NCBI GenBank assembly: GCA_020186115.1
Contig: WSYJ01000119.1
Location: forward strand, 19,444-83,443
Reading direction: 5' to 3'
DNA length: 64,000 nt
DNA from: Histomonas meleagridis
Lineage: Eukaryota > Parabasalia > Tritrichomonadida > Dientamoebidae
The stretch's first letter is position 1. Each line of letters starts with the position of its first letter. Positions 1-64,000 of the stretch are shown here, piece after piece. Under the pieces are notes generated by a model. That model saw only the letters and a list, made by a program, of their open reading frames with translations, did not search any database and was not told the DNA's origin. The position numbers and the translations under genes were made by a program.

Positions 1-2
1 AT

Positions 3-1586
3 ACAAGAAGAGTTGCTAGATGTCTTTTTTTAATGCGAAAAAGTCTTTCTGCAGCCGAAAAGTTTTATAAGTGTCTTCCAAAATATGTTTCTGTTGATGA
101 AATTTTATGTTTTTTACGTTTTGCGTATTTTTGGTCTGATAAAGTTATGAAGGGTCAAAATCCTAAACTTCCAAGTGTTAAATTAGTTGATACTGATACA
201 GAAATGGTTCTTCCTCCATTTGAAGATGTTGATGATTTAGAAAAACAAGAATTGAAACCAGAATGCGCAATATGGGTTATTATATCATCAACAATGGAAG
301 CAGTTGCTGCACGTGTTAAAGATTCTGAACAACTCACTGAAATGAGGAATCGAACTTTTCCTAATTTAAATCCTCAAATGTTATTAACAAAGTTGAATCC
401 TGAATTACATTCATTTCTTTTTAGGTTTTTATCATTATTTCAACCTGCTTCTGGTGAAGATAATATGGTACTTGAATATTTACAATCGAATGATAATGAT
501 GCATGGTCAGATGCACTTAGATGTTTAGTTAAATGGAAAACAATTCAAACATATTTTCCAAATTTAGTGAAAGTTATTTCAGATACTGTAACATTAAATG
601 AAAATGAAACAAATATCGATGAATTAATACGTTCAATTCGATTTTTATCATTTATTTTTGCACATTCAGAACTTAGGAAAATTGTTATTTCTCAATCAGA
701 TATAATTCAAGAATTATTAAGTAGTTTAAATAAGTTTGTTCCTATTCTTTTATTAAAATTAAATATTCCATTCGAATGGAATGAAAATATTTCAATTTTA
801 TTTGATAATGATGAAAATTCCGAAATTTCACCTGAAGAAGAAATCGAAAGAATTAGTCAAAACTCTGAAAGAATTGCGAATGAACTTCCAGGTCAATGTT
901 TAATACAAATAATAGAATTATCTATTGCGCTTAGAGTCCATTTAGCAATTCAAGTATTACAAGAAAAAAATCCCGAACTATTTGAAACATCAATACATAT
1001 TATTCATAAATCAATATTTGAACTTTTTGTTCCAGGAATTTTAAGTGTATATAATGAAGAAACATTAAATGATGAAGAATCATTACCTTTTCAAGTGTTG
1101 AAAACTTTAATGACTCTTTTTGCGGATATGTTATCTTTACATGTATATGATGGAGAACCATTTTTCTCTATTTTAAGTGTTTATATAAATGCTATTGAAA
1201 TAGAAAATGGTTATGGAGTTAATGTATATAATCTTGCATATGAATGCTTAGCAAAAATCTGTTTGAGTATTGCTGTAGATGCACCTCAAACTAAAGATGA
1301 AGTACATCCTGCACATCCAATTATTTTGAAAATGGTAAATGAAGCTAAAACTGATGTTTCAATTGATATTGTGAAACATTTAATTAATTCTTTAGCTAAA
1401 ATACAACTCAAAAAGAAATCATTGCCATGGCTAATAGATACACTTACAGATGTCTTCTCAAATGAAGAAGAAAGAAAAGAAGAGGAAGAAGATATAGATG
1501 ATGAAGATGAGGATAAATCAATTAAATCAATTAAGAGTTTAAGAAATCTTATAAATGAAACTATTGTTAAATTGTCAAATGAATAA
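3..1586 (+). CDS. HEAT/ARM-like helical protein, 5' partial
   Basis: The frame is already open at the left edge; the first ATG is at 33, but codons from base 3 on are open and read as protein-like sequence, so the true start probably lies outside the window. At least 517 residues are visible. The protein is almost entirely helical, with regular Leu/Ile spacing suggestive of HEAT or armadillo-type solenoid repeats. It ends in an acidic tail around residues 476-497 with runs of E and D, followed by a short helix. No catalytic motif, signal peptide or membrane segment is seen. Solenoids of this kind include condensin and cohesin subunits and nuclear transport receptors, but I cannot assign a family. 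The stop TAA is followed by ATTTT. The next features downstream are ankyrin fragments on the other strand. Confidence 0.6.
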   Translation, partial: TRRVARCLFLMRKSLSAAEKFYKCLPKYVSVDEILCFLRFAYFWSDKVMKGQNPKLPSVKLVDTDTEMVLPPFEDVDDLEKQELKPECAIWVIISSTMEAVAARVKDSEQLTEMRNRTFPNLNPQMLLTKLNPELHSFLFRFLSLFQPASGEDNMVLEYLQSNDNDAWSDALRCLVKWKTIQTYFPNLVKVISDTVTLNENETNIDELIRSIRFLSFIFAHSELRKIVISQSDIIQELLSSLNKFVPILLLKLNIPFEWNENISILFDNDENSEISPEEEIERISQNSERIANELPGQCLIQIIELSIALRVHLAIQVLQEKNPELFETSIHIIHKSIFELFVPGILSVYNEETLNDEESLPFQVLKTLMTLFADMLSLHVYDGEPFFSILSVYINAIEIENGYGVNVYNLAYECLAKICLSIAVDAPQTKDEVHPAHPIILKMVNEAKTDVSIDIVKHLINSLAKIQLKKKSLPWLIDTLTDVFSNEEERKEEEEDIDDEDEDKSIKSIKSLRNLINETIVKLSNE

Positions 1587-1739
1587 ATTTTTTATATAAA
1601 TATTTTCATTTGTCGTTTTCAATACAATTGTTATGTTATGTATATATATTGTTGTATGTATGGTTGGATTTAACAAATATGAACACAAAAATTGCACAAT
1701 TTATATAAATATGGATTTTGTTTGTTTTTAAATGGTTAA

Positions 1740-2330
1740 ATTTTTTTTTTATGTTATCATTTTTTATTCTCAAAATATTGTAATAATTTTACTATTTCTG
1801 TTTGATTTTTCGAAGATGCAAACATAAGTGCTGAATGATATGATTTAAATAATTACCAAAAAAAAAATTTTGAAACATAAAAAAGTTTAACGAAAACATA
1901 TCTTTAGCATTAATATCAATTCCTTTTTGTTCAAGAAGTAATTTAACTGTTTCTGTATGACTTTTTCTGATGCTTTCATAAGTGCTGTATTAAATAATTT
2001 AAATAATTTCCAAATATTATTTTGAAATATAAAATTAATAAAACATGTTTTAAATAAAACAAATTAATATTTTGATCATTAATATTGAATATTTTTAGAT
2101 CAAGTAGTAATTTAACTATTTCTGTATGACCTTTTTCTGATGCTAAAATAAGTGCTGTATTAAATAATTTAAATAATTTCCAAATATTATTTTGAAATAT
2201 AAAATTATTAAAATAAATCCAAAATAAAACAATTAAATATTTTTAGCATTAATATCAATTCCTTTTTGTTCAAGAAGTAATTTAACTATTTCTGTATGAC
2301 CTTTTTCTGATGCGATCAAAAGTGCTGTTT
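1740..2330 (-). repeat. Ankyrin cassette array, locus A (about 4 units)
   Basis: On the minus strand four ankyrin-repeat units follow the DUF3447 frame at 2316-3607. Equivalent bases lie at about 2417 (end of main frame), 2247, 2077 and 1908, spacing 170, 170 and 169 bp, with a more decayed unit at about 1740-1838. Each unit reads like TALILASEKGHTEIVKLLL followed by a Glu-Gln-Lys-Gly-Ile-Asp-Ile-Asn turn. Units are parted by AT-rich spacers; the two best preserved are 80 nt. Because 170 is not a multiple of three, successive units fall in different frames. The units look protein-coding but no single frame joins them. Confidence 0.75.
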
Positions 2331-3607
2331 TAAATATTTGAAATAATTTTTAAATATCATTTTAATATCTCCAATTATATAAAGAAAATCCAAACAAAAC
2401 AAATTAAAATTATTTTCATTTATATCGATTCCTTTTTGCTCGAGAATATATTTAACAAGTTCAAAATTTCCTGATAATACAGAGAAAACTAAAATATTAT
2501 TAGGAATTTGGTTATTTAGAAGAAAATGTTTAACCAAATATAAGTTTCCTATTTCTGCTGATTCATTTATATGTTTACTAATATTTATTTCTTTTTCCAA
2601 AAATGAAAGAATTTTATAATTTCCACTTTTAACACAAAAATAACCTAAAATATCTATATTTTCTTTCATTTTTTCTAATTTGTTTTCATAAATATATTTA
2701 AAGATATCATTTCGATGAAATTCAATTGCTGTTTCATATGCATCTTCAAATGATGAATGATTTTGCTCACATAAATGAATGATTTCTTCATTTCCACCTG
2801 CAACAGCGTATTTACCTGTGTTTTCTACATTTGCTCCATTCATAAGTAAATATTTAAAACATTTTACTGAAGAAAAAAATGCTGCATAATCAATTAATGT
2901 AACATTAATAAATGAATGATTTGCATATAGTGATGGTTGAATTTTAATATTATTAAATGAACATCTTTCATAAAGCGATGGTTCTATTTTTTGATTAAAA
3001 TCAAAATTTGTTTGTGATGATATTTCTTGAAGTTTATCGATTTCATCATTTCGAATGATTTTTGCAATTTCATTTGGATTAACTCCTTCTTTAATTAATT
3101 TTTTGTGGAGTTCCCAATCATTCTTTGAAAGTTCTTCATAATTTTTTATGATTTCCTCTGCTAATTTCATTCTTTGCCTGATTGAACTACTCAAAAAACG
3201 GGTATTATTAACAATGAAGTCATTTTCTTCTTTTTTGTTATAATGCATAAAATAACCATATTGAAATTTTTTTGTTATGTTTGCATCAATTAAATTTTTA
3301 CTAATCATATTCTCAATTAAAAAATAAGTTTCTTTTGAATCATATTTGGATATAAAATTTAAAAAATATCAATTATTTTTGGTACATCTTTATTTAATTC
3401 TTCTTCTTTTGCTTGAATTGCTTGTAAATAATTTATATACAAATCACATGTAATTTTTTGAGATGAAGAAAATGCAAAATAAATTAAAATACTTATGATT
3501 AAGTTATATGAATATGGTGAATTTGAATCAAATAGTTTCATTGTTTGTTCGATTGATAAATTCAAGTTTTCATCAGTTAAATGAAATATTATATATTCAA
3601 GAGAACT
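2316..3607 (-). pseudogene. DUF3447/ankyrin protein, locus A, frameshifted
   Basis: This is a paralogue of the intact gene at 28305-29453. The N-terminal part (up to about 3365) and the main part (2316 to about 3362) are in different frames. The break falls in a run of six A (plus strand 3361-3366); one more base would join them, so this may be a real null mutation or a homopolymer error. No ATG precedes the conserved N-terminal region: a TAA lies in frame at 3608-3610. The main part contains the family hallmarks WELHKKL, EIAKIIRNDEI, LIDYAAFFSSVKCFKYLLMN and EEIIHLCEQNH, then ankyrin-like helices ending at an EQKGIDIN turn. Function is unknown; ankyrin repeats usually bind proteins. Confidence 0.7.
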
Positions 3608-3977
3608 TTAGTTCTTCAAAATATATATCAAATTTACTGTTAAGATTTCTATTTGTGGAATATTCCATTTGCAAATGTAAGAAATGATAGCAAAAAAGTG
3701 ACAAAATTTCAAACAAAATTACTTCTTCATTAAATAGATGTTTACTCTAATAAAATCCATCACTCGAAATTTTCGAGTCGAAAACATTTATTTTTTGAGT
3801 TATAATTACTAGAAATAAATAGTTTCAAGGATATTTTTTAAACAAAGAAAGAAGAGGTTAATCCATTTTCACTTTTTGTACGATGATAACGGTTTTTGCC
3901 CTTGGCATCGTGCTATCGTTTAAATGATTTTTTTTGCAAAATTTCAATGCTTATTTGTTCAAATCCTTAATTTGTAA
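3608..3977. other. Intergenic region with 17-nt hairpin at 3762-3778
   Basis: No gene is seen. An odd perfect palindrome (ACTCGAAA, one base, TTTCGAGT) lies at 3762-3778. The last 100 bases before the Rab start contain CGATGATAACGG (about 3881) and TATCGTTT (about 3914), whose complement AAACGATA resembles the Trichomonas M3 promoter motif. These are weak matches. Confidence 0.3.
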
Positions 3978-4559
3978 ATGTCGAACCTTCTCAGCTACAA
4001 ATTTATTATCATTGGTTCAAGTGGTGTCGGTAAAACAGCTCTCTTAAAGAGGCTTGTAGAAAACACTTTTAAACAACAATCACAATCAACAATTGGTGTT
4101 GAATTTGATTCAACAATCATTGATATTGATAACCAACAGGTAAAACTTCAAATTTGGGATACAGCTGGTCAAGAACGTTTCAGATCCATTGCTAAGGCGT
4201 ATTTTAGGAATGCAGTCGGTGTAATTTTAGCATTTGATATTACTGATAGAAAGTCATTTGACGAAGTAAATATGTGGATGGCTGATGTAAGAACACTCTG
4301 CGATCCTACTGCTGTTGTTATTTTAGTCGGAAATAAGGCTGATTTGGTAAATAAAAGAGTTGTCACACTCTCAGAAGCCGAACAGCTTGCTCAACAACAG
4401 CAAATCACATATTTGGAAACATCCGCAGCTGATGGAACAAATGTTAGAGAAGCTTTCGTTCGGGTTGCCACACAAATTTTCAGGCGTGGAGTCAAAACAC
4501 CAATGCCACCACCAACTCAGTACACATCAAATACAACTAATTCTGGTTGCAAATGCTGA
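3978..4559 (+). CDS. Rab-family small GTPase
   Basis: The protein has 193 residues, normal for a Rab. All nucleotide-binding motifs are present: P-loop GSSGVGKT (residues 13-20), switch I with the conserved Thr before IGVEF (about 38-43), WDTAGQE (60-66, with the usual catalytic Gln), NKAD (119-122) and the ETSA motif near 148. The tail ends Cys-Lys-Cys, a double-prenylation signal, so it should cycle between cytosol and membranes as a trafficking switch. The effector region is most like the Rab4/Rab14 or Rab2 group, but I do not assign a subtype. The TGA stop is followed by GTAAAAAATAA. A TBC-domain Rab-GAP lies 2.5 kb away, and an ArfGAP and Got1 are elsewhere in the window. Confidence 0.93.
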   Translation: MSNLLSYKFIIIGSSGVGKTALLKRLVENTFKQQSQSTIGVEFDSTIIDIDNQQVKLQIWDTAGQERFRSIAKAYFRNAVGVILAFDITDRKSFDEVNMWMADVRTLCDPTAVVILVGNKADLVNKRVVTLSEAEQLAQQQQITYLETSAADGTNVREAFVRVATQIFRRGVKTPMPPPTQYTSNTTNSGCKC

Positions 4560-4790
4560 GTAAAAAATAATTTCTTTAACATTTAGTGGAAACTAAAATC
4601 GCTATCTCAAATAAAGGTTTTAAAAAGTTGAGTATTAAATGGTTTACAATTTCATAATTATGAAAACATGTTTTAGAACCCTAAAATAAACAATTTCCCA
4701 CTAATATACAAAATTAAATAGAAAAGGAGAAAGCAGAAGAGCTTTTATGTGATTTATGTCCCAAAATATGGCTAAATACGAATAGTAGAT

Positions 4791-5135
4791 TTATTGCTTT
4801 TGTTGACGGGATTCAGCTTTCTCGCGTTGTTGCTTTAAGAAAAATGGTACACGAACGTGGCGAAGGTTGGCATTACGAACACGAACAATACGACGGTGGC
4901 ATGCGCATGAAACGCAGTAGAAGCATTTTTGATATGTCTTTGGGAATTCATATTCTTTGTAGATGGATGCATCCATAACATCTTTAGCAGATGAACTATC
5001 AACCATATTCTTGGTCATGAAACGTTTAATAGCCTTATCACGTGGAACCATACGACCGCAATTCATGCAGTTAACAATCTTCTTACGACCGGCGTTCATC
5101 TTTGAACGTCCACAGTTTCTCCTCTTTTGTGGCAT
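4791..5135 (-). CDS. RPS26: 40S ribosomal protein S26 (eS26)
   Basis: The start is the ATG at 5135 because the family begins MPxKRRNxGRxK, as here; an in-frame TTG 27 codons upstream is rejected. The 114 residues include the zinc-binding cysteine pairs CMNCGR (about residue 22) and CVSCACH (about 72) and the conserved KAIKRF segment. The protein is a small-subunit component near the mRNA exit site. A CCTTT motif sits at 5141-5145, 6-10 bases before the ATG, as in the S2 and S23 genes of this window. The stop overlaps TAAA (CAATAAATC), the expected trichomonad poly(A) signal. Confidence 0.95.
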   Translation of the reverse strand: MPQKRRNCGRSKMNAGRKKIVNCMNCGRMVPRDKAIKRFMTKNMVDSSSAKDVMDASIYKEYEFPKTYQKCFYCVSCACHRRIVRVRNANLRHVRVPFFLKQQREKAESRQQKQ

Positions 5136-5140
5136 GAAGA

Positions 5141-5145
5141 AAAGG
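5141..5145 (-). promoter_or_regulatory. M5-like CCTTT motif upstream of RPS26
   Basis: CCTTT on the minus strand, ending 6 bases before the ATG. In Trichomonas the M5 element (CCTTT) overlaps transcription start sites of genes lacking a canonical initiator. The same spacing recurs at S23 and S2. Confidence 0.5.
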
Positions 5146-5499
5146 AACGACCAAACCGTTAATAACCGAAATTGAACAATAACCGCTGGTCGACCCACCC
5201 CAATATTTTTTTTCACCCTGCGAATATTTAAATGCTGCTTTATTTCTTATAAAATTACGGATTATTTCATTTAAAAATTTCCAATGTGTTTATGTTTTAC
5301 ATTTGCCAGTTGGAAATGAAACAATTCAGGAATCAAATTGAAAATATCTAAAATTCTCCAGATCACATCAACTAACAAATTTTCTAGGTTTAGGCAATTG
5401 CATTTGTTCAACGTAACTTTTTCCAACATTATTACTTTTGTTTGATATCATGAAATTTAAAATGATTTGCAAAAAGTACAATACGTTAAAATCTTTTAT

Positions 5500-6537
5500 T
5501 TAGTTGCGAATTACTGATTTGATATAAAGATATGCGAATGTAGCCATAATAAACTCACAATCGACTCTATCTAGGATTCCACCATGTCCGGGAATGACGT
5601 TACCAAAGTCTTTAAGTCCATGAACACGCTTAAGTCCGGAGGCTAAGAAACCTCCGAATGGTGCGATCAGAGATGAGAAAACATAAAAAACGATGGAATG
5701 AAGTTGAGCAGGGAAAGCTTCAAACGAGAAGCCAAAGATGTTGTATTGTTGTTTCACGAATTCCGGAGGCGGATTACATTCAGTGTGAAATGCAAATGGT
5801 TTTACATTTTCACAATATGTGAATGGAAATTTGGAAAACAGAATCGGGAGGAAGAACGAAATGGCAACGCAACAAAACAACGCACCAACAAAGCCTTCGA
5901 CTGTCTTTTTTGGAGATAATGCAATCAAAGGAGTATGACCAAAGATACGTCCGCAAAAATAGGCACAACTATCATTCAGTGCGACCGCGCAAACTGAGTT
6001 AAAGAACCAGAACAAAGAGAAACGGGAAACTTTGACGTATAAATTTGCTGGTACAACAAGTAGAACAACGCTAACAATGGACCACCCTAAGCGATCAAAG
6101 GAATAAGCAAGATTGACTGGATTGAGACTGATAACAAATAAGACTAATAAAATGGATCCTATGAAGAAGCAAAACAATGCATGATATTTCATGAAACTAC
6201 ATTCACCTATAATTTCCTCAACAATTCCTGGAGCTGAAACTGCATATGATATTAAAGTTGTTAAAATATAAGGAAAGGCTTTTGTAAAAAGAGGTATTTT
6301 CTTTTCTTCTTCTGGTTTTCTTCCAGCAGCCATAAGTTCATATACAACGACATATTGTAATATAAAGATTTCAGCAAAAATTGCAACATGCCCAGCTGCA
6401 ATTATTGTAAGTTCTATTGCAATTAATAGAATTGAACTACCAACGCGAACTGCAAGATCTGACCATTTGTTTGAAGCAGGAGCTGGTGTTGCTGTTGGTG
6501 TTATGTTTTTAGGAGGCGTAGGGTTTCTTCTCCTCAT
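5500..6537 (-). CDS. Phosphatidate cytidylyltransferase (CDP-diacylglycerol synthase)
   Basis: The 345-residue protein has a Pro/Ala-rich cytosolic N-terminus of about 25 residues and then some eight hydrophobic segments. Near the C-terminus it carries the full CDP-DAG synthase signature: S-G-L-K-R, four residues, K-D-F-G, then IPGHGGILDRVD (about residues 302-328), including the metal-binding KD and DR.D residues. A second family motif, NDSCAYFCGRIFGHTPL, lies around 188-204. It converts phosphatidic acid and CTP to CDP-diacylglycerol, the precursor of phosphatidylinositol and related lipids, in the endoplasmic reticulum. The TAA stop is part of TAAATAAA. It is transcribed divergently from the TBC gene with 500 bp between them. 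Confidence 0.95.
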   Translation of the reverse strand: MRRRNPTPPKNITPTATPAPASNKWSDLAVRVGSSILLIAIELTIIAAGHVAIFAEIFILQYVVVYELMAAGRKPEEEKKIPLFTKAFPYILTTLISYAVSAPGIVEEIIGECSFMKYHALFCFFIGSILLVLFVISLNPVNLAYSFDRLGWSIVSVVLLVVPANLYVKVSRFSLFWFFNSVCAVALNDSCAYFCGRIFGHTPLIALSPKKTVEGFVGALFCCVAISFFLPILFSKFPFTYCENVKPFAFHTECNPPPEFVKQQYNIFGFSFEAFPAQLHSIVFYVFSSLIAPFGGFLASGLKRVHGLKDFGNVIPGHGGILDRVDCEFIMATFAYLYIKSVIRN

Positions 6538-7037
6538 CTGGACACTTTTTCAATACTTTAAATGATAAAGGGTAAAAAATTACCATACGATCAAAAAAAT
6601 TTCAATTGTTTACATCAAAGAATCGATTGAATTTCTATCGTATGAGTTGAAATATTTCAAAAAATTACACAAAAGTACAACAAAGAACATCTCAACATGC
6701 TTTCAAGTCCTTGTGGATGGAAAAAAAAAATAGCTTAAACAATTTTTTAAGCAAGTAAGTAACGCTTTTTAAAATATGTGTTTATTGAAATGAGAATTTG
6801 TAATCAATAAAACCTGAGGCTTAGTTAAAAGCTTGTGATATATTGGGCTTTTTTTACTTAAACAGCTGCTTCAATTAAACATGCTTAAATAATCGAATCT
6901 TGTCTTCTGCTGGATTTACAGCACGAATAACCAGCTATCAAAAAATTGTGAACTTTATATAAAAATATAAAAGTGTACTGTTTATTCTTTCAGAAAATTC
7001 AGAATGCTGATTAGGATTTCTTAAGTTTATGTTCTAA
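6538..7037. other. Divergent intergenic region, CDS synthase / TBC gene
   Basis: This must hold the promoters of both flanking genes. It is AT-rich with A runs (about 6721). Nothing else is recognised. Confidence 0.4.
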
Positions 7038-8081
7038 ATGGAAACTGAGCAACTCTATATCGATGAATATGGATTTCCAAATAAATGGAGTCAAGAAACG
7101 ACCAGAAAATTTATAGAGTATTCTAGGACAACCCGAGAAGCCAATCTTAAGGAATGGCAACAATATATTTTTTCAATTGGTGGAATCCAAAAAATTAATA
7201 TTAAAGACCCTCTTTTTAAACAACACGTACGAAAAGGGATCCCCGATTGTTACCGCAAATTCTTATGGCTCAAAATCACTGGTGTTGATGAGTTAATGCA
7301 ACAACGGCAAGGATTCTACCAAAAAATGTTATCAATGTCCGATACTATTCCTGAGAATGTCATCCGTGTCATTGATGCTGATGTTCCACGTACTTTTCCC
7401 AATGTTAATACATTTTCAAGAGAATCTCTTCGAAATGTATTATTAGCATTTGCCATTGCACATCCAGAAATAGGGTACTGTCAATCACTTAACTTCATTG
7501 TAGCTCTTCTTCTCCGTATTGTTGGAGAGGAATCAGCTCTTTGGATGTTATGTGTAATTATTGAAAAATATCTTCCAACAGATTATTATTGTAATCAAAT
7601 GAAAAGCTTCCAAGCTGATCTCAAGATGATAGAGATCATTATCCGGGAGCGTACACCTGACATAGCCAAGTTAGTTGATCGACTTGGTCATAATTGGATA
7701 CTTATTGTCAGTGGTTGGCTTCTAACATTTTATTCGAACACATTCCCAGTACCAACTGTACTCCGTATCTGGGATTCATTTTTCCTTGAAGGAATGAAGA
7801 TAATATATCGTGTCGGAATTTCGTTCCTCAGGATGAACCAAGAGAAAATACTCACTGCCACAACGAGGAAAGAGTTCATAGAGCTGATAAATCAACTCCA
7901 GTGTGAAGCGATCGAATGTGACAAAATGATGGGAATGGCATTCAGCATAAAGGCATTCTCTAGGAACCACATTTTGGAGATGAGAGAATTGGCCAGGAAA
8001 CAAATGTCCGGCGACGCTGAAGAAGAAGGAAAGACATTGACCCAATCTTTAATGAGCTTATTTGGATATATGAACTTATAG
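7038..8081 (+). CDS. TBC-domain Rab GTPase-activating protein
   Basis: A compact 347-residue protein, nearly all TBC domain (about residues 65-300). It starts with the expected VRKGIPDCYRKFLW motif. The dual catalytic fingers are intact: Arg118 in IDADVPRTFP and Gln149 in GYCQSLN. The motif ISGWLLTFYSNTFP-like segment (about 224-240) and RIWDSFFLEG follow as in active TBC proteins. It should stimulate GTP hydrolysis by a Rab at a membrane; the Rab at 3978-4559 is a possible but unproven substrate. The first ATG is used. TAGTAAA closes the gene. A strong stem-loop lies 100 bp downstream. Confidence 0.93.
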   Translation: METEQLYIDEYGFPNKWSQETTRKFIEYSRTTREANLKEWQQYIFSIGGIQKINIKDPLFKQHVRKGIPDCYRKFLWLKITGVDELMQQRQGFYQKMLSMSDTIPENVIRVIDADVPRTFPNVNTFSRESLRNVLLAFAIAHPEIGYCQSLNFIVALLLRIVGEESALWMLCVIIEKYLPTDYYCNQMKSFQADLKMIEIIIRERTPDIAKLVDRLGHNWILIVSGWLLTFYSNTFPVPTVLRIWDSFFLEGMKIIYRVGISFLRMNQEKILTATTRKEFIELINQLQCEAIECDKMMGMAFSIKAFSRNHILEMRELARKQMSGDAEEEGKTLTQSLMSLFGYMNL

Positions 8082-8181
8082 TAAATTTAATTGTCAGCTT
8101 ATAAACACTTAAAAATTCTTTTTATAAAATGTTTTTAAAAATTTAATTTCGCAAAAATTCTTTATGCACAAATAAAAATGC

Positions 8182-8212
8182 GCTTCGCGTTGTTTGTGGA
8201 GCAATGCGAAGC
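8182..8212. other. Stem-loop, 11-bp stem, downstream of TBC gene
   Basis: GCTTCGCGTTG at 8182-8192 pairs with CAATGCGAAGC at 8202-8212 (ten Watson-Crick pairs and one G-T), with a nine-base loop. It lies in an AT-rich convergent intergenic region, so its GC content stands out. It could be a 3'-end element or part of a small RNA. Confidence 0.45.
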
Positions 8213-8418
8213 AAATAAAAAGAAATTTTAAATAAACTCATTGAGATATGTACAAAAAATTATAAAAAAGTTAAGAGTAAAATATAAAAATATTGTGTGT
8301 TAGAAACATACGATCATATAGAGTTTGGTATATTTTTAACAATCAATGTACACTTAAATAAAAGAAACGATCAAAAAATGGGGTGATCTGGTCGTTATTA
8401 AATGCTTTCCAAAACGGT

Positions 8419-8434
8419 CATCGGCTATCAGAAC
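8419..8434 (+). repeat. Dispersed 16-nt motif, copy 1
   Basis: CATCGGCTATCAGAAC. A near-identical word (one mismatch) occurs at 43117-43132, also preceded by GGTTTCCC/GCTTTCC-like sequence and also 275-340 bp after the stop of a plus-strand gene. Not assigned. Confidence 0.35.
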
Positions 8435-8614
8435 GTTCTGAAACTTTACAACGATCTAGATTGAACTATCGTCGTTTTTAAAAAATGAAGCTTTTCTGAT
8501 ACATTTTTTGAAATGTATACATACAGTTTTAATCAAAAATTGTGGTATAATTCATACAAAAAGTTTAATTGCTGGGTGAAAAGGTTTTTAGTAAAGTGAA
8601 AATTCTTCGCGAAA

Positions 8615-9589
8615 TTAATTTACCACAGTGTAGTTTCCTCTAGGTAATTTGCTTTTGTCCATACCATTTGCAACCAATATTCTTAATGTGCTTGGCACTT
8701 TGACATGCTTTTCATCATTTGATATTAATATAATTTTGGAAATATCTAAGTACTTTATTCGGGGCATTGATGCTATTTTCTCAAAAGAAAATCCTTCCAT
8801 CAAGTCACATCCCCTAAGAGATAGTACTGTTAATTTATTCGAATTTAATATTATTTGTGGAAAACTTTTAAGTGCAGTAAAGGATAAATCCAAAGAATGC
8901 AATTCACCAAATCCATTTGGAAATGATGGAATTGATATGATATTATTCATAGATAAAGAAAGGAAATTAAGTTTTGGAAATTTTTCAGGTTCTAAAATGT
9001 TGGGCCATTGACAAAATGCATTGTTGCTTAAGTTTAATCCTTCTAATTGACCCCATTTTAATTCATTTGGAAGTGTTGAAATAAAATTATATGATAAGTC
9101 AATAGATGTAAGACGTTTTGGAAGAGTATTTAAACTTGAAGGTATTTCAAGTAAGCCACAGCAACGAAGGGAGAGAATTTTTATTTTGCTAAATTTTTGA
9201 AATTGTCGAAAAGAAGAATTTCCAGTAAAGTAAACCCCAGAGAAATCAAAGAAAACAATATCTTTTTTCTTTTTTGCGTTAAGGGAAGATAGTTTTGGGT
9301 TTTTAATAGGCTTATAAGCTAGACTAAATATTGATTTTGATTCGTTATATACATCTTTTAAGTTTGCAAAATCTTCGTAAAGTTTTTCTTTAGGGTTTTC
9401 GATTGTTTTTTCGTCCATGTATTTATGAAGAATTGAGTTATGTTGGCTTGAATATATAAAATGTGCTGGAAAGCTATTTTCTTTAGTATTGTCAAGATCA
9501 TTTGATTTTTCGTTATACATTTTTGTAAAATTATTTATATTAGAATGAAACGAGGAAATTAAATCTGGGAATTCACTTGTTCCACTCAT
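8615..9589 (-). CDS. Leucine-rich repeat protein
   Basis: A 324-residue protein. The first 110 residues are charged and unassigned. From about 125 on there are about seven LRR units of the form L..L.L..N.....P: IKILSLRCCGLLEIPSS, RLTSIDLSYNFISTLPN, LEGLNLSNNAFCQWPN, LNFLSLSMNNIISIPSF, LHSLDLSFTALKSFPQI and later weaker ones. The proline-containing consensus resembles Ras-group/SDS22-like cytosolic LRRs rather than BspA-like surface proteins. No signal peptide or membrane segment is present. LRR surfaces bind proteins; the partner is unknown. The gene is transcribed divergently from the small gene at 9689, sharing about 100 bp. Confidence 0.85.
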   Translation of the reverse strand: MSGTSEFPDLISSFHSNINNFTKMYNEKSNDLDNTKENSFPAHFIYSSQHNSILHKYMDEKTIENPKEKLYEDFANLKDVYNESKSIFSLAYKPIKNPKLSSLNAKKKKDIVFFDFSGVYFTGNSSFRQFQKFSKIKILSLRCCGLLEIPSSLNTLPKRLTSIDLSYNFISTLPNELKWGQLEGLNLSNNAFCQWPNILEPEKFPKLNFLSLSMNNIISIPSFPNGFGELHSLDLSFTALKSFPQIILNSNKLTVLSLRGCDLMEGFSFEKIASMPRIKYLDISKIILISNDEKHVKVPSTLRILVANGMDKSKLPRGNYTVVN

Positions 9590-9688
9590 TTTGTTTGGGA
9601 AAAAAAGACGATTAAAAAACCGAATGTAAAGTATTCTAAAAGTTGCAAATATTTGATGTGATATTTGATGTTATAATTTAATAATTTA

Positions 9689-10006
9689 ATGAACATGCGA
9701 ACATTAAAGAAAACAATAATAAATGTTATTTGTTCTGAGTTTAATACCAAAAGCTTTTCTAAAGAAGCGTTATGGTATCGATTTCATAATCGATATCCAT
9801 ATCAATCTCGGATTGAATTTGAAGAAACATTTCAATCTATCTTACAAACAACAATGCTTTCGATGTCACAAAATGAAAATGGTTCTATAGAATATAATTT
9901 GTCACAAAATGTAATCCCAAAATTTAACGAAACTCAAAATAAGCCAAATGAAGAGAGGAAAACACTCCGTGAAATAAACAAAAACGAAATCAATTCTCGT
10001 CATTAA
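9689..10006 (+). CDS. Small hypothetical protein, 105 aa
   Basis: Starts at ATG 9689. The first 65 residues look like a compact helical domain (KKTIINVICSEFNTKSFSKE, then ALWYRFHNRYPY), possibly winged-helix-like, followed by a charged, Asn/Glu-rich tail. No family is recognised. The frame is coherent, has a divergent partner 100 bp upstream, and ends TAAAAACTATAAA. It converges on the TRRAP gene with a gap of about 34 bp. It could be a real small regulator or DNA-binding protein; this is inference. Confidence 0.5.
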   Translation: MNMRTLKKTIINVICSEFNTKSFSKEALWYRFHNRYPYQSRIEFEETFQSILQTTMLSMSQNENGSIEYNLSQNVIPKFNETQNKPNEERKTLREINKNEINSRH

Positions 10007-10040
10007 AAACTATAAATTATCTATAAACAATATATTTTAT

Positions 10041-13000
10041 TTATACCCAACCGAACTTAGTAAATTGCGCGTTAAAAGCGTTATTTGAGTTTTCTATTAA
10101 GAAATCTAACAAAACGAAAGGGAAATAGTCATCACTTTTATCTGTATTTTCATTTGTTTGGATAGCTAGCTTTGAGACTTTGTCCGTCACTATGTGTGTG
10201 TAATTTGTTTTAAATTTGTCTGGAATCAAAGCTGTTAAATAAAATCTGATTTTATCCATGTTAATAAACATTGATTCTGCCAAGATATTAAATGCCGAAT
10301 AAAAAGATCCATTTAACACGAACTTTGGTAACAAATAATTTAATTGATTCGAAAGTGGAATATGTGAAATTATATTTGGGTTATCAAAAAATCCTGGGAT
10401 ACAAAATCTTTGTCGATCATTTAAGAATAACATTGAAGGTGTTAAAGAGACAGAAGTTCCTAATACCATATGTAAATAAGAAAAAGCACCTAAATGAGCC
10501 GCAAAATTTTGCCGTTTAAATAAAAAGTCTGTTTTAAAACCGTTACACCCTTTAATAAACCATTTAAACAGTATATCGTTTTCCAAATTTATTTTCCGTT
10601 TATTATAAAACGTTTTTGGTGAAAGAATATTTTCGTTGATGTTCTTTTTGAAAGCTTTATCGAAAAGTTTTATAATATTTAAATCTTTATAACTAATAAT
10701 TTCTTGATAAGAATTAATTAACGGAGAAATTATTAATAATAATTTTGGATGTATTAAAAATGATTGAGGGTAATATAAAAAAAAGTTTTTAGTTGAAGAA
10801 CTTGGGTGATTTTTTATTAAGGAACTTAATAAATTAATTAAAATGAATTCTTTATAATTTAATGTATAAATTTGTGGTGAAATCAACAAAAAATTTTTAA
10901 TTTCTCCTTTAAAATTTATATAATTTAAAGTTGCTTCTTTATCACCATTTGCTTCTAAACCAATTCGAATAATATTATATTGATTAACATATAATCTAAA
11001 CCCTACGAACGAAGAATAATTTGGTAATTTCTTATCCGTCTTAAAAAACGGCGGATTTAGTTTGCAAAATTTCTTTAGTTCTTTATAGTTATGATAATTG
11101 GTAATTGTTTCTGGGAACTCTACGTTTTGTTTATTTTGTGTTATACATTGATAAAAATATTTTAATGCAGTAACAACGTCATCTAATTTCTTAATGTCAT
11201 CATCACATTCATTAACGAAACTAAAAATCGATTCGAATTCTTCAACGTAACGATTTTCTTGTTTATTCTTTAACATATTAATAACCTCAGTAAGAATTTG
11301 AGGGTTATGAAAAGAGTTCGAATATTGACAATGTTTTAAACATAATAAAAACATATAAGGACTTGAACCCATTAATGTGATTAAGAATTCATTTGGTAAA
11401 TATGAACATATACTAAATAATTGTGGGAGCCAACTAATGAACGCGACTTTCGATTCATCTTTTAAGTTCTTTAAGTTAATATTAAAGAGATTCGAAAGTT
11501 GTTGTTCTTTACGGATTAATGTTAATAATAATGAGATATATAATGATATGTGTTCTGAATCAGAGAAATTCATTTGTTCGAAAATCTTTTGAAAGATTCG
11601 TTCAACGCCATTAATATTATTTGGTAATGATTGTCTAATACATGTGACAACTAATGTTAACCATTGTTGTGTTGTTATGTTTGGCGTTGACATCTTTTGA
11701 GTTATGACTTGTAAAGCTTGTTGGAAATCATAAATTTTTAATAAATATTCATACATTAATAATGGATAATTACCTTTAGGTTGTGACTTAAGAAAATTTA
11801 TTATCGATGGTAATGTATTTATTGTAATATATGGAAATGGTTTCTCATTAAATAAATTGGATGAGATTTTATAATGCAAAAATGAATGTTTAAAATCATG
11901 AATCTTATACATAATATTAGATAATGAATTATGATTAATATATAATAATTCTTGAATTTGCTTAACGTCTTCCGGACATTTGTTACGGAAGTCGTTTAAA
12001 ACCGAAAAACGCCATACAAAATTTGAGGACATGGCGGTTTGGTTGTCAAGTGAATTAAACCAAATTAATTGACTTAATCGAAAAGCATTTTGATTATTAC
12101 CATGAGAATTATAATATATTTTTAACATTTGTCGTATCTCTTCTTGTATAGCCTTCTTAAAAAACACCGTTAAATATGATTGAGATAAAAAAGAAGTCAA
12201 AAATTTTTTTTCATTTTTAAATTGTTTCTCTTGTAAAATCGGTAAAACTATTTGTGGAATTGTTGAGTTTTGAGGTATTATTGTATCACGAATCTTATCG
12301 ATAGATATAGAAGGTAATGATAAGTTAATAGAAATGTTACGTAATTGTAATAATGAATGCATATATAAATTTAATGGATATTTGTTCATTGATTGTAAAT
12401 AATATTCTTTTGATGATTTATAATGTGAAAGTAATTGGAATGAAATCGCGTTGTTTAACTTATCGTCAAAATTCGTCTTTAATAAGCCTAATGAATCATC
12501 ATATAAGTTTAACATTTCTAAATATGTCATGTTTTGATATAACGTTTGATTAGGTAATGGATTTGATTGTGGTAAATAAATCATTGATAAGATTTGTGAT
12601 AATGAACTGTTTGGAAATAAATAAATGTAATAATTACAAAACGTTGTTAAATTTGAAATAATGTTATTGGATAAATATTCATTGATTTCATTATCACTTA
12701 ATGTTTTAATAAGAAAATTAAGATTCGTTGGAAATAATAATTTTAAAAATGTCTTTAGATGAAATTCTTCATTAATTTCAAACCAATTAATGTTCCAAAT
12801 TTCTTTATTAAAATTTTCAGTTTCAGTAATTGCCAAAAATATAAAATTTTGTGATTGAATAAATATATCTTGAAAATCTAAATGATCAAGTGAAATATCA
12901 TAAATCACTGATAATATGTCGTCATTAATTGGAAACTTAAAGTTTTTTAATTCAGATTTTAAATTTTGCCTTGTTTCTGGTTTAAAGATTTTAATCATTA

Positions 13001-16000
13001 ATTTTAATTTGCTTAAAAGTTTTGTATCACTTTGTGATTCATTTAGCCATTCTGATAATGTCGAAAATGGTGTTGATAATGGTTCAGAAAGTAATTCATT
13101 TTTATTTCTAAAATTATCATGAACATTTTGTAAGAGAAATTTGGAGACGTTTAAGTTTGAATTGTTTACAATACTTTTCATAGCGTTTTGATAGAATTCA
13201 ATTGTATCGCGTTGTAAATCAACCGAAAAGAAAATTGAAGGCAACAAAAGTGTCGGGAATTGAATTTCTTCTGAATCTTTTGAATACAATAAACCGGCGA
13301 TAACCGCGATCAATTGACAAACGAATTTTGTTTTTGTTTGATTTAATTTTTCATCTTTATTAATTGGTTCGATTAATATTTCATTTAATTTTATTAATAA
13401 GGTCTCAGAACAAATACTATTATTAATGTATTTTTCAATTGCTAAAGGTATATTATGAGCAATTGAAGTCATTTCATTTAATTTCGTTAACACTAAAACA
13501 GAAGCAGAGATTAACAACTCCAAACATCTCGACGACGCGTTTTCGTCGATAAATTTTCTTAAGTTAATTAAAACGTTTGGTAAAACTAAGATTAATTGTT
13601 GTTGATAAATAGTTTGTATTGAGTTACATGACAATATATAACTCGAAACACATAAAATATAATCGATTTGTTCTTTTGATACTTTATTAAACTCCAAATT
13701 CATTTGATACATTAAAAACAAATTTCGTGAAGCTCGAATCATAAAAGGGTTTGAATTTAATAACTTTTTTAGACGTAATTCATAATAGTCATCATTTTGA
13801 TAATTTAAATTACTTATTAAATATTTTGTAACTGCACAAAATCGATTTAACGTTTTAATATCTTTTAAGTCAGTAATTCCGGAATTTATCGAAATCGCTT
13901 GAATTTGTGGCGATGTGTTTAATATCACTGAAGTATTTAAGTCTTTTATTATTATATTTTTATGAAGTCCTATTTTACAAGAAGTATAATGTATTAAATA
14001 CACACCAAATATATTCGGATTACTTGGCGTATTAGGCTGTATTAAGTTATTAAAATTGATTGTAATCGTTTGTTGATTTTCTTCTTTCGAAGTTTTTATT
14101 CGATAATTTAAGATTTGATAATAAAATATTTTCGGAACTAAAAATTTATCTGTTAAAAACGTTTCTTGGATTATACCATAAATTTCATTTTGTTTAGTTG
14201 AATCAAGTAAATTTACAAACATAATGAAATGCCGTGTAAAATATGAATGATTAAATGATGAAGAAAACTTTGATAAATTTAATAAAAACTCTTTTTTAAT
14301 GAATTCATAATAATTTGTATTTATATTTATTAAATTTGCATATTTTATTGGTAAAAATATTTGCGTGAAACAGACTAATATTGATGGCATATAAATACCT
14401 TTTTTAATTTTAATGAAACTTAATAATTCTTTAGCGATTTCGAATATTGGAAATAATTCGATATTATCGTCGTCACATTCATTAATACATTTAGCTAATG
14501 AATAAATCGAATGTTCCATTACAAAACTAAAATCTTTTTGAATGACGTTTTTAAAATATGGTAAAATATATTTTTGGAAATTAGTTATTGAAGATTTAAA
14601 ACAATAATTTCGAAATTCTTGACAATGTTTATTAGCATAAATATCAGTAAAGAATAAAAACAAATCAATTGACCAATTTAGTTGAAACATTTTCGAAAAA
14701 CATTGTAACACTATATTAGGATAAAATTCTGCTAAAATATAATAAGGAACTTGAATCGGAAATAAAACAGTTTTCGAATATATTAAAAAATCCATAATAT
14801 TTGAAATTAATTTTGTTAAATCATATTGTGATTGACCTGATTTTTTAATTTGTTTTATTAATAATAATATTTGTTTTAATAATCGATTAATTTCGATATA
14901 TGAATTATATTGTGTTATCATTGATTTTAAATTACTTACTACTTCAATTATTACTTCAACATAATTATTAATTTGACGAATTGAATAAAATTTTATTAAA
15001 AATCGTAAGATTTTAATATCATAAATACTTAATGTTTTACTTTGAAAAAAGATGCTCATTTCATTAGGTAATGATTGAAATCCATATTTTTTACCTTCTT
15101 TTTTAAGTTTATGTAAGAAATAATTTGTAAATTGTCGACATTTATTACTTCGTAAACTAACAAATATATTTTCCCATTGAGTATGTGCGAATTTTGAGTT
15201 CTTTAAGAACGGAAATAATTTTGCAATTACTTTAAATATAAAACGTACATTAAAATATGCATAAACTAATTGATTAGTAGTTTGTGAATCTTTTAAAAGT
15301 TTTTTTACTTCTTTTATAGGTTGAATTATAACTATACATGATATATAATTATTTAATACTTTTGAAAGCTCCGAAATTATATCGGAAATATCTTCGATAT
15401 CATTAAATGGTTGAAAAAAGATAAAATTATATGAATTAATTCGAAAGTAAGGATTCGCTTGTAATTTTTTTGGTAATTCTTTTAATGCTCTCATACGAGT
15501 TTGTTCAATTGGACTAATTACTCCGAAATTATTTTTTAGAAATCTTAATGAAATGAATGCTATTTTTCTCATATATTTTTGATATACTGTTGAAGATTTA
15601 GTAAAAGTATAACGTAAATCATTTAATACTTTTACATCTTCATTAGTAAATCGTCGAGTGTATATATGATTATTAAATATTTTTAATACATTTTCATAAT
15701 CATATTGTGATGCATGCATTAAACTATTAACTATTCGTACAAACAATGAATTCGTAGGTATATAATCTATTGTATAATCAATGATTTCAACAATAGTATG
15801 TGAAAAATTCCGATTATGACATAATATTGTTATATATTCAACAAATTCGGGAATGTTTTCTATTTCATTAATGATGCTTAATATCGATGTACCAAATTGT
15901 TGTCTTAATATTAATAAAATATATTGTTGCGGAGGTTTTAATGATTTATATGCATCATCAATTAATGAAACATTTTTTGAGACAATAAATTTCGTCATTT

Positions 16001-18455
16001 CAATGATATTTTGATTCGAAAATGCATCCCAAAAATTTAATGTTGAAATAAAATTCAGAAAACAATCATAAAAAATTAATACTTTTTCATCATTTAAATT
16101 CTTTTCTAGTTTAAATGAGTTAAATATTGATTCAATTGATATAATTTTATCTTCATAATTAATATAATGATGATATTTATCATCGTCTTTATTTATTAAT
16201 GAATGTTTCACAAATAAATCAGGAATTTTAGTCAAGAAAATTTGCATACAATAAATATCTTTAGATAAAGCATTAATTAGACGTGATTGAAGATTTTCTC
16301 TAATTTTACTTAAACTTTGAAAAAAAAATTGAGATTGAAGTGAAGCTATTTCCGAAAGAATTTGCGTTGCATTATTTCGATGTTTTTCAGACTCAATTGA
16401 ATGCAAAAAAAGATATATCCAATTATCTAATGGTTCTTGTTGAGTATAACATAAAGGAAAAAGATATAAAGATAATAATGAAACAGATAATTCAAGTTGT
16501 GGATCATCGACTAAATATCTTAAAATAGAAATCATTGATATATGTTGTTGTTTAATTTTATCAATAAAATAAGTTAAACGTTGTAAATTCTTAAATAAAG
16601 AATGAAAAATTGGAATTAAAATATATTCGATTAAATAACTTTGCTTTTTATCTAATATTAATAACATTATCTTTAAAAGATAATCTTGAATTTCTTTATC
16701 ATGATGAGAATTAGGATCAATATATTTTTTCAATCCATTTTGAAACACTAATACAGTTAATTTAGCTAAAGGAATATTTTTATTATCTATGAAAAACATA
16801 TCAAAATATTTAGTTATAGTACTTAAAAAATAAATATGATAAGGAACATTATCATGTAAATTCTTTAACATCATTTGATGAAATAATAAATGATATAAAT
16901 GATATGGTTTAGTCGGAATCATAATATTTAAATGGAGTGAAAACAAATAATTTAATAATTGTGGTGTTAATTGTGAAAATATTATACCAAAATATTTAAT
17001 GATTTCATTAACCTTCTCTTTTAATATCGAAAAACTCATTTGTTGTCTAATAAAATTACTAAATGTTTGATCAGGTGCATTTGGATTACCAGCAGTTGAT
17101 ACTATACCTAAGAACCAAGAAAAATATTTTAATAATCTAACAAACAATTCGATCTTATTCGAGAATGAATTCCCTTCTATATATAATTGTTTATCAGGGA
17201 ATAATGTACAATTTATAATGTTAATAATACATATGTTACAATCAAGCCAATATTCTGCTTCGAAAGGTTTATTTTTACTTGTTAAATCAACAGATTCAAA
17301 TTCATCTTTTAACATTTCATATGATGTTACAGCTTGTTCAAATAAATCATGTTGTAAATGTGGGTTTTGTTCAAATGAAGTTTTAGTGATATAACTTTTA
17401 AATAAATCTAAACTACTTCGTAAAAAACTAATTTGTCCTTTTAATCCACCAAAAAAATACCATAATAAATATACAGTTCGACTAAATAAATTCATGTTCG
17501 ATTGTTGTGATAATATTATCTTTTTAAATGTGTGGAAATAATATGAACTTCTTCGACTTTCTAAATATGGATGATATTTAAGTGTTGGAAATATAGTCGA
17601 AAGAATTTTAAATAATATGTTTTTAAGTGATTCATTGTGTTTAGGAATATCTAAGTCATATATAACACACATACATACATAAAGATTTTGCGCTATATGG
17701 ATATATTTAATATCAATGGGTAATATATCATTCATACGAAAAATTAAATTAAACGATTCATCACTAACATTACGAGAATATTCAATTAACTGATATGAAA
17801 GTTTAAGTGATTTAGTAACAATCAAATGTAATGTCTTAAAAAAATCAGGATTATTAATGCATAGAAGACCATTATGTGCAACCTTGATGACTTTATCTAA
17901 GACTAATATAACTTCATTTGATTTAAGGGATTTAGTCTTGATAAAGGACCGATATGAATTAATGATGATGAAAAATAATTTAATATCTATGGTTAAAACT
18001 GATTGTATTGACTCATCTAGAAAGTCATGAATTTGTTTGAATAATTCTAATATCATTTGTTCTGAACAATCTGGATATGAAATAAAATGATCAATTAAAA
18101 ATAGAAATGTTTTACGACGAACGGATATATTTGAAGACCTTAAAAATGGTAAAACTAAAGTTTCAATTAAATAAGATGTTGACTGGGAAAATAAAAAAGG
18201 CCGTATTAATCGAAGTGAATGAAGAATACGACATATATAATAGTATCTTTTTTTTGAATCTTCACCAAAAGAATTTTGATTTAATTTATTCAGATTTGTT
18301 GTAAAAAAATTTGTTAATGTAGGAAATGATTCATTAACCTCATCATCAAGTGCATAAATTAGAAAGTCATCAACAGAATCAAGTACAGAGTCAGATAATT
18401 CTGGTAAAATTCCTGTTTTGAAATAAGAGTAAAATTGGAGCTGTTGGTGGCTCAT
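10041..18455 (-). CDS. TRRAP/Tra1-like PIKK-family pseudokinase
   Basis: A 2,804-codon frame without interruption. The ATG at 18455 (MSHQQLQFYSYF) is preferred over an upstream in-frame GTG. Most of the protein is an all-helical HEAT solenoid, followed by a FAT-like region (about 1950-2450) and a C-terminal PI3K-like domain (about 2480-2770). The kinase region keeps the Tra1 layout (GFKTDFLFKRQNFAAHLGAF, then FSYLHMVLGT) but has no DRH or DFG catalytic motifs, as in TRRAP/Tra1 and unlike ATM, TOR or SMG1. It ends in an aromatic FTKFGWV tail resembling FATC. The family scaffolds SAGA and NuA4/TIP60 acetyltransferase complexes and contacts activators in the nucleus. It is shorter than human TRRAP (about 3,800). 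The stop lies in TAAATAAA. Confidence 0.78.
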   Translation of the reverse strand: MSHQQLQFYSYFKTGILPELSDSVLDSVDDFLIYALDDEVNESFPTLTNFFTTNLNKLNQNSFGEDSKKRYYYICRILHSLRLIRPFLFSQSTSYLIETLVLPFLRSSNISVRRKTFLFLIDHFISYPDCSEQMILELFKQIHDFLDESIQSVLTIDIKLFFIIINSYRSFIKTKSLKSNEVILVLDKVIKVAHNGLLCINNPDFFKTLHLIVTKSLKLSYQLIEYSRNVSDESFNLIFRMNDILPIDIKYIHIAQNLYVCMCVIYDLDIPKHNESLKNILFKILSTIFPTLKYHPYLESRRSSYYFHTFKKIILSQQSNMNLFSRTVYLLWYFFGGLKGQISFLRSSLDLFKSYITKTSFEQNPHLQHDLFEQAVTSYEMLKDEFESVDLTSKNKPFEAEYWLDCNICIINIINCTLFPDKQLYIEGNSFSNKIELFVRLLKYFSWFLGIVSTAGNPNAPDQTFSNFIRQQMSFSILKEKVNEIIKYFGIIFSQLTPQLLNYLFSLHLNIMIPTKPYHLYHLLFHQMMLKNLHDNVPYHIYFLSTITKYFDMFFIDNKNIPLAKLTVLVFQNGLKKYIDPNSHHDKEIQDYLLKIMLLILDKKQSYLIEYILIPIFHSLFKNLQRLTYFIDKIKQQHISMISILRYLVDDPQLELSVSLLSLYLFPLCYTQQEPLDNWIYLFLHSIESEKHRNNATQILSEIASLQSQFFFQSLSKIRENLQSRLINALSKDIYCMQIFLTKIPDLFVKHSLINKDDDKYHHYINYEDKIISIESIFNSFKLEKNLNDEKVLIFYDCFLNFISTLNFWDAFSNQNIIEMTKFIVSKNVSLIDDAYKSLKPPQQYILLILRQQFGTSILSIINEIENIPEFVEYITILCHNRNFSHTIVEIIDYTIDYIPTNSLFVRIVNSLMHASQYDYENVLKIFNNHIYTRRFTNEDVKVLNDLRYTFTKSSTVYQKYMRKIAFISLRFLKNNFGVISPIEQTRMRALKELPKKLQANPYFRINSYNFIFFQPFNDIEDISDIISELSKVLNNYISCIVIIQPIKEVKKLLKDSQTTNQLVYAYFNVRFIFKVIAKLFPFLKNSKFAHTQWENIFVSLRSNKCRQFTNYFLHKLKKEGKKYGFQSLPNEMSIFFQSKTLSIYDIKILRFLIKFYSIRQINNYVEVIIEVVSNLKSMITQYNSYIEINRLLKQILLLIKQIKKSGQSQYDLTKLISNIMDFLIYSKTVLFPIQVPYYILAEFYPNIVLQCFSKMFQLNWSIDLFLFFTDIYANKHCQEFRNYCFKSSITNFQKYILPYFKNVIQKDFSFVMEHSIYSLAKCINECDDDNIELFPIFEIAKELLSFIKIKKGIYMPSILVCFTQIFLPIKYANLININTNYYEFIKKEFLLNLSKFSSSFNHSYFTRHFIMFVNLLDSTKQNEIYGIIQETFLTDKFLVPKIFYYQILNYRIKTSKEENQQTITINFNNLIQPNTPSNPNIFGVYLIHYTSCKIGLHKNIIIKDLNTSVILNTSPQIQAISINSGITDLKDIKTLNRFCAVTKYLISNLNYQNDDYYELRLKKLLNSNPFMIRASRNLFLMYQMNLEFNKVSKEQIDYILCVSSYILSCNSIQTIYQQQLILVLPNVLINLRKFIDENASSRCLELLISASVLVLTKLNEMTSIAHNIPLAIEKYINNSICSETLLIKLNEILIEPINKDEKLNQTKTKFVCQLIAVIAGLLYSKDSEEIQFPTLLLPSIFFSVDLQRDTIEFYQNAMKSIVNNSNLNVSKFLLQNVHDNFRNKNELLSEPLSTPFSTLSEWLNESQSDTKLLSKLKLMIKIFKPETRQNLKSELKNFKFPINDDILSVIYDISLDHLDFQDIFIQSQNFIFLAITETENFNKEIWNINWFEINEEFHLKTFLKLLFPTNLNFLIKTLSDNEINEYLSNNIISNLTTFCNYYIYLFPNSSLSQILSMIYLPQSNPLPNQTLYQNMTYLEMLNLYDDSLGLLKTNFDDKLNNAISFQLLSHYKSSKEYYLQSMNKYPLNLYMHSLLQLRNISINLSLPSISIDKIRDTIIPQNSTIPQIVLPILQEKQFKNEKKFLTSFLSQSYLTVFFKKAIQEEIRQMLKIYYNSHGNNQNAFRLSQLIWFNSLDNQTAMSSNFVWRFSVLNDFRNKCPEDVKQIQELLYINHNSLSNIMYKIHDFKHSFLHYKISSNLFNEKPFPYITINTLPSIINFLKSQPKGNYPLLMYEYLLKIYDFQQALQVITQKMSTPNITTQQWLTLVVTCIRQSLPNNINGVERIFQKIFEQMNFSDSEHISLYISLLLTLIRKEQQLSNLFNINLKNLKDESKVAFISWLPQLFSICSYLPNEFLITLMGSSPYMFLLCLKHCQYSNSFHNPQILTEVINMLKNKQENRYVEEFESIFSFVNECDDDIKKLDDVVTALKYFYQCITQNKQNVEFPETITNYHNYKELKKFCKLNPPFFKTDKKLPNYSSFVGFRLYVNQYNIIRIGLEANGDKEATLNYINFKGEIKNFLLISPQIYTLNYKEFILINLLSSLIKNHPSSSTKNFFLYYPQSFLIHPKLLLIISPLINSYQEIISYKDLNIIKLFDKAFKKNINENILSPKTFYNKRKINLENDILFKWFIKGCNGFKTDFLFKRQNFAAHLGAFSYLHMVLGTSVSLTPSMLFLNDRQRFCIPGFFDNPNIISHIPLSNQLNYLLPKFVLNGSFYSAFNILAESMFINMDKIRFYLTALIPDKFKTNYTHIVTDKVSKLAIQTNENTDKSDDYFPFVLLDFLIENSNNAFNAQFTKFGWV

Positions 18456-18473
18456 TAAATCGGTTAGGGGCAC

Positions 18474-18782
18474 CCTGAAACATCACAGCTCAAATTGGAA
18501 GGGGTCCGGCCATTTTGACATGGTTTCTTTGTGTAATACTTTTATCACCCATTTAAAATTGTATGGTTTAACGCTCATAATTCATTGAAAACTACAAACA
18601 ACTTGTTTATAAACTTTATTTCCTAATTACGCGTTTACAGTTTCAAAGAGATAAAATGCTTTATAATGGAACTAAATCAAGAAATTTCGAAGGAACAGAG
18701 GATAGACTTCATTTTTTATTTAAAAATAATGAATTTAATTTTTTATCAAAAGAAAAAATGCATCTATTATGATGCTAATGTC
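18474..18782. other. Intergenic, TRRAP promoter side
   Basis: About 300 bp upstream of TRRAP with GC-richer stretches near 18471-18530. No gene, RNA or repeat is recognised. Confidence 0.35.
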
Positions 18783-19094
18783 TCACTTCCGATGCTTTTT
18801 ATCGATTTTGGCTTTTTTATGTTGTTTTTCCTTTTTTGATAATTTATCAATGTATCCTTTAGAACGCTCAACCTTTTTGTTTTTTTTGGCTCGGGTTTTT
18901 TGACTAATCTCTGTTTTTTTCTTTTTCGCTTGGATTTCTTTTAATAGTATATCTGTTGGAATATTTATAGCTTTCTTTTGATTTGGATCAGGTATTACTT
19001 GTTCATTATGTTGTACCCCTGGAATTTCAGACAAGGCTGCATCCAACTCACTGAAATCATAAGCACTGCTGATTTGTTGATTATTTCCTTGCAT
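18783..19094 (-). CDS. Small very basic protein, 103 aa, likely nuclear
   Basis: Starts at ATG 19094 (MQGNNQQISSAYDFSELDAA). The first half is mixed and slightly acidic; from residue 50 it is extremely Lys/Arg-rich with runs such as KKKK, RAKKNKKVERSK and KKEKQHKKAK, typical of nucleolar or ribosome-biogenesis factors. No domain is recognised. The bias toward lysine is far above the surrounding frames, which supports it as a real protein. Function is unassigned. Confidence 0.55.
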   Translation of the reverse strand: MQGNNQQISSAYDFSELDAALSEIPGVQHNEQVIPDPNQKKAINIPTDILLKEIQAKKKKTEISQKTRAKKNKKVERSKGYIDKLSKKEKQHKKAKIDKKHRK

Positions 19095-20148
19095 TTTAGA
19101 ATCGACCTTGGAAAGAAGCCGTTTATTTTAACTTTTTAAATACTGATTCAGTCTTATTCAATAAAAAGTGGCAACTCTTTCAACGTGCTATTTTTAAAAA
19201 TAAATTCCAGAGTGAATGGGAAACATTCTTACACTAAACAAGCACTGTTGGCTGTTAAAATATGAATGTGTTTATAACGCTCAAAAAATTCTCTTGATTT
19301 TTCTATTTTAATAATTATTCACTTCATGAACTTCATGTTTAAAATTTGTTGTAGATATCCCCAAGAATTCTTGATGAATTCATTCTAAAAATTCTACAGC
19401 GTTTATTTGATTGTACCAAATATAGCTTAAGCTGTTCTTACTGAAGTATAAAATTTTTATGGGATAGAAAACAGAATTAATAATGATTTATGAAAATTAA
19501 GACGGTACTTAATTCCTTTGATATATAAAAGCACTTAAAAATTTTTTTAGATTTCAACATTCAAAATTTAAATTCTTCTTTATCAATAATAAGATTGGTG
19601 GAACAATATATCTTTTATAAACATTCGTCTTTAAAATAGTTATTTAAGAATTTTACCAAATGTTAGCTTGTGCAAAATTTTTAAAACAAGGTTAAATAAA
19701 ACTATAAACTATTCAAAAAATAAATTTTGCCTATAAAGAGAAAACGTTCCTGTATCACAATCGTATTTGTATTTTATAATGTTAATCTTATAATTAGAAA
19801 AACAAACCAAGAGCCAAAATCGATTTAAAAGTGGTAGTTCACAGTAAATATGATCTTTCTCGCAAATCCTGTTTTTGGTTAATCTTGCTCTTATTGAAAA
19901 AGTTGGTGTCAATTTGGTCAAACGTGTTTTCATATGACGTTATTTTTGGGAAGTTTACACCGCGATAAATTTTGTGAGTTATGTTAACCACATTGAAAAT
20001 TCATCAGAAATTTTGAATCAGATGATTGGGTTATAAACTTTCATAGATTTTGACTTTTAAATTTTCGTATTTATTCACATTGTCTGCGCTGTTTACGATT
20101 TGGTTAATATCATTACATGAGAAATCTTGATATAATTCCTTATGATCA
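19095..20148. other. Gene-poor intergenic region
   Basis: About 1 kb. A 74-codon minus-strand frame starts at ATG 19933 and ends at 19709 but shows no recognisable feature and probably arises by chance. No RNA gene or repeat is seen. Confidence 0.35.
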
Positions 20149-20493
20149 TCAATTTGTTATTGGTAAAACTGCTCCAGGGTTTAAAAGCCAGCTTATGGAC
20201 GTGAGGTCATCGGGTGGGATAACACGATCTTGATGGTTAAGATCTGAATAGGTATTATTGAAGTTTTGTTCTTGTTGTATCTGCCCAAATCTCATTGCGT
20301 TTTGTTCTCCTTTCATCTGGAAACACAAACCATCTTTCCCTGTCATTTTGTCCAAATTTCTTCTTGGTTGTCTTTTCATTTTTACCATCAATTTTGCTTT
20401 TTCATCTAGAGGATAGACCATTGATTCTTTTCCTTGGTCATCTAATATGATAATTCTGCTCCATCGCGAAGGCCATTGGTTGATGAACTCCAT
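20149..20493 (-). CDS. Hypothetical protein, 114 aa
   Basis: ATG at 20493. The N-terminal 35 residues (RWSRIIILDDQGKES, then MVYPLDEKAKL) look like a short beta-rich module; the middle is basic (KMKRQPRR) and the C-terminus polar. The N-terminal pattern, [RK]W, two residues, I, then V, two residues, PL, three residues, K, loosely matches the 105-residue protein at 51279-51596, so the two may be distant members of one small family. No known domain is recognised. Coding is plausible because the frame is isolated and compositionally balanced. Confidence 0.45.
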   Translation of the reverse strand: MEFINQWPSRWSRIIILDDQGKESMVYPLDEKAKLMVKMKRQPRRNLDKMTGKDGLCFQMKGEQNAMRFGQIQQEQNFNNTYSDLNHQDRVIPPDDLTSISWLLNPGAVLPITN

Positions 20494-21391
20494 TCGTCAA
20501 TATCAAAAAATAAAAATTGCTTTAAAAACACTGTTTTCACAACCGTCATGATCAGAAAAATTGAAAACTATTTTCAATACTCCACTGAAATATGCTCAAA
20601 AGAATATTGAGCCAAGTCAAGATTATCGGAAAAAAAGTCAAAGAATTTTTTCACCATTTACAACGCAAAATCTTCATAATTTTAATGTATTTGCATGATT
20701 AAATGATTGTTTTAATCAATGTGGATATATTTCTTTCGTTAAAGCTCTAAAAATAGGCAAAATAATCTCATTTTTTTTCTGATTTCAAAAAAAAAATTGT
20801 TTTTTCTTATCTGATTTTCGATAATTAAAATTTAATTTCTAATAAAATTGAGTTATTTTATTCTTTAAAATAGAATATTTTTTGATGTCGTTTGACATCG
20901 CAAATTTGCGATGATCATCGGTTACATGAAATTGAGAACATTATCGTCATTTGAGTTGTCAAATTGACAGGAGTAACGTAACTTTAGAATTATCGCTATT
21001 TTTTCCTAAAAGCTTGCTGTTATGTAATTCATCCTTTATACCATTTAATTAATTCTCGTAACTAAGTTCGCATAAAATAAGAAAATTTCAATATATCAAA
21101 TCATTTTCAAGAAGATTTACTATATATCCAAAAAAACATTTGATATTTATTTAATAAATCACATGTTGTACAATAACACATATCCATGCATCCCGCAAAT
21201 AATGTTATAATTTCTTTTCAACATTGATTTTATAAAATATAAAATTTCTTTTTTCGAATTGATCTGTTTAAGTATTTAAAATAAAAAAGCACTAAAAAGA
21301 AATTATTAATTTTTGTCTATTGTTTGTATCACTTGAGTTTGAGAATAAGAATCTTTTGTCTAGTTTTTACATCACATGTCTCTATGGTTGA
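20494..21391. other. Intergenic region with dense short palindromes
   Basis: No gene. At 20896-20913 there is an 18-bp perfect palindrome, CATCGCAAATTTGCGATG, next to GATGTC-GTTT-GACATC (about 20884-20899). A short palindromic GTTGTCAAATTGACA lies near 20956. T-rich tracts precede it. It lies about 400 bp upstream of the minus-strand gene and 480 bp upstream of Got1. Confidence 0.4.
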
Positions 21392-21808
21392 ATGGAAGAA
21401 AACGAATTCAACTTCAGGAAGATTGGTGTTGTAATGACTGGTATTGGAGTCACATCTTATTTTTTATCAATGTTAATTCATTTTAATCGAACTTTCTTAC
21501 TTTTTTCAAATTTATTATTTTTTGGTGGAATCTTAATGATTTTAAGACCAGAAAAATCAGCGCATCTCTTTCTCTCCAAAAAGAGAATTCCAGCAACTGT
21601 TTGCTTAGTCGTTGGTTTCATTTTAATATGTTTTAATCGTGGTTTTTTCGGGTGTTTATCTCAATTAATTGGCGGGTTTATTTTATTTGGTGGGTTTATT
21701 CCATATGTTTTATCTAGTTTCAAGAAAATTCCAATAATTGGAGATCTCCTAAAAAAGATAACCATTCCAGATTTTATCTATCAAATGAACGAAGAAAAGC
21801 TTCCATAG
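21392..21808 (+). CDS. Got1-family vesicle transport protein
   Basis: The 138 residues match the Got1/Sft2-type layout: a short polar N-terminus (MEENEFNFRKIGVVMTGIGV), four hydrophobic segments (about 14-31, 36-52, 66-84, 88-105) and a polar C-terminus. Family motifs include KIG...TGIG near the start, the P-E-K loop with F after the second segment, and GGFILFGGFIPYV before KKIPIIGDLL. Got1 proteins act in ER-Golgi transport. Length is normal for the family. The gene is intact with a TAG stop. Confidence 0.9.
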   Translation: MEENEFNFRKIGVVMTGIGVTSYFLSMLIHFNRTFLLFSNLLFFGGILMILRPEKSAHLFLSKKRIPATVCLVVGFILICFNRGFFGCLSQLIGGFILFGGFIPYVLSSFKKIPIIGDLLKKITIPDFIYQMNEEKLP

Positions 21809-22005
21809 GTTTCATTGACGTTGACACGAACGATTTCAACAACAATTTTTCTTTTTTGTAAAAATCACCATCAAAAACATTTTTTTCTGTATATATTTAC
21901 TAAGCGCCTTTGGATTTTACCCAAAAAACATTTGTTAGACAGATATTTCCTCTTCGAACTCAGAAACATTTTTCCTCAGACGATAGAAATAAACTTGTCG
22001 ATATT

Positions 22006-25000
22006 TCAGGATCTTTGTTCGTACACTTGTTGAAAACCTTTTTCTTTCATTCTTTGTAACACTTCTGGCGATCCGATGTGTTGTGGTAAGTTACCGTCTG
22101 CGTTATACCATTTATTTGGGTTTGCTGAATAATTCACCAACAATTCTATGATTGTCAAATCGTTTTTCTTCACGGCCAAAAACAATGGCGTGTTTTTCTC
22201 TTCGTCATTGTTCGGAGCATTCACTAAAACTCCAGCTTTCAGAAGTATTGTAATGAATTCGACGTTTCTCATTTCGACTGCCAAGTATAGACAAGACTGG
22301 TTATTTTCATTTTGGAGATCTAAGTCACAACGTGGGTCAGATACTAATCTTTGGAATATGTTTACGTTGTTATATTGTAAACATCGGCAAAGAGGTGTTT
22401 CGTTTTTATCATTTCGAATGTTTAAGTCCAAATTCGGTAATGATAACAATGCATTAAATAGTTCTAAATTAAAGTCTTTAGTCTTAGAACTGATATCGAA
22501 ATAGAAATGAACTGCATGTGGATATTTGTCACTATATAAATTAGGGTCAAATTCCGGACATCGTTGTGATAATAAATATAATTGTTCAATCGCTTTCTTC
22601 TTGATTAAGACGTGTATTAGATATGAGCCATTGATGGACTTACTATTTAAGGAATATGATGGACAATATTTTAAGAGCTTGTTAAATAACTCAAAGTTTT
22701 TGGTCTCTAAACAATAAACTAGTGATTGCATATGGGAATTCTTGAAATTACGTATAAGAAAAATGGTCTTCTCTGTAAGCTTATGATCAACTGCTTCACA
22801 AAATGGAGTCTCTAAATTGTTGTCTGGAAAATATGGATCAATCCCTTTTTCAAATAACATTTGTGTGGAATTAAACGTTGGACTTCGAATTGAATAGAAA
22901 AGTGCCGTACGCTTATCGTCGTCGGTTTCATTGATATCGTAGCGGTTAATGATCGACTGTAATATTTCTAAATTGTCAATAAACATCGCCGAAAAGTGTA
23001 AAAATGGGGTGCCCTCAATTTTATAACTTGTAATTAACGAACCGAAATTTTTCAATTGCCAATTAAATAATGTTAAGCTGTTGTTAGTAATGGCCTTATT
23101 AAAATCAGTAATTCCTAACAATATAAAGAAACGAAATTGATCAAATTTAATTGGATTTGTTGCCAGTTCAATACACATCGAATACATAATTTGTGATTGT
23201 AATTCTTCGAAATTTTCAAATTTATTATCAATGGATAAATATTCGCCAATCGTTGATAACAAATATTTGTTTTTCATGCATTCAAATGATTGATCGTTAA
23301 ACATCCAATTCTTCAATTTCATTGGTGTATATAATGGCATCAAAATTTGGAACTTAATGAGCCTATTGTAAATATCATCGATGAAATGCGCAAACTTAAA
23401 GAATGGATATGATATTGACCACTTATCTTGACCAGCTTCAATGTCAGCATTAATATGTTTGCCAATAGGTTCAATGTTTGGAAATGTGATTGAAATATGT
23501 AGGTCGGGGATTTGTGGCTGTATGATTGGTTGATTTGTTTCATTTTGACAGATCTCCAACATGAGCCAAAAATCATATAAAGCTTCAACAGGCCCAAAAT
23601 CAATGGTGAAATAGCCTTGTGGTGTTGATAAGATTCCAATTGACTTCCCTGGCTCGACTTGTGTAAACTTTACGCATTGAATTGGTGCACCATATAATAA
23701 TGGAGTCTTGTTACCACAAATAAAATTATAAGTCTCAGGGAGGACTTCATGTGAATCAGTTTTCTTTGGAGTAAAGTTAAATAAATGGATAAATGATCTT
23801 GTTAAGATTATGGTATAACTTTGTCCTTGTAAATTTACGAAATGTGAATAGACAATATACCCGAAAAACATCTTGTTTTGAGGATTTGTTTGTTGTCTAA
23901 ACGCATTTAATGCATTATGAAAACGATCAACGATATCACACGGTAAACGGCTCCATTTGCCAAGACAAATTGCTATCAAAAATTCAATCAAACTGTTTTT
24001 ATCGGTGATATCGTCGTTTACAGGTGTGTAATCGGTTATAATTTGACGATCGATTTGATGCCATTGGTAATTGGTTCGCTTATCAATAAGCAAGAAACGA
24101 GACAAATAATTAATAAAGGGATATGGTAAAGTTCGGTAAATTGCATCTTTAAGTGATTCAATAACATAAACGTCAAGTGGTAATTCATTTCGATCAAAAA
24201 ATAAACGGAGTTCTTCAAGAATGGAACTGATGTATTTGGATGGAGGAACTGAAGAAATTCGTTGAAGAAGTGATGCTGAAAATTCCTTCATTTTATTGGA
24301 AGGATCATCTAAATGAAGTGTTGAAAAAACTGTTGGTGTTGGACCTGGAGTGTATGATATATCATATTTAAATTCTCCATGAGGATTATAACAAGTTCCA
24401 TCAGAATTGAAAAATAATTCAAGAATATCAACAATCTTAGTAAACGGAAAGATTATCGTGTTATTAGAATCATCTGAATAACGAAGAATGACGGATTCAA
24501 AAGGTAAATTTAAAACTGAAGATAAATAAAAAAATTGAGTTTCCCATGTTTGATCGCCAATGTAACGCTTAATAGCACTAACAATGTTGTCTCCATCTGG
24601 GACAAATGGAATTTGAGCAATAATTGGGCCTAATTGGTCATGAAGATGTTGGAATTTAATTGTAATGCGTTGATAAAGTTCTGAACCACCATCAACCAAT
24701 GTTATACATGATTTATCTTGAACAGTTTCTTCAGCAAGTGACCCATCATCATTAGTTTTGACTTTTAACTCATATTTTAATTGTGGAAAGAGTTGAAGTG
24801 GTATAACTTTGGGAGGTAAATGAAATGTGAATGTGCTATCAATGTACACTACGCCTTTTATCAAGCTTGCATTTTCAAAAATCAAACGATCTTTAAATGT
24901 ATCCAAAAAATTATCAGCTGTGTCGTTCGAAAATGGATTCCAGATGTTTTTGCTATAATGTTGGAGATCACTACTTGTTAAATAGAAAAAGTAAGATTTT

Positions 25001-25017
25001 TGTTTTTTGCTTGACAT
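22006..25017 (-). CDS. Large ankyrin-repeat protein, 1,003 aa
   Basis: The ATG at 25017 (MSSKKQKSYFF) is preferred over an in-frame GTG at 25065. Residues 1 to about 330 are mixed alpha/beta; a middle region contains a possible PH-like stretch (MFFGYIVYSHFVNL, then SYTIILTRSFIHLF). The last 350 residues are ankyrin repeats with recognisable TPLFLAVKKNDLTIIELLVN, SCLYLAVEMRNVEFITILL and TALFYSIRS-type units, ending near EVLQRMKEKGFQQ. Unlike the DUF3447 loci, its repeats are continuous in one frame and diverged from each other. It is probably a cytosolic scaffold. No catalytic domain is recognised. Confidence 0.75.
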   Translation of the reverse strand: MSSKKQKSYFFYLTSSDLQHYSKNIWNPFSNDTADNFLDTFKDRLIFENASLIKGVVYIDSTFTFHLPPKVIPLQLFPQLKYELKVKTNDDGSLAEETVQDKSCITLVDGGSELYQRITIKFQHLHDQLGPIIAQIPFVPDGDNIVSAIKRYIGDQTWETQFFYLSSVLNLPFESVILRYSDDSNNTIIFPFTKIVDILELFFNSDGTCYNPHGEFKYDISYTPGPTPTVFSTLHLDDPSNKMKEFSASLLQRISSVPPSKYISSILEELRLFFDRNELPLDVYVIESLKDAIYRTLPYPFINYLSRFLLIDKRTNYQWHQIDRQIITDYTPVNDDITDKNSLIEFLIAICLGKWSRLPCDIVDRFHNALNAFRQQTNPQNKMFFGYIVYSHFVNLQGQSYTIILTRSFIHLFNFTPKKTDSHEVLPETYNFICGNKTPLLYGAPIQCVKFTQVEPGKSIGILSTPQGYFTIDFGPVEALYDFWLMLEICQNETNQPIIQPQIPDLHISITFPNIEPIGKHINADIEAGQDKWSISYPFFKFAHFIDDIYNRLIKFQILMPLYTPMKLKNWMFNDQSFECMKNKYLLSTIGEYLSIDNKFENFEELQSQIMYSMCIELATNPIKFDQFRFFILLGITDFNKAITNNSLTLFNWQLKNFGSLITSYKIEGTPFLHFSAMFIDNLEILQSIINRYDINETDDDKRTALFYSIRSPTFNSTQMLFEKGIDPYFPDNNLETPFCEAVDHKLTEKTIFLIRNFKNSHMQSLVYCLETKNFELFNKLLKYCPSYSLNSKSINGSYLIHVLIKKKAIEQLYLLSQRCPEFDPNLYSDKYPHAVHFYFDISSKTKDFNLELFNALLSLPNLDLNIRNDKNETPLCRCLQYNNVNIFQRLVSDPRCDLDLQNENNQSCLYLAVEMRNVEFITILLKAGVLVNAPNNDEEKNTPLFLAVKKNDLTIIELLVNYSANPNKWYNADGNLPQHIGSPEVLQRMKEKGFQQVYEQRS

Positions 25018-25434
25018 CTTGGCGATTTGAGAAACTGTATTTGAATTGGTTATTGCCAAATTCACAAAGCTCTGAATATTTTTTTATTTGAGAATAAAAT
25101 AATGGCAAAAAATTATTCATCTCAAACTTTGAGGAGTACCCCGGTTAACTGTCTGTGAGGGTAAAAAACATCCTGCAAATTATCTCAGTAGTAACACAGC
25201 TCTTCCATAATTTACTTTAGGTAGAATATAAAATCTTAGACTCAGAGGAATAAAAATATTGAATTTATAACATAATCATAAAAAAATTTTTAATATATAA
25301 ATGTGATAAATGTTTCTTCATAATCTAATTAATGTTTTTTATATTTTTTTGCTACTTAGGAATTTTTTGTATTTTGATAGAAGAAAAAAAGAAAATAAAG
25401 GTTAAATTACAAAAAATCGTTTTATTTAATATAT
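25018..25434. other. Intergenic, no feature recognised
   Basis: About 415 bp, AT-rich, with a CCCCGG patch near 25138-25145. It must contain the promoter of the 22006-25017 gene and the 3' end of the next gene. Nothing else is seen. Confidence 0.35.
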
Positions 25435-26982
25435 TCACAGTAAATTTGTAATTTGATAGCCCGGGATAACATCTGGCAATACGTATGAAGCAAAAAAGTT
25501 GGTGCTATGTTCCCATTCGTCGATATCTTTTATTTCAGGTGCTACCACGTCTTTTCTCACAATTTTTTTGAGTGAGGTCTGGTTGAATTTGAGTCTTTGG
25601 AATTCCGACACTTTTTTCATAACCAGAAACAGCCATTCGCCCGTTAAGCATGGGTTAAGGTGCCCCGAAATTTTTATCGTTTTATTGTAAATTTTCTTAG
25701 CATTTGTCACAATGAAATTAACATCCCTTAAAAAACTCCAAGTGCATTCGGGAATCTCATCATAATACTTCTGGAAATCTGGAAATGGCACACTCTCTTC
25801 AATTACACATTTCTTTGCTAAAAGAAAATCCATTGCATCAAACAAAAAATCTTGAATGATATTCCAAACTCCGATTTGCATACAGTTCAACAAGCATAAG
25901 GATTTTGTTTGCTTAAGATAAAATTTAAGATTTGACGGAAATTTAAGTTTGGTCGTAATTTCATTTCTTAGAACTTTAACAAACTCTGTTATTATAACGT
26001 GAAGTGTTGTTGGTATGATTGCTATAACACCACTAAGCTCATTGGAAAAATATTTCTTGAAATATGCATACAAAAACATGTTGGCCGATAGCAGGTAAAC
26101 TATCCAATCTTTTGTCACTTTTTTGTTGAGTGTTATTTCGCAAAACATCGAAAATACTTCAACTAATGGATCTTCTATTTCTTTAATCGGATGGCCAAGC
26201 GCTATATACTTCTCAATGAACTTTACGATATAAATAGATACAAGTGGTACTTTATCTGTGGTTTCCTTGAGAATCGTGTGATCTTGGATAATTCTAAGAT
26301 CATTGGTGATAAAAGAAGGCTCTAATGTCATAAGCTGCATCCCAACTTCCCGAATTAATGTTGATATATTTGATGAAAGCCGAACTTTGGACTCCAAGAT
26401 CGTAAGGGACGCTTGGAGTTCTGTGCTTTGTTGAGGATTTTTTGTGTTTAATGTTGTTATGTATTTTGGAATAAGGTTGGGATGATAAAATTCTGAATTG
26501 GCTGTTTGAGGATCAACAAAAACAGGAATTTTTTGGACGAGTTCGCAGTACAATGTTACGTCAGATATTTTTTGAAGCAATATTGAATTATCATTTATTT
26601 CTCCATCGATTTGTTTAAGAGAAAAAGCAACTGTAACTGTAAACGTGCCTAATTTTGTTTCGATTGGAAATGGTTTCTCTATGGGTTTATCTATAGTATA
26701 TTTGGTTGGAATTTTGATTGTACTTCTTCCTACATGAAAGATAGAACCATTAATAGATTTAGAATGTAGAGCTATATTAATTTCACTTGTTGTTAGTTCA
26801 TTTGGGCTTATTGTAAAATGTTCATTAAGTTGTTTAAGAAGTGCATTTGTCTTTATTCCATTTGTTTTTCCTTGAAGTGAACCACATTTCCAAGCAATTA
26901 GAAGAACCGAAGGCATAGCTCGTGGAAACTCAATTGATGTGATATCAAAGTTTATCTCAACATGTTGAGAATTATCAGACAT
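25435..26982 (-). CDS. NT-C2-like domain protein, 515 aa
   Basis: ATG at 26982 (MSDNSQHVEINFDITSIEF); a TTG 18 codons upstream is rejected. Residues 1-140 form a beta-rich module with the pattern of the N-terminal C2 domain of EEIG1/Ehbp1-type proteins (WKCGSLQGKT, HSKSINGSIFHVG, FTVTVAFSLKQ). The rest, from about 200, is helical and resembles the dilute-like region that follows NT-C2 in some proteins (LCLLNCMQIGVWNIIQDFLF). Such proteins attach to membranes or cytoskeleton. The assignment rests on pattern only. No signal peptide or membrane segment is present. Confidence 0.6.
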   Translation of the reverse strand: MSDNSQHVEINFDITSIEFPRAMPSVLLIAWKCGSLQGKTNGIKTNALLKQLNEHFTISPNELTTSEINIALHSKSINGSIFHVGRSTIKIPTKYTIDKPIEKPFPIETKLGTFTVTVAFSLKQIDGEINDNSILLQKISDVTLYCELVQKIPVFVDPQTANSEFYHPNLIPKYITTLNTKNPQQSTELQASLTILESKVRLSSNISTLIREVGMQLMTLEPSFITNDLRIIQDHTILKETTDKVPLVSIYIVKFIEKYIALGHPIKEIEDPLVEVFSMFCEITLNKKVTKDWIVYLLSANMFLYAYFKKYFSNELSGVIAIIPTTLHVIITEFVKVLRNEITTKLKFPSNLKFYLKQTKSLCLLNCMQIGVWNIIQDFLFDAMDFLLAKKCVIEESVPFPDFQKYYDEIPECTWSFLRDVNFIVTNAKKIYNKTIKISGHLNPCLTGEWLFLVMKKVSEFQRLKFNQTSLKKIVRKDVVAPEIKDIDEWEHSTNFFASYVLPDVIPGYQITNLL

Positions 26983-27139
26983 AAATTTGCTGAAATTAAA
27001 CGGTCGTAAATATGCAATACATAATGAAAATACCAAATGATTATGAACATCTGTTTCATGTTTTAGTTACTTATATTTTCGTATTTTGCATTTAAAAATT
27101 AAGTGTATATAAAAAAAATTTTCTATAAATGGATCTTCT

Positions 27140-28304
27140 TTACTGTATTAGATATTAATATTTTTGAAGTAAATCTATTATTTCCCCATGTGAATTTCTA
27201 GATGCATATATAAGTGCTGTATGAAATGGTTTGAATCAACTCCACATAATATTTTGATATATTAAATGAATGAAAGAAATATTAAACAAAATATTTAAAT
27301 ATCTTTAATATTGATATCAATTCCTTTTTGTTCAAGAAGTGATTTAACGATTTTAATATGACCATTTTCAGATGCAAACATAAGTGCTGTCCTATGTGGT
27401 TAAAATAATTTCCAAATATTTTATTTAAATACTAAATTTTAAAAATTAAATTTAAATAAAATGATTAAATATCTTTAGCATTGATATCAATTCCTTTTTG
27501 TGCAAGAAACAATTTAACTATTTCTGTGTAACCAAAACGAGATGCATCCATTAGTGATGTTTCAAATAATTTAAATAAATTCCGAATATAATATGATGAT
27601 ATATTGAAATTATTAAAATTAATTCTAAATATAACAATAAAATATCTTTAGTATTGATATTAATTCCTTTTTTCTTAAGAAGTAATTTAACAATATCAGT
27701 ATGGCCATTTTGAGATGCAAGCATTAATGCTGTATAATGTTGTAATCCAAATAATATTTTGAAATTTTATATGATTAAAATTAATATTAAATCTAAGAAA
27801 CAAAATTCAATAATATTAACATCAATTTTTTTTGTTTGAGTAACAGTTTGACGACTTTAACATGACCATAATATGATGCTTCCATTAATGCAGTCCAAAA
27901 CAAGAAAAAATAACACCAAAAATGTAATGTAAAACTTTGTTAAAGGAAAATTGACTTTAAGAAATATAAATAAATGGTTTTATAATTGTTAATATCAAAT
28001 TTACCTTTTTGAAGAAGGAATTCAACAATTTTTTCATGACCATTTTGTGATGCTAATAAAAACCCATTATAAAACATTTCAAACGAATTCCAAATATGCA
28101 TTTTAAACAAGAAAAATTATATATTTAATATCAAATTCATTAAAAAAACATTAACATCATTTATACTACCACATTTTTTTCTAATAAGGAATTTAACAAT
28201 TTCAAAACATCCTTCTTGACAAGCAATTAGAAATAAGGTATTAAATATATGTATAAAATTTTATAATCAAAAATGAGATATCATTATCACGAGATAAATT
28301 TTAA
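27140..28304 (-). repeat. Ankyrin cassette array, locus B (7 units)
   Basis: Seven ankyrin units follow the DUF3447 gene on the minus strand, with equivalent bases at about 28153, 27991, 27818, 27656, 27483, 27313 and 27140. Spacing is 162-173 bp. Spacer lengths I counted from the conserved Asp codon to the next Thr codon are 80, 84, 72, 83, 80 and 80 for the junctions I could align. The spacers differ clearly in sequence from those of locus C but keep the length. All contain in-frame stops or change frame. One spacer ends CCACATAGG before ACAGCA, superficially like a trichomonad 3' splice site. Confidence 0.75.
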
Positions 28305-29453
28305 TTACACTAAAAAAATATCAATAACATTCATATAAATTCCTCTTTGATCAAGAATATATTTAACAATTTCAATGTTTCTTGATTTTACTGCTGTAAT
28401 TAAAATGTCTTTTGGTAAATCATTTCCTTCAAGAAAATGTTTTAAAAGAAAGATATTACCATTTTCTGTTAAATAATTGATCAAAGAATTATTGACTTTT
28501 CTTCCTTTTCCTTCCAAAAACGATAAAATTTCATAGTTATCAGATACAATACTTTCCATTATTAAATCTTCCAAATTATTAACTTCGAAATTATTTTCAT
28601 GAATATAATGAAAGATATCATTTTGATGGAATTTAATTGCTGCTTTCATTGATCTTTCATAAAACGAATGATTTTGTTCACATAAATGAATGATTTCGAT
28701 ATTTCCACCTGCAATTGCATATTTAAATGTATGAATAATATCAGCACCATTCATAAGTAAATATTTAAAACATTTAACAGCAGAAAAAAATGCTGCATAA
28801 TCAATTAATGATACATTTTCTTTATTTATAAAGTCACATCTTTCATAAAGTGATGGTTCTATTTTTTGATCAAAATCAAAATTTGTTTGTGAAGACAATT
28901 TTTGAAGTTTTTCAACTTCGTCATTTCTAATTATTATTGCAAGTTCATTTGGATTATGTCCCTCGTTAACATGTATCTTATGAAGTTCCCAATCATTATT
29001 TGATAGTTCTTTAATGCCTTCATGAAACTCTGTGTTGAATGGAGTACTTAAATTTTCAATTAGTTTATTGATTTCGTTAATGGATTTATAATGTGCAAAA
29101 TATAATGATTTTCTGTTTCGAATAATATTAGGTTTAATAAAATCATTTTCAATTAACTTTTCTAGAAGATAATTAGATTCTTGTGTATAAATATGTAGAA
29201 GAAAGTGTGAAAAAATATCTATAAATTGATCATTTGGTGTTTGAAGTCTTTTTATAAATTCAAAATAAATGTTTAAGTCATTTTTTTGTGATTCTATGCT
29301 TGAATAAATAAAATGCATTAGAACTTGATTGAAAGAAATTGGAAAATTAGAATCATATAAAGTTTTTATTGTTTCAATGCTTTCATCAATATTTTCTTCA
29401 TTTAATTCCCATATTGTTTTTTGAATGTTACCCAGGAAGTTGACTTCATTCAT
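28305..29453 (-). CDS. DUF3447/ankyrin protein, locus B, intact
   Basis: This is the only complete DUF3447 frame in the window: 382 residues from ATG 29453 (MNEVNFLGNIQKTIWELNEE). The N-terminal helical region (1-140) contains LYDSNFPISFNQ and ESNYLLEKLIEN. The middle has the family core WELHKIHVNE, ELAIIIRNDEVEKLQ, SLIDYAAFFSAVKCFKYLLM and IEIIHLCEQNHSFYE. The C-terminal third is degenerate ankyrin repeats ending at ILDQRGIYMNVID, exactly where the first spacer begins. Seven further cassettes lie downstream out of frame. Molecular role is unknown; I infer a protein-binding solenoid. It serves as the reference for the broken copies in loci A, C, D and at 61971. Confidence 0.8.
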   Translation of the reverse strand: MNEVNFLGNIQKTIWELNEENIDESIETIKTLYDSNFPISFNQVLMHFIYSSIESQKNDLNIYFEFIKRLQTPNDQFIDIFSHFLLHIYTQESNYLLEKLIENDFIKPNIIRNRKSLYFAHYKSINEINKLIENLSTPFNTEFHEGIKELSNNDWELHKIHVNEGHNPNELAIIIRNDEVEKLQKLSSQTNFDFDQKIEPSLYERCDFINKENVSLIDYAAFFSAVKCFKYLLMNGADIIHTFKYAIAGGNIEIIHLCEQNHSFYERSMKAAIKFHQNDIFHYIHENNFEVNNLEDLIMESIVSDNYEILSFLEGKGRKVNNSLINYLTENGNIFLLKHFLEGNDLPKDILITAVKSRNIEIVKYILDQRGIYMNVIDIFLV

Positions 29454-29850
29454 TTGTCTGTTTGTTAGTTACACTTTCATATCAAAAAGTTATTTGAACA
29501 GACTATTGTCAAAAAAGTTCATCTGAACCACAAAAACTTTATAATACAACATTCACAATCGGTTGGTCAAATCATATTATAGTTGTTAAAAGTTATATAA
29601 CAATAAAAAAAATCATTAAAATATAATTTGATTTCGGGAAACTCTTAGACATCTGTTAAATTTTAAGAATTCAAATTTGTAAATACGAACATTTTTTGAA
29701 TCAAACCAATTAAGAAGGTTAGGCTAAGGAATAAATTTGCAAAATCGGTACACTTAAGTTATTTAAATAATTATTAAGATTTTAATTTTGAGTATAAAGG
29801 CTAAGGACTAGTGTTTAAAATTATTGAAATGAATAATTGTTGCTGTTTGT
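29454..29850. other. Intergenic, no feature recognised
   Basis: About 400 bp upstream of the DUF3447 gene and downstream of the PX gene (3' end at 29851). AT-rich. No gene, RNA or repeat is seen. Confidence 0.35.
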
Positions 29851-30264
29851 TTATTCAATTAAGTTGAAAAACTTCAATATAATTGGATCTGCACATGTTT
29901 CTTCGTCTTCAACTAATTCATTTAACCACTTTTGGAGAGCTTCTTGCCTTTGTGTAACAAAATCCAAGGCCTTGTTACCAACCCATTTCTTTGGCGGGAA
30001 AACTCGGAGCATTCTAATATTACCATAATTAAAAATAAGGCGTTCATTGAAATCGAAAAGCTGTGAATACCTATATCTACTTTCAGCAGTTTTGACCACA
30101 GCACCTGAAGTGTCGTATTTCTTTGCTTGAATATTGAAGAATGTTGCTTTCTCAGCAGCGTCGTCTTGGTGACCAGTTATTACAAGTGTTATTTTTTCCT
30201 GGCCTTTGCATGCTGCAAGTTGTGCTTCAACAATCGAGTTTATTGTTGCTGGGTCGAGGCTCAT
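29851..30264 (-). CDS. PX-domain phosphoinositide-binding protein
   Basis: The 137 residues from ATG 30264 are a short helix followed by a single PX domain. Visible PX hallmarks are the basic SRYRYSQLFDFNERLI segment (about 60-75), the proline-rich loop FPPKKWVGN (about 88-97), and RQEALQKWLNELV with the conserved Arg (about 104-117), ending DPIILKFFN. PX domains bind phosphoinositides, mostly PI3P, on endosomes. The absence of a BAR, SH3 or kinase partner makes it a minimal SNX3-like architecture. The TAA stop is in an AT-rich context. Confidence 0.87.
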   Translation of the reverse strand: MSLDPATINSIVEAQLAACKGQEKITLVITGHQDDAAEKATFFNIQAKKYDTSGAVVKTAESRYRYSQLFDFNERLIFNYGNIRMLRVFPPKKWVGNKALDFVTQRQEALQKWLNELVEDEETCADPIILKFFNLIE

Positions 30265-30903
30265 AATCGATTATGGAAAAAGTGTCATTTTTGGTGCATC
30301 GTTTTCAACAAAATAAAATCAATTCGCAAATTATTCTTCATTCGAAATACATGTGACTTTTTGTGGTATTTATGATTTGAGGTTGATTTTATAAAAGGAT
30401 TTTTTAAATATTGGCCGAAAATTTTCATACACAGGAATCTTATTTTCTCATGCGCTATCTATACACAAGACACAAAATTGAAAGTCACTTTAAATTTTTA
30501 TTTGAAAGCATCATTTCTAAATAGATAAATTACCTACATGAATTCTATTAAGTGAAACTATATTTGCATATTAATTTGTCAATAAAGAGATAATTTTTTT
30601 ATTCATTTTCTTTTTTAAACTTTTTTTTTACATTATATCATTTATTTTCAGTCATTTTCTGATCCATACAAAGCATTCACAATTTTATATTTAAATATTC
30701 TTGTAATAAGAACTAAACGAATGATAATGACAAAAACACTTAGTTAATTTTTTAATAAAGAATATGTTTTTACAAAATCTTTTATATATATTCCAAGTAT
30801 TTTCAACAGTTACTGTCCGAATTTCGTAAAGACAGTAAAATTTGATACCAAATGGAATAAAAAAAAACTTTTTTATTGTGGAAATTTGAATTCATTTTCT
30901 GGC
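30265..30903. other. Intergenic, no feature recognised
   Basis: About 640 bp, strongly AT-rich, between the PX gene start and the Hsp70-lid reading frame. Nothing recognisable was found. Confidence 0.35.
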
Positions 30904-31515
30904 TCAGGGTTTACTTTTACTTTTACTTTTATTTTCCGCCACTAATATCGATTTCATAGTTTGAATATATTCATCAAATTCATCAATTTCCTCTTGTTTG
31001 CTAATCAATTCTTCTACTTTTTGTTTTAATTTGTTCTTCATTTCTACAATTAGTTCCAAATTTTCATGATTATTTTCATTGTTTATCCATTTTCTTGCAT
31101 TATCAATTATTTTGATAATTTCTTTAATATTTATTTTATCTTTATCATAATTTTCATCGATTAATTTTAACGTTTGTGTAATATATTCATTAATTTCATT
31201 GGTTTCTTTAACGATTTGTTCTTGTAACTTAAGTAATTCTTCGACTTTTGCTTTTGTTTTATTTTTCATTATTTTAATTAATTCTATGTCAGCGCCATTG
31301 TTTTCTTTCAGCCATTTTTCAGCTTCTTTCAGTATATTCAATGCTTCTTGTTTATATTTTGGTATTAAGTTACTAAAAGCAAACGCGCGTTTATCATCTT
31401 TTATCCTTTCAATTTTCGTTTTTAGCTCAGCACGCTTGCCTTTAATTGCTTCTGGGTTGTGATCATTACTATCGTCTTTATACCAAACTCTGATATTGTC
31501 GATTTCTTTTCTCAT
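30904..31515 (-). pseudogene. Hsp70 C-terminal lid region, separated by in-frame stop
   Basis: A 203-codon helical, Lys/Glu-rich frame that directly continues the Hsp70-like frame: it is in the same phase, separated only by TAA at 31537-31539 and seven sense codons. Two similar segments, each with a KWL or KWI motif (AEKWLKENNGADIELIKIM and ARKWINNENNHENLELIVEM), match the helical lid of Hsp70 and Hsp110 proteins, which normally contains one such motif. It may have been the lid of the upstream gene, now detached by a nonsense mutation, or be translated separately from ATG 31515. The duplicated segment suggests an extended, Hsp110-like lid. Confidence 0.6.
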
Positions 31516-31536
31516 TTTCTCTTGATCTTCTTCTGA

Positions 31537-33141
31537 TTACTCACTATTTTCGACTTCCTGATAAGCTTCATTTATATAATCATTTAATTCTTTTGTATCA
31601 TCATCATGCTTCACATATTCTTTTTGATTATTTATGTCAAATTGTTCATTGTTCGATGTTAAAGTGTTTAATGGAGTTTCATCTTCATTAACTTTTTCAT
31701 TGTTCTGTACACAAGAATATGAAAAAATTCCATTTTCATCAACTTCAAATGTAAATGAAATTTTTCTTTTTTCATTTTTTAAATAAGGAATTCCTTTAAT
31801 ATGAAGTTCTTTAATAACATTATCATCTTCAAAAATTTGTGCTAAAATTTCTTTATTATCTTGTGCTAAATAAACGATTGTGTTTTTAAATGGAAATTGT
31901 GTTTTATATGGAATAATAGTCTTCTTAGAATCAACATAAATACTGAAAGGATGTGTAACAATGTCATTAATTATTATTTGTTCTTTAATGCCTTTTTTTC
32001 TGGAGTCAGATATCATCTTTGCTATAATTGCTGCTCCTTCAACAACATTACATCCTAACAAAACATTCTGGAACATCTTTTTTAACTTTTCACGAATATA
32101 TGGAATCTTAGTTGAATTGCCTACAAGAATAATTCGACTAATATCTTTCGGTTGCATTTTTACATCGTCAAGAACTTTATGACATTTTCTTATTGTTGCT
32201 TCGAAAATTTCTTCGTTCATTTGATTAAATTCTTCCCTTCTCAATTGAAATATTTGATTATTTAATTGAATATCGGCTTGTGAACAATCAATTGTAGTGT
32301 TTTCATAATGCGATAAATTATTTTTAGCTTTTTCACAAATCATTCGAATTCGATTCAGTAAAATTACATTTTTATGGATATCAATTTTACATTCATCATA
32401 TATTTTCTGTGAAATATATTTAATTATATTATTATCAATGCTTTCTCCGCCTAAATCAGATATACCATCAGTGGCTAAAACAGTGTATTTGTTGCTTTCG
32501 ATTTTGATTATTGAGACATCAAATTTACTGCCACCAAAATCATATACTAAAACATTCTCTGATCTTATCTTATTATTAAAGCCATAGCGTATGGCTGCTG
32601 ATGTTGGACCATTAATGGCACGTAAAACTTTAAGACCTGCAAGTTGACATGATTTAATTAATGCTTGTCGTTGTGAATTATGAAAGCATGCTGGTACAGT
32701 GATAACAGCTTCTGTAATTGTGGAATTAAGTTCTTTCTCGAGCTCCAATTTAAGTCCTTTTATGATTTTGGATGAGATTTGCTCAGGTGATAATAATTTT
32801 TTTTCTGTACCAAATTCAACCTCAATCTGTGGGGTACCTTCCCTTGATTCAATAACTTTGAATGGCCATTTAGATATATCTTCATGTAATTTAAGATCGC
32901 TGTATTTTATTCCAAGCAAACGCTTTACATCAAAAATGGTGTTACTAGCAGTACTTTCCGCTTGATTTTTTGCTTCTGAACCTGTGAGTTCAGAATCACT
33001 AAATAAAATATAAGATGGAATTGTTTTACTGCTGAATGGATTTTGGTTTATTTCATTATGTTCACTGTTTTTAATAGCAATAGAAGAACATGTTGTACCA
33101 AAGTCAAGACCAACAATTAAATTTGAATTATTTGTTTTCAT
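31537..33141 (-). CDS. Divergent Hsp70-like protein (ATPase + substrate domain)
   Basis: ATG 33141 (MKTNNSNLIVGLDFGTTCSS) is chosen because the Hsp70 phosphate-1 motif follows directly; a start 59 codons upstream would run into the transposon. The 534 residues cover the nucleotide-binding domain and a shortened substrate-binding domain. Phosphate-1 GLDFGTTCSS is normal. Phosphate-2, usually DLGGGTFD, is DFGGSKFD, and the adenosine motif is LVGNSTKIP instead of VGGSTRIP. The usual DLLLLDVTPLSLG linker region is diverged (QIIINDIVTHPFSIYVD). The frame ends in TAA, but lid-like sequence continues in frame. Altered phosphate-2 residues suggest a weak ATPase or an atypical Hsp70. A transposon TIR lies 109 bp upstream of the start. 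Confidence 0.8.
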   Translation of the reverse strand: MKTNNSNLIVGLDFGTTCSSIAIKNSEHNEINQNPFSSKTIPSYILFSDSELTGSEAKNQAESTASNTIFDVKRLLGIKYSDLKLHEDISKWPFKVIESREGTPQIEVEFGTEKKLLSPEQISSKIIKGLKLELEKELNSTITEAVITVPACFHNSQRQALIKSCQLAGLKVLRAINGPTSAAIRYGFNNKIRSENVLVYDFGGSKFDVSIIKIESNKYTVLATDGISDLGGESIDNNIIKYISQKIYDECKIDIHKNVILLNRIRMICEKAKNNLSHYENTTIDCSQADIQLNNQIFQLRREEFNQMNEEIFEATIRKCHKVLDDVKMQPKDISRIILVGNSTKIPYIREKLKKMFQNVLLGCNVVEGAAIIAKMISDSRKKGIKEQIIINDIVTHPFSIYVDSKKTIIPYKTQFPFKNTIVYLAQDNKEILAQIFEDDNVIKELHIKGIPYLKNEKRKISFTFEVDENGIFSYSCVQNNEKVNEDETPLNTLTSNNEQFDINNQKEYVKHDDDTKELNDYINEAYQEVENSE

Positions 33142-33250
33142 TTTTGTTGTATGAATTGTGATGTGAAAAGTGATATCACACTTTACGATAGAATTTTGAA
33201 TAACCGATACATAAATTTCAGGATTTGCAACGCCAATTGGCGTATATATA

Positions 33251-34504
33251 TAGTGGAAGACATTGCTGTTGAACCTCACAAAATCACTGTTTGTATGAAA
33301 CAAATTAATAAACGGCATTTGTCAAATGAAAAGTTTTTTAAAATCTATTCTCATTGCGCAAAGATACGCATACATCAGACACGTTTACATTACGCTGGGT
33401 GGGAATATAAACCTGAGTCAAAAAGTTTTAGATATTTCCAAAAATACAATATATAATTCATTATCAAATCTAATGCCAACGCAAAGAATTTATGAGAAAA
33501 AAATCAAAGATGTTCATTCGGTGTACATTCACTGCAGAACAATTGAAGATCCTCATATATCTGGTGAAAAATTAGCTCATGAATTATATGAATTTTTTGG
33601 ATTGAAAATTTCAGGTAGAACTGTGAATAGACATAGAAGGAGAAATGGTTTAATATACAGATTACCAATTCGATCTGTATATATCACACCAGCTGCAGCT
33701 CAGAAAAGATATGAATTTACAAAATTTCATATTGAAAATAGTACAAATTTTTTAAAAACTGTGTTTACTGATGAATCGTGGTTTATTTTAAGACAAAATA
33801 AACGCTGGGTTTGGGTTGTCAAAACTCAGATAACCAATGAAGTTTTATCGAATCAAAAATCGCATTCACCAAAAATTATGATATGGGGTGGCATTGGATA
33901 TCAATCTAAAACGGACTTGGTAATCATTGAAGGAACATTGAACTCAGAGAATTATATTGAACAAATAATTTTCGGTTCTAATTTAATTGAAGAAGCAGAT
34001 AAAAAGTACGGGATCAGCGAATGGACACTCATGCAGGACCATGCTCGTCCTCATATCTCCAAAGAAACAATGCGCGTTTTAAATGAATTGGAAATAAATA
34101 TTTTGATAGATTGGCCTCCATATAGCTCAGACTTGAACATTATTGAAGTAGTCTCGGCAATTATGGAAACCAGAGTAGAAGCACTTCAGCCCAAAACCAT
34201 TGATGATTTGATAAAAATTGTAAAGGATGTTTGGGAAGCCCTCCAATGACAGACGATAAACGGACTTGTCATGAGTATTCCAAAAAGGCTGAGAATTGTA
34301 AATGCCACCACAGATCGAACGATTTTTAGACTTTATGGAGATCCAGAATAACTTTTTCGATGATTTTCAATAAAACCATTTTGATTTGAATGAGACATAT
34401 CTTTTGAACTTTCGAAAAAAATGTAAAGTTGTGAAAATATATGTAAACATTTTGAAAAATAGCTGTTTAAAAAAATAAGAGTTCAACCGACGTGTCTCCC
34501 ACTA
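33251..34504 (+). mobile_element. Tc1-like transposon, about 1.25 kb
   Basis: Imperfect inverted terminal repeats are visible: TAGTGGAAGACATTGCTG from 33251 inward and, on the other strand, TAGTGGGAGACACGTCGG from 34504 inward, both followed by GTTGAAC. Over 24 bp I count five mismatches. TA dinucleotides flank both ends (33249-33250 and 34505-34506), as expected for Tc1/mariner TA target duplication. The element carries one transposase frame with a single premature stop. The exact first base of the element is uncertain because of the local TATATA sequence. Confidence 0.75.
33326..34351 (+). pseudogene. Tc1/mariner-superfamily transposase, one premature stop
   Basis: From ATG 33326 the frame runs 307 codons to TGA at 34247-34249, then continues in phase for 33 more codons to TAA at 34349-34351. 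That tail (QTINGLVMSIPKRL) matches the usual C-terminus of Tc1 transposases, so the TGA is a nonsense mutation in a roughly 341-residue protein. Order: an N-terminal helix-turn-helix region, then the DDE catalytic core with VFTDESWF (first Asp), MQDHARPH (second Asp) and WPPYSSDLNIIE (Glu), 35 residues apart by my count. The usual NPIE is NIIE here. The catalytic triad is intact, and loss of the last 33 residues may or may not inactivate it. Confidence 0.82.
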
Positions 34505-35140
34505 TAATTATACTTTGCTTTTTAACTAAAAATTGTTTTCATTGAATTCAATGAGTTTCTCATTCGTAATAATTTCTTTTGAAAAGATCCTTTATTCTGA
34601 TAAGTTTGGCGGAGGAGGAACTGTTATTTTTAGAGTACTCATGATTTAAATTATTCGACAAATTTATTATGCAATTTACATATATACCCTAATTCCTTTG
34701 GATGAACACTTTAACCTCAAAATATTTGTTGAATAACATTTGTCAGATTAGCCAATGAACAAAATTTTGTTTATAAAAATTTTTATAGATCCGATCTTGC
34801 CTAAAAATTTATATTAAAACTCAATATCCGAAGTTGTCCATACTCTTTGATTTTCAACGAAAAACTATTGAAGAATTTAGAGTTGAAGTATTTCTCAAAT
34901 TGATAATAATGCCGTTTATAATTTAAAATTTGAATTGTAACAATTAATGAAATACATAATCGAAAAGCACAACATCGGATTATTATTGATATCAAATTCT
35001 TAAATAATAATGAATCTGAGAATAATCACCTATTTCATTTGTTTGAATCGATGTGTTGATGTTTTCTCATTTATTTTAATTCCTCATTGCTTAAAAGTAT
35101 TTGAACTATATTATTATGATTTAAATAATTCCCTTATATA
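34505..35140. other. Inter-transposon region with decayed ankyrin unit
   Basis: Mostly featureless AT-rich DNA. From about 35060 to 35130 it matches the ankyrin cassette consensus on the minus strand (AATTCCTCATTGCTTAAAAG, then ATTTAAATAATTCCC), so it is the far end of array C, cut off by the mariner insertion at 35141. Confidence 0.5.
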
Positions 35141-35237
35141 GGATGTCCGGTCGAAATGCTAGCATCTCTATATATAGACAATGAATTTAATTAATATCAT
35201 TATATTATAATGATATTAATAGAGCACTTCGCATACA

Positions 35238-35243
<6 letters not shown>

Positions 35244-35271
<28 letters not shown>
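35244..35271. repeat. (AT)n microsatellite inside mariner
   Basis: About 14 uninterrupted TA dinucleotides between the left inverted repeat and the transposase start. Confidence 0.9.
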
Positions 35272-35372
35272 TACAATATTTATTAAATATTTCAGACAAT
35301 TTGGGAAATTTTGGATTTTCTGTCAAAAAAAATTGAGGATTTTATTTTTGTCACATTTCAAACACACAAAAA

Positions 35373-36380
35373 ATGATTGACCAAAATAGTGTCGCAAGAT
35401 ATCTCAGCCTAAAAGGATGGACAGCTGTTAAAATATATAATGATATGAAAGAGACTTTAGGTGCTTCCTGTAAATCATAACAAAGTATTACTAGAGCAAT
35501 TAGATTAGGAACAATCGGAACAAATAGTAATGAGTCTAAAGAATCAAATAATTTCACTGAACCATCAAACACTGATGAAAAAATTTTTAAGGGGCTTGAT
35601 GAATTCCCTTTTTTTTCAGTTAGGCAAATAGCCCATAAAACAAATATCCCAAGGTCAACTGTTTACGATTATATAATCAAAATTGGGTTCGTTTGCAGAC
35701 ACCTTCATTGGATACCCAATTCTCTTAAACCAGAGCAAAAAAAAGTGCGGGTTCGATTATGTATCAAACTATTAAGTGTCATTAGAACTGCAAAAAAAGA
35801 TTCCTGGAGGCATTTTGTTACAGGAGATGAATAATGGTGCTATTTAAACTATGATTATCAGGAAAGATGGGTACAAATAGGTAATAATTCATAAGAAATT
35901 GTATCAAAAAAAATTTCCTCTCAAAAATCCATGTTGTCAATATATTTCAATCCAAATGGTTTTGCCATCGTTGACTGTCTTCCTAAAAATCAAAAGTTTA
36001 ATGTACACTACTACGTGAATAATATTTTATCTAAACTTGTTCAAAGATTCAATGATGGTTCTGATAAAAATTTAATTTTGCACGTTGACAATGCAAAACC
36101 GCATACTGCTCGCATCACCACAAATTTTATTGACTCGAACCAGATGAAAAGAGCTCCACATCCCCCATATTCACCTGACGTAGCACCATCAGATTTTTAT
36201 CTTTTGGGTAATGTCAAAGAAAAGCTCAAGGGTTATTTATTTGAAACCCCTGAACAGTTAAGACATCAGGTTCATCGAATTTTGAATGACATTTCAAAAG
36301 ATGAATTGAACCGAGCTTTTCTAAACTGGGAAGAGAGATTACAAAGAGTTATTGATACCAAAGGTGAATACATTCACTAA
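35373..36380 (+). pseudogene. Mariner DD34D transposase with three TAA stops
   Basis: One continuous phase of 336 codons from ATG 35373 to TAA 36380, interrupted only by TAA at 35478-35480, 35832-35834 and 35892-35894; there are no frameshifts. Mariner features are complete: RSTVYDYIIKIGF (helix-turn-helix/linker area), VTGDE (first Asp), LHVDNAKPHTA (second Asp) and PPYSPDVAPSDFYLLG (third Asp), with exactly 34 residues between the last two, which defines DD34D mariners such as Trichomonas Tvmar1. The second stop sits where mariners have Ser in GDESW. Intact phase and only three point stops indicate fairly recent inactivation. Confidence 0.9.
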
Positions 36381-36454
36381 AGAAAAAAATAATATTTTTT
36401 GTTTTTATTTATTTTCTTTCTATTTTGAGATGCTAATACTTCTACCGGACATCC

Positions 36455-37135
36455 TATATTATTTTGAAATATAAAATTATTAAAATAAACATTAAATAAA
36501 ACAAATAAATATATTTAGCATTAATATCAATTCCTTCTTGTTCAAGAAGTAATTGAACTATTTCTGTATAACCTTCATCAGATGCATATATAAGTGCTGT
36601 TTCAAATAATTTAAATAATTTCCAAATATTATTTTGAAATATAAAATTATTGAAATAAATTTCAAATAAAACAAATGTATATTTTTAGCATTAATATCAA
36701 TTCCTTTTTGATCAAGAAGTAATTTAACTATTTCTGTGTAACCATTTTTAGTTGCTAACATAAGTGCTGTATATAATAATTTAAATAATTTCCAAATATT
36801 ATTTTGAAATATAAAATTATTTAAATAAATTATAAATAAAACAAATAAATATCTTTAGCATTAATATCAATTACTTCTTGTTCAAGAAGCAATTTAACTA
36901 TTTCTGTATGACCATTTTCAGATGCTTTCATAAGTGCTGTTTTAAATAATTTAAATAATTTCCAAATATTATTTTGAAATAAGAAATTATTAAAATAAAC
37001 ATTAAATAAAACAAATAAATATATTTAGCATTAATATCAATTCCTTCTTGTTCAAGAAGTAATTGAACTATTTCTGTATAACCTTCATCAGATGCATATA
37101 TAAGTGCTGTTTCAAATAATTTAAATAATTTCCAA
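36455..37135 (-). repeat. Ankyrin cassette array, locus C (4 units, 170-bp period)
   Basis: On the minus strand, the conserved GCATTAATATCAATT block recurs with its first bases at 36518, 36688, 36858, 37028 and 37198: an exact 170-bp period. The first four belong to cassettes, the fifth to the end of the main frame. Each period is 90 bp of ankyrin code (TALM...DINAKD, 30 codons) plus an 80-bp spacer. The copies are highly similar, including the spacers, so they arose by recent tandem duplication. A fifth, decayed cassette lies beyond the mariner at about 35060-35130. Confidence 0.88.
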
Positions 37136-38380
37136 ATATTATTTTGAAATATAAAATTATTAAAATAAATTTCAAGTAAAACAAATAAATATTTTTAGCA
37201 TTAATATCAATTCCTTTTTGCTCTAAAATATATTTGACAAGTTCAATATTTCCAGAATTTGAAGAATATGATAAAATATTTTTTCGGATTTTATAATTTA
37301 GAAGAAAATATTCGAATAAAAACAAGTTACAGATCTTTGCTGATTCATTTATAATATCATCATCAATTTTCAATCCATTTTCAAGTAAGAATAAAAAGAT
37401 TTCATAGTTATGATATAAAATACAAAACTTTCCTAATTCTTCTAAATTATCAATTACCCTTATTTTGTATTCATATAAATATTTGAAGATATCTTTTTGA
37501 TGAAATTGTATTGCTGTTTCATATGCACCTTTAAATGATGCATGATTTTGTTCACATAAATGAATGATTTCTGCATTTCCACTTGCAATTGCATATTTAC
37601 CTGTATAATAAACATCTGCACCATTCATAAGTAAATATTTGAAACATTTAATTGAACCAAAAAATGCTGCATAATCTATTAATGAAATATTCCATTGATT
37701 AATAAATGAACATCTTTCATACATTGATTGCTCAATATATTGATTAAAATCAAAATTCGTTTGTGATGAAATTTTTTGAAGTTTTTCAACATCATCATTC
37801 CGTATTATTTTTGCGATTCCAAATTTATTATTTCCTTCTTTTATGAAACGTTTATGAAGTTCCCAATCATTCTTTGATAGTTTATCATAATTTTCTTGGA
37901 TTTGCCCAAAATAATTATCTTTTTCTAATTCATTAATTTCTTCTTCAGACATATAGTGTATAAAATATGGAATATCTATATCTTTGGCAATTTTTGGTTC
38001 AATGTATTTATTTTCAATCAAATACTCAAGAATATATATGTTTCTTGATCTAATTTGTGCTCAAGCAAAAGGAAACTTGTAAACGCTCCTAAAATTTTGG
38101 GTTTGTTGTTATTCTCTTCATATTGTTCAATTTTTTTTATAAAATCAAAATAAATTTCATAATGATTTATTCGCATACTAAAAAGTATATATATCATTTG
38201 ACTAACATAAAGGTTGAATGAGTAAAAATGGTTTCCATCAAATTGAGTGATTAACGAATTAAAGGATTGAATAATATTTTCTTCATTCAAATTGAAAATT
38301 ATTTGTTTAACAAATACAAGGAATTCCAATTTGTTGTGAATTATTTGTTTCGTTTTTGTTTCTTTCCTTTGATTGCTCAT
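37136..38380 (-). pseudogene. DUF3447/ankyrin protein, locus C, frameshifted
   Basis: ATG 38380 (MSNQRKETKTKQIIHNKLEF) opens the first frame, which runs to about 38022; the second frame continues to the DINAKN turn at about 37195. By comparison with the intact copy the break lies at ATATATATTCTTGAG (about 38030-38045): two extra bases in an AT-dinucleotide run shift the frame. Otherwise the core is complete (WELHKRFI, IAKIIRNDDVEKLQ, SLIDYAAFFGSIKCFKYLL, AEIIHLCEQNH). The frame then reads through the first spacer into the next cassette out of phase and stops at 37068. Only 21 bp separate its start from the NET-domain gene on the other strand. Confidence 0.72.
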
Positions 38381-38401
38381 TTTGGATTTTTTTGTTTTGG
38401 T

Positions 38402-39139
38402 ATGTCGGCTTACAATCACTCCAAATTTCCAACAAGATTCAATGTTGATACAATTTTTTCAATTTGTGTAACGGTCTCAGGACGTGAAGTGATTTTTTGT
38501 GAACCTTTGTTTAGTTTGGGTAACAGCTTCATGAAGCTATCAGAAAAAAATGGTGCAATTTCAACAATGGAAGAATTAAAGAATCACCCTTTAATGCAAG
38601 GTTTAACAGAAGCAATTAATATGTCTATTAGCGATCTGAAAAATGATCAATTTGAATCATTAGAATCATGGGAAAATTCAATTTTTTCAATAATTAAAGG
38701 CTACTGCGAGCAAATTCCAGAAATAGAAAATGATTTTCAAAAAATATTTAAAAAAGCAAAAGCAAAATTCCTTTTCAATTGTTCGCCAGTAGAATGGTTT
38801 CAACAAGTTCTCAAGTATCGTGAGAAGTCATGCCGTTCTATGTTGAAGTGTCCAGAAAAATATTCTTCATATACACGAAATCTTTCCCAAAAAGTTCCAA
38901 AGGATATACAGCCAAATAATTTCATAAGTATTGATGATCTTCATTGGCTCTCTGGTGTTTCCAATGAAATTAAAGATGACAGTTACCATGAAAAAATTCT
39001 CCAATTAATATCAAAGCACGAAAAAAAACAAAACATTAGTGGTACTGAGATTGTTGTAGATCTCACAACACTAAAAAGATCAACAGTTGAGGAATTAATT
39101 AAGTTTACGAAAGAATATTTGAATACGAATAATCAATAA
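38402..39139 (+). CDS. NET (extra-terminal) domain protein, 245 aa
   Basis: ATG 38402 (MSAYNHSKFPTRFNVDTIF) is preferred to a TTG 45 codons upstream, which would overlap the divergent DUF3447 gene. The C-terminus (about 190-240) matches the NET domain of BET proteins: DDLHWLSGVS, then KILQLISKHEKKQ, then EIVVDLTTLKRSTVEELIKF, corresponding to the BET E-I-E-I-D-F-x-T-L-K-P-S-T-L-R-E-L motif. The N-terminal 150 residues are helical and do not show the bromodomain Asn/Tyr signature, so it may be a NET-only chromatin adaptor. NET domains bind short basic/hydrophobic peptides of chromatin regulators and integrases. The divergent neighbour starts 21 bp away. Confidence 0.7.
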   Translation: MSAYNHSKFPTRFNVDTIFSICVTVSGREVIFCEPLFSLGNSFMKLSEKNGAISTMEELKNHPLMQGLTEAINMSISDLKNDQFESLESWENSIFSIIKGYCEQIPEIENDFQKIFKKAKAKFLFNCSPVEWFQQVLKYREKSCRSMLKCPEKYSSYTRNLSQKVPKDIQPNNFISIDDLHWLSGVSNEIKDDSYHEKILQLISKHEKKQNISGTEIVVDLTTLKRSTVEELIKFTKEYLNTNNQ

Positions 39140-39201
39140 TTATTCGATTTTGTTTCTAAAAATCATTTTGTAAGTATTGCAAAATACAATATTAAATGTA
39201 A

Positions 39202-39861
39202 CTAGTTGTCATTTCTCATTTTGCGAAGAAGTCTTTCAGGTATCTTTTTACCTGGTTTTCTTGCAGCAGAAATTTCTGTGCTTTGCTGTTGTGGTTGGTA
39301 GTTATGTGTTATTCTTTGGTGTGACATTGTACTTGTTCCAAATATATCTTCGATTGTCACATCATTTCGATTGATTGTTTCGAGACTTTTGGATTTATGA
39401 GCTGGGGTAGTTTGGATCTTTTGTGGCTCGTTCTTTGTTTCTTCAGGCGTTTCAGATTTTGGCTTCGGTTGAAAGTTTCTTTGTGAATTAATCGGAGATG
39501 GAGGTGGACCATCTGCTGCCCACTTTCTTTGTACATACTTCTGTCTGATAAAGTTTGTCATTTGGAAACTATTTGCTGGATCAGGTCTCTTGAAGTCATC
39601 AGGAAGTTTTGCTTCCCAATATTCATTTCCAATCTTATTTCCAACAGAAGCCATAAAATTAATTTGATCAGTAGTCCATGTGTCCAAAGTACAAGAACGT
39701 ACGAATGAAATGTGCGTACCAAGAGAACGATGGATTCCACTGCAATCAATACAAATAAAAATACCTAAATTTGAACTAGCCCATGTTGGAATCTTCTTTT
39801 TGCAGTCTGCACAATATTCATTTTCAGGCCTTTTAAGAAGGGAAGCGATGGTCTGAGTCAT
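39202..39861 (-). CDS. ArfGAP-domain protein, 219 aa
   Basis: The N-terminal 115 residues are an ArfGAP domain with the CX2CX16CX2C zinc finger: CADC (17-20) and CIDC (37-40). The catalytic arginine is in [16 protein letters not shown]. The motif [19 protein letters not shown] ends the domain, as in SMAP/Age2-type GAPs. The C-terminal half is Pro/Ser/Gln-rich and ends basic ([18 protein letters not shown]). It stimulates GTP hydrolysis on Arf during coat vesicle formation. It converges on the NET gene with a 62-bp gap. Confidence 0.95.
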
Positions 39862-40080
39862 AGTGATAAACGGTCGACATATCGTTTTACATAAAATTCA
39901 GAGCATTACAGTTATGGTATCGGTTTTTTATGATTTTTTCATCAAATACATTAATATGCAATTCAATATCATTTTAACATATTATTTATTATGGATTTAA
40001 ATCAATTAATTCAATAAATAATAAAATAAATGTTTAAGAAGAAAAAATTGGAAAAAAAACAATTAATTGTTTATCTTCAA

Positions 40081-41097
40081 CTAATTTGATGCTTTTTGTT
40101 TTTTATGACATTCTAAACAGCACGGACCTTTCTTGAAGAAAACTAATCTTGAGTTAGATCCAGATAAATCTTTGTTGCAAAATTGGCATTTTATGCATTT
40201 TTTATGCCAAGTTTCTTTGCATAATTTCCTTCCTTCATCTTGTACGATTCCACCGCATCCAGGGCACCTAAGTTCTGCTGCACATGCATTACACTTTAGT
40301 ATACCGTTTATTAGAACACAATTGTTTTGTGATATTGGTTGACTACAAACTGAACAAATAAAATGTTCTCGATGGAACCAAACACTTTCAATTACATTTG
40401 CATATTCGAAAATTGGTTCATTACATACACCACATATTTTTGTCAGACCATTTTTGTAACAAGTACCACATAATATCTTTCCTTTATATATATTAAATTT
40501 CCCATCAGTTAAGTTATTTGGGCAAAATTGGCACATATAACATCCATGTGAATGAACAAAATATTTCTTACCATGGTAAAATATTTCTTTATAATTTCCA
40601 GATGGATTAATCGGCTTGGAACAAGTAATACATTTAGGGAAATGTTGAGAAATTTCTTCATAACAATGATTACAAAAAGGACTTTGATATATTGTAAAAA
40701 ATTTTGTTTCTATGTTATTTTCACCACATTTTGTACATATAAAACATTTTCTATGAAAAGATTTTCCTATTGCTTCAACCTTCTTACTAGGTGAGATTAA
40801 TTTCGTGCACTTTGTACACCTATCACAAAAGCATTTCTTAAAACACTTTTGGTGAAGAATTAAATCTCCTTTATGAACGCATCCTTCATCTGTAAATGGT
40901 TCATTGCATAAACTACAGTTGAAACATTCTGGATGCCAATCATACCCACCAAAATTAAGTATTGTTTTATCAACAGGATTGTTACAACTTGGACATATTC
41001 CTGAACCAATTTTAGGAATATGCCATAAATATCCGACTGGTTCGTATGCTTCAACTGAAACAATGTTTGCAAGAGGAAATAACTTCGTACTTGCCAT
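40081..41097 (-). CDS. Multi-LIM-domain protein (5 LIM domains), 338 aa
   Basis: ATG 41097 (MASTKLFPLANIV) is used. About five LIM zinc-finger domains follow in tandem, starting at CPSCNNPVDKTILNFGG, each with the C-x2-C...H-x2-C/C-x2-C spacing, e.g. DWHPECFNCSLCNEPF, SFHRKCFICTKCG, WFHREHFICSVCSQPI and TWHKKCIKCQFCNKDL. There is no other domain. This layout resembles PINCH, paxillin or FHL-type adaptors, which dock on actin or adhesion complexes. Zinc ligands appear complete. Partners are unknown. Confidence 0.93.
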   Translation of the reverse strand: MASTKLFPLANIVSVEAYEPVGYLWHIPKIGSGICPSCNNPVDKTILNFGGYDWHPECFNCSLCNEPFTDEGCVHKGDLILHQKCFKKCFCDRCTKCTKLISPSKKVEAIGKSFHRKCFICTKCGENNIETKFFTIYQSPFCNHCYEEISQHFPKCITCSKPINPSGNYKEIFYHGKKYFVHSHGCYMCQFCPNNLTDGKFNIYKGKILCGTCYKNGLTKICGVCNEPIFEYANVIESVWFHREHFICSVCSQPISQNNCVLINGILKCNACAAELRCPGCGGIVQDEGRKLCKETWHKKCIKCQFCNKDLSGSNSRLVFFKKGPCCLECHKKQKASN

Positions 41098-41548
41098 CAA
41101 CAAAATATAGTTTTGTTACAAAACTATACCGAAACATTAAATAAAAATTTTACAATTACCAGTAAAAATCAGTTTTTGGTATAACAAAATTCGTAATTAA
41201 AAATAAAACCAAACAAATTTTTAATAGATTTCCAATGGGCAATTGTATTTTATTTTAAAATATATGGAATTTAAATATATATTTTTTAATTTAATTTAAA
41301 TTCTTTAAAATGTTGAAATTTCAAGAAATGTTTTAAGTTTAGAAATGTTTTTCAAGATCTTGATTTATTACGTTCTTGAACAAAAATGCCAAATTGCTAT
41401 ATGTAGCTTATTACAAATGCTTAAAATTCATGATTTTAACTTCCCAGAAAATGATACACATTATTGATAATGGTAGATGAAATGAAAAAAAAATTAAAAA
41501 CAATTTTCAAAATTTAAATTCAAAGGATAATTTTCTCTTCTGGCAATA
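41098..41548. other. Divergent intergenic region, LIM / CNOT11
   Basis: About 450 bp of AT-rich sequence carrying both promoters. No RNA gene or repeat is recognised. Confidence 0.35.
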
Positions 41549-42844
41549 ATGTATTTACATATTAAATCTAGAGCATTAGATTGTTTCAGTGATATTTCTT
41601 CATTGGAAACAAACAAAGATATTCAATTTGTTGTAATGGAACCAAAGGAAACTCATGCAATTCTTTCAATTTTAAACAACGAAGACAGGAAACTAGCAGA
41701 TATATTTACCGACTTTACATCTTCATTAAGTTTTGGAGAAAGAGTTTCTGCTTTAACAGCATTATCTCTTTTATTAACAGATGGACTTCTCGATCATAAG
41801 CAGCAAGTTGTTGCTACATATTTTCTCTACCGTGAATCCCAAGTTAAAGATATTTCAAATCATCCATTTTTTTCAGTGTTTCAATACATATCTGATTCAT
41901 GTTTATCAGACCCAAATCTTTATTCTCCACAGCTACAAGAATTAACTCGTAGTATTATAAACAGCATTTCAATTGAATCAATTGGATCCTTAAGTATACA
42001 ACAGATTTTCAGTCCAAATTTTTCATTTTCAGAAGTACCAAATCCCAAAGAGCAAACATTATCAGTCGACACATCACACATTCGAATATCCCCTGTTATT
42101 GTTATGCGAGAAGAAAATGATTCCGATAATGTAATGGATCATAACCAAGTTCTTATTGAAATTCTACAAGATCAAACATTTTGGAATAACTTTGAAGCAC
42201 CACTATTTCTTCCAGCTCCAAATTTATCACCAATTTTTGAAGATGAAGTATCATTAATTAATTCATTTGATAATCCACCATTTATTTTCGACGAAGGTGT
42301 TACAGTTGGATCAAGGTCAGCTGCTATTGCGCTTATTAACAAAGCCACAGAGTTTCGGCTTCGCTGTGGCGAATCCGATTCATTAATCACAGAACTCAAA
42401 AAAGACTCGACATTAGTAGAAGAAATCAACTTACAACCATCTGGTATACAGTTTCTAATAGAAAATAACACAGAAGTAGCCAAAGAGGTGATAAATATAT
42501 TATCTTCTAATAACCAAAATATACCCAAAATCTTGTTAAACCTGGATCTCACTGTTGCCTCTATTGATGTTGTTACGAGCTATATCCTCTCTGGCCACGC
42601 TTCAGACGCTTTTTTAAATGAATATATATCGACGACCGTTAACACAATATTAGGAATTCGAGACAATCAAACTATGTTTAGAAAGGCCCGAATGTTCTGC
42701 AAAATGATGGGATTCATAATACAGAATAATAGGCCATTGAGTACGCCAATGGTAATAAATTTGAATTCTTTATGTGAAGATAATAGAACAAAGTCGATTA
42801 AGGAAGCGCAAGAATTAAATACACTTTTGTTGAATTCACCATAA
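41549..42844 (+). CDS. CNOT11: CCR4-NOT complex subunit 11 (CNOT11)
   Basis: 431 residues from ATG 41549. The N-terminal helical region (about 35-150) corresponds to the CNOT1-binding part of CNOT11. The C-terminal 170 residues match the DUF2363/CNOT11 domain: a run of helices with VEEINLQPSGIQFLIENNT, then AKEVINIL, SIDVVTSYILSGHASDAFL and a final MFRKARMFCKMMGFIIQNN, the equivalent of the conserved R-x-VRLVCVFLQSLI segment. It is a subunit of the deadenylase that shortens mRNA poly(A) tails, acting in the cytoplasm. The linker is shorter than in animals. The presence of CNOT11 in such a reduced eukaryote supports an ancient origin. Stop TAAATAAG carries TAAA. Confidence 0.85.
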   Translation: MYLHIKSRALDCFSDISSLETNKDIQFVVMEPKETHAILSILNNEDRKLADIFTDFTSSLSFGERVSALTALSLLLTDGLLDHKQQVVATYFLYRESQVKDISNHPFFSVFQYISDSCLSDPNLYSPQLQELTRSIINSISIESIGSLSIQQIFSPNFSFSEVPNPKEQTLSVDTSHIRISPVIVMREENDSDNVMDHNQVLIEILQDQTFWNNFEAPLFLPAPNLSPIFEDEVSLINSFDNPPFIFDEGVTVGSRSAAIALINKATEFRLRCGESDSLITELKKDSTLVEEINLQPSGIQFLIENNTEVAKEVINILSSNNQNIPKILLNLDLTVASIDVVTSYILSGHASDAFLNEYISTTVNTILGIRDNQTMFRKARMFCKMMGFIIQNNRPLSTPMVINLNSLCEDNRTKSIKEAQELNTLLLNSP

Positions 42845-43440
42845 ATAAGTGTTTTTTAAATAAAGAAAAACATTCTTTAACATCATTTAATTTGAAAATG
42901 AATTCATTTAATTCATTGAAAATGGTTATAATTTTTTTTTTTTTTAACATCCTTATTTTATGATCTTAAAAAGAACAGAGAAAAATTAAGCTTTATAACA
43001 AATGATTGCTTTCATATTGTAAAAGTTTTTAAGGAATATGTTTATTTTTCAGTTTGAAGATCTCTAAAGAAAATATCAAAAACATGAGGTTGTAATAAGA
43101 TGGTTTCCCAAATGAGCATCGGCTAGCAGAACCAGTGCGAACCAAATGTAAAAATTTTTTTTTAATTTTTTCATCACTAGTGATGAAAAAGGAATCTCTA
43201 TTCATTGAAACAAAACTGTTTTAATAATTCTTAAATTCAAATATCTTTATTAATTATTATTAAATCAATTATTTATTATGATCTAAATTTTCTTAATTAA
43301 GTGTTTTTGATTCATTCATTATTTTCAAGATAATACATGAAATCGCATTCAATTTCTGACGGTTTTGAAATTTTAAAACTTGTTTTACATAATAGAAACA
43401 CTTGATTTGACAATGTTTGTTCGATATTAATTTCAAAATC
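42845..43440. other. Intergenic; T15 tract and dispersed motif copy 2
   Basis: Contains a long T tract near 42940-42955 and, at 43117-43132, CATCGGCTAGCAGAAC, one mismatch from the word at 8419-8434. A short inverted repeat ATCACTAGTGAT lies near 43175. No gene is seen. Confidence 0.4.
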
Positions 43441-44277
43441 ATGATGAACGATCCAAATAGAATTCTTCCACAGAAAGTAACAAAATTATCAGTATGTCTT
43501 TGCGTAGCTATGGGTGTTGTTTCTTTTTTAGGATACCTTCCAAATTTTAGACCTTATGTTTGTTTGATTGTTCAATCATTTGGGACCCCATTTCCAAAGA
43601 TATGGATTCTGCTAACAGGTATGTTTTATTATGACACTCTTTTGAAAGGTGTTCTTGATGGCATTATAATTTTAATGATAGGAAAATTAATCGAACCAAT
43701 GATAGGTTCCAAAGAATTTTTACGCGTATACTATATGACAGGATTTTATACAAATATTCTAATGATATTACTTTTTTTAATTCTATATCTAATTACGAAA
43801 AATTCGGAATTATTAAGTCGACCAATTTTTACAGGGTCATCAAGTCAAGCAGCAATATCCATGGCGTTAGCTCATCAACTCTTTCCAGTTCAAGTTCCTT
43901 CTTTTTGCGGCCCAATTCATATAAGAATGCTTCCATTTACAATTCTTTTCATATCCCTCATTTTGGCATTATTCACAACATTTGATGACTTTGTATGTAC
44001 CTTATTTGGTTCTGCTCTTTCATATATATACATCCGATTTATCAAGAAAAACGGAAATCGAAGAGGATTCCCATCTTTTTCGTTAAAGAAACTTATTCCA
44101 TTCATCTCTGATAATAATGAGGAAGATGAAGAAGGTGAACAACAACCACATCCAAACATTAATGGAATTGATAATAATACCGAAAGATTCCAATACAATC
44201 CAAACCAACAAAGAAATACAAGAACAGAAAATAGGCATAACCCATTCCAAGGTAACCCGCGAACTGTTGGCGAATGA
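43441..44277 (+). CDS. TMEM115/rhomboid-like (DUF1751) Golgi membrane protein
   Basis: ATG 43441 is chosen over an upstream TTG. Of 278 residues the first 200 hold about six hydrophobic segments. The family pattern is present: FPKIWILLTGMFYYDTLLKG, IMLIGKLIEPMIGSKEF-like segment (residues about 80-95), and a Gly/Ser-rich stretch GSSSQAAISMALAHQLFP before RMLPFTILFISLILAL. These match TMEM115/Eukaryotic integral membrane protein DUF1751, a non-catalytic rhomboid relative; no rhomboid GxS plus His dyad is evident. The C-terminal 80 residues are cytosolic, acidic and Asn/Gln-rich. TMEM115 works in Golgi retrograde transport. Confidence 0.72.
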   Translation: MMNDPNRILPQKVTKLSVCLCVAMGVVSFLGYLPNFRPYVCLIVQSFGTPFPKIWILLTGMFYYDTLLKGVLDGIIILMIGKLIEPMIGSKEFLRVYYMTGFYTNILMILLFLILYLITKNSELLSRPIFTGSSSQAAISMALAHQLFPVQVPSFCGPIHIRMLPFTILFISLILALFTTFDDFVCTLFGSALSYIYIRFIKKNGNRRGFPSFSLKKLIPFISDNNEEDEEGEQQPHPNINGIDNNTERFQYNPNQQRNTRTENRHNPFQGNPRTVGE

Positions 44278-44605
44278 GATATTGTTATTGTAAAAATTTA
44301 TTATTCATTAAATTTAAGTGTTTTTATCAAAGCTTGTGAGTTAGAAATGGAAACATGCAAAAAAATTACTTGCGTTATATCCAATGGAAAAATTGATGAT
44401 CGAAATTTGTAATGAATTATTTTGAGATATAAAAATTTGTATTAACTTTTTTGCGTTGCTTCATTTGTTATACCTTTAAATGTTTAAATAAGTGAATTAT
44501 AATTGCTCATTTTCGAAAATGAAACAAATAATAATAAACAGAAAGACGTTAACATGTTGAACAGAATCTTTTTGGCAAAAACAAATAAAACGAATAATTA
44601 TTCAT

Positions 44606-45427
44606 TTATTGTTTGTATTTTTTTGGAGACTTCTTAGTTGTCTTTTTTGCCTTTGTTTCTTCATCTGATGTCGATTCATCAGAATCAAAAAAATCGTTTT
44701 GTATGATTTCGTTAACATCTTTCGCAGCTTTAATTATCTTTTTAACCTTACTTTGTTTTGGTGATGAAGATGGGATTGATTTTTCTGGTGGAGGTTGTGA
44801 TTCAGATTTGCTATCAGATTCAGATTTTTGTTCAGTTTTAATGTTTTCTTCTAAAAGACTATTGAACCATGTCCTATTGTATTTGGCAGCAATGTCAGTG
44901 AGCTTTTGAAGATTGGCATCCAGGTAATCATATTCGATTCCTCTTTCTAGAAGATATTTGGCAGTAGCCTTTTGATTGGCTACAACAGCAAGAAATATGG
45001 CGGTCCATCCAAGGCTATTGACAGCATCTAAATCAGCACCAATATCAAGAACATATTTGAGATAATTAATGTGTCCACGAGATGCAGCAATATGTACAAT
45101 TGTTTTTCCATCTTCTGTTTTTGCATTGATGTCAGCTCCACTATCTAATAAAAGATCAACACACTCAAGACGACCTGTAAAAGCTGTCCAATGTAATGCT
45201 GTAAAGCCCATAAAATTTTTTTGTTCAACATTAGCGCCATTTTCGAGTAAATATTTTGCACATTCAATAGAACCATGTGCAGAAGCACACATTAATAAAG
45301 AATGTACATGATTTTCTTCAGAATGAGTTGATGCATTTGGGCTCACTTGACTAGGAACTAATTCTCTAAGCCCGTCAATATCATCAAATTGAGCCATTGA
45401 CCATGCTTTAGCAATTAAATCATTCAT
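44606..45427 (-). CDS. Ankyrin-repeat protein with charged tail, 273 aa
   Basis: From ATG 45427, about five canonical ankyrin repeats occupy residues 30-180 (LLMCASAHGSIECAKYLLEN, FTALHWTAFTGRLECVDLLL, KTIVHIAASRGHINYLKYVL, WTAIFLAVVANQKATAKYLL). They keep the common TALH-type consensus and are diverged from one another, so they are an old single gene unlike the cassette arrays. The C-terminal 80 residues are Ser/Lys/Glu-rich with an acidic DSDESTSDEE cluster and a lysine-rich end, suggesting phosphorylation and perhaps a nuclear role. Partner unknown. Confidence 0.85.
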   Translation of the reverse strand: MNDLIAKAWSMAQFDDIDGLRELVPSQVSPNASTHSEENHVHSLLMCASAHGSIECAKYLLENGANVEQKNFMGFTALHWTAFTGRLECVDLLLDSGADINAKTEDGKTIVHIAASRGHINYLKYVLDIGADLDAVNSLGWTAIFLAVVANQKATAKYLLERGIEYDYLDANLQKLTDIAAKYNRTWFNSLLEENIKTEQKSESDSKSESQPPPEKSIPSSSPKQSKVKKIIKAAKDVNEIIQNDFFDSDESTSDEETKAKKTTKKSPKKYKQ

Positions 45428-45628
45428 TAAAAAGAAAATTTAATAACGGTTTAGAATTCGCTTTCAGTTTTAACGTCCCATATGACGGTTATTGCTTGAA
45501 AAGTGTCTGTTATTTTCTCAATTTTTTGACTGTGGTTCTGAAAATTGAATGATGCAACGAATGAAACAAAAACATATTTTTAATTTCATAATTTTTAAAA
45601 AACAAAACTAAATACACGCATTTTTAAT

Positions 45629-46316
45629 GAAAGCTTTCTTCCATAAAGTCCTCTGCAAAAGGATCATCATCGATATATGGCATTTGAACACAAGTAGCAA
45701 ATGTATATATTACTTTATTTTCATTTTGATTTTCTGATTTCGCATCCTCATCTATTATTTCATTTTTATTTTTAATTCGAATTAATAGTACAACAAGTAG
45801 TTAAACTATAGCTATAAAAATAACAACAAAAATGGAAACAAATATTAAAATTGTTTTTTTATCATTTGATGAATATGTTTGATTTGTATTTTTCTTTAAA
45901 TAAATTTTATGATAAGTTGAATAAAACGTCAAAGTATAATCATATAAAATAAATTCTTTTTGAATATAACTTGAAGAAGAATCTAAAACATTTAATAAAA
46001 AAGATAAAGTATGCGTTTTATATAATGTGTATGAGCGAGTATTTGTTAACAAATAAGTTATAGAATATGTTTTAATTATTTGAATTGGAACTGATTTTGG
46101 TTTAGTAAACTAAACATGTTTGTCATTTGCAGCTGATACACCATGTGTTTCTGTTATATTATTAAAAATTTGAAGTGTATGAATGAAAAATAAAATTAAC
46201 ATAATTGGAATAAATTTAGAATTAGTTTTATCATATTTGATTATATAAAAGTTGAAAGAAAAAAATGATTTTTTAATGAAAATTAAAATTAATATATTAG
46301 GCAGAAAATTAAACAT
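45629..46316 (-). pseudogene. Remnant of a single-pass membrane protein C-terminus
   Basis: One phase is followed from 46316 to 45629 with in-frame stops at 46110-46112 (TAG) and 45801-45803 (TAA). The middle part reads as an extracellular stalk, then a strong transmembrane helix (TILIFVSIFVVIFIAIV, stop, LLVVLLI) and a cytosolic tail with KNKNE and an acidic end (DDDPFAEDFMEESFH). The layout, TM helix plus short acidic tail, is that of trichomonad surface proteins such as BspA-like proteins. No LRR ectodomain is found upstream, so this is a truncated, decayed copy. Confidence 0.5.
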
Positions 46317-47274
46317 AAAAATAAAACTTTTTCATATGTATTAGTAAAATTGAATAATATAAAGGATGGTGATAAATATTACAACAACCATTTACATCAA
46401 AAAAAAGTTTTTGTTTAAAATGATGGAAATAAATACTGATTATAATGTATTTTGATATATAGTATTATTATCAATAAAGAAATTAATGTCTATTGAAATA
46501 TATTCAAGATTTTCATTAAGTGGATAACTCTAGTTTATGTTTATTTTTTTTTAAAACCAGAAAAAATGAAAAGGCCATTTTTTTATATTGAGGTGTCCAT
46601 TAGACAAGTAAATAGATTGATGATTAAATTGATAATTTATCCCAGTTTCTCAAAAACCATAATTTTGAATTAGACACACCATACTTTCATGAAAATAAAA
46701 TGTTATGGATCAGAAAAACAAGACATTTAAGAATTTATTTAATTGATTAAATTTTAGTTAAAAATATTTTTGTTTTAAAAATAAACATGATAATTATGAT
46801 GCACATGAAAAAATTAAAAGGAAATTGATCCAAAAATTAATTCAGATTGAAAAATCAAACAATACCAACATATTTAACCTTATAAAATTAAGGTTCCGAC
46901 AAAATTTGATAATAAGAAATCATTTAACATAACATAAAAAAATTCCACTTAATTCTGGAAGACCTACGTGTCTGAACAAGCCTTGCTTACAAAATTTCAT
47001 TACATATATTAAAGCAAGAATCAATGAAATGAAATTACTTATGTAATGATATGGAGAAATAAATCACATTAAAAACGAAGTTATAAAATTATTGGTGTCA
47101 TTATTAAAACTGTATCTATAATACTAATCCTCCAAAACTTGAATAAAATGGGTAATCATCAAAAAAAAAGTTTGTCAGAAAAATTCTATCGTTGTATAGA
47201 ATTTTGTTTAGTCAAAACATAAATGACACTTTTTATTCAAAAAAGTTAAAAAAACTTTTTCTAATAGAATACGT
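46317..47274. other. Gene-poor region
   Basis: About 960 bp, AT-rich. I find no gene, RNA or repeat. Confidence 0.4.
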
Positions 47275-48015
47275 TTAAGCAATGAAGCAGTCTGGAGAAG
47301 GACCTTCTCTTTCTCCCATATCAAACTTGAATTCTACCTTTTGACCTGAAGGCTTTCCACCGTTTGTAGTAGTAGTAGTAGTTGTAGTGGTTTTTGTAGT
47401 TGTGGTAGTTGTTCCTGGAGTTGTGGTAACATATGTTGTCTTAGTTGTCGATGACTTTGTTGGCATTGGAGTAACATACGTCGTTGTTGTTGTAGATGTT
47501 GATGGATTTGAAGTAACATAAGTTCTTGTTGTAGTTGATGTAGATGTTGATGGTTTTGTCGTTACATATGTTGTCTTTGTTGTAGATGTTGTGGCTGGCT
47601 TTGTGGTAACATATGTTGTCTTTGTGGTTGATGTAGATGTTGCTGGTTTTGTTGTGATATATGTTGTTTTGGTTGTTTTAACTGGTGGAGGTGGTGGTTG
47701 CTCTTCTGTTATATATGTTGTAATAACCGTAGTTTCATCAGGAATGACTTGTTTTGGAATAACAGCGTATTTGAATACTTTACCATTGTAAGTACCTTGT
47801 GTCCATTTGCCTCTTGCTGCACAATATTTGCAGGCATCATCAAATGAATTGACAGTTACGATGTGGCCGCAATTTGCACACTTACATTCATAGTATTTGA
47901 TGGTAGTTCGTCCACAAAATGGGCATTTATCAGTTTCTGCACGCCTTACATACATCTGACCACAACCATAGCAAGAAACACGGTATATACTTGGGTGAGG
48001 TGTAACAACTGACAT
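47275..48015 (-). CDS. Zinc-ribbon-like protein with Thr-rich repeat tail, 246 aa
   Basis: ATG 48015 (MSVVTPHPSIYRVSCYGCGQ) is favoured because a CCTTT motif lies at 48031-48035; an alternative ATG is at 48054. Residues 14-70 contain four Cys pairs (CYGCG, CPFCG, CKCANC, CKYC) spaced like tandem zinc ribbons. A proline run (EEQPPPPPV) leads to about six imperfect repeats of roughly 13-16 residues of the type TTKTTYVTTKPATSTS, then a polythreonine tract and a charged end finishing CFIA. No signal peptide is seen. The low-complexity part could be O-glycosylated or merely a linker. The Cys region might bind membranes or ubiquitin; unassigned. Confidence 0.65.
   Translation of the reverse strand: MSVVTPHPSIYRVSCYGCGQMYVRRAETDKCPFCGRTTIKYYECKCANCGHIVTVNSFDDACKYCAARGKWTQGTYNGKVFKYAVIPKQVIPDETTVITTYITEEQPPPPPVKTTKTTYITTKPATSTSTTKTTYVTTKPATTSTTKTTYVTTKPSTSTSTTTRTYVTSNPSTSTTTTTYVTPMPTKSSTTKTTYVTTTPGTTTTTTKTTTTTTTTTNGGKPSGQKVEFKFDMGEREGPSPDCFIA
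47390..47690. repeat. Thr-codon minisatellite within the zinc-ribbon gene
   Basis: Degenerate direct repeats containing GTAACATATGTTGT-like blocks (about 47427, 47470, 47515, 47560, 47606, 47655), encoding the Thr/Tyr/Val repeats. Spacing is about 45 bp, i.e. in phase. Confidence 0.65.
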
Positions 48016-49481
48016 TACAAGATCCTCCTGAAAGGGTGTGGTCAAGAGTTTCATAAACTTCTCAAATTTGTGGGACCTATTATCAAAAAGTTGTATTGGT
48101 GATGTTTTTATTTTTTTGGTAAAATAATAATATCTTAATATAATCAAAATAAAAGATAGATTAATTTATAATTTATTAAAAATGGAATATGTTTACTAAT
48201 ATTTTCCAATATGATGATTATATGATGTACATATAATTGGAAACATTCATTAATAAACATTGTGTAAACTTACGGTTATTGTTTGTAAAAATTATCCCAA
48301 ACGAACGAAAATGGTCATTGACAACATGTCAAAATATTTTGAGAAAAAACGCATAATTACCCATAAATTTCCGGTGTATTTTTGAGAGATTAACGTATTA
48401 TTTAAGTGATTTACACAATGCATTTCACAGACAATTCCACATTTTCAGATAATTTAATATATAATATCAAAATAAACATGTAAATCTAACCACTATCTAA
48501 ATACTTTGAAATTTAATTCAATACCGCTCTTTAACCTTCATGTAACATATTCACATTTCCTTTTAATTAATCAATTATGCCATTATTTATAAAATGGAAT
48601 CTTATATCAGATCTAATTGATTTAGGCATCGTATAATTTGTTCATGGACGACAACCAAATCAAGAAGTTGACTATTTGATACAATAGGTAATGGAAATGT
48701 CGAAGAAGTCAAAGATGACTTCAGTGATGATAAACATCACAAAAAAACTACCAATATTGCTTCATTTGTGCATTTTAGCTATCTTTTATGACCAAATATA
48801 TGCCAGCATGATTTCCTTGATGATTTTACATTTTTTCTTTTGTTAAATGGGAACTCATATTTTAATTCAAACACATGGAATTTCAAATTAATTATGCGAT
48901 AATGGGAATTGACATTTTTTTCAGACAAGCATAATGGCATGAACTATAATGTTAATTTGGGATAACGTCTGAGTGCGATTTGATCACTAGGGCAAGTTTT
49001 TGCAGTGTTTAGCGGTGGCGCATATTAGACAGGTGCCAATTGCAAGTCATCCGGATGAAATTGCAAGACGATTCAAGTTTTGGATGTAATTAATTATTTC
49101 TAATCCTTGTTCACGCGTCAAAGAATTATAATACATTTTAATTAATCCGGTTACTATTTCACGCATTTAATCATTTGATGATATTAATCAAATCGCTGAC
49201 AAGATGATCTATAGTGAAACAGCTTTAATTAATAACTTCGATGTAATTGATTGTGTTCAGAAAAGCATTATCCTGTTACTGATGTTATTACTGCTTGAAT
49301 AGCTGAAACCTTCTTCGATATTTCTAAAATGCGATGTTTAATGCTTCTTTATCATCATAATAATTGGAACGTATCCGAAAACATTAGCGATGCGACATAA
49401 ATAATTCGCTCATAAATGTTTTACTTCTTCGACTTTCTCATATCTCATTTTCTGCGATCAAAAACACATTAAATCATTTAC
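48016..49481. other. Gene-poor region, about 1.45 kb
   Basis: After the promoter (CCTTT at 48031-48035), there is no convincing frame on either strand. Composition around 48960-49060 is slightly GC-richer. No RNA gene, repeat or transposon end is recognised. Confidence 0.35.
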
Positions 49482-50846
49482 TTAAATTGCATTTTTATCC
49501 ATCCATGCGTCCATTATCTTCTTCATTTCGAACAGAGATATCATACCCATTTTGTTCTTCAATCCCAAATTGTCCATGAATTCCCATTCAGCTGCGAACA
49601 TTATTTTGTCGTCTTTCATTGTGAAGTATCCCAGCATAAGGTTCTGATTCCCCGTGTCAGGTATTGGCGGCGCGCAGAACAACTCTCTTTTATGGCCCGA
49701 TTGATCTTTGTCTCCTTTTATCACCAACGTGAATTTGTTTTGTGGTAATTTTCCTTCGAAACGAAGAATGAACATAACATATTTGTTAAAATCCTTAAAA
49801 ATATTAGGCGAAATTGATATCTTTTGATCTTTCTTTTTGTTGTGAACAATTTTAATCCGATTAGAAACTAAATATTGCGTATGTTGAGTACTTTCTTGTG
49901 AATTAAGCCATTTGCCATCAGTGAAAAATAAATAATCGATGGGGCCTTGGAAGTTGGTTCGGATCGTGACCCATTCGGATGTTATTGGATACACTTGATG
50001 AGGTGTGAAATATTGGCGAATATGGAATAATGGACTATTGGAAATAACTTGCGCAAATTGCTCAAGCTTGGTGTAGGGCTCTTGGTAAAGAACTGGGACG
50101 TTTTTGACAACAACTTCTTTATCTGTAAATTCATATGAAAAACCAAACGTGCAGGTTGGACTGTCTGGATTGAACTGGATTTGAAGCTGACGCTGATCAA
50201 TGATGACAGGCTTCTCCTTTGGGTCAAATGAAAGAATATCTCCTTTGGGTAATTCTGGGGAACAGATCAGCCAAATGGAACCATTGGATGGAGGTTGGTT
50301 GGGATCTATGTTTAAAATTGGATGGTATGTAATATCGGGATTAATCTTTGAAAGTCGATATGTATTTTGAAAAACATCCTCCCAATCATCAAATGTAGCA
50401 AGACCTGTCTTCTTGTTGAAACCACATAAAACTATAGGAATGGTGGAAATTGCATAAATACTGCCTTTTGATGGACTAAATGTTTGATTGATCCTAATTG
50501 GTTGAGCTCCAACATTAACATGAACTCTAAGAGATCCCTCACAAAGTGTGAGATCAACATCATTATTTGGTTGATTATTGCCAATGAAAAATGAACATGT
50601 TGAAAGATTTTCATCTTTTAAAACCATATTATGCTTAACTAATATGAATTCGATTTCTTGTGCTGCGTAAGAAGGCACTATAAATGGATGTTCCATATCT
50701 TCATCCCATTTTGGATTTGCACTTTTGATAGTTTGTGTTTGTCCGACATAAAAAGTATAGTGTTTAATTTTACACTGAACTATAACATAAAGGTTAGCTG
50801 TTTCAGTTCTACCAAGTGTACCTTTGACGTATACGCGGTGAAACAT
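49482..50846 (-). CDS. C2-domain-like protein, 454 aa
   Basis: ATG 50846. Residues 1-110 resemble a C2 domain: VKGTLGRTETANLYVIVQCK, then TIKSANPKWDEDMEHPFIV (the common N-P-x-W motif), then EIEFILVKHN and a closing LRVHVNVG strand. The rest (110-454) is beta-rich and unassigned, with a second C2- or TerD-like fold possible (about 110-200: SIYAISTIPIVLCGFNKKTG) and a calpain-like or EF-hand-like C-terminal end not evident. Several Ca-binding Asp positions are missing, so lipid binding may be calcium-independent. Probably cytosolic and membrane-associated. Confidence 0.6.
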   Translation of the reverse strand: MFHRVYVKGTLGRTETANLYVIVQCKIKHYTFYVGQTQTIKSANPKWDEDMEHPFIVPSYAAQEIEFILVKHNMVLKDENLSTCSFFIGNNQPNNDVDLTLCEGSLRVHVNVGAQPIRINQTFSPSKGSIYAISTIPIVLCGFNKKTGLATFDDWEDVFQNTYRLSKINPDITYHPILNIDPNQPPSNGSIWLICSPELPKGDILSFDPKEKPVIIDQRQLQIQFNPDSPTCTFGFSYEFTDKEVVVKNVPVLYQEPYTKLEQFAQVISNSPLFHIRQYFTPHQVYPITSEWVTIRTNFQGPIDYLFFTDGKWLNSQESTQHTQYLVSNRIKIVHNKKKDQKISISPNIFKDFNKYVMFILRFEGKLPQNKFTLVIKGDKDQSGHKRELFCAPPIPDTGNQNLMLGYFTMKDDKIMFAAEWEFMDNLGLKNKMGMISLFEMKKIMDAWMDKNAI

Positions 50847-51278
50847 GTGAAGCGATATTTGTGTTGTGCTATGAGTGATTAAATTTGAATGAACGTTCCC
50901 CTCAAAATCTTTATTGACTGAACGTCATATTTAATCGTTCAATAACTCAAATGTTTTATGATTTATCGGTTTTCATGTACAAAAAGTAGGTTAAATAAGA
51001 GTAAATCATTGGGTTTTCTTCTTTTTTTCCCCGAATCTATTCATAATTTCTCGTCTTACTAATAATAGTTCTCGCGTTTGAAACCTAAGGCATTGGATTA
51101 ATATTCGTGTATTTGATTAATTTCATATTTATGAAAATTAAAATTTGAAAATGAAAGCTTAAACTAAAAAAATAAGTACTAAGCAACTGCTTTTGATTGC
51201 AAATGATTAAATATCTCAAATTTTAATTAACTATAGTTGTGGATAGAAAAATTTTAATAAATTATTATCATATAACAA
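50847..51278. other. Intergenic, no feature recognised
   Basis: About 430 bp between two minus-strand genes. AT-rich, with nothing recognisable. Confidence 0.35.
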
Positions 51279-51596
51279 TTATAAATCCATACCAAAGTAA
51301 AAGTCATCATCCCAAGGAACAAATTCGGCCGGAGTCATATCTTGTGCAAATAAATCAAAATTAACATCTGGGTCTTCTGTAACTGGTGCGTTTTCTAGTT
51401 GTTCTATAGGAATGGTTTGTTGGTTCAATATATTTCTATCATTTTTGATTGCTTTACCCATCATTTGTAAATCTCTATTTGCAGATATACGATCAGATAT
51501 TTTCTCATTATCATTCAAAGGGATTATGACAACACAATCCCCAATGGTAACTGTTATCGATTTGATGTGGTTCCACTTATTTCCTCTTCTTCCCAT
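51279..51596 (-). CDS. Hypothetical protein, 105 aa
   Basis: ATG 51596 (MGRRGNKWNHIKSITVTIGD). A basic start and a short beta-rich module (SITVTIGDCVVIIPLNDNEKI) precede a polar region and a strongly acidic, aromatic C-terminus (EFVPWDDDFYFGMDL) reminiscent of transcriptional activation tails. It loosely resembles the 114-residue protein at 20149-20493 in its first 40 residues. No known domain is recognised. Clear amino-acid structure and an isolated frame support coding. Confidence 0.5.
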   Translation of the reverse strand: MGRRGNKWNHIKSITVTIGDCVVIIPLNDNEKISDRISANRDLQMMGKAIKNDRNILNQQTIPIEQLENAPVTEDPDVNFDLFAQDMTPAEFVPWDDDFYFGMDL

Positions 51597-51951
51597 GTTT
51601 TCTGATTTTAATTTAATTGAAATAACCGATATAGTCTAGTGAAATATTGAATCGGGAAAATTATACACTCATTCAAAAGTGGAAATGTCAACAAGTGACA
51701 TGTTCTGTGGATTCGTTGCCATGGCATAAAACTCAGAAAAGCATTATTGTGACATGTTTTTTGGAAAATTTGTCATTGGTCATTTGAACAATACATGGCG
51801 TCACTTTTTTGGTTTAGTAATTTTTTCCAAAGTTTCAACTGAAGGAATTCCTTGAATAGAATTATAGCGCATTTCTGTATCGGATTGTTTACTTTTTATA
51901 CGCAGTTTTCCTCCATTTAAGAATCGAAAGCATGTGTTTTTCTGATCAGAA

Positions 51952-51972
51952 ATTTCCTATTATATAGGAAAT
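51952..51972. terminator. 3' hairpin after RPS23, 9-bp stem
   Basis: ATTTCCTAT, a three-base loop TAT, ATAGGAAAT: a perfect 9-bp stem located 22-42 bp downstream of the S23 stop on its transcribed strand. It could mark the mRNA 3' end. Confidence 0.35.
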
Positions 51973-51993
51973 GGAAAAGAAAAAAATGTTTAT

Positions 51994-52428
51994 TTAGCTC
52001 CTTGGCTTTTCTTTCTTTCCGAGCCATAAGGCAAGAAGAGAGAAACCAGCAACTTTGATAACTTGGAAACGAACTCCTGGAAGATCACCAACAGAACGAT
52101 TTGAACGACCAAGACCAGCAACAAGAACACGGTCATTATCATCTATCAAACGAAGGGAACCATCACGTGGTACAAATGCAGTGATAACTTTGCTATTTTT
52201 CTTAAGTTGAACACGAACTGCTTTACGGATAGCAGAGTTTGGTTGTTTAGCTTCTACAGCAACCTTTTGTGTCACAATACCTGAAGCCATAGCAACACCT
52301 TCTAATGGTGTCTTATAGATTGTTGTACTTTGCCTCTTGCGATATTTTTTACTTGCCCAGAGGTTATTTCTGTGAGCAACTCGAAGTTTACGAGCTGCTT
52401 GCCTTCCACAGGCTTTGGATTTACCCAT
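51994..52428 (-). CDS. RPS23: 40S ribosomal protein S23 (uS12)
   Basis: 144 residues from ATG 52428, the normal length (143-145). Diagnostic uS12 segments are present: [49 protein letters not shown] (decoding-centre loop with the conserved PNSA) and [13 protein letters not shown]. It sits at the decoding centre of the small subunit. A CCTTT motif lies 7-11 bases before the ATG. The stop is in TAAATAAA. It shares a 122-bp divergent promoter region with the HIT-like gene. Confidence 0.97.
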
Positions 52429-52434
52429 TTTCAG

Positions 52435-52439
52435 AAAGG
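52435..52439 (-). promoter_or_regulatory. M5-like CCTTT motif upstream of RPS23
   Basis: CCTTT on the minus strand, seven bases before the ATG; same spacing class as at RPS2 and RPS26. Confidence 0.5.
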
Positions 52440-52550
52440 AGGACCAGAACGAAAATTGACTAAACTTTGTTCGTATGAATTAACAAACTCTGTTTGTATT
52501 TTGACAGACTTTCCAAAACAAATTTGACTAAGTTTGTCAGGTTCTGAGCA

Positions 52551-53440
52551 ATGAACAGGAAACAAAATAATAACAATCAAAAAAGAAACGTATTAAATTA
52601 CAATGATGATTGCATTTTATTTGAATCCGAACATTTTATAGCCATTGCAAATGCTTATCAAGGAAGAGCACATATTATTATCAGAACTCGAAGAGAAATT
52701 CCAATCGACGCTATTTCAAACAACTTGGAAGATTTTAATGATGAAAATAAACAAGAATTTTGGCATATTGTTCAACAAGTAGTTGCTGAAGCTCAAATAC
52801 CAATTGTATTATGTCATCACTTCGGAGGCTGGAGAAGTGCTGATCATTTCCATGTGCATCTTGTTTGCAAGCATAGTGGTTTTGCAAAATATGTTTCGTA
52901 CAAAACAAAAGTTGAACAAAATCAAATTCTTCAAAAACTTGAATCAACGGAAAAATACCTTACTAACAGACACATGAACAAGTTCAAGAAAGATGATATT
53001 AAGTGCTTAGAAGAAAATCTTCCTGAACTTGATCCAGATAATTTTGCTCCCAAAGAATGGGGAGACTATAAAGTTGAACTTGATTCTGTTTACCCTCGTA
53101 TCAAGTTTATTCCAAAGCAAGTACAAGTTTTTAGTACAAACAATAATAAACAGATCCAAATCGAATTGACGAAATATCGAAGCGAATGCTTCACTGCTAT
53201 GATTACTCTAGCCGAACAACTTGGCTTTGAAAACGTATATTTGTTTTCTAACATCAGTTTCGTATATGGGTTAAGTTGAGCGGAGATACATTTAACCTTA
53301 ATGTCGACAGAGCCGATGGCAACAAGATATATGGGCTTATATCTGTGTACACTCCAGACTATTATAAGATTAATCCTAACGCAAAGCAATGGCTGAAGAA
53401 TTACAAGGAGGCTCCTCCTGACATCTTTGCCTGCGTTTAA
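52551..53440 (+). pseudogene. HIT-like protein with C-terminal frameshift
   Basis: From ATG 52551 the first frame runs to 53279 (242 codons) and stops at TGA just after FVYGL. Immediately past this point another phase reads on as good protein (KLSGDTFNLNVDRADGNKIYG, broken here as two pieces: 53275-53337 and on) to TAA at 53440. A one-base deletion near 53270 would explain it. The main part shows a HIT-like fold: DDCILFESEHFIAIANAYQG, then RAHIIIRTRREIP and the histidine motif HHFGGWRSADHFHVHLVC, close to the HxHxHxx active site of nucleotide hydrolases/transferases. The first frame alone keeps the catalytic motif, so function may survive. No trichomonad-type intron motif is seen at the break. 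Confidence 0.65.
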
Positions 53441-53898
53441 AATTCAATCGTTGACGATTATTTTGAATTCAATCAAAATGATTTGACTAAATCAGAACTT
53501 TTGTGGAAATTTTAACCAATTCTAATCATCTTTTTGGGTTAATTTAAGTCGGTTAGTTCCAAGAAAAGGATTTTAATCACACATCGTCTGGCTTTATGAT
53601 ACCATGATTTTCAAATTTTCAAAAATTTTTAAGAATTCTTAACTATTTAATGCGAAATGTTGGCCTACATTGCAAACCAACTATTTGTTATTGGGATTTT
53701 TTCAATAAAAAGTTGCGAATTAAAATTTCATATATTACAAATTAAAATTAAATTAAAATCTTTTTGTTTAAACACTCAAAGCTAAATTGATTGTTAAAGA
53801 ATTTGGATGTATTTAATTTTAATCAGTTATTATTTACAACAACAACAAAAAAAAAAAAAAAAAAAAATAATTATCCATATATAATAAGGAGAAAGCAT
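53441..53898. other. Intergenic with A21 tract at 53847-53867
   Basis: Between the HIT-like gene and RPS2 (convergent 3' ends). A (CAA)3 stretch leads into 21 consecutive A at 53847-53867. On the RPS2 strand this is a T run 32 bp past the stop. Nothing else is seen. Confidence 0.6.
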
Positions 53899-54699
53899 TT
53901 ACTCCAAATTGATATTAACTTTTGTTACTTTGAATTCGTTGTCTTTTGCCAATATATCACTGTATTGAACAAATGGATGAGCCTCTGGTTCTTTCTGTTC
54001 CCATTGATCTGGGGTTAAGAAAGAGTATGTGGCTTCGATTGCTTTATAAGTGGCAACAAGGAAGTTAGCGGATGTCTTTGTGTTACCAATTGATGATGTG
54101 AAGAGATCTTCGAAACCGGCCATGGCTAAAAGCTTCTTAGCAACGGAACCTGCAACAATTCCGGAACCACGTGGAGCTGGAATAAGACGAACACGAACAG
54201 ATCCACATTTACCAGTAACTGTATTTGGAACAGTGTGTGGTTGACCGATCTTGTTACCCCAATAACCACGACGAACTGGGAGAATAGAAAGCTTTGCATA
54301 AATAAGAGCACCTTTGATGGCATTGGCAACTTCGGCAGATGTCTTAATACCAAGACCAACATGTCCATCATAATCACCAACAGCAACAACTGCCTTAAAG
54401 CGTGTGCGTTGACCGGCACGTGTTTGTTTCTGAACTGGCATGATCTTCATCACTTCATCCTTTAAGTTATCACCTAAGAGTGCATCAATAATTTCTGGTT
54501 CTTTAATTGGCATTGCATGAAGGTAGATTTGTTCGATGGAAGTGATACGACCAGAAGCAACTAAACGACCTAATTTAGTCTTTGGTTGCCACTTATCTTT
54601 ACCGCCTCTGTTCTGTGTATTACGTTGTGGACGTTCGCGTTGGCGACCACGCATTCCGCCACGGCGTTGTTCAGCATTTTGTTGTTGAACTTCAGACAT
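53899..54699 (-). CDS. RPS2: 40S ribosomal protein S2 (uS5)
   Basis: 266 residues from ATG 54699. An Arg/Gly/Gln-rich N-terminal tail ([15 protein letters not shown]) replaces the RGG tail of animal S2. Core motifs: [51 protein letters not shown] and [19 protein letters not shown]. It belongs to the small subunit near the mRNA entry channel. A CCTTT motif precedes the ATG by seven bases. The stop is in GTAAATG, overlapping TAAA. Confidence 0.97.
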
Positions 54700-54705
54700 C
54701 TTCGT

Positions 54706-54710
54706 AAAGG
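54706..54710 (-). promoter_or_regulatory. M5-like CCTTT motif upstream of RPS2
   Basis: CCTTT on the minus strand, seven bases before the ATG, inside CGAACCTTTACGAAG. Confidence 0.5.
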
Positions 54711-54831
54711 TTCGACCAAAACCGCTCCTTTATTTTACATCAAATGTCTCTTTTATTTCAATGAAAATGCTCTAACCAAAGGGTTGTTGAAACAATAATT
54801 TTTGTCATAAGATTCCTCTAAAAAATATATA

Positions 54832-55035
54832 TCATCTTTTCCAATTTTTTTTGTGAAAGTAAAAATTTTTGCCAATGTGTATTATTGCATTATAACTTTT
54901 AAGAAAAAAAAAATCAAGGGCAGCTTCCGGATGACCACAAAATAATTCAAGTTTTCCTAAGCAAATTAAAAAAATCCCAAAATCGGAAAGTGTTAATTCA
55001 TCCAATCCTAAACCTCTAGTTGAACTTGATAACAT
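54832..55035 (-). pseudogene. Short coding fragment in repeat region
   Basis: A 67-codon frame from ATG 55035 (MLSSSTRGLGLDELTLSDFG, then IFLICLGKLELFCG) has protein-like composition, unlike most random frames here, but no family is recognised. It overlaps the first copy of the degenerate tandem repeat at 54973-55401, so it may be the remaining piece of a duplicated and decayed gene end. Confidence 0.35.
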
Positions 55036-55401
55036 TCAAATTTTGAGCAATGTATTTATAAAAATTTAATTTTTATAATCGCGACCCGATGTGAATGATG
55101 ACATTTTTAATTTCAGTCACAATTCCGAATTCCATATTTGAATTTACAAAATTTCAAAGTGTTAATTCAATCCTAAATCTATAGATGCGAATATTAAAAT
55201 CTCAATTTGATACGTATAATTACATTTTTAATTTCTGCCACAATTCCGAATTCCATATTGGAATTGCCAAAATTTCAAAGTGTTAATTCATCCAATCCTA
55301 AATCTATTGTTAAGTTGATAACATTGCGAATATTAAAATCGCAATTTGATTGTATAATTACATTTTTAATTTCTGTCACAATTCCAAATTTGTAAATTGT
55401 T
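54973..55401. repeat. Degenerate tandem repeat, 3 copies of about 120-180 bp
   Basis: Copies start at about 54973, 55156 and 55279, each with AAAGTGTTAATTCA, AATCCTAAA, then ACATTTTTAATTTC and CACAATTCCGAATTCC. Copies two and three are about 123 bp; the first is longer. They lie just past the 3' end of SRP54. Confidence 0.75.
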
Positions 55402-55423
55402 AATAAATTCTTTAGTCAATTCA

Positions 55424-56908
55424 TTATTTCCCAGTGTTCATCTTCGATGCTGCCATACTCTTCTTCATCAAGTTCGACAGTCCAGTCACTCCGCCCAACT
55501 GCTGCAGCATCTTCGGGTCCATTGCCCTTGACATGCTTCCTAGCGTTTGTTTGATTGATCTCTCGTTTAGCGAGTTGGGGTTTTGGTCCATTTGTATCAG
55601 CTGCTCGAGCATTGGCTTGCTCATCTTTGAGAACATCTTTGCAAAACGCTTTTGCTCTTCGATTACGTATTGCACGAAGACCAATGGCATTCCGCATCCT
55701 CGTGCGATTCTTTTCTTTCGGTTCTCTTCTCGAAGGAGAATCGGGTTCTCCATTTCTTCGTCCGTCATTGAGTCCATTACGTACAACATCCGCTTCACGT
55801 TGTCCGACATATCTCTCGAGGAGATCTCCCGTGGCATATATTGCTTCATGCCCATAGTATCTATCAGCGCTGATAAGTCGCCCATTTCTAACACAGTTTG
55901 ATATTGTTGATACATTTCTTTGAATGTAAAGTGGCCATCGAGGATTCGTTGCGCAATTTCCTTTTGTTTGTCCATGTCAATCTCTTCCATCTTCCGCGCA
56001 AATGCCATAACATCGCCAAAGCCTAACATTCGAGAGATGAAACTTTTCGCATCAAAGACTTCTAATGAATCAATGCCTTCCCCTGTGCCATAAAATGAAA
56101 TGGGTGAACCTGTGGCTGCAACTGCGGATAACGCACCGCCTCCTTTAGCATCTGAGTCTAATTTGGTCACAATTATTGATCCAACACTAACTGCTTTGGA
56201 GAACGCACGAGCTTGTGATTCGGCCATTTGGCCAATGGTGCCATCCAAAACAAAGATAACTTCGTCGGGTTGGATGGCATCTTCGAGTTGTTGCATTTCG
56301 GCAAAAAGTTGGGACTCTTGCATGTGACGACCACTGGTATCAACTATAACAAGATCAAATTTCTCCTTTTTGAACTTGGCTAAGCCTGCTAAGGAAATTT
56401 CAATTGGATCATTATTATCTAAATCAATATAATATGGAATATTGGCTTGTAACGCATTCTGCATAAGCTGCTCACGTGCGCCAGCTCGGAAGGTATCGGC
56501 TCCAATGACACCGACTTTCCATCCTCGACGTTTATAGAAGTTTCCGAGTTTGGTACATGTCGTAGTCTTACCACTACCTTGAAGACCAACCATCATGTAT
56601 ACATTGGTGCGACCTTTGGTTGGTTGAAAGGCTTCGGTTTTAGGATCAATCATGGTTACAAGTGCATTTAAAACTTCACGCTCAATTATTTTACGGGGAG
56701 AAACGCCTGGCGGTAGTTCATTGATTTTGACTTTGCTGGTAATGTCTTTCATAAATTTAATAATAGTCATTTGATTAACATCAGCTTCTTTAAGAGCAGC
56801 AACAATTTCTCGAATAAACTGCTTGAAAAAGGTGTCATCAACTTTCTTTGCATTGGCTAATTTGTTGAACCCTTCTAAAAGTTTCTCGCCGAGATCTTGA
56901 AGAACCAT
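55424..56908 (-). CDS. SRP54: Signal recognition particle 54-kDa subunit
   Basis: 494 residues from ATG 56908. The N-domain bundle (1-90) leads to the SRP GTPase: GLQGSGKTTTCTKLG (108-122), GVIGADTFRAGAREQL, DTSGRHMQE (G3), TKLDSDAKGG (G4) and GSPISFYGTGE (G5). The methionine-rich M domain (about 325-485) binds signal sequences and SRP RNA (GMKQYMPREISSRD, then SMTDEEMENPILL). It targets ribosome-nascent chains to the ER. Length is normal. The gene is intact; a tandem repeat begins 22 bp after the stop. Confidence 0.97.
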   Translation of the reverse strand: MVLQDLGEKLLEGFNKLANAKKVDDTFFKQFIREIVAALKEADVNQMTIIKFMKDITSKVKINELPPGVSPRKIIEREVLNALVTMIDPKTEAFQPTKGRTNVYMMVGLQGSGKTTTCTKLGNFYKRRGWKVGVIGADTFRAGAREQLMQNALQANIPYYIDLDNNDPIEISLAGLAKFKKEKFDLVIVDTSGRHMQESQLFAEMQQLEDAIQPDEVIFVLDGTIGQMAESQARAFSKAVSVGSIIVTKLDSDAKGGGALSAVAATGSPISFYGTGEGIDSLEVFDAKSFISRMLGFGDVMAFARKMEEIDMDKQKEIAQRILDGHFTFKEMYQQYQTVLEMGDLSALIDTMGMKQYMPREISSRDMSDNVKRMLYVMDSMTDEEMENPILLREENRKKRIARGCGMPLVFVQYVIEEQKRFAKMFSKMSKPMLEQLIQMDQNPNSLNERSIKQTLGSMSRAMDPKMLQQLGGVTGLSNLMKKSMAASKMNTGK

Positions 56909-57786
56909 AGCTTATTTGTTCAACCGATTTAAAATTGAAAAGTTTATAAAACCGTTAATCAAAATTTTAGGTTTTAGATACTGAGTATGATTCATTGGTT
57001 AATTTAAAGTAATAATGCTAAGTACCAATTAATTAATAGCTTTTAAAATCTAAAATGATCATTTTTTCTTTATAAAGTCAAGTTAAGGTTTTGACGATGA
57101 TCATTAATCAAAGTAAAAAATTTGAATATTGTTTTAACGTGAATAAATATTCCAATAATTTTAATAATCATTTAAAATTATTGAAAATTTATACTTTGCT
57201 AAAATTAATAATTTTACCAATTTTCAAAAAATATATAAAATATTGAATAAATTTTTAAGATGTATTAATAACGAATATGTTTAGATTTTTTTAGTGTAAG
57301 ATTATGTATTATAAGAGAAAGAAAAAATTGGAAATTTTGCGCATTATATTTATTAACTTTGCTTTGTAAAGATTGTAAACGTTATTCAAATTGATTTGAC
57401 AGAAAAACAACTTTTTGCACGAAATTTTGCAAAATTTTCTTACAAAAAGAACTGTACTGAACTGACACATGTTTTTAAATATTACAATGATGTTTAACAT
57501 AAATGCTAATATTCTCAAGAACACATTTACAAATAGAGATGAAGGTATACATCATAACAAATCTTCAGATTTGAAGTTACTAACTCACAAATAAAAAATT
57601 AAAAAGTCAAAACATTACAAATTAATCATCATGATAGGATGAAAAGAGAAATAACTTATAAATTTTTGAAATTTTTTTAACTATTGCAAAGTAGAATAGC
57701 ATCATTTCCTTTGAAAAAATGTTTAATAAATTTGAGAGGTAATTTCCCATTTTCTGGTTGATCGTTTTTCTGTTCACTAACCTTTG
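56909..57786. other. Gene-poor region before DUF3447 locus D
   Basis: About 880 bp, very AT-rich. A 71-codon minus-strand frame at 57309-57524 and another at 57622-57837 (antisense to the DUF3447 start) look fortuitous. No RNA or repeat is recognised. Confidence 0.4.
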
Positions 57787-58930
57787 ATGAATGTTTTGCA
57801 AAAAATTGAACAAATTGTTTTTTCTTTGAGTGAACAAAACATTAATTCATCAGTTTTTGAAACAATTAGTTTATTTGATTCAAATATAGAATATTCATAT
57901 TTTCTGATAATAAGTCAGATGATTTTTGCATCTTTTTGTACAGGCATGAAACACCACTATTTATACTTTGAATACTTAAAAAAAATTCAAGCTAACAAAG
58001 AAAAAAATATTTATAAAATAATTGATATATTCGCTAACTTTCTTTTGCAATCTAATTTAGAGGAATCAAATTATCTTCTTGAAAAACTAATTGAACAAAG
58101 TTTAATTAATCCTTATTTGATAAGAAATAAATCAACTTTTTATTTTGCACATTACAAAACAAAATTTGAAATTGAAAGACTAAAGCAACCCTCTCCATTC
58201 CAACTATTCGATTTGATCAAGATTTTTTTGAAAATTTTGATAACTTATCGAAAAATGATTGGAGTCTTCATAAAAAATTAGTTCAAGAAGGATTTAATTT
58301 ATTAAAAATTGTCAAAATTATTCGAAAAGATGATTTAGAAAAATTTCAAAAAATAACTTCTAAAAAGAAATTTAATATCAATTTATTAAACCATCACTTT
58401 ATGAAAGATATTCATTTATTAACAAAGAAAATGTTTCATTAATTGATTATTGTGCATTTTTTGGTTCAATTCAATGTTTTAAATATTTACTAAAAAAAGG
58501 AGCTAAAATAAATCAAACATTAAAATATGCAATTGCAGGAGGAAATTTAGAAATTATTCATTTATGTGAACAAAATAATTCATTATTTGAAGATGTATAT
58601 GAAACAGCAATTAAATTTCATAAAAATGATATTTTTCATGATTTTTATGATAAGAAAATTATTAAAAACAAAGATTTAACTAAATTAGGAATTAAATGTA
58701 TTAAATATAATAATTATGAAATTTTATCATTTTTAGAAGAAAAAGGTTTAGAAATTAATGATGAAATAATAAAAGAAACTATAAAAAATGGAAATTTGTT
58801 ATTAAACAAATATTTTGTAGAATTAAGTTATGCTCCATGTGGATTTTTAGTTGATGCAATTCAATTTGGAAATGTTGATCTTGTTATGTATATACTTAAA
58901 CAAGGAGGAATTGATATCAATGAAAAAGAT
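57787..58930 (+). pseudogene. DUF3447/ankyrin protein, locus D, two frameshifts
   Basis: From ATG 57787 (MNVLQKIEQIVFSLSEQN) the first frame covers the N-terminal region with ESNYLLEKLIEQ and breaks near 58215. A second phase then carries the core (FENFDNLSKNDWSLHKKL, KIVKIIRKDDLEKFQ) to about 58390, and a third phase carries YERYSFINKENVSLIDYCAF, FKYLLKKGAK and EIIHLCEQNNS to the DINEKD turn at 58930. The frame changes coincide with no splice motifs. It is the only locus on the plus strand and the most diverged, yet its cassettes keep the 80-nt spacing. Confidence 0.72.
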
Positions 58931-59905
58931 ATTTATTTTTTAATTTTAAAATTTATAATAATATTTTGATTTTTCCTATATTATTTTGGATTTTTTTTAT
59001 ATTATTTAATACTTCACTTATTCTTGCATCCCAATATGGATATTATGAAATAACTCAATTACTTCTTCAACAAAGAAAAATTGATATTAATTCTAAAAAT
59101 GATATATTTTTTATTTTTTTGTTATTATCAACAATTAAATGTTTTTTATTAATCTTTAAAATTTATTTAATCCTTTTCAAACAGCATTAATAAAAGCATG
59201 TTTATATGGGTACACTAATATTGTAAAACTCCTTCTTGAACAAAAAGGAATTGATTTAAATGCAAAAGATATTTAATCTTTGTTTTCTATGATTTTTTCT
59301 CTATTTTGATGCGAATCTTTTAAACTTCATATTTAAATTCATTATTTTTTTCATCACTTATGTATGCATCACAAGGAGGTTATATTGATATAGTAAAATT
59401 ACTTCTTGATCAAAAAGGAATTGATTTAAATTCTGGTAATTTAATTTTGTTTTGTTCGAAGTTATTTTTGAAAATTTGTTGGAATTTTTTGAAACAGCAC
59501 TTATTCTTGCAAGTTGGGATGGGCATAAGGAAATAGTGAAATTACTTATTGAACAAGAAGGAACAGATATCAATGTTCAAAGTATTAAATTATTTTTTTT
59601 TGATATTTTTTTCCAATATTTTTGTTTTATTATCTGTTTTTGGAATTTATTTGTGAAATTTACAACAGCACTAATAAATGCATGCCAAAATAATCATCGA
59701 GTAATAGTTAGAATGCTTCTTGATCAAAAAAGTATTAACATTAATTTAAAAAATTTTGGTCTTTTATTTTTGATGTTTTTTGTATCCATTTAATATTCGC
59801 GATTTTATACATGGAGTTTTATATCAAAATTGCAAACAGCATTTGATATTGCATCTTCAAAAGGATACCAAGAAATTAGAAGGATGATTTCATTAAAATC
59901 ATAAA
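58931..59905 (+). repeat. Ankyrin cassette array, locus D (6 units)
   Basis: Ankyrin units lie at about 59011-59100, 59181-59273, 59355-59437, 59491-59583, 59665-59757 and 59839-59902. The spacers, counted from the conserved Asp/Asn codon to the next Thr/Ser codon, are 80, 80, 80, 53, 81 and 81 nt. They are dissimilar in sequence to those of loci A-C. The last unit ends in a real stop (ISLKS, TAA at 59902). Units keep ALILAS, EIVKLLL and GIDIN-type residues although no continuous frame links them. Confidence 0.75.
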
Positions 59906-60239
59906 CTCATTCATAAATACTCATAAGAGTTCAAATATAACAAAACCTTCTTAAAATAAGGTACTTTCACTTTCTTTTTTCAGACATTTGAGAGAAATTT
60001 TTCATCACAAAATCAAAACTGTGCAAAGTTAATTTTTTTTATCTTTGCTCTGCAGCATTCTGCTTTCATTGTGCAGATGGGCAACAATCACATCACTGAC
60101 CAAATTACATTGCGATTTCCATTTCAGGGGAATGTCACTTTATACCCAAAAAAATTGCAGGGATTAAAAAATTAACAGAATTCCAGCTTACAATTTTTTT
60201 GCTTGAAGATTTAGATTTAACCATTTGTTTGCTAGTATA

Positions 60240-61700
60240 TAACAAAATATAAAATTTATTTATCAATTGAACAACAAAATATTTGTGCAAATCGTTTTCG
60301 CCATGAACCGCCCTCTCAAAAAGTGGAGAAATATTTTTCAAAGAGTCTCTCTCTGCTTTTTCAAAAAAATCATCAAAAGTTGTGAAACCTTTTGATTTTG
60401 ATGAGCAAGAGAAGCCAAAGGCGATACTTTTGCCATTATTAAGGTATAATGTTTTTTTTTTCATTGTTCTTCATATCCTCAATATTATCGACTTTGGTTT
60501 GTTCAGCAGAAGGAATTTATCTGATATACCTGTTCAGAATATCCTTTGATTCAATTTCATTAATTGTCATCAAAATATGACGACAAGGAATTGAAAATTC
60601 TGGTGCTTTATTGCGGAGAATACACTAACAACAAACTGTAGGTTCATAAATATCAATTTGTGCCTTTAAATACTCATAAGTCAATGTATTTGCAAATATG
60701 TCTCCAATCATATTATTGTATTCTTTCTTTATACACGGAATATGTGCAAAATGATCGTTTGCTGAGTGACTTATCGATTGGACAATTAAAACGTGTGCGA
60801 GATTATTTAATCTCTCTATTGATTGAATATGAGTCATCTGTGAAAATTGGTAATTTGTTTTATAGCGAGAAAAAATATTTTCTACACGTAATGTATTTAT
60901 ACATTTTTCAGATACTCTTTCAGGAGCCAAATCTAATGGAAGCCAGTGCTCTCTGAGCTTAATCAAATTCGATGATAGATTTCTTACATTTTAATCTATT
61001 TTTTTACATTTATTTTCAAGCAAATTTATAAAAACTTCACAATAATCCATATTTAATCTCATTTTGAAAAACACTTGCATGATTTCCATATAATGAAGAG
61101 TTTCAAGGTTTCGTTGGATATGAACCAAACAAAATCCAATGATAGATTCTGGATAGATTACTTTTACAGAATTGAATTGTGCTATGCAAAGAAAAGAACA
61201 TAATATCACCGATTATTATTATCATAGAAACCAATTTTGGATTACAACAAATTAAACCAGGTCTTCTTCCATGGAAAGTACAACAGAAAACATAATTTCT
61301 ATTTTTATTATGCGTTTGAGATGCAGAATAAGGAATACCAATGTTTCTTGTAATTTCTGTGATAAATTGTGTAATAGTTATATACTGTTTGTATGGAAAA
61401 GATGTCATCTTGATCTGGGAGCATTCTTCAATAATTTGTTCCATTACCTTTTTTAAAAAAAATTTTCTGAAAATATTTCTCCACTTTTTGGAAGGACGGT
61501 TCATGGCGAAAACGATTACCCAAAATTCGAATTTTTTGGGATTTAAGATTTTCAATGCTAATTTGGTCGTTAAACAATGCACACATTTTCCCTTTCTTCA
61601 TTCTACACATGTTATAAACAACATTTTCCCAATACTTTCTCCAATTTTGGGCTGATTTTATTGCAGAAAAATTGAGCAAATAATATTTGATGAGATCCAT
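60240..61700. mobile_element. Decayed transposase-like remnant with inverted duplication
   Basis: Overlapping minus-strand fragments in several phases (61428-61700, 61103-61582, 60991-61209, 60625-60966) give one protein in pieces: KKWRNIFRKFFLKKVMEQ, then VFCCTFHGRRPG, then YPESIIGFCLVHIQRNLETL, then RVENIFSRYKTNYQFSQ. The C-x2-H segment in CLVHIQRNL with a later ER-N motif recalls MULE-type transposases, but this is tentative. Its N-terminal stretch also occurs in the opposite orientation at 60290-60343, matching 61466-61517 almost base for base (ATCGTTTTCGCCATGAACCG). Multiple frameshifts show it is dead. Confidence 0.5.
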
Positions 61701-61970
61701 TCTTCACAATTTAAAGTTTTAATTGTAAACACAATCTTTGACTGAAGATGGTAAAAAGATCCATCAAACCAATATAACAATTATCTGAATTCAATAGAGG
61801 GAATAATATTCCACATTTTTTTAAGAAAATAGGGATAATAATGAAACAAGCTTGTAATGACAATACGGTTTCAATCAAATTTAAGATCGTAAGCCATAAT
61901 TGAATTTAAAAATTTGACAATTCGAGGATAAAAGTTTACTAATTTTTTTCGCAAATAATTTTTCATTTTT

Positions 61971-62261
61971 ATGGAAAATCAAACTGGTGAAAAAGACATC
62001 AGTCAAAACATTCGTGACGAGTTGGAAACATTATTATTAATTAAGCAAACAATTTTTAAAAATCTCCACGACAAATATTTTCTTCATCATAAGCATCCCG
62101 AAGATATTAATAAATTATTGGAACATACAAAATTTGGAGATAAAATTAAAGAAAATTATGATGAACTTTCAAAAAATGATTGGGAACTTCATAAGAAGTT
62201 AATTGAAGAAGGAGTTAATCCATCAAAAATTGCGATGATAATTCGAAATGATGAAATATAA
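61971..62261 (+). pseudogene. Truncated DUF3447 gene, cut at viral-like DNA
   Basis: ATG 61971 (MENQTGEKDISQNIRDELET) opens a 96-codon frame. It keeps the DUF3447 segment NYDELSKNDWELHKKLIEEG and PSKIAMIIRNDEI but lacks about 110 residues of the usual N-terminal region. Homology to the paralogues ends at GATGAAATA (about 62258), where the others continue with (D/E)KLQ. TAA follows at once and the sequence changes character. The rest of the gene is absent from the window. Confidence 0.75.
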
Positions 62262-62280
62262 TCTTGACTGAGGTACCACT

Positions 62281-62335
62281 AACGTCCTCCGCAAGATAGG
62301 GACCGAGAAAAAAATTTTTATTTTTAAACGTCCTC
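62281..62335. repeat. Iteron-like direct repeat in viral-like segment
   Basis: AACGTCCTC occurs at 62281-62289 and 62327-62335, 46 bp apart. Direct repeats in the noncoding region of CRESS genomes are often Rep-binding iterons; that role is inferred. Confidence 0.35.
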
Positions 62336-62413
62336 AGATAACGGTCGTAATTGAATTAAGAAAAAGCGCCTAACCCCCACCCCTATTGCACTTTATCTAC
62401 TTCTCTGGTCTCC

Positions 62414-62461
62414 GCCCTTATATAAAAAAGGGCTCCGCGAGGTCGGGCTACGGCCAGCTCG
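62414..62461. promoter_or_regulatory. TATA-like element and GC hairpin in viral-like segment
   Basis: TTATATAA (62418-62425) sits between GCCC (62414-62417) and GGGC (62429-62432). A GC-rich hairpin follows, CGAG at 62438-62441 pairing with CTCG at 62458-62461. No standard CRESS nonanucleotide is present in the loop. Confidence 0.35.
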
Positions 62462-62686
62462 TGATAAATGCACTCATTCGCCATTAGGGCTTCTTTTGGG
62501 GGAGGGGGTACCTTGGTTTAAAGAAAAAGAAAAAAAGAAAAAAGTTCTCAATTGCCCATAGAGTGAACAAACTTTGTTATTATCACTTATGTGCTGAGTC
62601 GAAAAGAAAAAAATAAAATTAATCAGAAAAACCGATAGATAAAAAGAAAATATCTTAAAATCAATTGAATGGTTTACATTTTACAA

Positions 62687-63319
62687 TTAAAAATTAAATG
62701 AATAATTAGAATTAGGAACAATTAAAACACTGGGTGCAGATACTTCAAAATTGGTTTCACGAATATAAAATACAAGAGAATTATTAGATGTAAAAAAACC
62801 AACTGTACGATTATTAACTGATGGATAAGTAGTACCAAAATCATATAAATAATAATAATAAGTACCTGAACTAGAAATAGATGATTGATGTAAATAATTG
62901 ACATATATCTCAGTATATTCAGAATTGGGTTGATTAGGTTCAATTTGAATAATAACATAATAATGTGTTGGATCTATTGTCTGATTTAAATTAGTGATAT
63001 AAGTAAATTGTGATAATGAAATAAAACCAGGAATATCTGAAATAGATATAAAAGATATTGGTATAATAACCTTAATAGTAGATCCAATTTCATAAGCAAT
63101 TCTTTTAGTACTAGAACCACCAGGATAATTAACAATGGTATCTTGAATAGTATAATTAGGAATCCTACCATTATTCTTAAGAACTTCATAAGCACGATCT
63201 AGATCATATTTAGTAAGAGGTGGATTAATAGGAGGTACCAACTTACGTTGTATAACACGTCCCTTATTGCGTGAATAATATGATTCACTAATAGGTCCTA
63301 TACGATGTGGATCAAACAT
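62687..63319 (-). CDS. Unknown ORF of CRESS-like segment, 210 aa
   Basis: ATG 63319 (MFDPHRIGPISESYYSRNKG). It follows the capsid frame in the same orientation with a 26-bp gap. The first 70 residues are basic and Pro-rich (RVIQRKLVPPINPPL); the rest is beta-rich with many Tyr, Ser, Asn and Ile (HYYVIIQIEPNQPN, SGTYYYYLYDFGTTYP) and no Cys. The beta-rich composition and place beside the capsid suggest a second structural protein, but no family is recognised. CRESS genomes normally have only Rep and capsid, so an extra long ORF is notable. AT-rich codon use matches the host. Confidence 0.6.
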   Translation of the reverse strand: MFDPHRIGPISESYYSRNKGRVIQRKLVPPINPPLTKYDLDRAYEVLKNNGRIPNYTIQDTIVNYPGGSSTKRIAYEIGSTIKVIIPISFISISDIPGFISLSQFTYITNLNQTIDPTHYYVIIQIEPNQPNSEYTEIYVNYLHQSSISSSGTYYYYLYDFGTTYPSVNNRTVGFFTSNNSLVFYIRETNFEVSAPSVLIVPNSNYSFNF

Positions 63320-63345
63320 AAAAATAACAGTGGGAAAATTTTTTA

Positions 63346-63857
63346 TTAATAAGTAATAGCATAATTTAATTGAACCCCTAAGAACTTATCGGTGATTTCA
63401 GTACCAGGAATGGATACTTTTAAACATAAAACAATACAATCACCTGAATTCAAATTACGTGCTAACCTAGTACGAAATACTTGAGTCTGTTGAGCATTAG
63501 GGGTAAGGTACCCTGACATTATAACATTTTGATTAGGTTCATATAATGAAACTGGTGCAGCAGGGGTACCAAGTGACATTGTTTGAGGAACCGTACCATC
63601 TGGAACATATACTAGAGCCCATAATAATGGAATATCAACATCTGTAATCATTTTTAAAGTAAAATTCTTTACTTTACGCATACCTTGGGTAGCGACGGCA
63701 GTGATAAGAGTGGTATTTACTTGATCACCTACGGCACCGTCACCGGAGCCTGTATTAAATGTAATGTTTCCGAACAATTATAAGTCTCATTAGAATACTT
63801 TACAGTCTTTAATGGACGTCCACGTGAATAACTACGTCTACGTAATCTACGAGGCAT
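63346..63857 (-). pseudogene. CRESS-type capsid protein, frame broken near N-terminus
   Basis: The frame from ATG 63857 begins with an Arg-rich arm (PRRLRRRSYSRGRP), the DNA-binding N-terminus typical of CRESS capsids, and ends after 42 codons at 63729. A second phase, open from 63777 to 63346, carries the jelly-roll part: ALVYVPDGT, SLYEPNQNVIMSG, then RLARNLNSGDCIVL and a final LNYAITY. These motifs are those of capsids from protist-associated CRESS viruses. The two phases overlap at 63731-63777, so a one-base shift, recoding or a sequence error separates arm and shell. No stop occurs inside the shell region. The total length, about 170 codons, is normal for the group. Confidence 0.78.
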
Positions 63858-63942
63858 AACAATAAAAAATTTAATGTTGTGGGAGATTTATTAATTGAGG
63901 GTGAATTAAATAGGAAGGACACACACACACACAGCGCTATGT

Positions 63943-63966
63943 GAGCTTCGTGCTACGCACTCGCTC
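63943..63966. other. Hairpin near right edge, possible viral origin region
   Basis: GAGC (63943-63946) pairs with GCTC (63963-63966) and, inside it, GTGC with GCAC around a TAC loop. It lies after an (AC)n tract (63919-63932) in the region upstream of the capsid, where CRESS origins usually sit. No TAGTATTAC-type nonanucleotide is seen. Confidence 0.3.
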
Positions 63967-64000
63967 CCACTCGCGCTACATAAACTAAAGGATGAACGGC

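What the first reader, a model, noticed from the sequence alone, without database searches (positions are those of the whole stretch)
62258..64000. Undescribed CRESS-like virus segment fused into a trichomonad-type DUF3447 gene
Sequence: DUF3447 homology stops at about 62258, inside a conserved motif, and viral-like DNA begins. The shell frame carries ALVYVPDGT, SLYEPNQNVIMSG and RLARNLNSGD, and an Arg-rich arm precedes it. Knowledge: this motif set belongs to capsids of small circular Rep-encoding ssDNA viruses linked with Entamoeba and Giardia. I know of no described CRESS virus of parabasalids. Inference: either an endogenous viral element or a viral genome joined to host DNA during assembly.
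Basis: partly seen in the sequence, partly recalled or inferred. Interest (0 to 1): 0.92.

Follow-up and report, generated by a model that had tools for sequence, protein, structure and literature searches.

The report
Endogenous CRESS virus in trichomonad genome
A piece of a small circular single-stranded DNA virus sits in this protist genome, broken off exactly at the virus's predicted replication nick site, and related pieces lie elsewhere in the genome with exchanged replication genes.

Summary
The finding is real. Window 62255-63919 is an endogenous fragment of a CRESS DNA virus, joined to a truncated DUF3447/ankyrin-type gene at 62255-62258. At 63919 it meets the end of a repeated transposon; the contig stops at 64000. 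Matches to its capsid gene, partner gene p210, Rep or origin lie at 40 places (some weak) on 29 contigs of the same 43.3 Mb genome, so an assembly chimera is not the general explanation. Relatives supply what the window lacks: Rep (HUH plus SF3 helicase), p119, and an origin stem-loop; the inferred circle is about 3.37 kb. New: viral DNA stops exactly where Rep should nick (TATATT|AC), with TATT shared between virus and the virus-free host copy; one further independent event (C104/C96) stops at the same base. Most Rep frames are 34-55% identical to each other, while C2 and C48 share Cap and p210 at 97-98%: replication modules were swapped. Endogenous CRESS viruses of gut protists are known, and I recall, but could not read, a report placing Kirkoviridae in parabasalids. 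So this is a rich new member of a known kind. Nick-site integration is the best inference, not proven.

The parts
61971..62258 (+). 5' part of a host DUF3447/ankyrin-family gene, cut off at the viral junction
   Evidence: 98-99% identical blocks in a virus-free copy at the other end of the contig, L037; DUF3447 in relatives
62255..62258 (.). junction: 4 bases (TATT on the minus strand) shared by virus and empty host site; viral side ends at the predicted Rep nick T|AC
   Evidence: match stops at query base 42; stops at base 149 = nick
62255..62319 (-). 5' arm and loop of the replication-origin stem-loop, cut at the nick; 3' arm missing
   Evidence: 98.6% identical to L038 over 148 bases up to the nick; stem-loops in relatives
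62687..63319 (-). p210, 210-residue conserved viral protein of unknown role, open frame
   Evidence: (33 matches, the window's own included)
63346..63777 (-). capsid (Cap) shell frame
   Evidence: (21 matches, the window's own included)
63775..63857 (-). Arg-rich N-terminal arm of Cap, in another frame (frameshift in this copy)
   Evidence: arm and shell form one 169-170-residue frame at other loci
63858..63919 (-). last codons of p119, cut by the transposon end
63919..64000 (+). terminal inverted repeat of a multicopy DNA transposon, running to the contig end

Best explanation
The fragment comes from an ambisense CRESS virus of about 3.37 kb (Rep on one strand; p119, Cap and p210 on the other) that infected this parabasalid lineage repeatedly. 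Shown: DNA of this virus group lies at 40 places, Reps of several lineages are combined with closely related structural genes, and in two independent events the viral DNA ends at the predicted origin nick. Inferred: Rep nicks the origin after TATATT, and the free 3' end is joined to host DNA at a TATT, either by Rep itself or by host microhomology-mediated repair. In the window this truncated a DUF3447 gene. The fragment was also cut by a transposon end at 63919 and its Cap frame is broken, so this copy is a relic with no expected function.
For: Homologs: Cap 21 matches, p210 33, Rep helicase 38, origin 24, merged into 40 places on 29 contigs. Rep: PF02407 and PF00910 above cut-off at L013, L015, L038 and L041; 9 PDB sequences matched, best E 1e-22, all named as some form of Rep or replicase. 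Origin: of 27 loci scanned by pattern, 15 matched, 13 of them with a stem of 11-18 pairs, 2 with only 4 pairs; five copies chosen for their stem fold at z -3.3 to -7.0. Nick: 23 of 24 origin matches cover the Cap side; 3 of these (C64, C104, C96) stop at the nick base. C104 and C96 are 96% duplicates, so two events. Virus-free copies of both sites were seen. Cap: Foldseek to a 'Circovirus sp.' capsid fragment, 32% identity, E 7.8e-6. Selection: Cap dN/dS 0.03-0.29 over 10 pairs.
Against: Only two independent junctions sit at the nick; 20 of 24 origin matches run past it. Other viral ends lie elsewhere: homology to L010 stops at 3883 and 2208 in L014 and at 4006 in L019, and in C19, C83 and C66 it begins inside the origin area at query bases 77, 58 and 63. 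At C104 the virus-free paralogs differ by several bases around the site, so the exact host join is ambiguous. 12 of 27 loci gave no origin by the pattern, among them C2, found by the looser scan. The Cap model is poor (pLDDT 48.6) and no PDB chain matched it at E <= 0.001 by fold or at E <= 5 by sequence. No relative was confirmed in 7 viral-contig scans and 1 genome-contig scan. Nothing shows expression.
Confidence: 0.8

Rival explanations
1. Assembly or library chimera: DNA of a free virus in the culture was joined to host DNA.
For: The junction is 1.75 kb from a contig end, and no reads could be inspected. A linear replication intermediate would also end at the nick.
Against: 40 places on 29 contigs, several deep inside contigs of 0.24-0.98 Mb between long non-viral frames. 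C104 and C96 carry the same nick junction but have diverged to 96% over 1.3 kb that includes the host flank on one side, so it was inherited. The window piece has a broken Cap and meets a transposon on its other side.
Confidence: 0.04
2. Integration of linear or circular viral DNA by host end joining; the nick-site ends reflect only the natural end of nicked genomes plus TATT microhomology, with no active part for Rep in joining.
For: Four-base microhomology at the window junction; ends elsewhere at other positions.
Against: Does not by itself predict TATT at the host side in both events, but two cases, one of them ambiguous, are few.
Confidence: 0.45
3. The structural genes are domesticated host genes spread by transposons rather than viral relics.
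For: Many copies; strong constraint on Cap; 7 of 40 places lie within 5 kb of Maverick-type genes.
Against: Rep, the origin, a repeat unit of 3.37 kb and a concatemer-like array go with them; many matches have stops inside or are partial. Constraint is explained by selection in the virus before integration.
Confidence: 0.04

Closest known systems
Naryaviridae and Nenyaviridae endogenous elements in Entamoeba (Kinsella 2020, PMC7493932: abstract and parts 2-3 of the main text read, other passages by search)
   Same: Whole CRESS genomes in a gut protist genome; one Cap group averaging 180 residues (their CCA2) against 169-170 here; Rep and Cap modules swapped between lineages
   Different: Their genomes have sense frames, here ambisense; relation of Rep and Cap could not be tested
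Vilyaviridae elements in Giardia (same paper)
   Same: Ambisense or antisense frames; a tandemly repeated element resolved in a long-read assembly
   Different: Free viruses average 59% GC; the window fragment is 32.6%, but the paper says endogenous copies have lower GC than free ones, so this is no test
Kirkoviridae and parabasalid endogenous elements (Kinsella 2022; recalled, not held)
   Same: Parabasalid host; possibly the same lineage
   Different: Not compared; no sequence available
'Circovirus sp.' capsid fragment A0A513PYE1 and Rat stool-associated circular ssDNA virus protein A0A0S2LUJ0
   Same: The only two Foldseek BFVD hits of Cap at E <= 0.001, 32% and 30% identity
   Different: Lineages and hosts unknown to me; the model is of low confidence

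Membership tests
CRESS DNA viruses (Cressdnaviricota) | HUH endonuclease Rep | tested here: met
   PF02407 above cut-off at L013, L015, L038, L041 and, in a fragment, L020. Not in the window, which holds no Rep
CRESS DNA viruses (Cressdnaviricota) | SF3 helicase in the same Rep protein | tested here: met
   PF00910 above cut-off in the same four full-length proteins; Walker A GPPGTGKS in L013, L015, L038, L042, variant forms in others aligned
CRESS DNA viruses (Cressdnaviricota) | Origin stem-loop with nonanucleotide-like nick site | tested here: met
   13 of 27 loci by pattern with 11 or more pairs, C2 by the scan, folds; nonanucleotide rule recalled
CRESS DNA viruses (Cressdnaviricota) | Single jelly-roll capsid protein | tested here: inconclusive
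   model with seven strands and one helix, pLDDT 48.6; two viral Foldseek hits at E <= 0.001, one of them named a capsid fragment of 'Circovirus sp.'; no PDB hit at E <= 0.001
CRESS DNA viruses (Cressdnaviricota) | Small circular genome | tested here: inconclusive
   inferred from an about 1.03 kb terminal repeat with a 3371-base period in C48; a free circle was not seen
Naryaviridae / Nenyaviridae | Sense arrangement of frames | tested here: not met
   Rep opposite to Cap at L010, L013 and L015; criterion from PMC7493932
Naryaviridae / Nenyaviridae / Vilyaviridae | Rep falls in the family's clade | not testable with these tools
   no reference Reps; homology search off
Kirkoviridae | Rep falls in the Kirkoviridae clade | not testable with these tools
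   no reference sequence; the paper is not held

The most novel reading that the evidence does not exclude
Rep itself inserts the virus: it nicks the origin after TATATT and transfers the 3' end to host TATT sites, and in this host co-infecting lineages freely trade Rep genes around one shared capsid block. The C48 array would then stem from recombined circles: a 3.37 kb viral unit alternates with a 3.36 kb unit made of viral sequence plus a piece of a BspA-like host gene, as if a genome-sized virus-host hybrid circle had replicated before integrating.
Probability: 0.12. Interest if true: 0.82.

Novelty: new member of a known kind. Interest (0 to 1): 0.58.

Why it matters
This genome gives a fossil record of one CRESS virus group inside a likely parabasalid host, with Rep exchange visible between copies. 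It also offers a base-exact clue to how such viruses enter genomes, a step that Kinsella 2020 calls likely Rep-mediated (passage of PMC7493932). A second assembly of the species or of a relative could test it at once. That parabasalids have few known DNA viruses is recalled, not searched.

Tried and rejected
Phage records, distant blastn of the fragment: no match. Pfam on Cap, p210 and p119: nothing. PDB by sequence for Cap: nothing. Viral-contig scans with Cap, Rep, p210 and p119: no confirmed relative in 7 of 7 answered scans; genome contigs with Cap: none. p210 structure: pLDDT 36, not searched further. Maverick as the element ending at 63919: not supported, because a 4.6 kb copy with both ends (in L055) has long inverted repeats and no ORF over 110 residues, and none of 11 PolB matches lies on the contigs of the facing pairs that I compared (C1, C8, C27, C74, C88); the 21-22 kb pairs were not read. 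Maverick nesting of CRESS pieces: 7 of 40 places within 5 kb of Maverick-type genes (named so because integrase and PolB lie together) against 1.5% of the genome covered. This is partly circular, because C104 supplied one of the probes and C96 is its duplicate; and both kinds may simply accumulate in the same regions.

Rows dropped: a p210 row from L028 with wrong coordinates was left out of alignment A4 and read correctly later. The 40 places include weak matches, the weakest at E 7e-4.

Full report
What is in the window. On the minus strand lie a 143-residue frame with the capsid motifs (63346-63777), the Arg-rich arm in another frame (from 63857), and a 210-residue open frame (62687-63319). 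The last 82 bases (63919-64000) are not viral: 39 other places among 40 scored matches carry them at 95-100%, some in facing pairs, and L055 shows they are the ends of an inverted-repeat transposon. The window is C64:19444-83443 of a 43,276,120-base, 121-contig assembly, and 64000 is the contig end, so nothing can be read beyond it. Size and the window's 28.5% GC fit Histomonas meleagridis (43.1-43.4 Mb, 28.7-28.8% GC; passages of PMC8529796). The contig numbers differ (187 and 281 there), so the species is likely but not proven.

Is it a real insertion? Cap has 21 matches in the genome, p210 33, a Rep helicase fragment 38 and the origin 24. Merged at 8 kb these are 40 places on 29 contigs, weak matches included. 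Several lie inside contigs of 0.24 to 0.98 Mb between long non-viral frames. In the genome paper's main text the word start 'viral' does not occur and 'virus' occurs twice (I saw one of the two, unrelated).

What the virus looks like. At C48 a viral unit repeats with a period of 3371 bases and carries a terminal repeat of about 1.03 kb (L010 1335-2361 and 4706-5731), as expected when a concatemer of a circle integrates. Order: Rep on the minus strand; p119, Cap (170 residues) and p210 on the plus strand (p119 is named from a 119-residue frame at C21, and the C48 copies differ at its end). Rep has the HUH family PF02407 and the helicase family PF00910 above cut-off in four proteins. In C48 itself Rep is spread over several frames. 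Between p210 and the 3' end of Rep lies a stem-loop. A free scan found it in five of 13 stretches, C48, C2, C30, C71 and C116; a sixth hit, at C53, was a different short repeat. A pattern scan matched 15 of 27 loci, 13 with 11-18 paired bases and two (C79, C19) with four. The loop holds GGTACC except at C2, and the foot of the 3' arm reads TTATTAC or TATATTAC in most, with CATATTAC at C2 and CATGTTAC at C111. Five copies chosen for their stem fold better than all or all but one of 200 shuffles. Stem sequences differ among C48, C2, C30, C71/C116, C111 and C83 while staying complementary. Origin is therefore a well supported reading; the exact nick (T|AC) is recalled knowledge of CRESS viruses.

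The junction. Read on the minus strand, the window follows the C30 origin to GATTATATT, then goes on with host TCATC; C30 goes on with ACCGAG. The virus-free copy of the host gene at the other end of C64 reads TTCTATTTCATC. So the viral side ends exactly at the nick, with TATT common to both. Of 24 origin matches, 23 cover the Cap side; three of these stop at this same base, C64, C104 and C96, and 20 run past it. C104 and C96 are 96% identical over 1.3 kb that includes the host flank, so they are one event. Related copies of that flank without the virus exist (L059-L062) but differ by a few bases at the site. A strict pattern found 14 origin halves in the genome and none for the reversed control; and the same three are cut at the nick. 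Other ends are not at the nick. This is good but small evidence that nicked genomes are what integrates; whether Rep does the joining is open.

Module exchange. C2 and C48 share Cap at 97% and p210 at 98% of residues (dS 0.11 and 0.03), yet the C48 Rep fragment matches C2 at only 44%. C2, C111 and C48 carry Rep with Cap; C30, C71 and C53 carry Rep with p119. Across seven Rep frames, pairs are 34-55% identical except C30-C21b (77%) and C71-C116 (95%). Compared as open frames, five Caps pair at 77-98%, five p210 at 70-98%, five p119 at 79-95%; broken or partial matches elsewhere go down to 66% for Cap and 42% for p210. C48 and C74 share Cap at 98% but p210 at 71%, so exchange also happened inside the structural block. 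Cap shows dN/dS of 0.03-0.29 in 10 pairs, p210 a weaker 0.19-0.56, the mark of selection in a replicating virus. Kinsella 2020 used such exchange as evidence of a shared host (PMC7493932).

The C48 array. Three host-virus units of about 6.7 kb run to the contig end. Successive copies of the shared block are spaced 3371, 3355, 3367, 3357 and 3366 bases. From 968284 to the contig end at 974130 the sequence is viral apart from small gaps, about 1.7 genome lengths. The non-viral half of each unit is a piece of a gene that looks BspA-like by eye (no family search was run on it); it continues into unbroken host sequence left of 952507. The near-equality of the two unit lengths may be chance after simple tandem duplication, or may mark a genome-sized virus-host hybrid circle. 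I noticed it after the fact and give it little weight.

Capsid. No sequence library matched it. The model is weak (mean pLDDT 48.6), but the only two viral Foldseek hits at E <= 0.001 are a 'Circovirus sp.' capsid fragment (32% identity, E 7.8e-6) and a rat stool circular ssDNA virus protein (30%, E 4.3e-4). I take this as support for a CRESS capsid, not as proof of a jelly roll. The role of p210 and p119 is unknown; a second structural protein and a regulatory protein are guesses.

What is known. Endogenous CRESS genomes in Entamoeba and Giardia are published, with one Cap group averaging 180 residues, module swaps, and a tandemly repeated element (PMC7493932). A 2022 paper linking Kirkoviridae to parabasalids is recalled only. 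In the held library the listings showed no paper on CRESS elements in Histomonas (3 of 3 listed, 20 of 73 listed) or on kirkoviruses with parabasalids (3 of 3 listed, none found). That library lacks most subscription papers and the 2022 paper itself, so this does not show that nothing is in print.

Verdict. A genuine endogenous CRESS fragment, now a relic. The kind is known; the richness of this genome, the Rep exchange and the nick-exact junctions make it worth following.

Noticed in passing
C64:341-1126 (L037) against window 61788-62261: The two ends of contig C64 carry 98-99% identical blocks of the same DUF3447-family gene in opposite orientation; the left copy has about 300 bases between two blocks that adjoin in the window.
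   Followed up: partly
window 63919-64000; L055: Long inverted-repeat DNA transposon with internal repeats of about 0.2 kb in its ends, many copies, several near contig ends; no family assigned.
   Followed up: partly
L015, L019, L044/L045, C21:397-404k, C21:563k, C106: CRESS pieces lie next to Maverick-type genes more often than genome coverage predicts (7 of 40 within 5 kb; partly circular).
   Followed up: partly
L040:330-1790: A mariner/Tc-like transposon seems to split the origin region of the C74:734k copy.
   Followed up: no
C48:952507-974130: Viral and virus-host units of almost equal length (about 3.37 and 3.36 kb) alternate in the array.
   Followed up: partly
window 59452-59793: Ankyrin-repeat gene piece upstream (Pfam Ank E 4.6e-13).
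   Followed up: no
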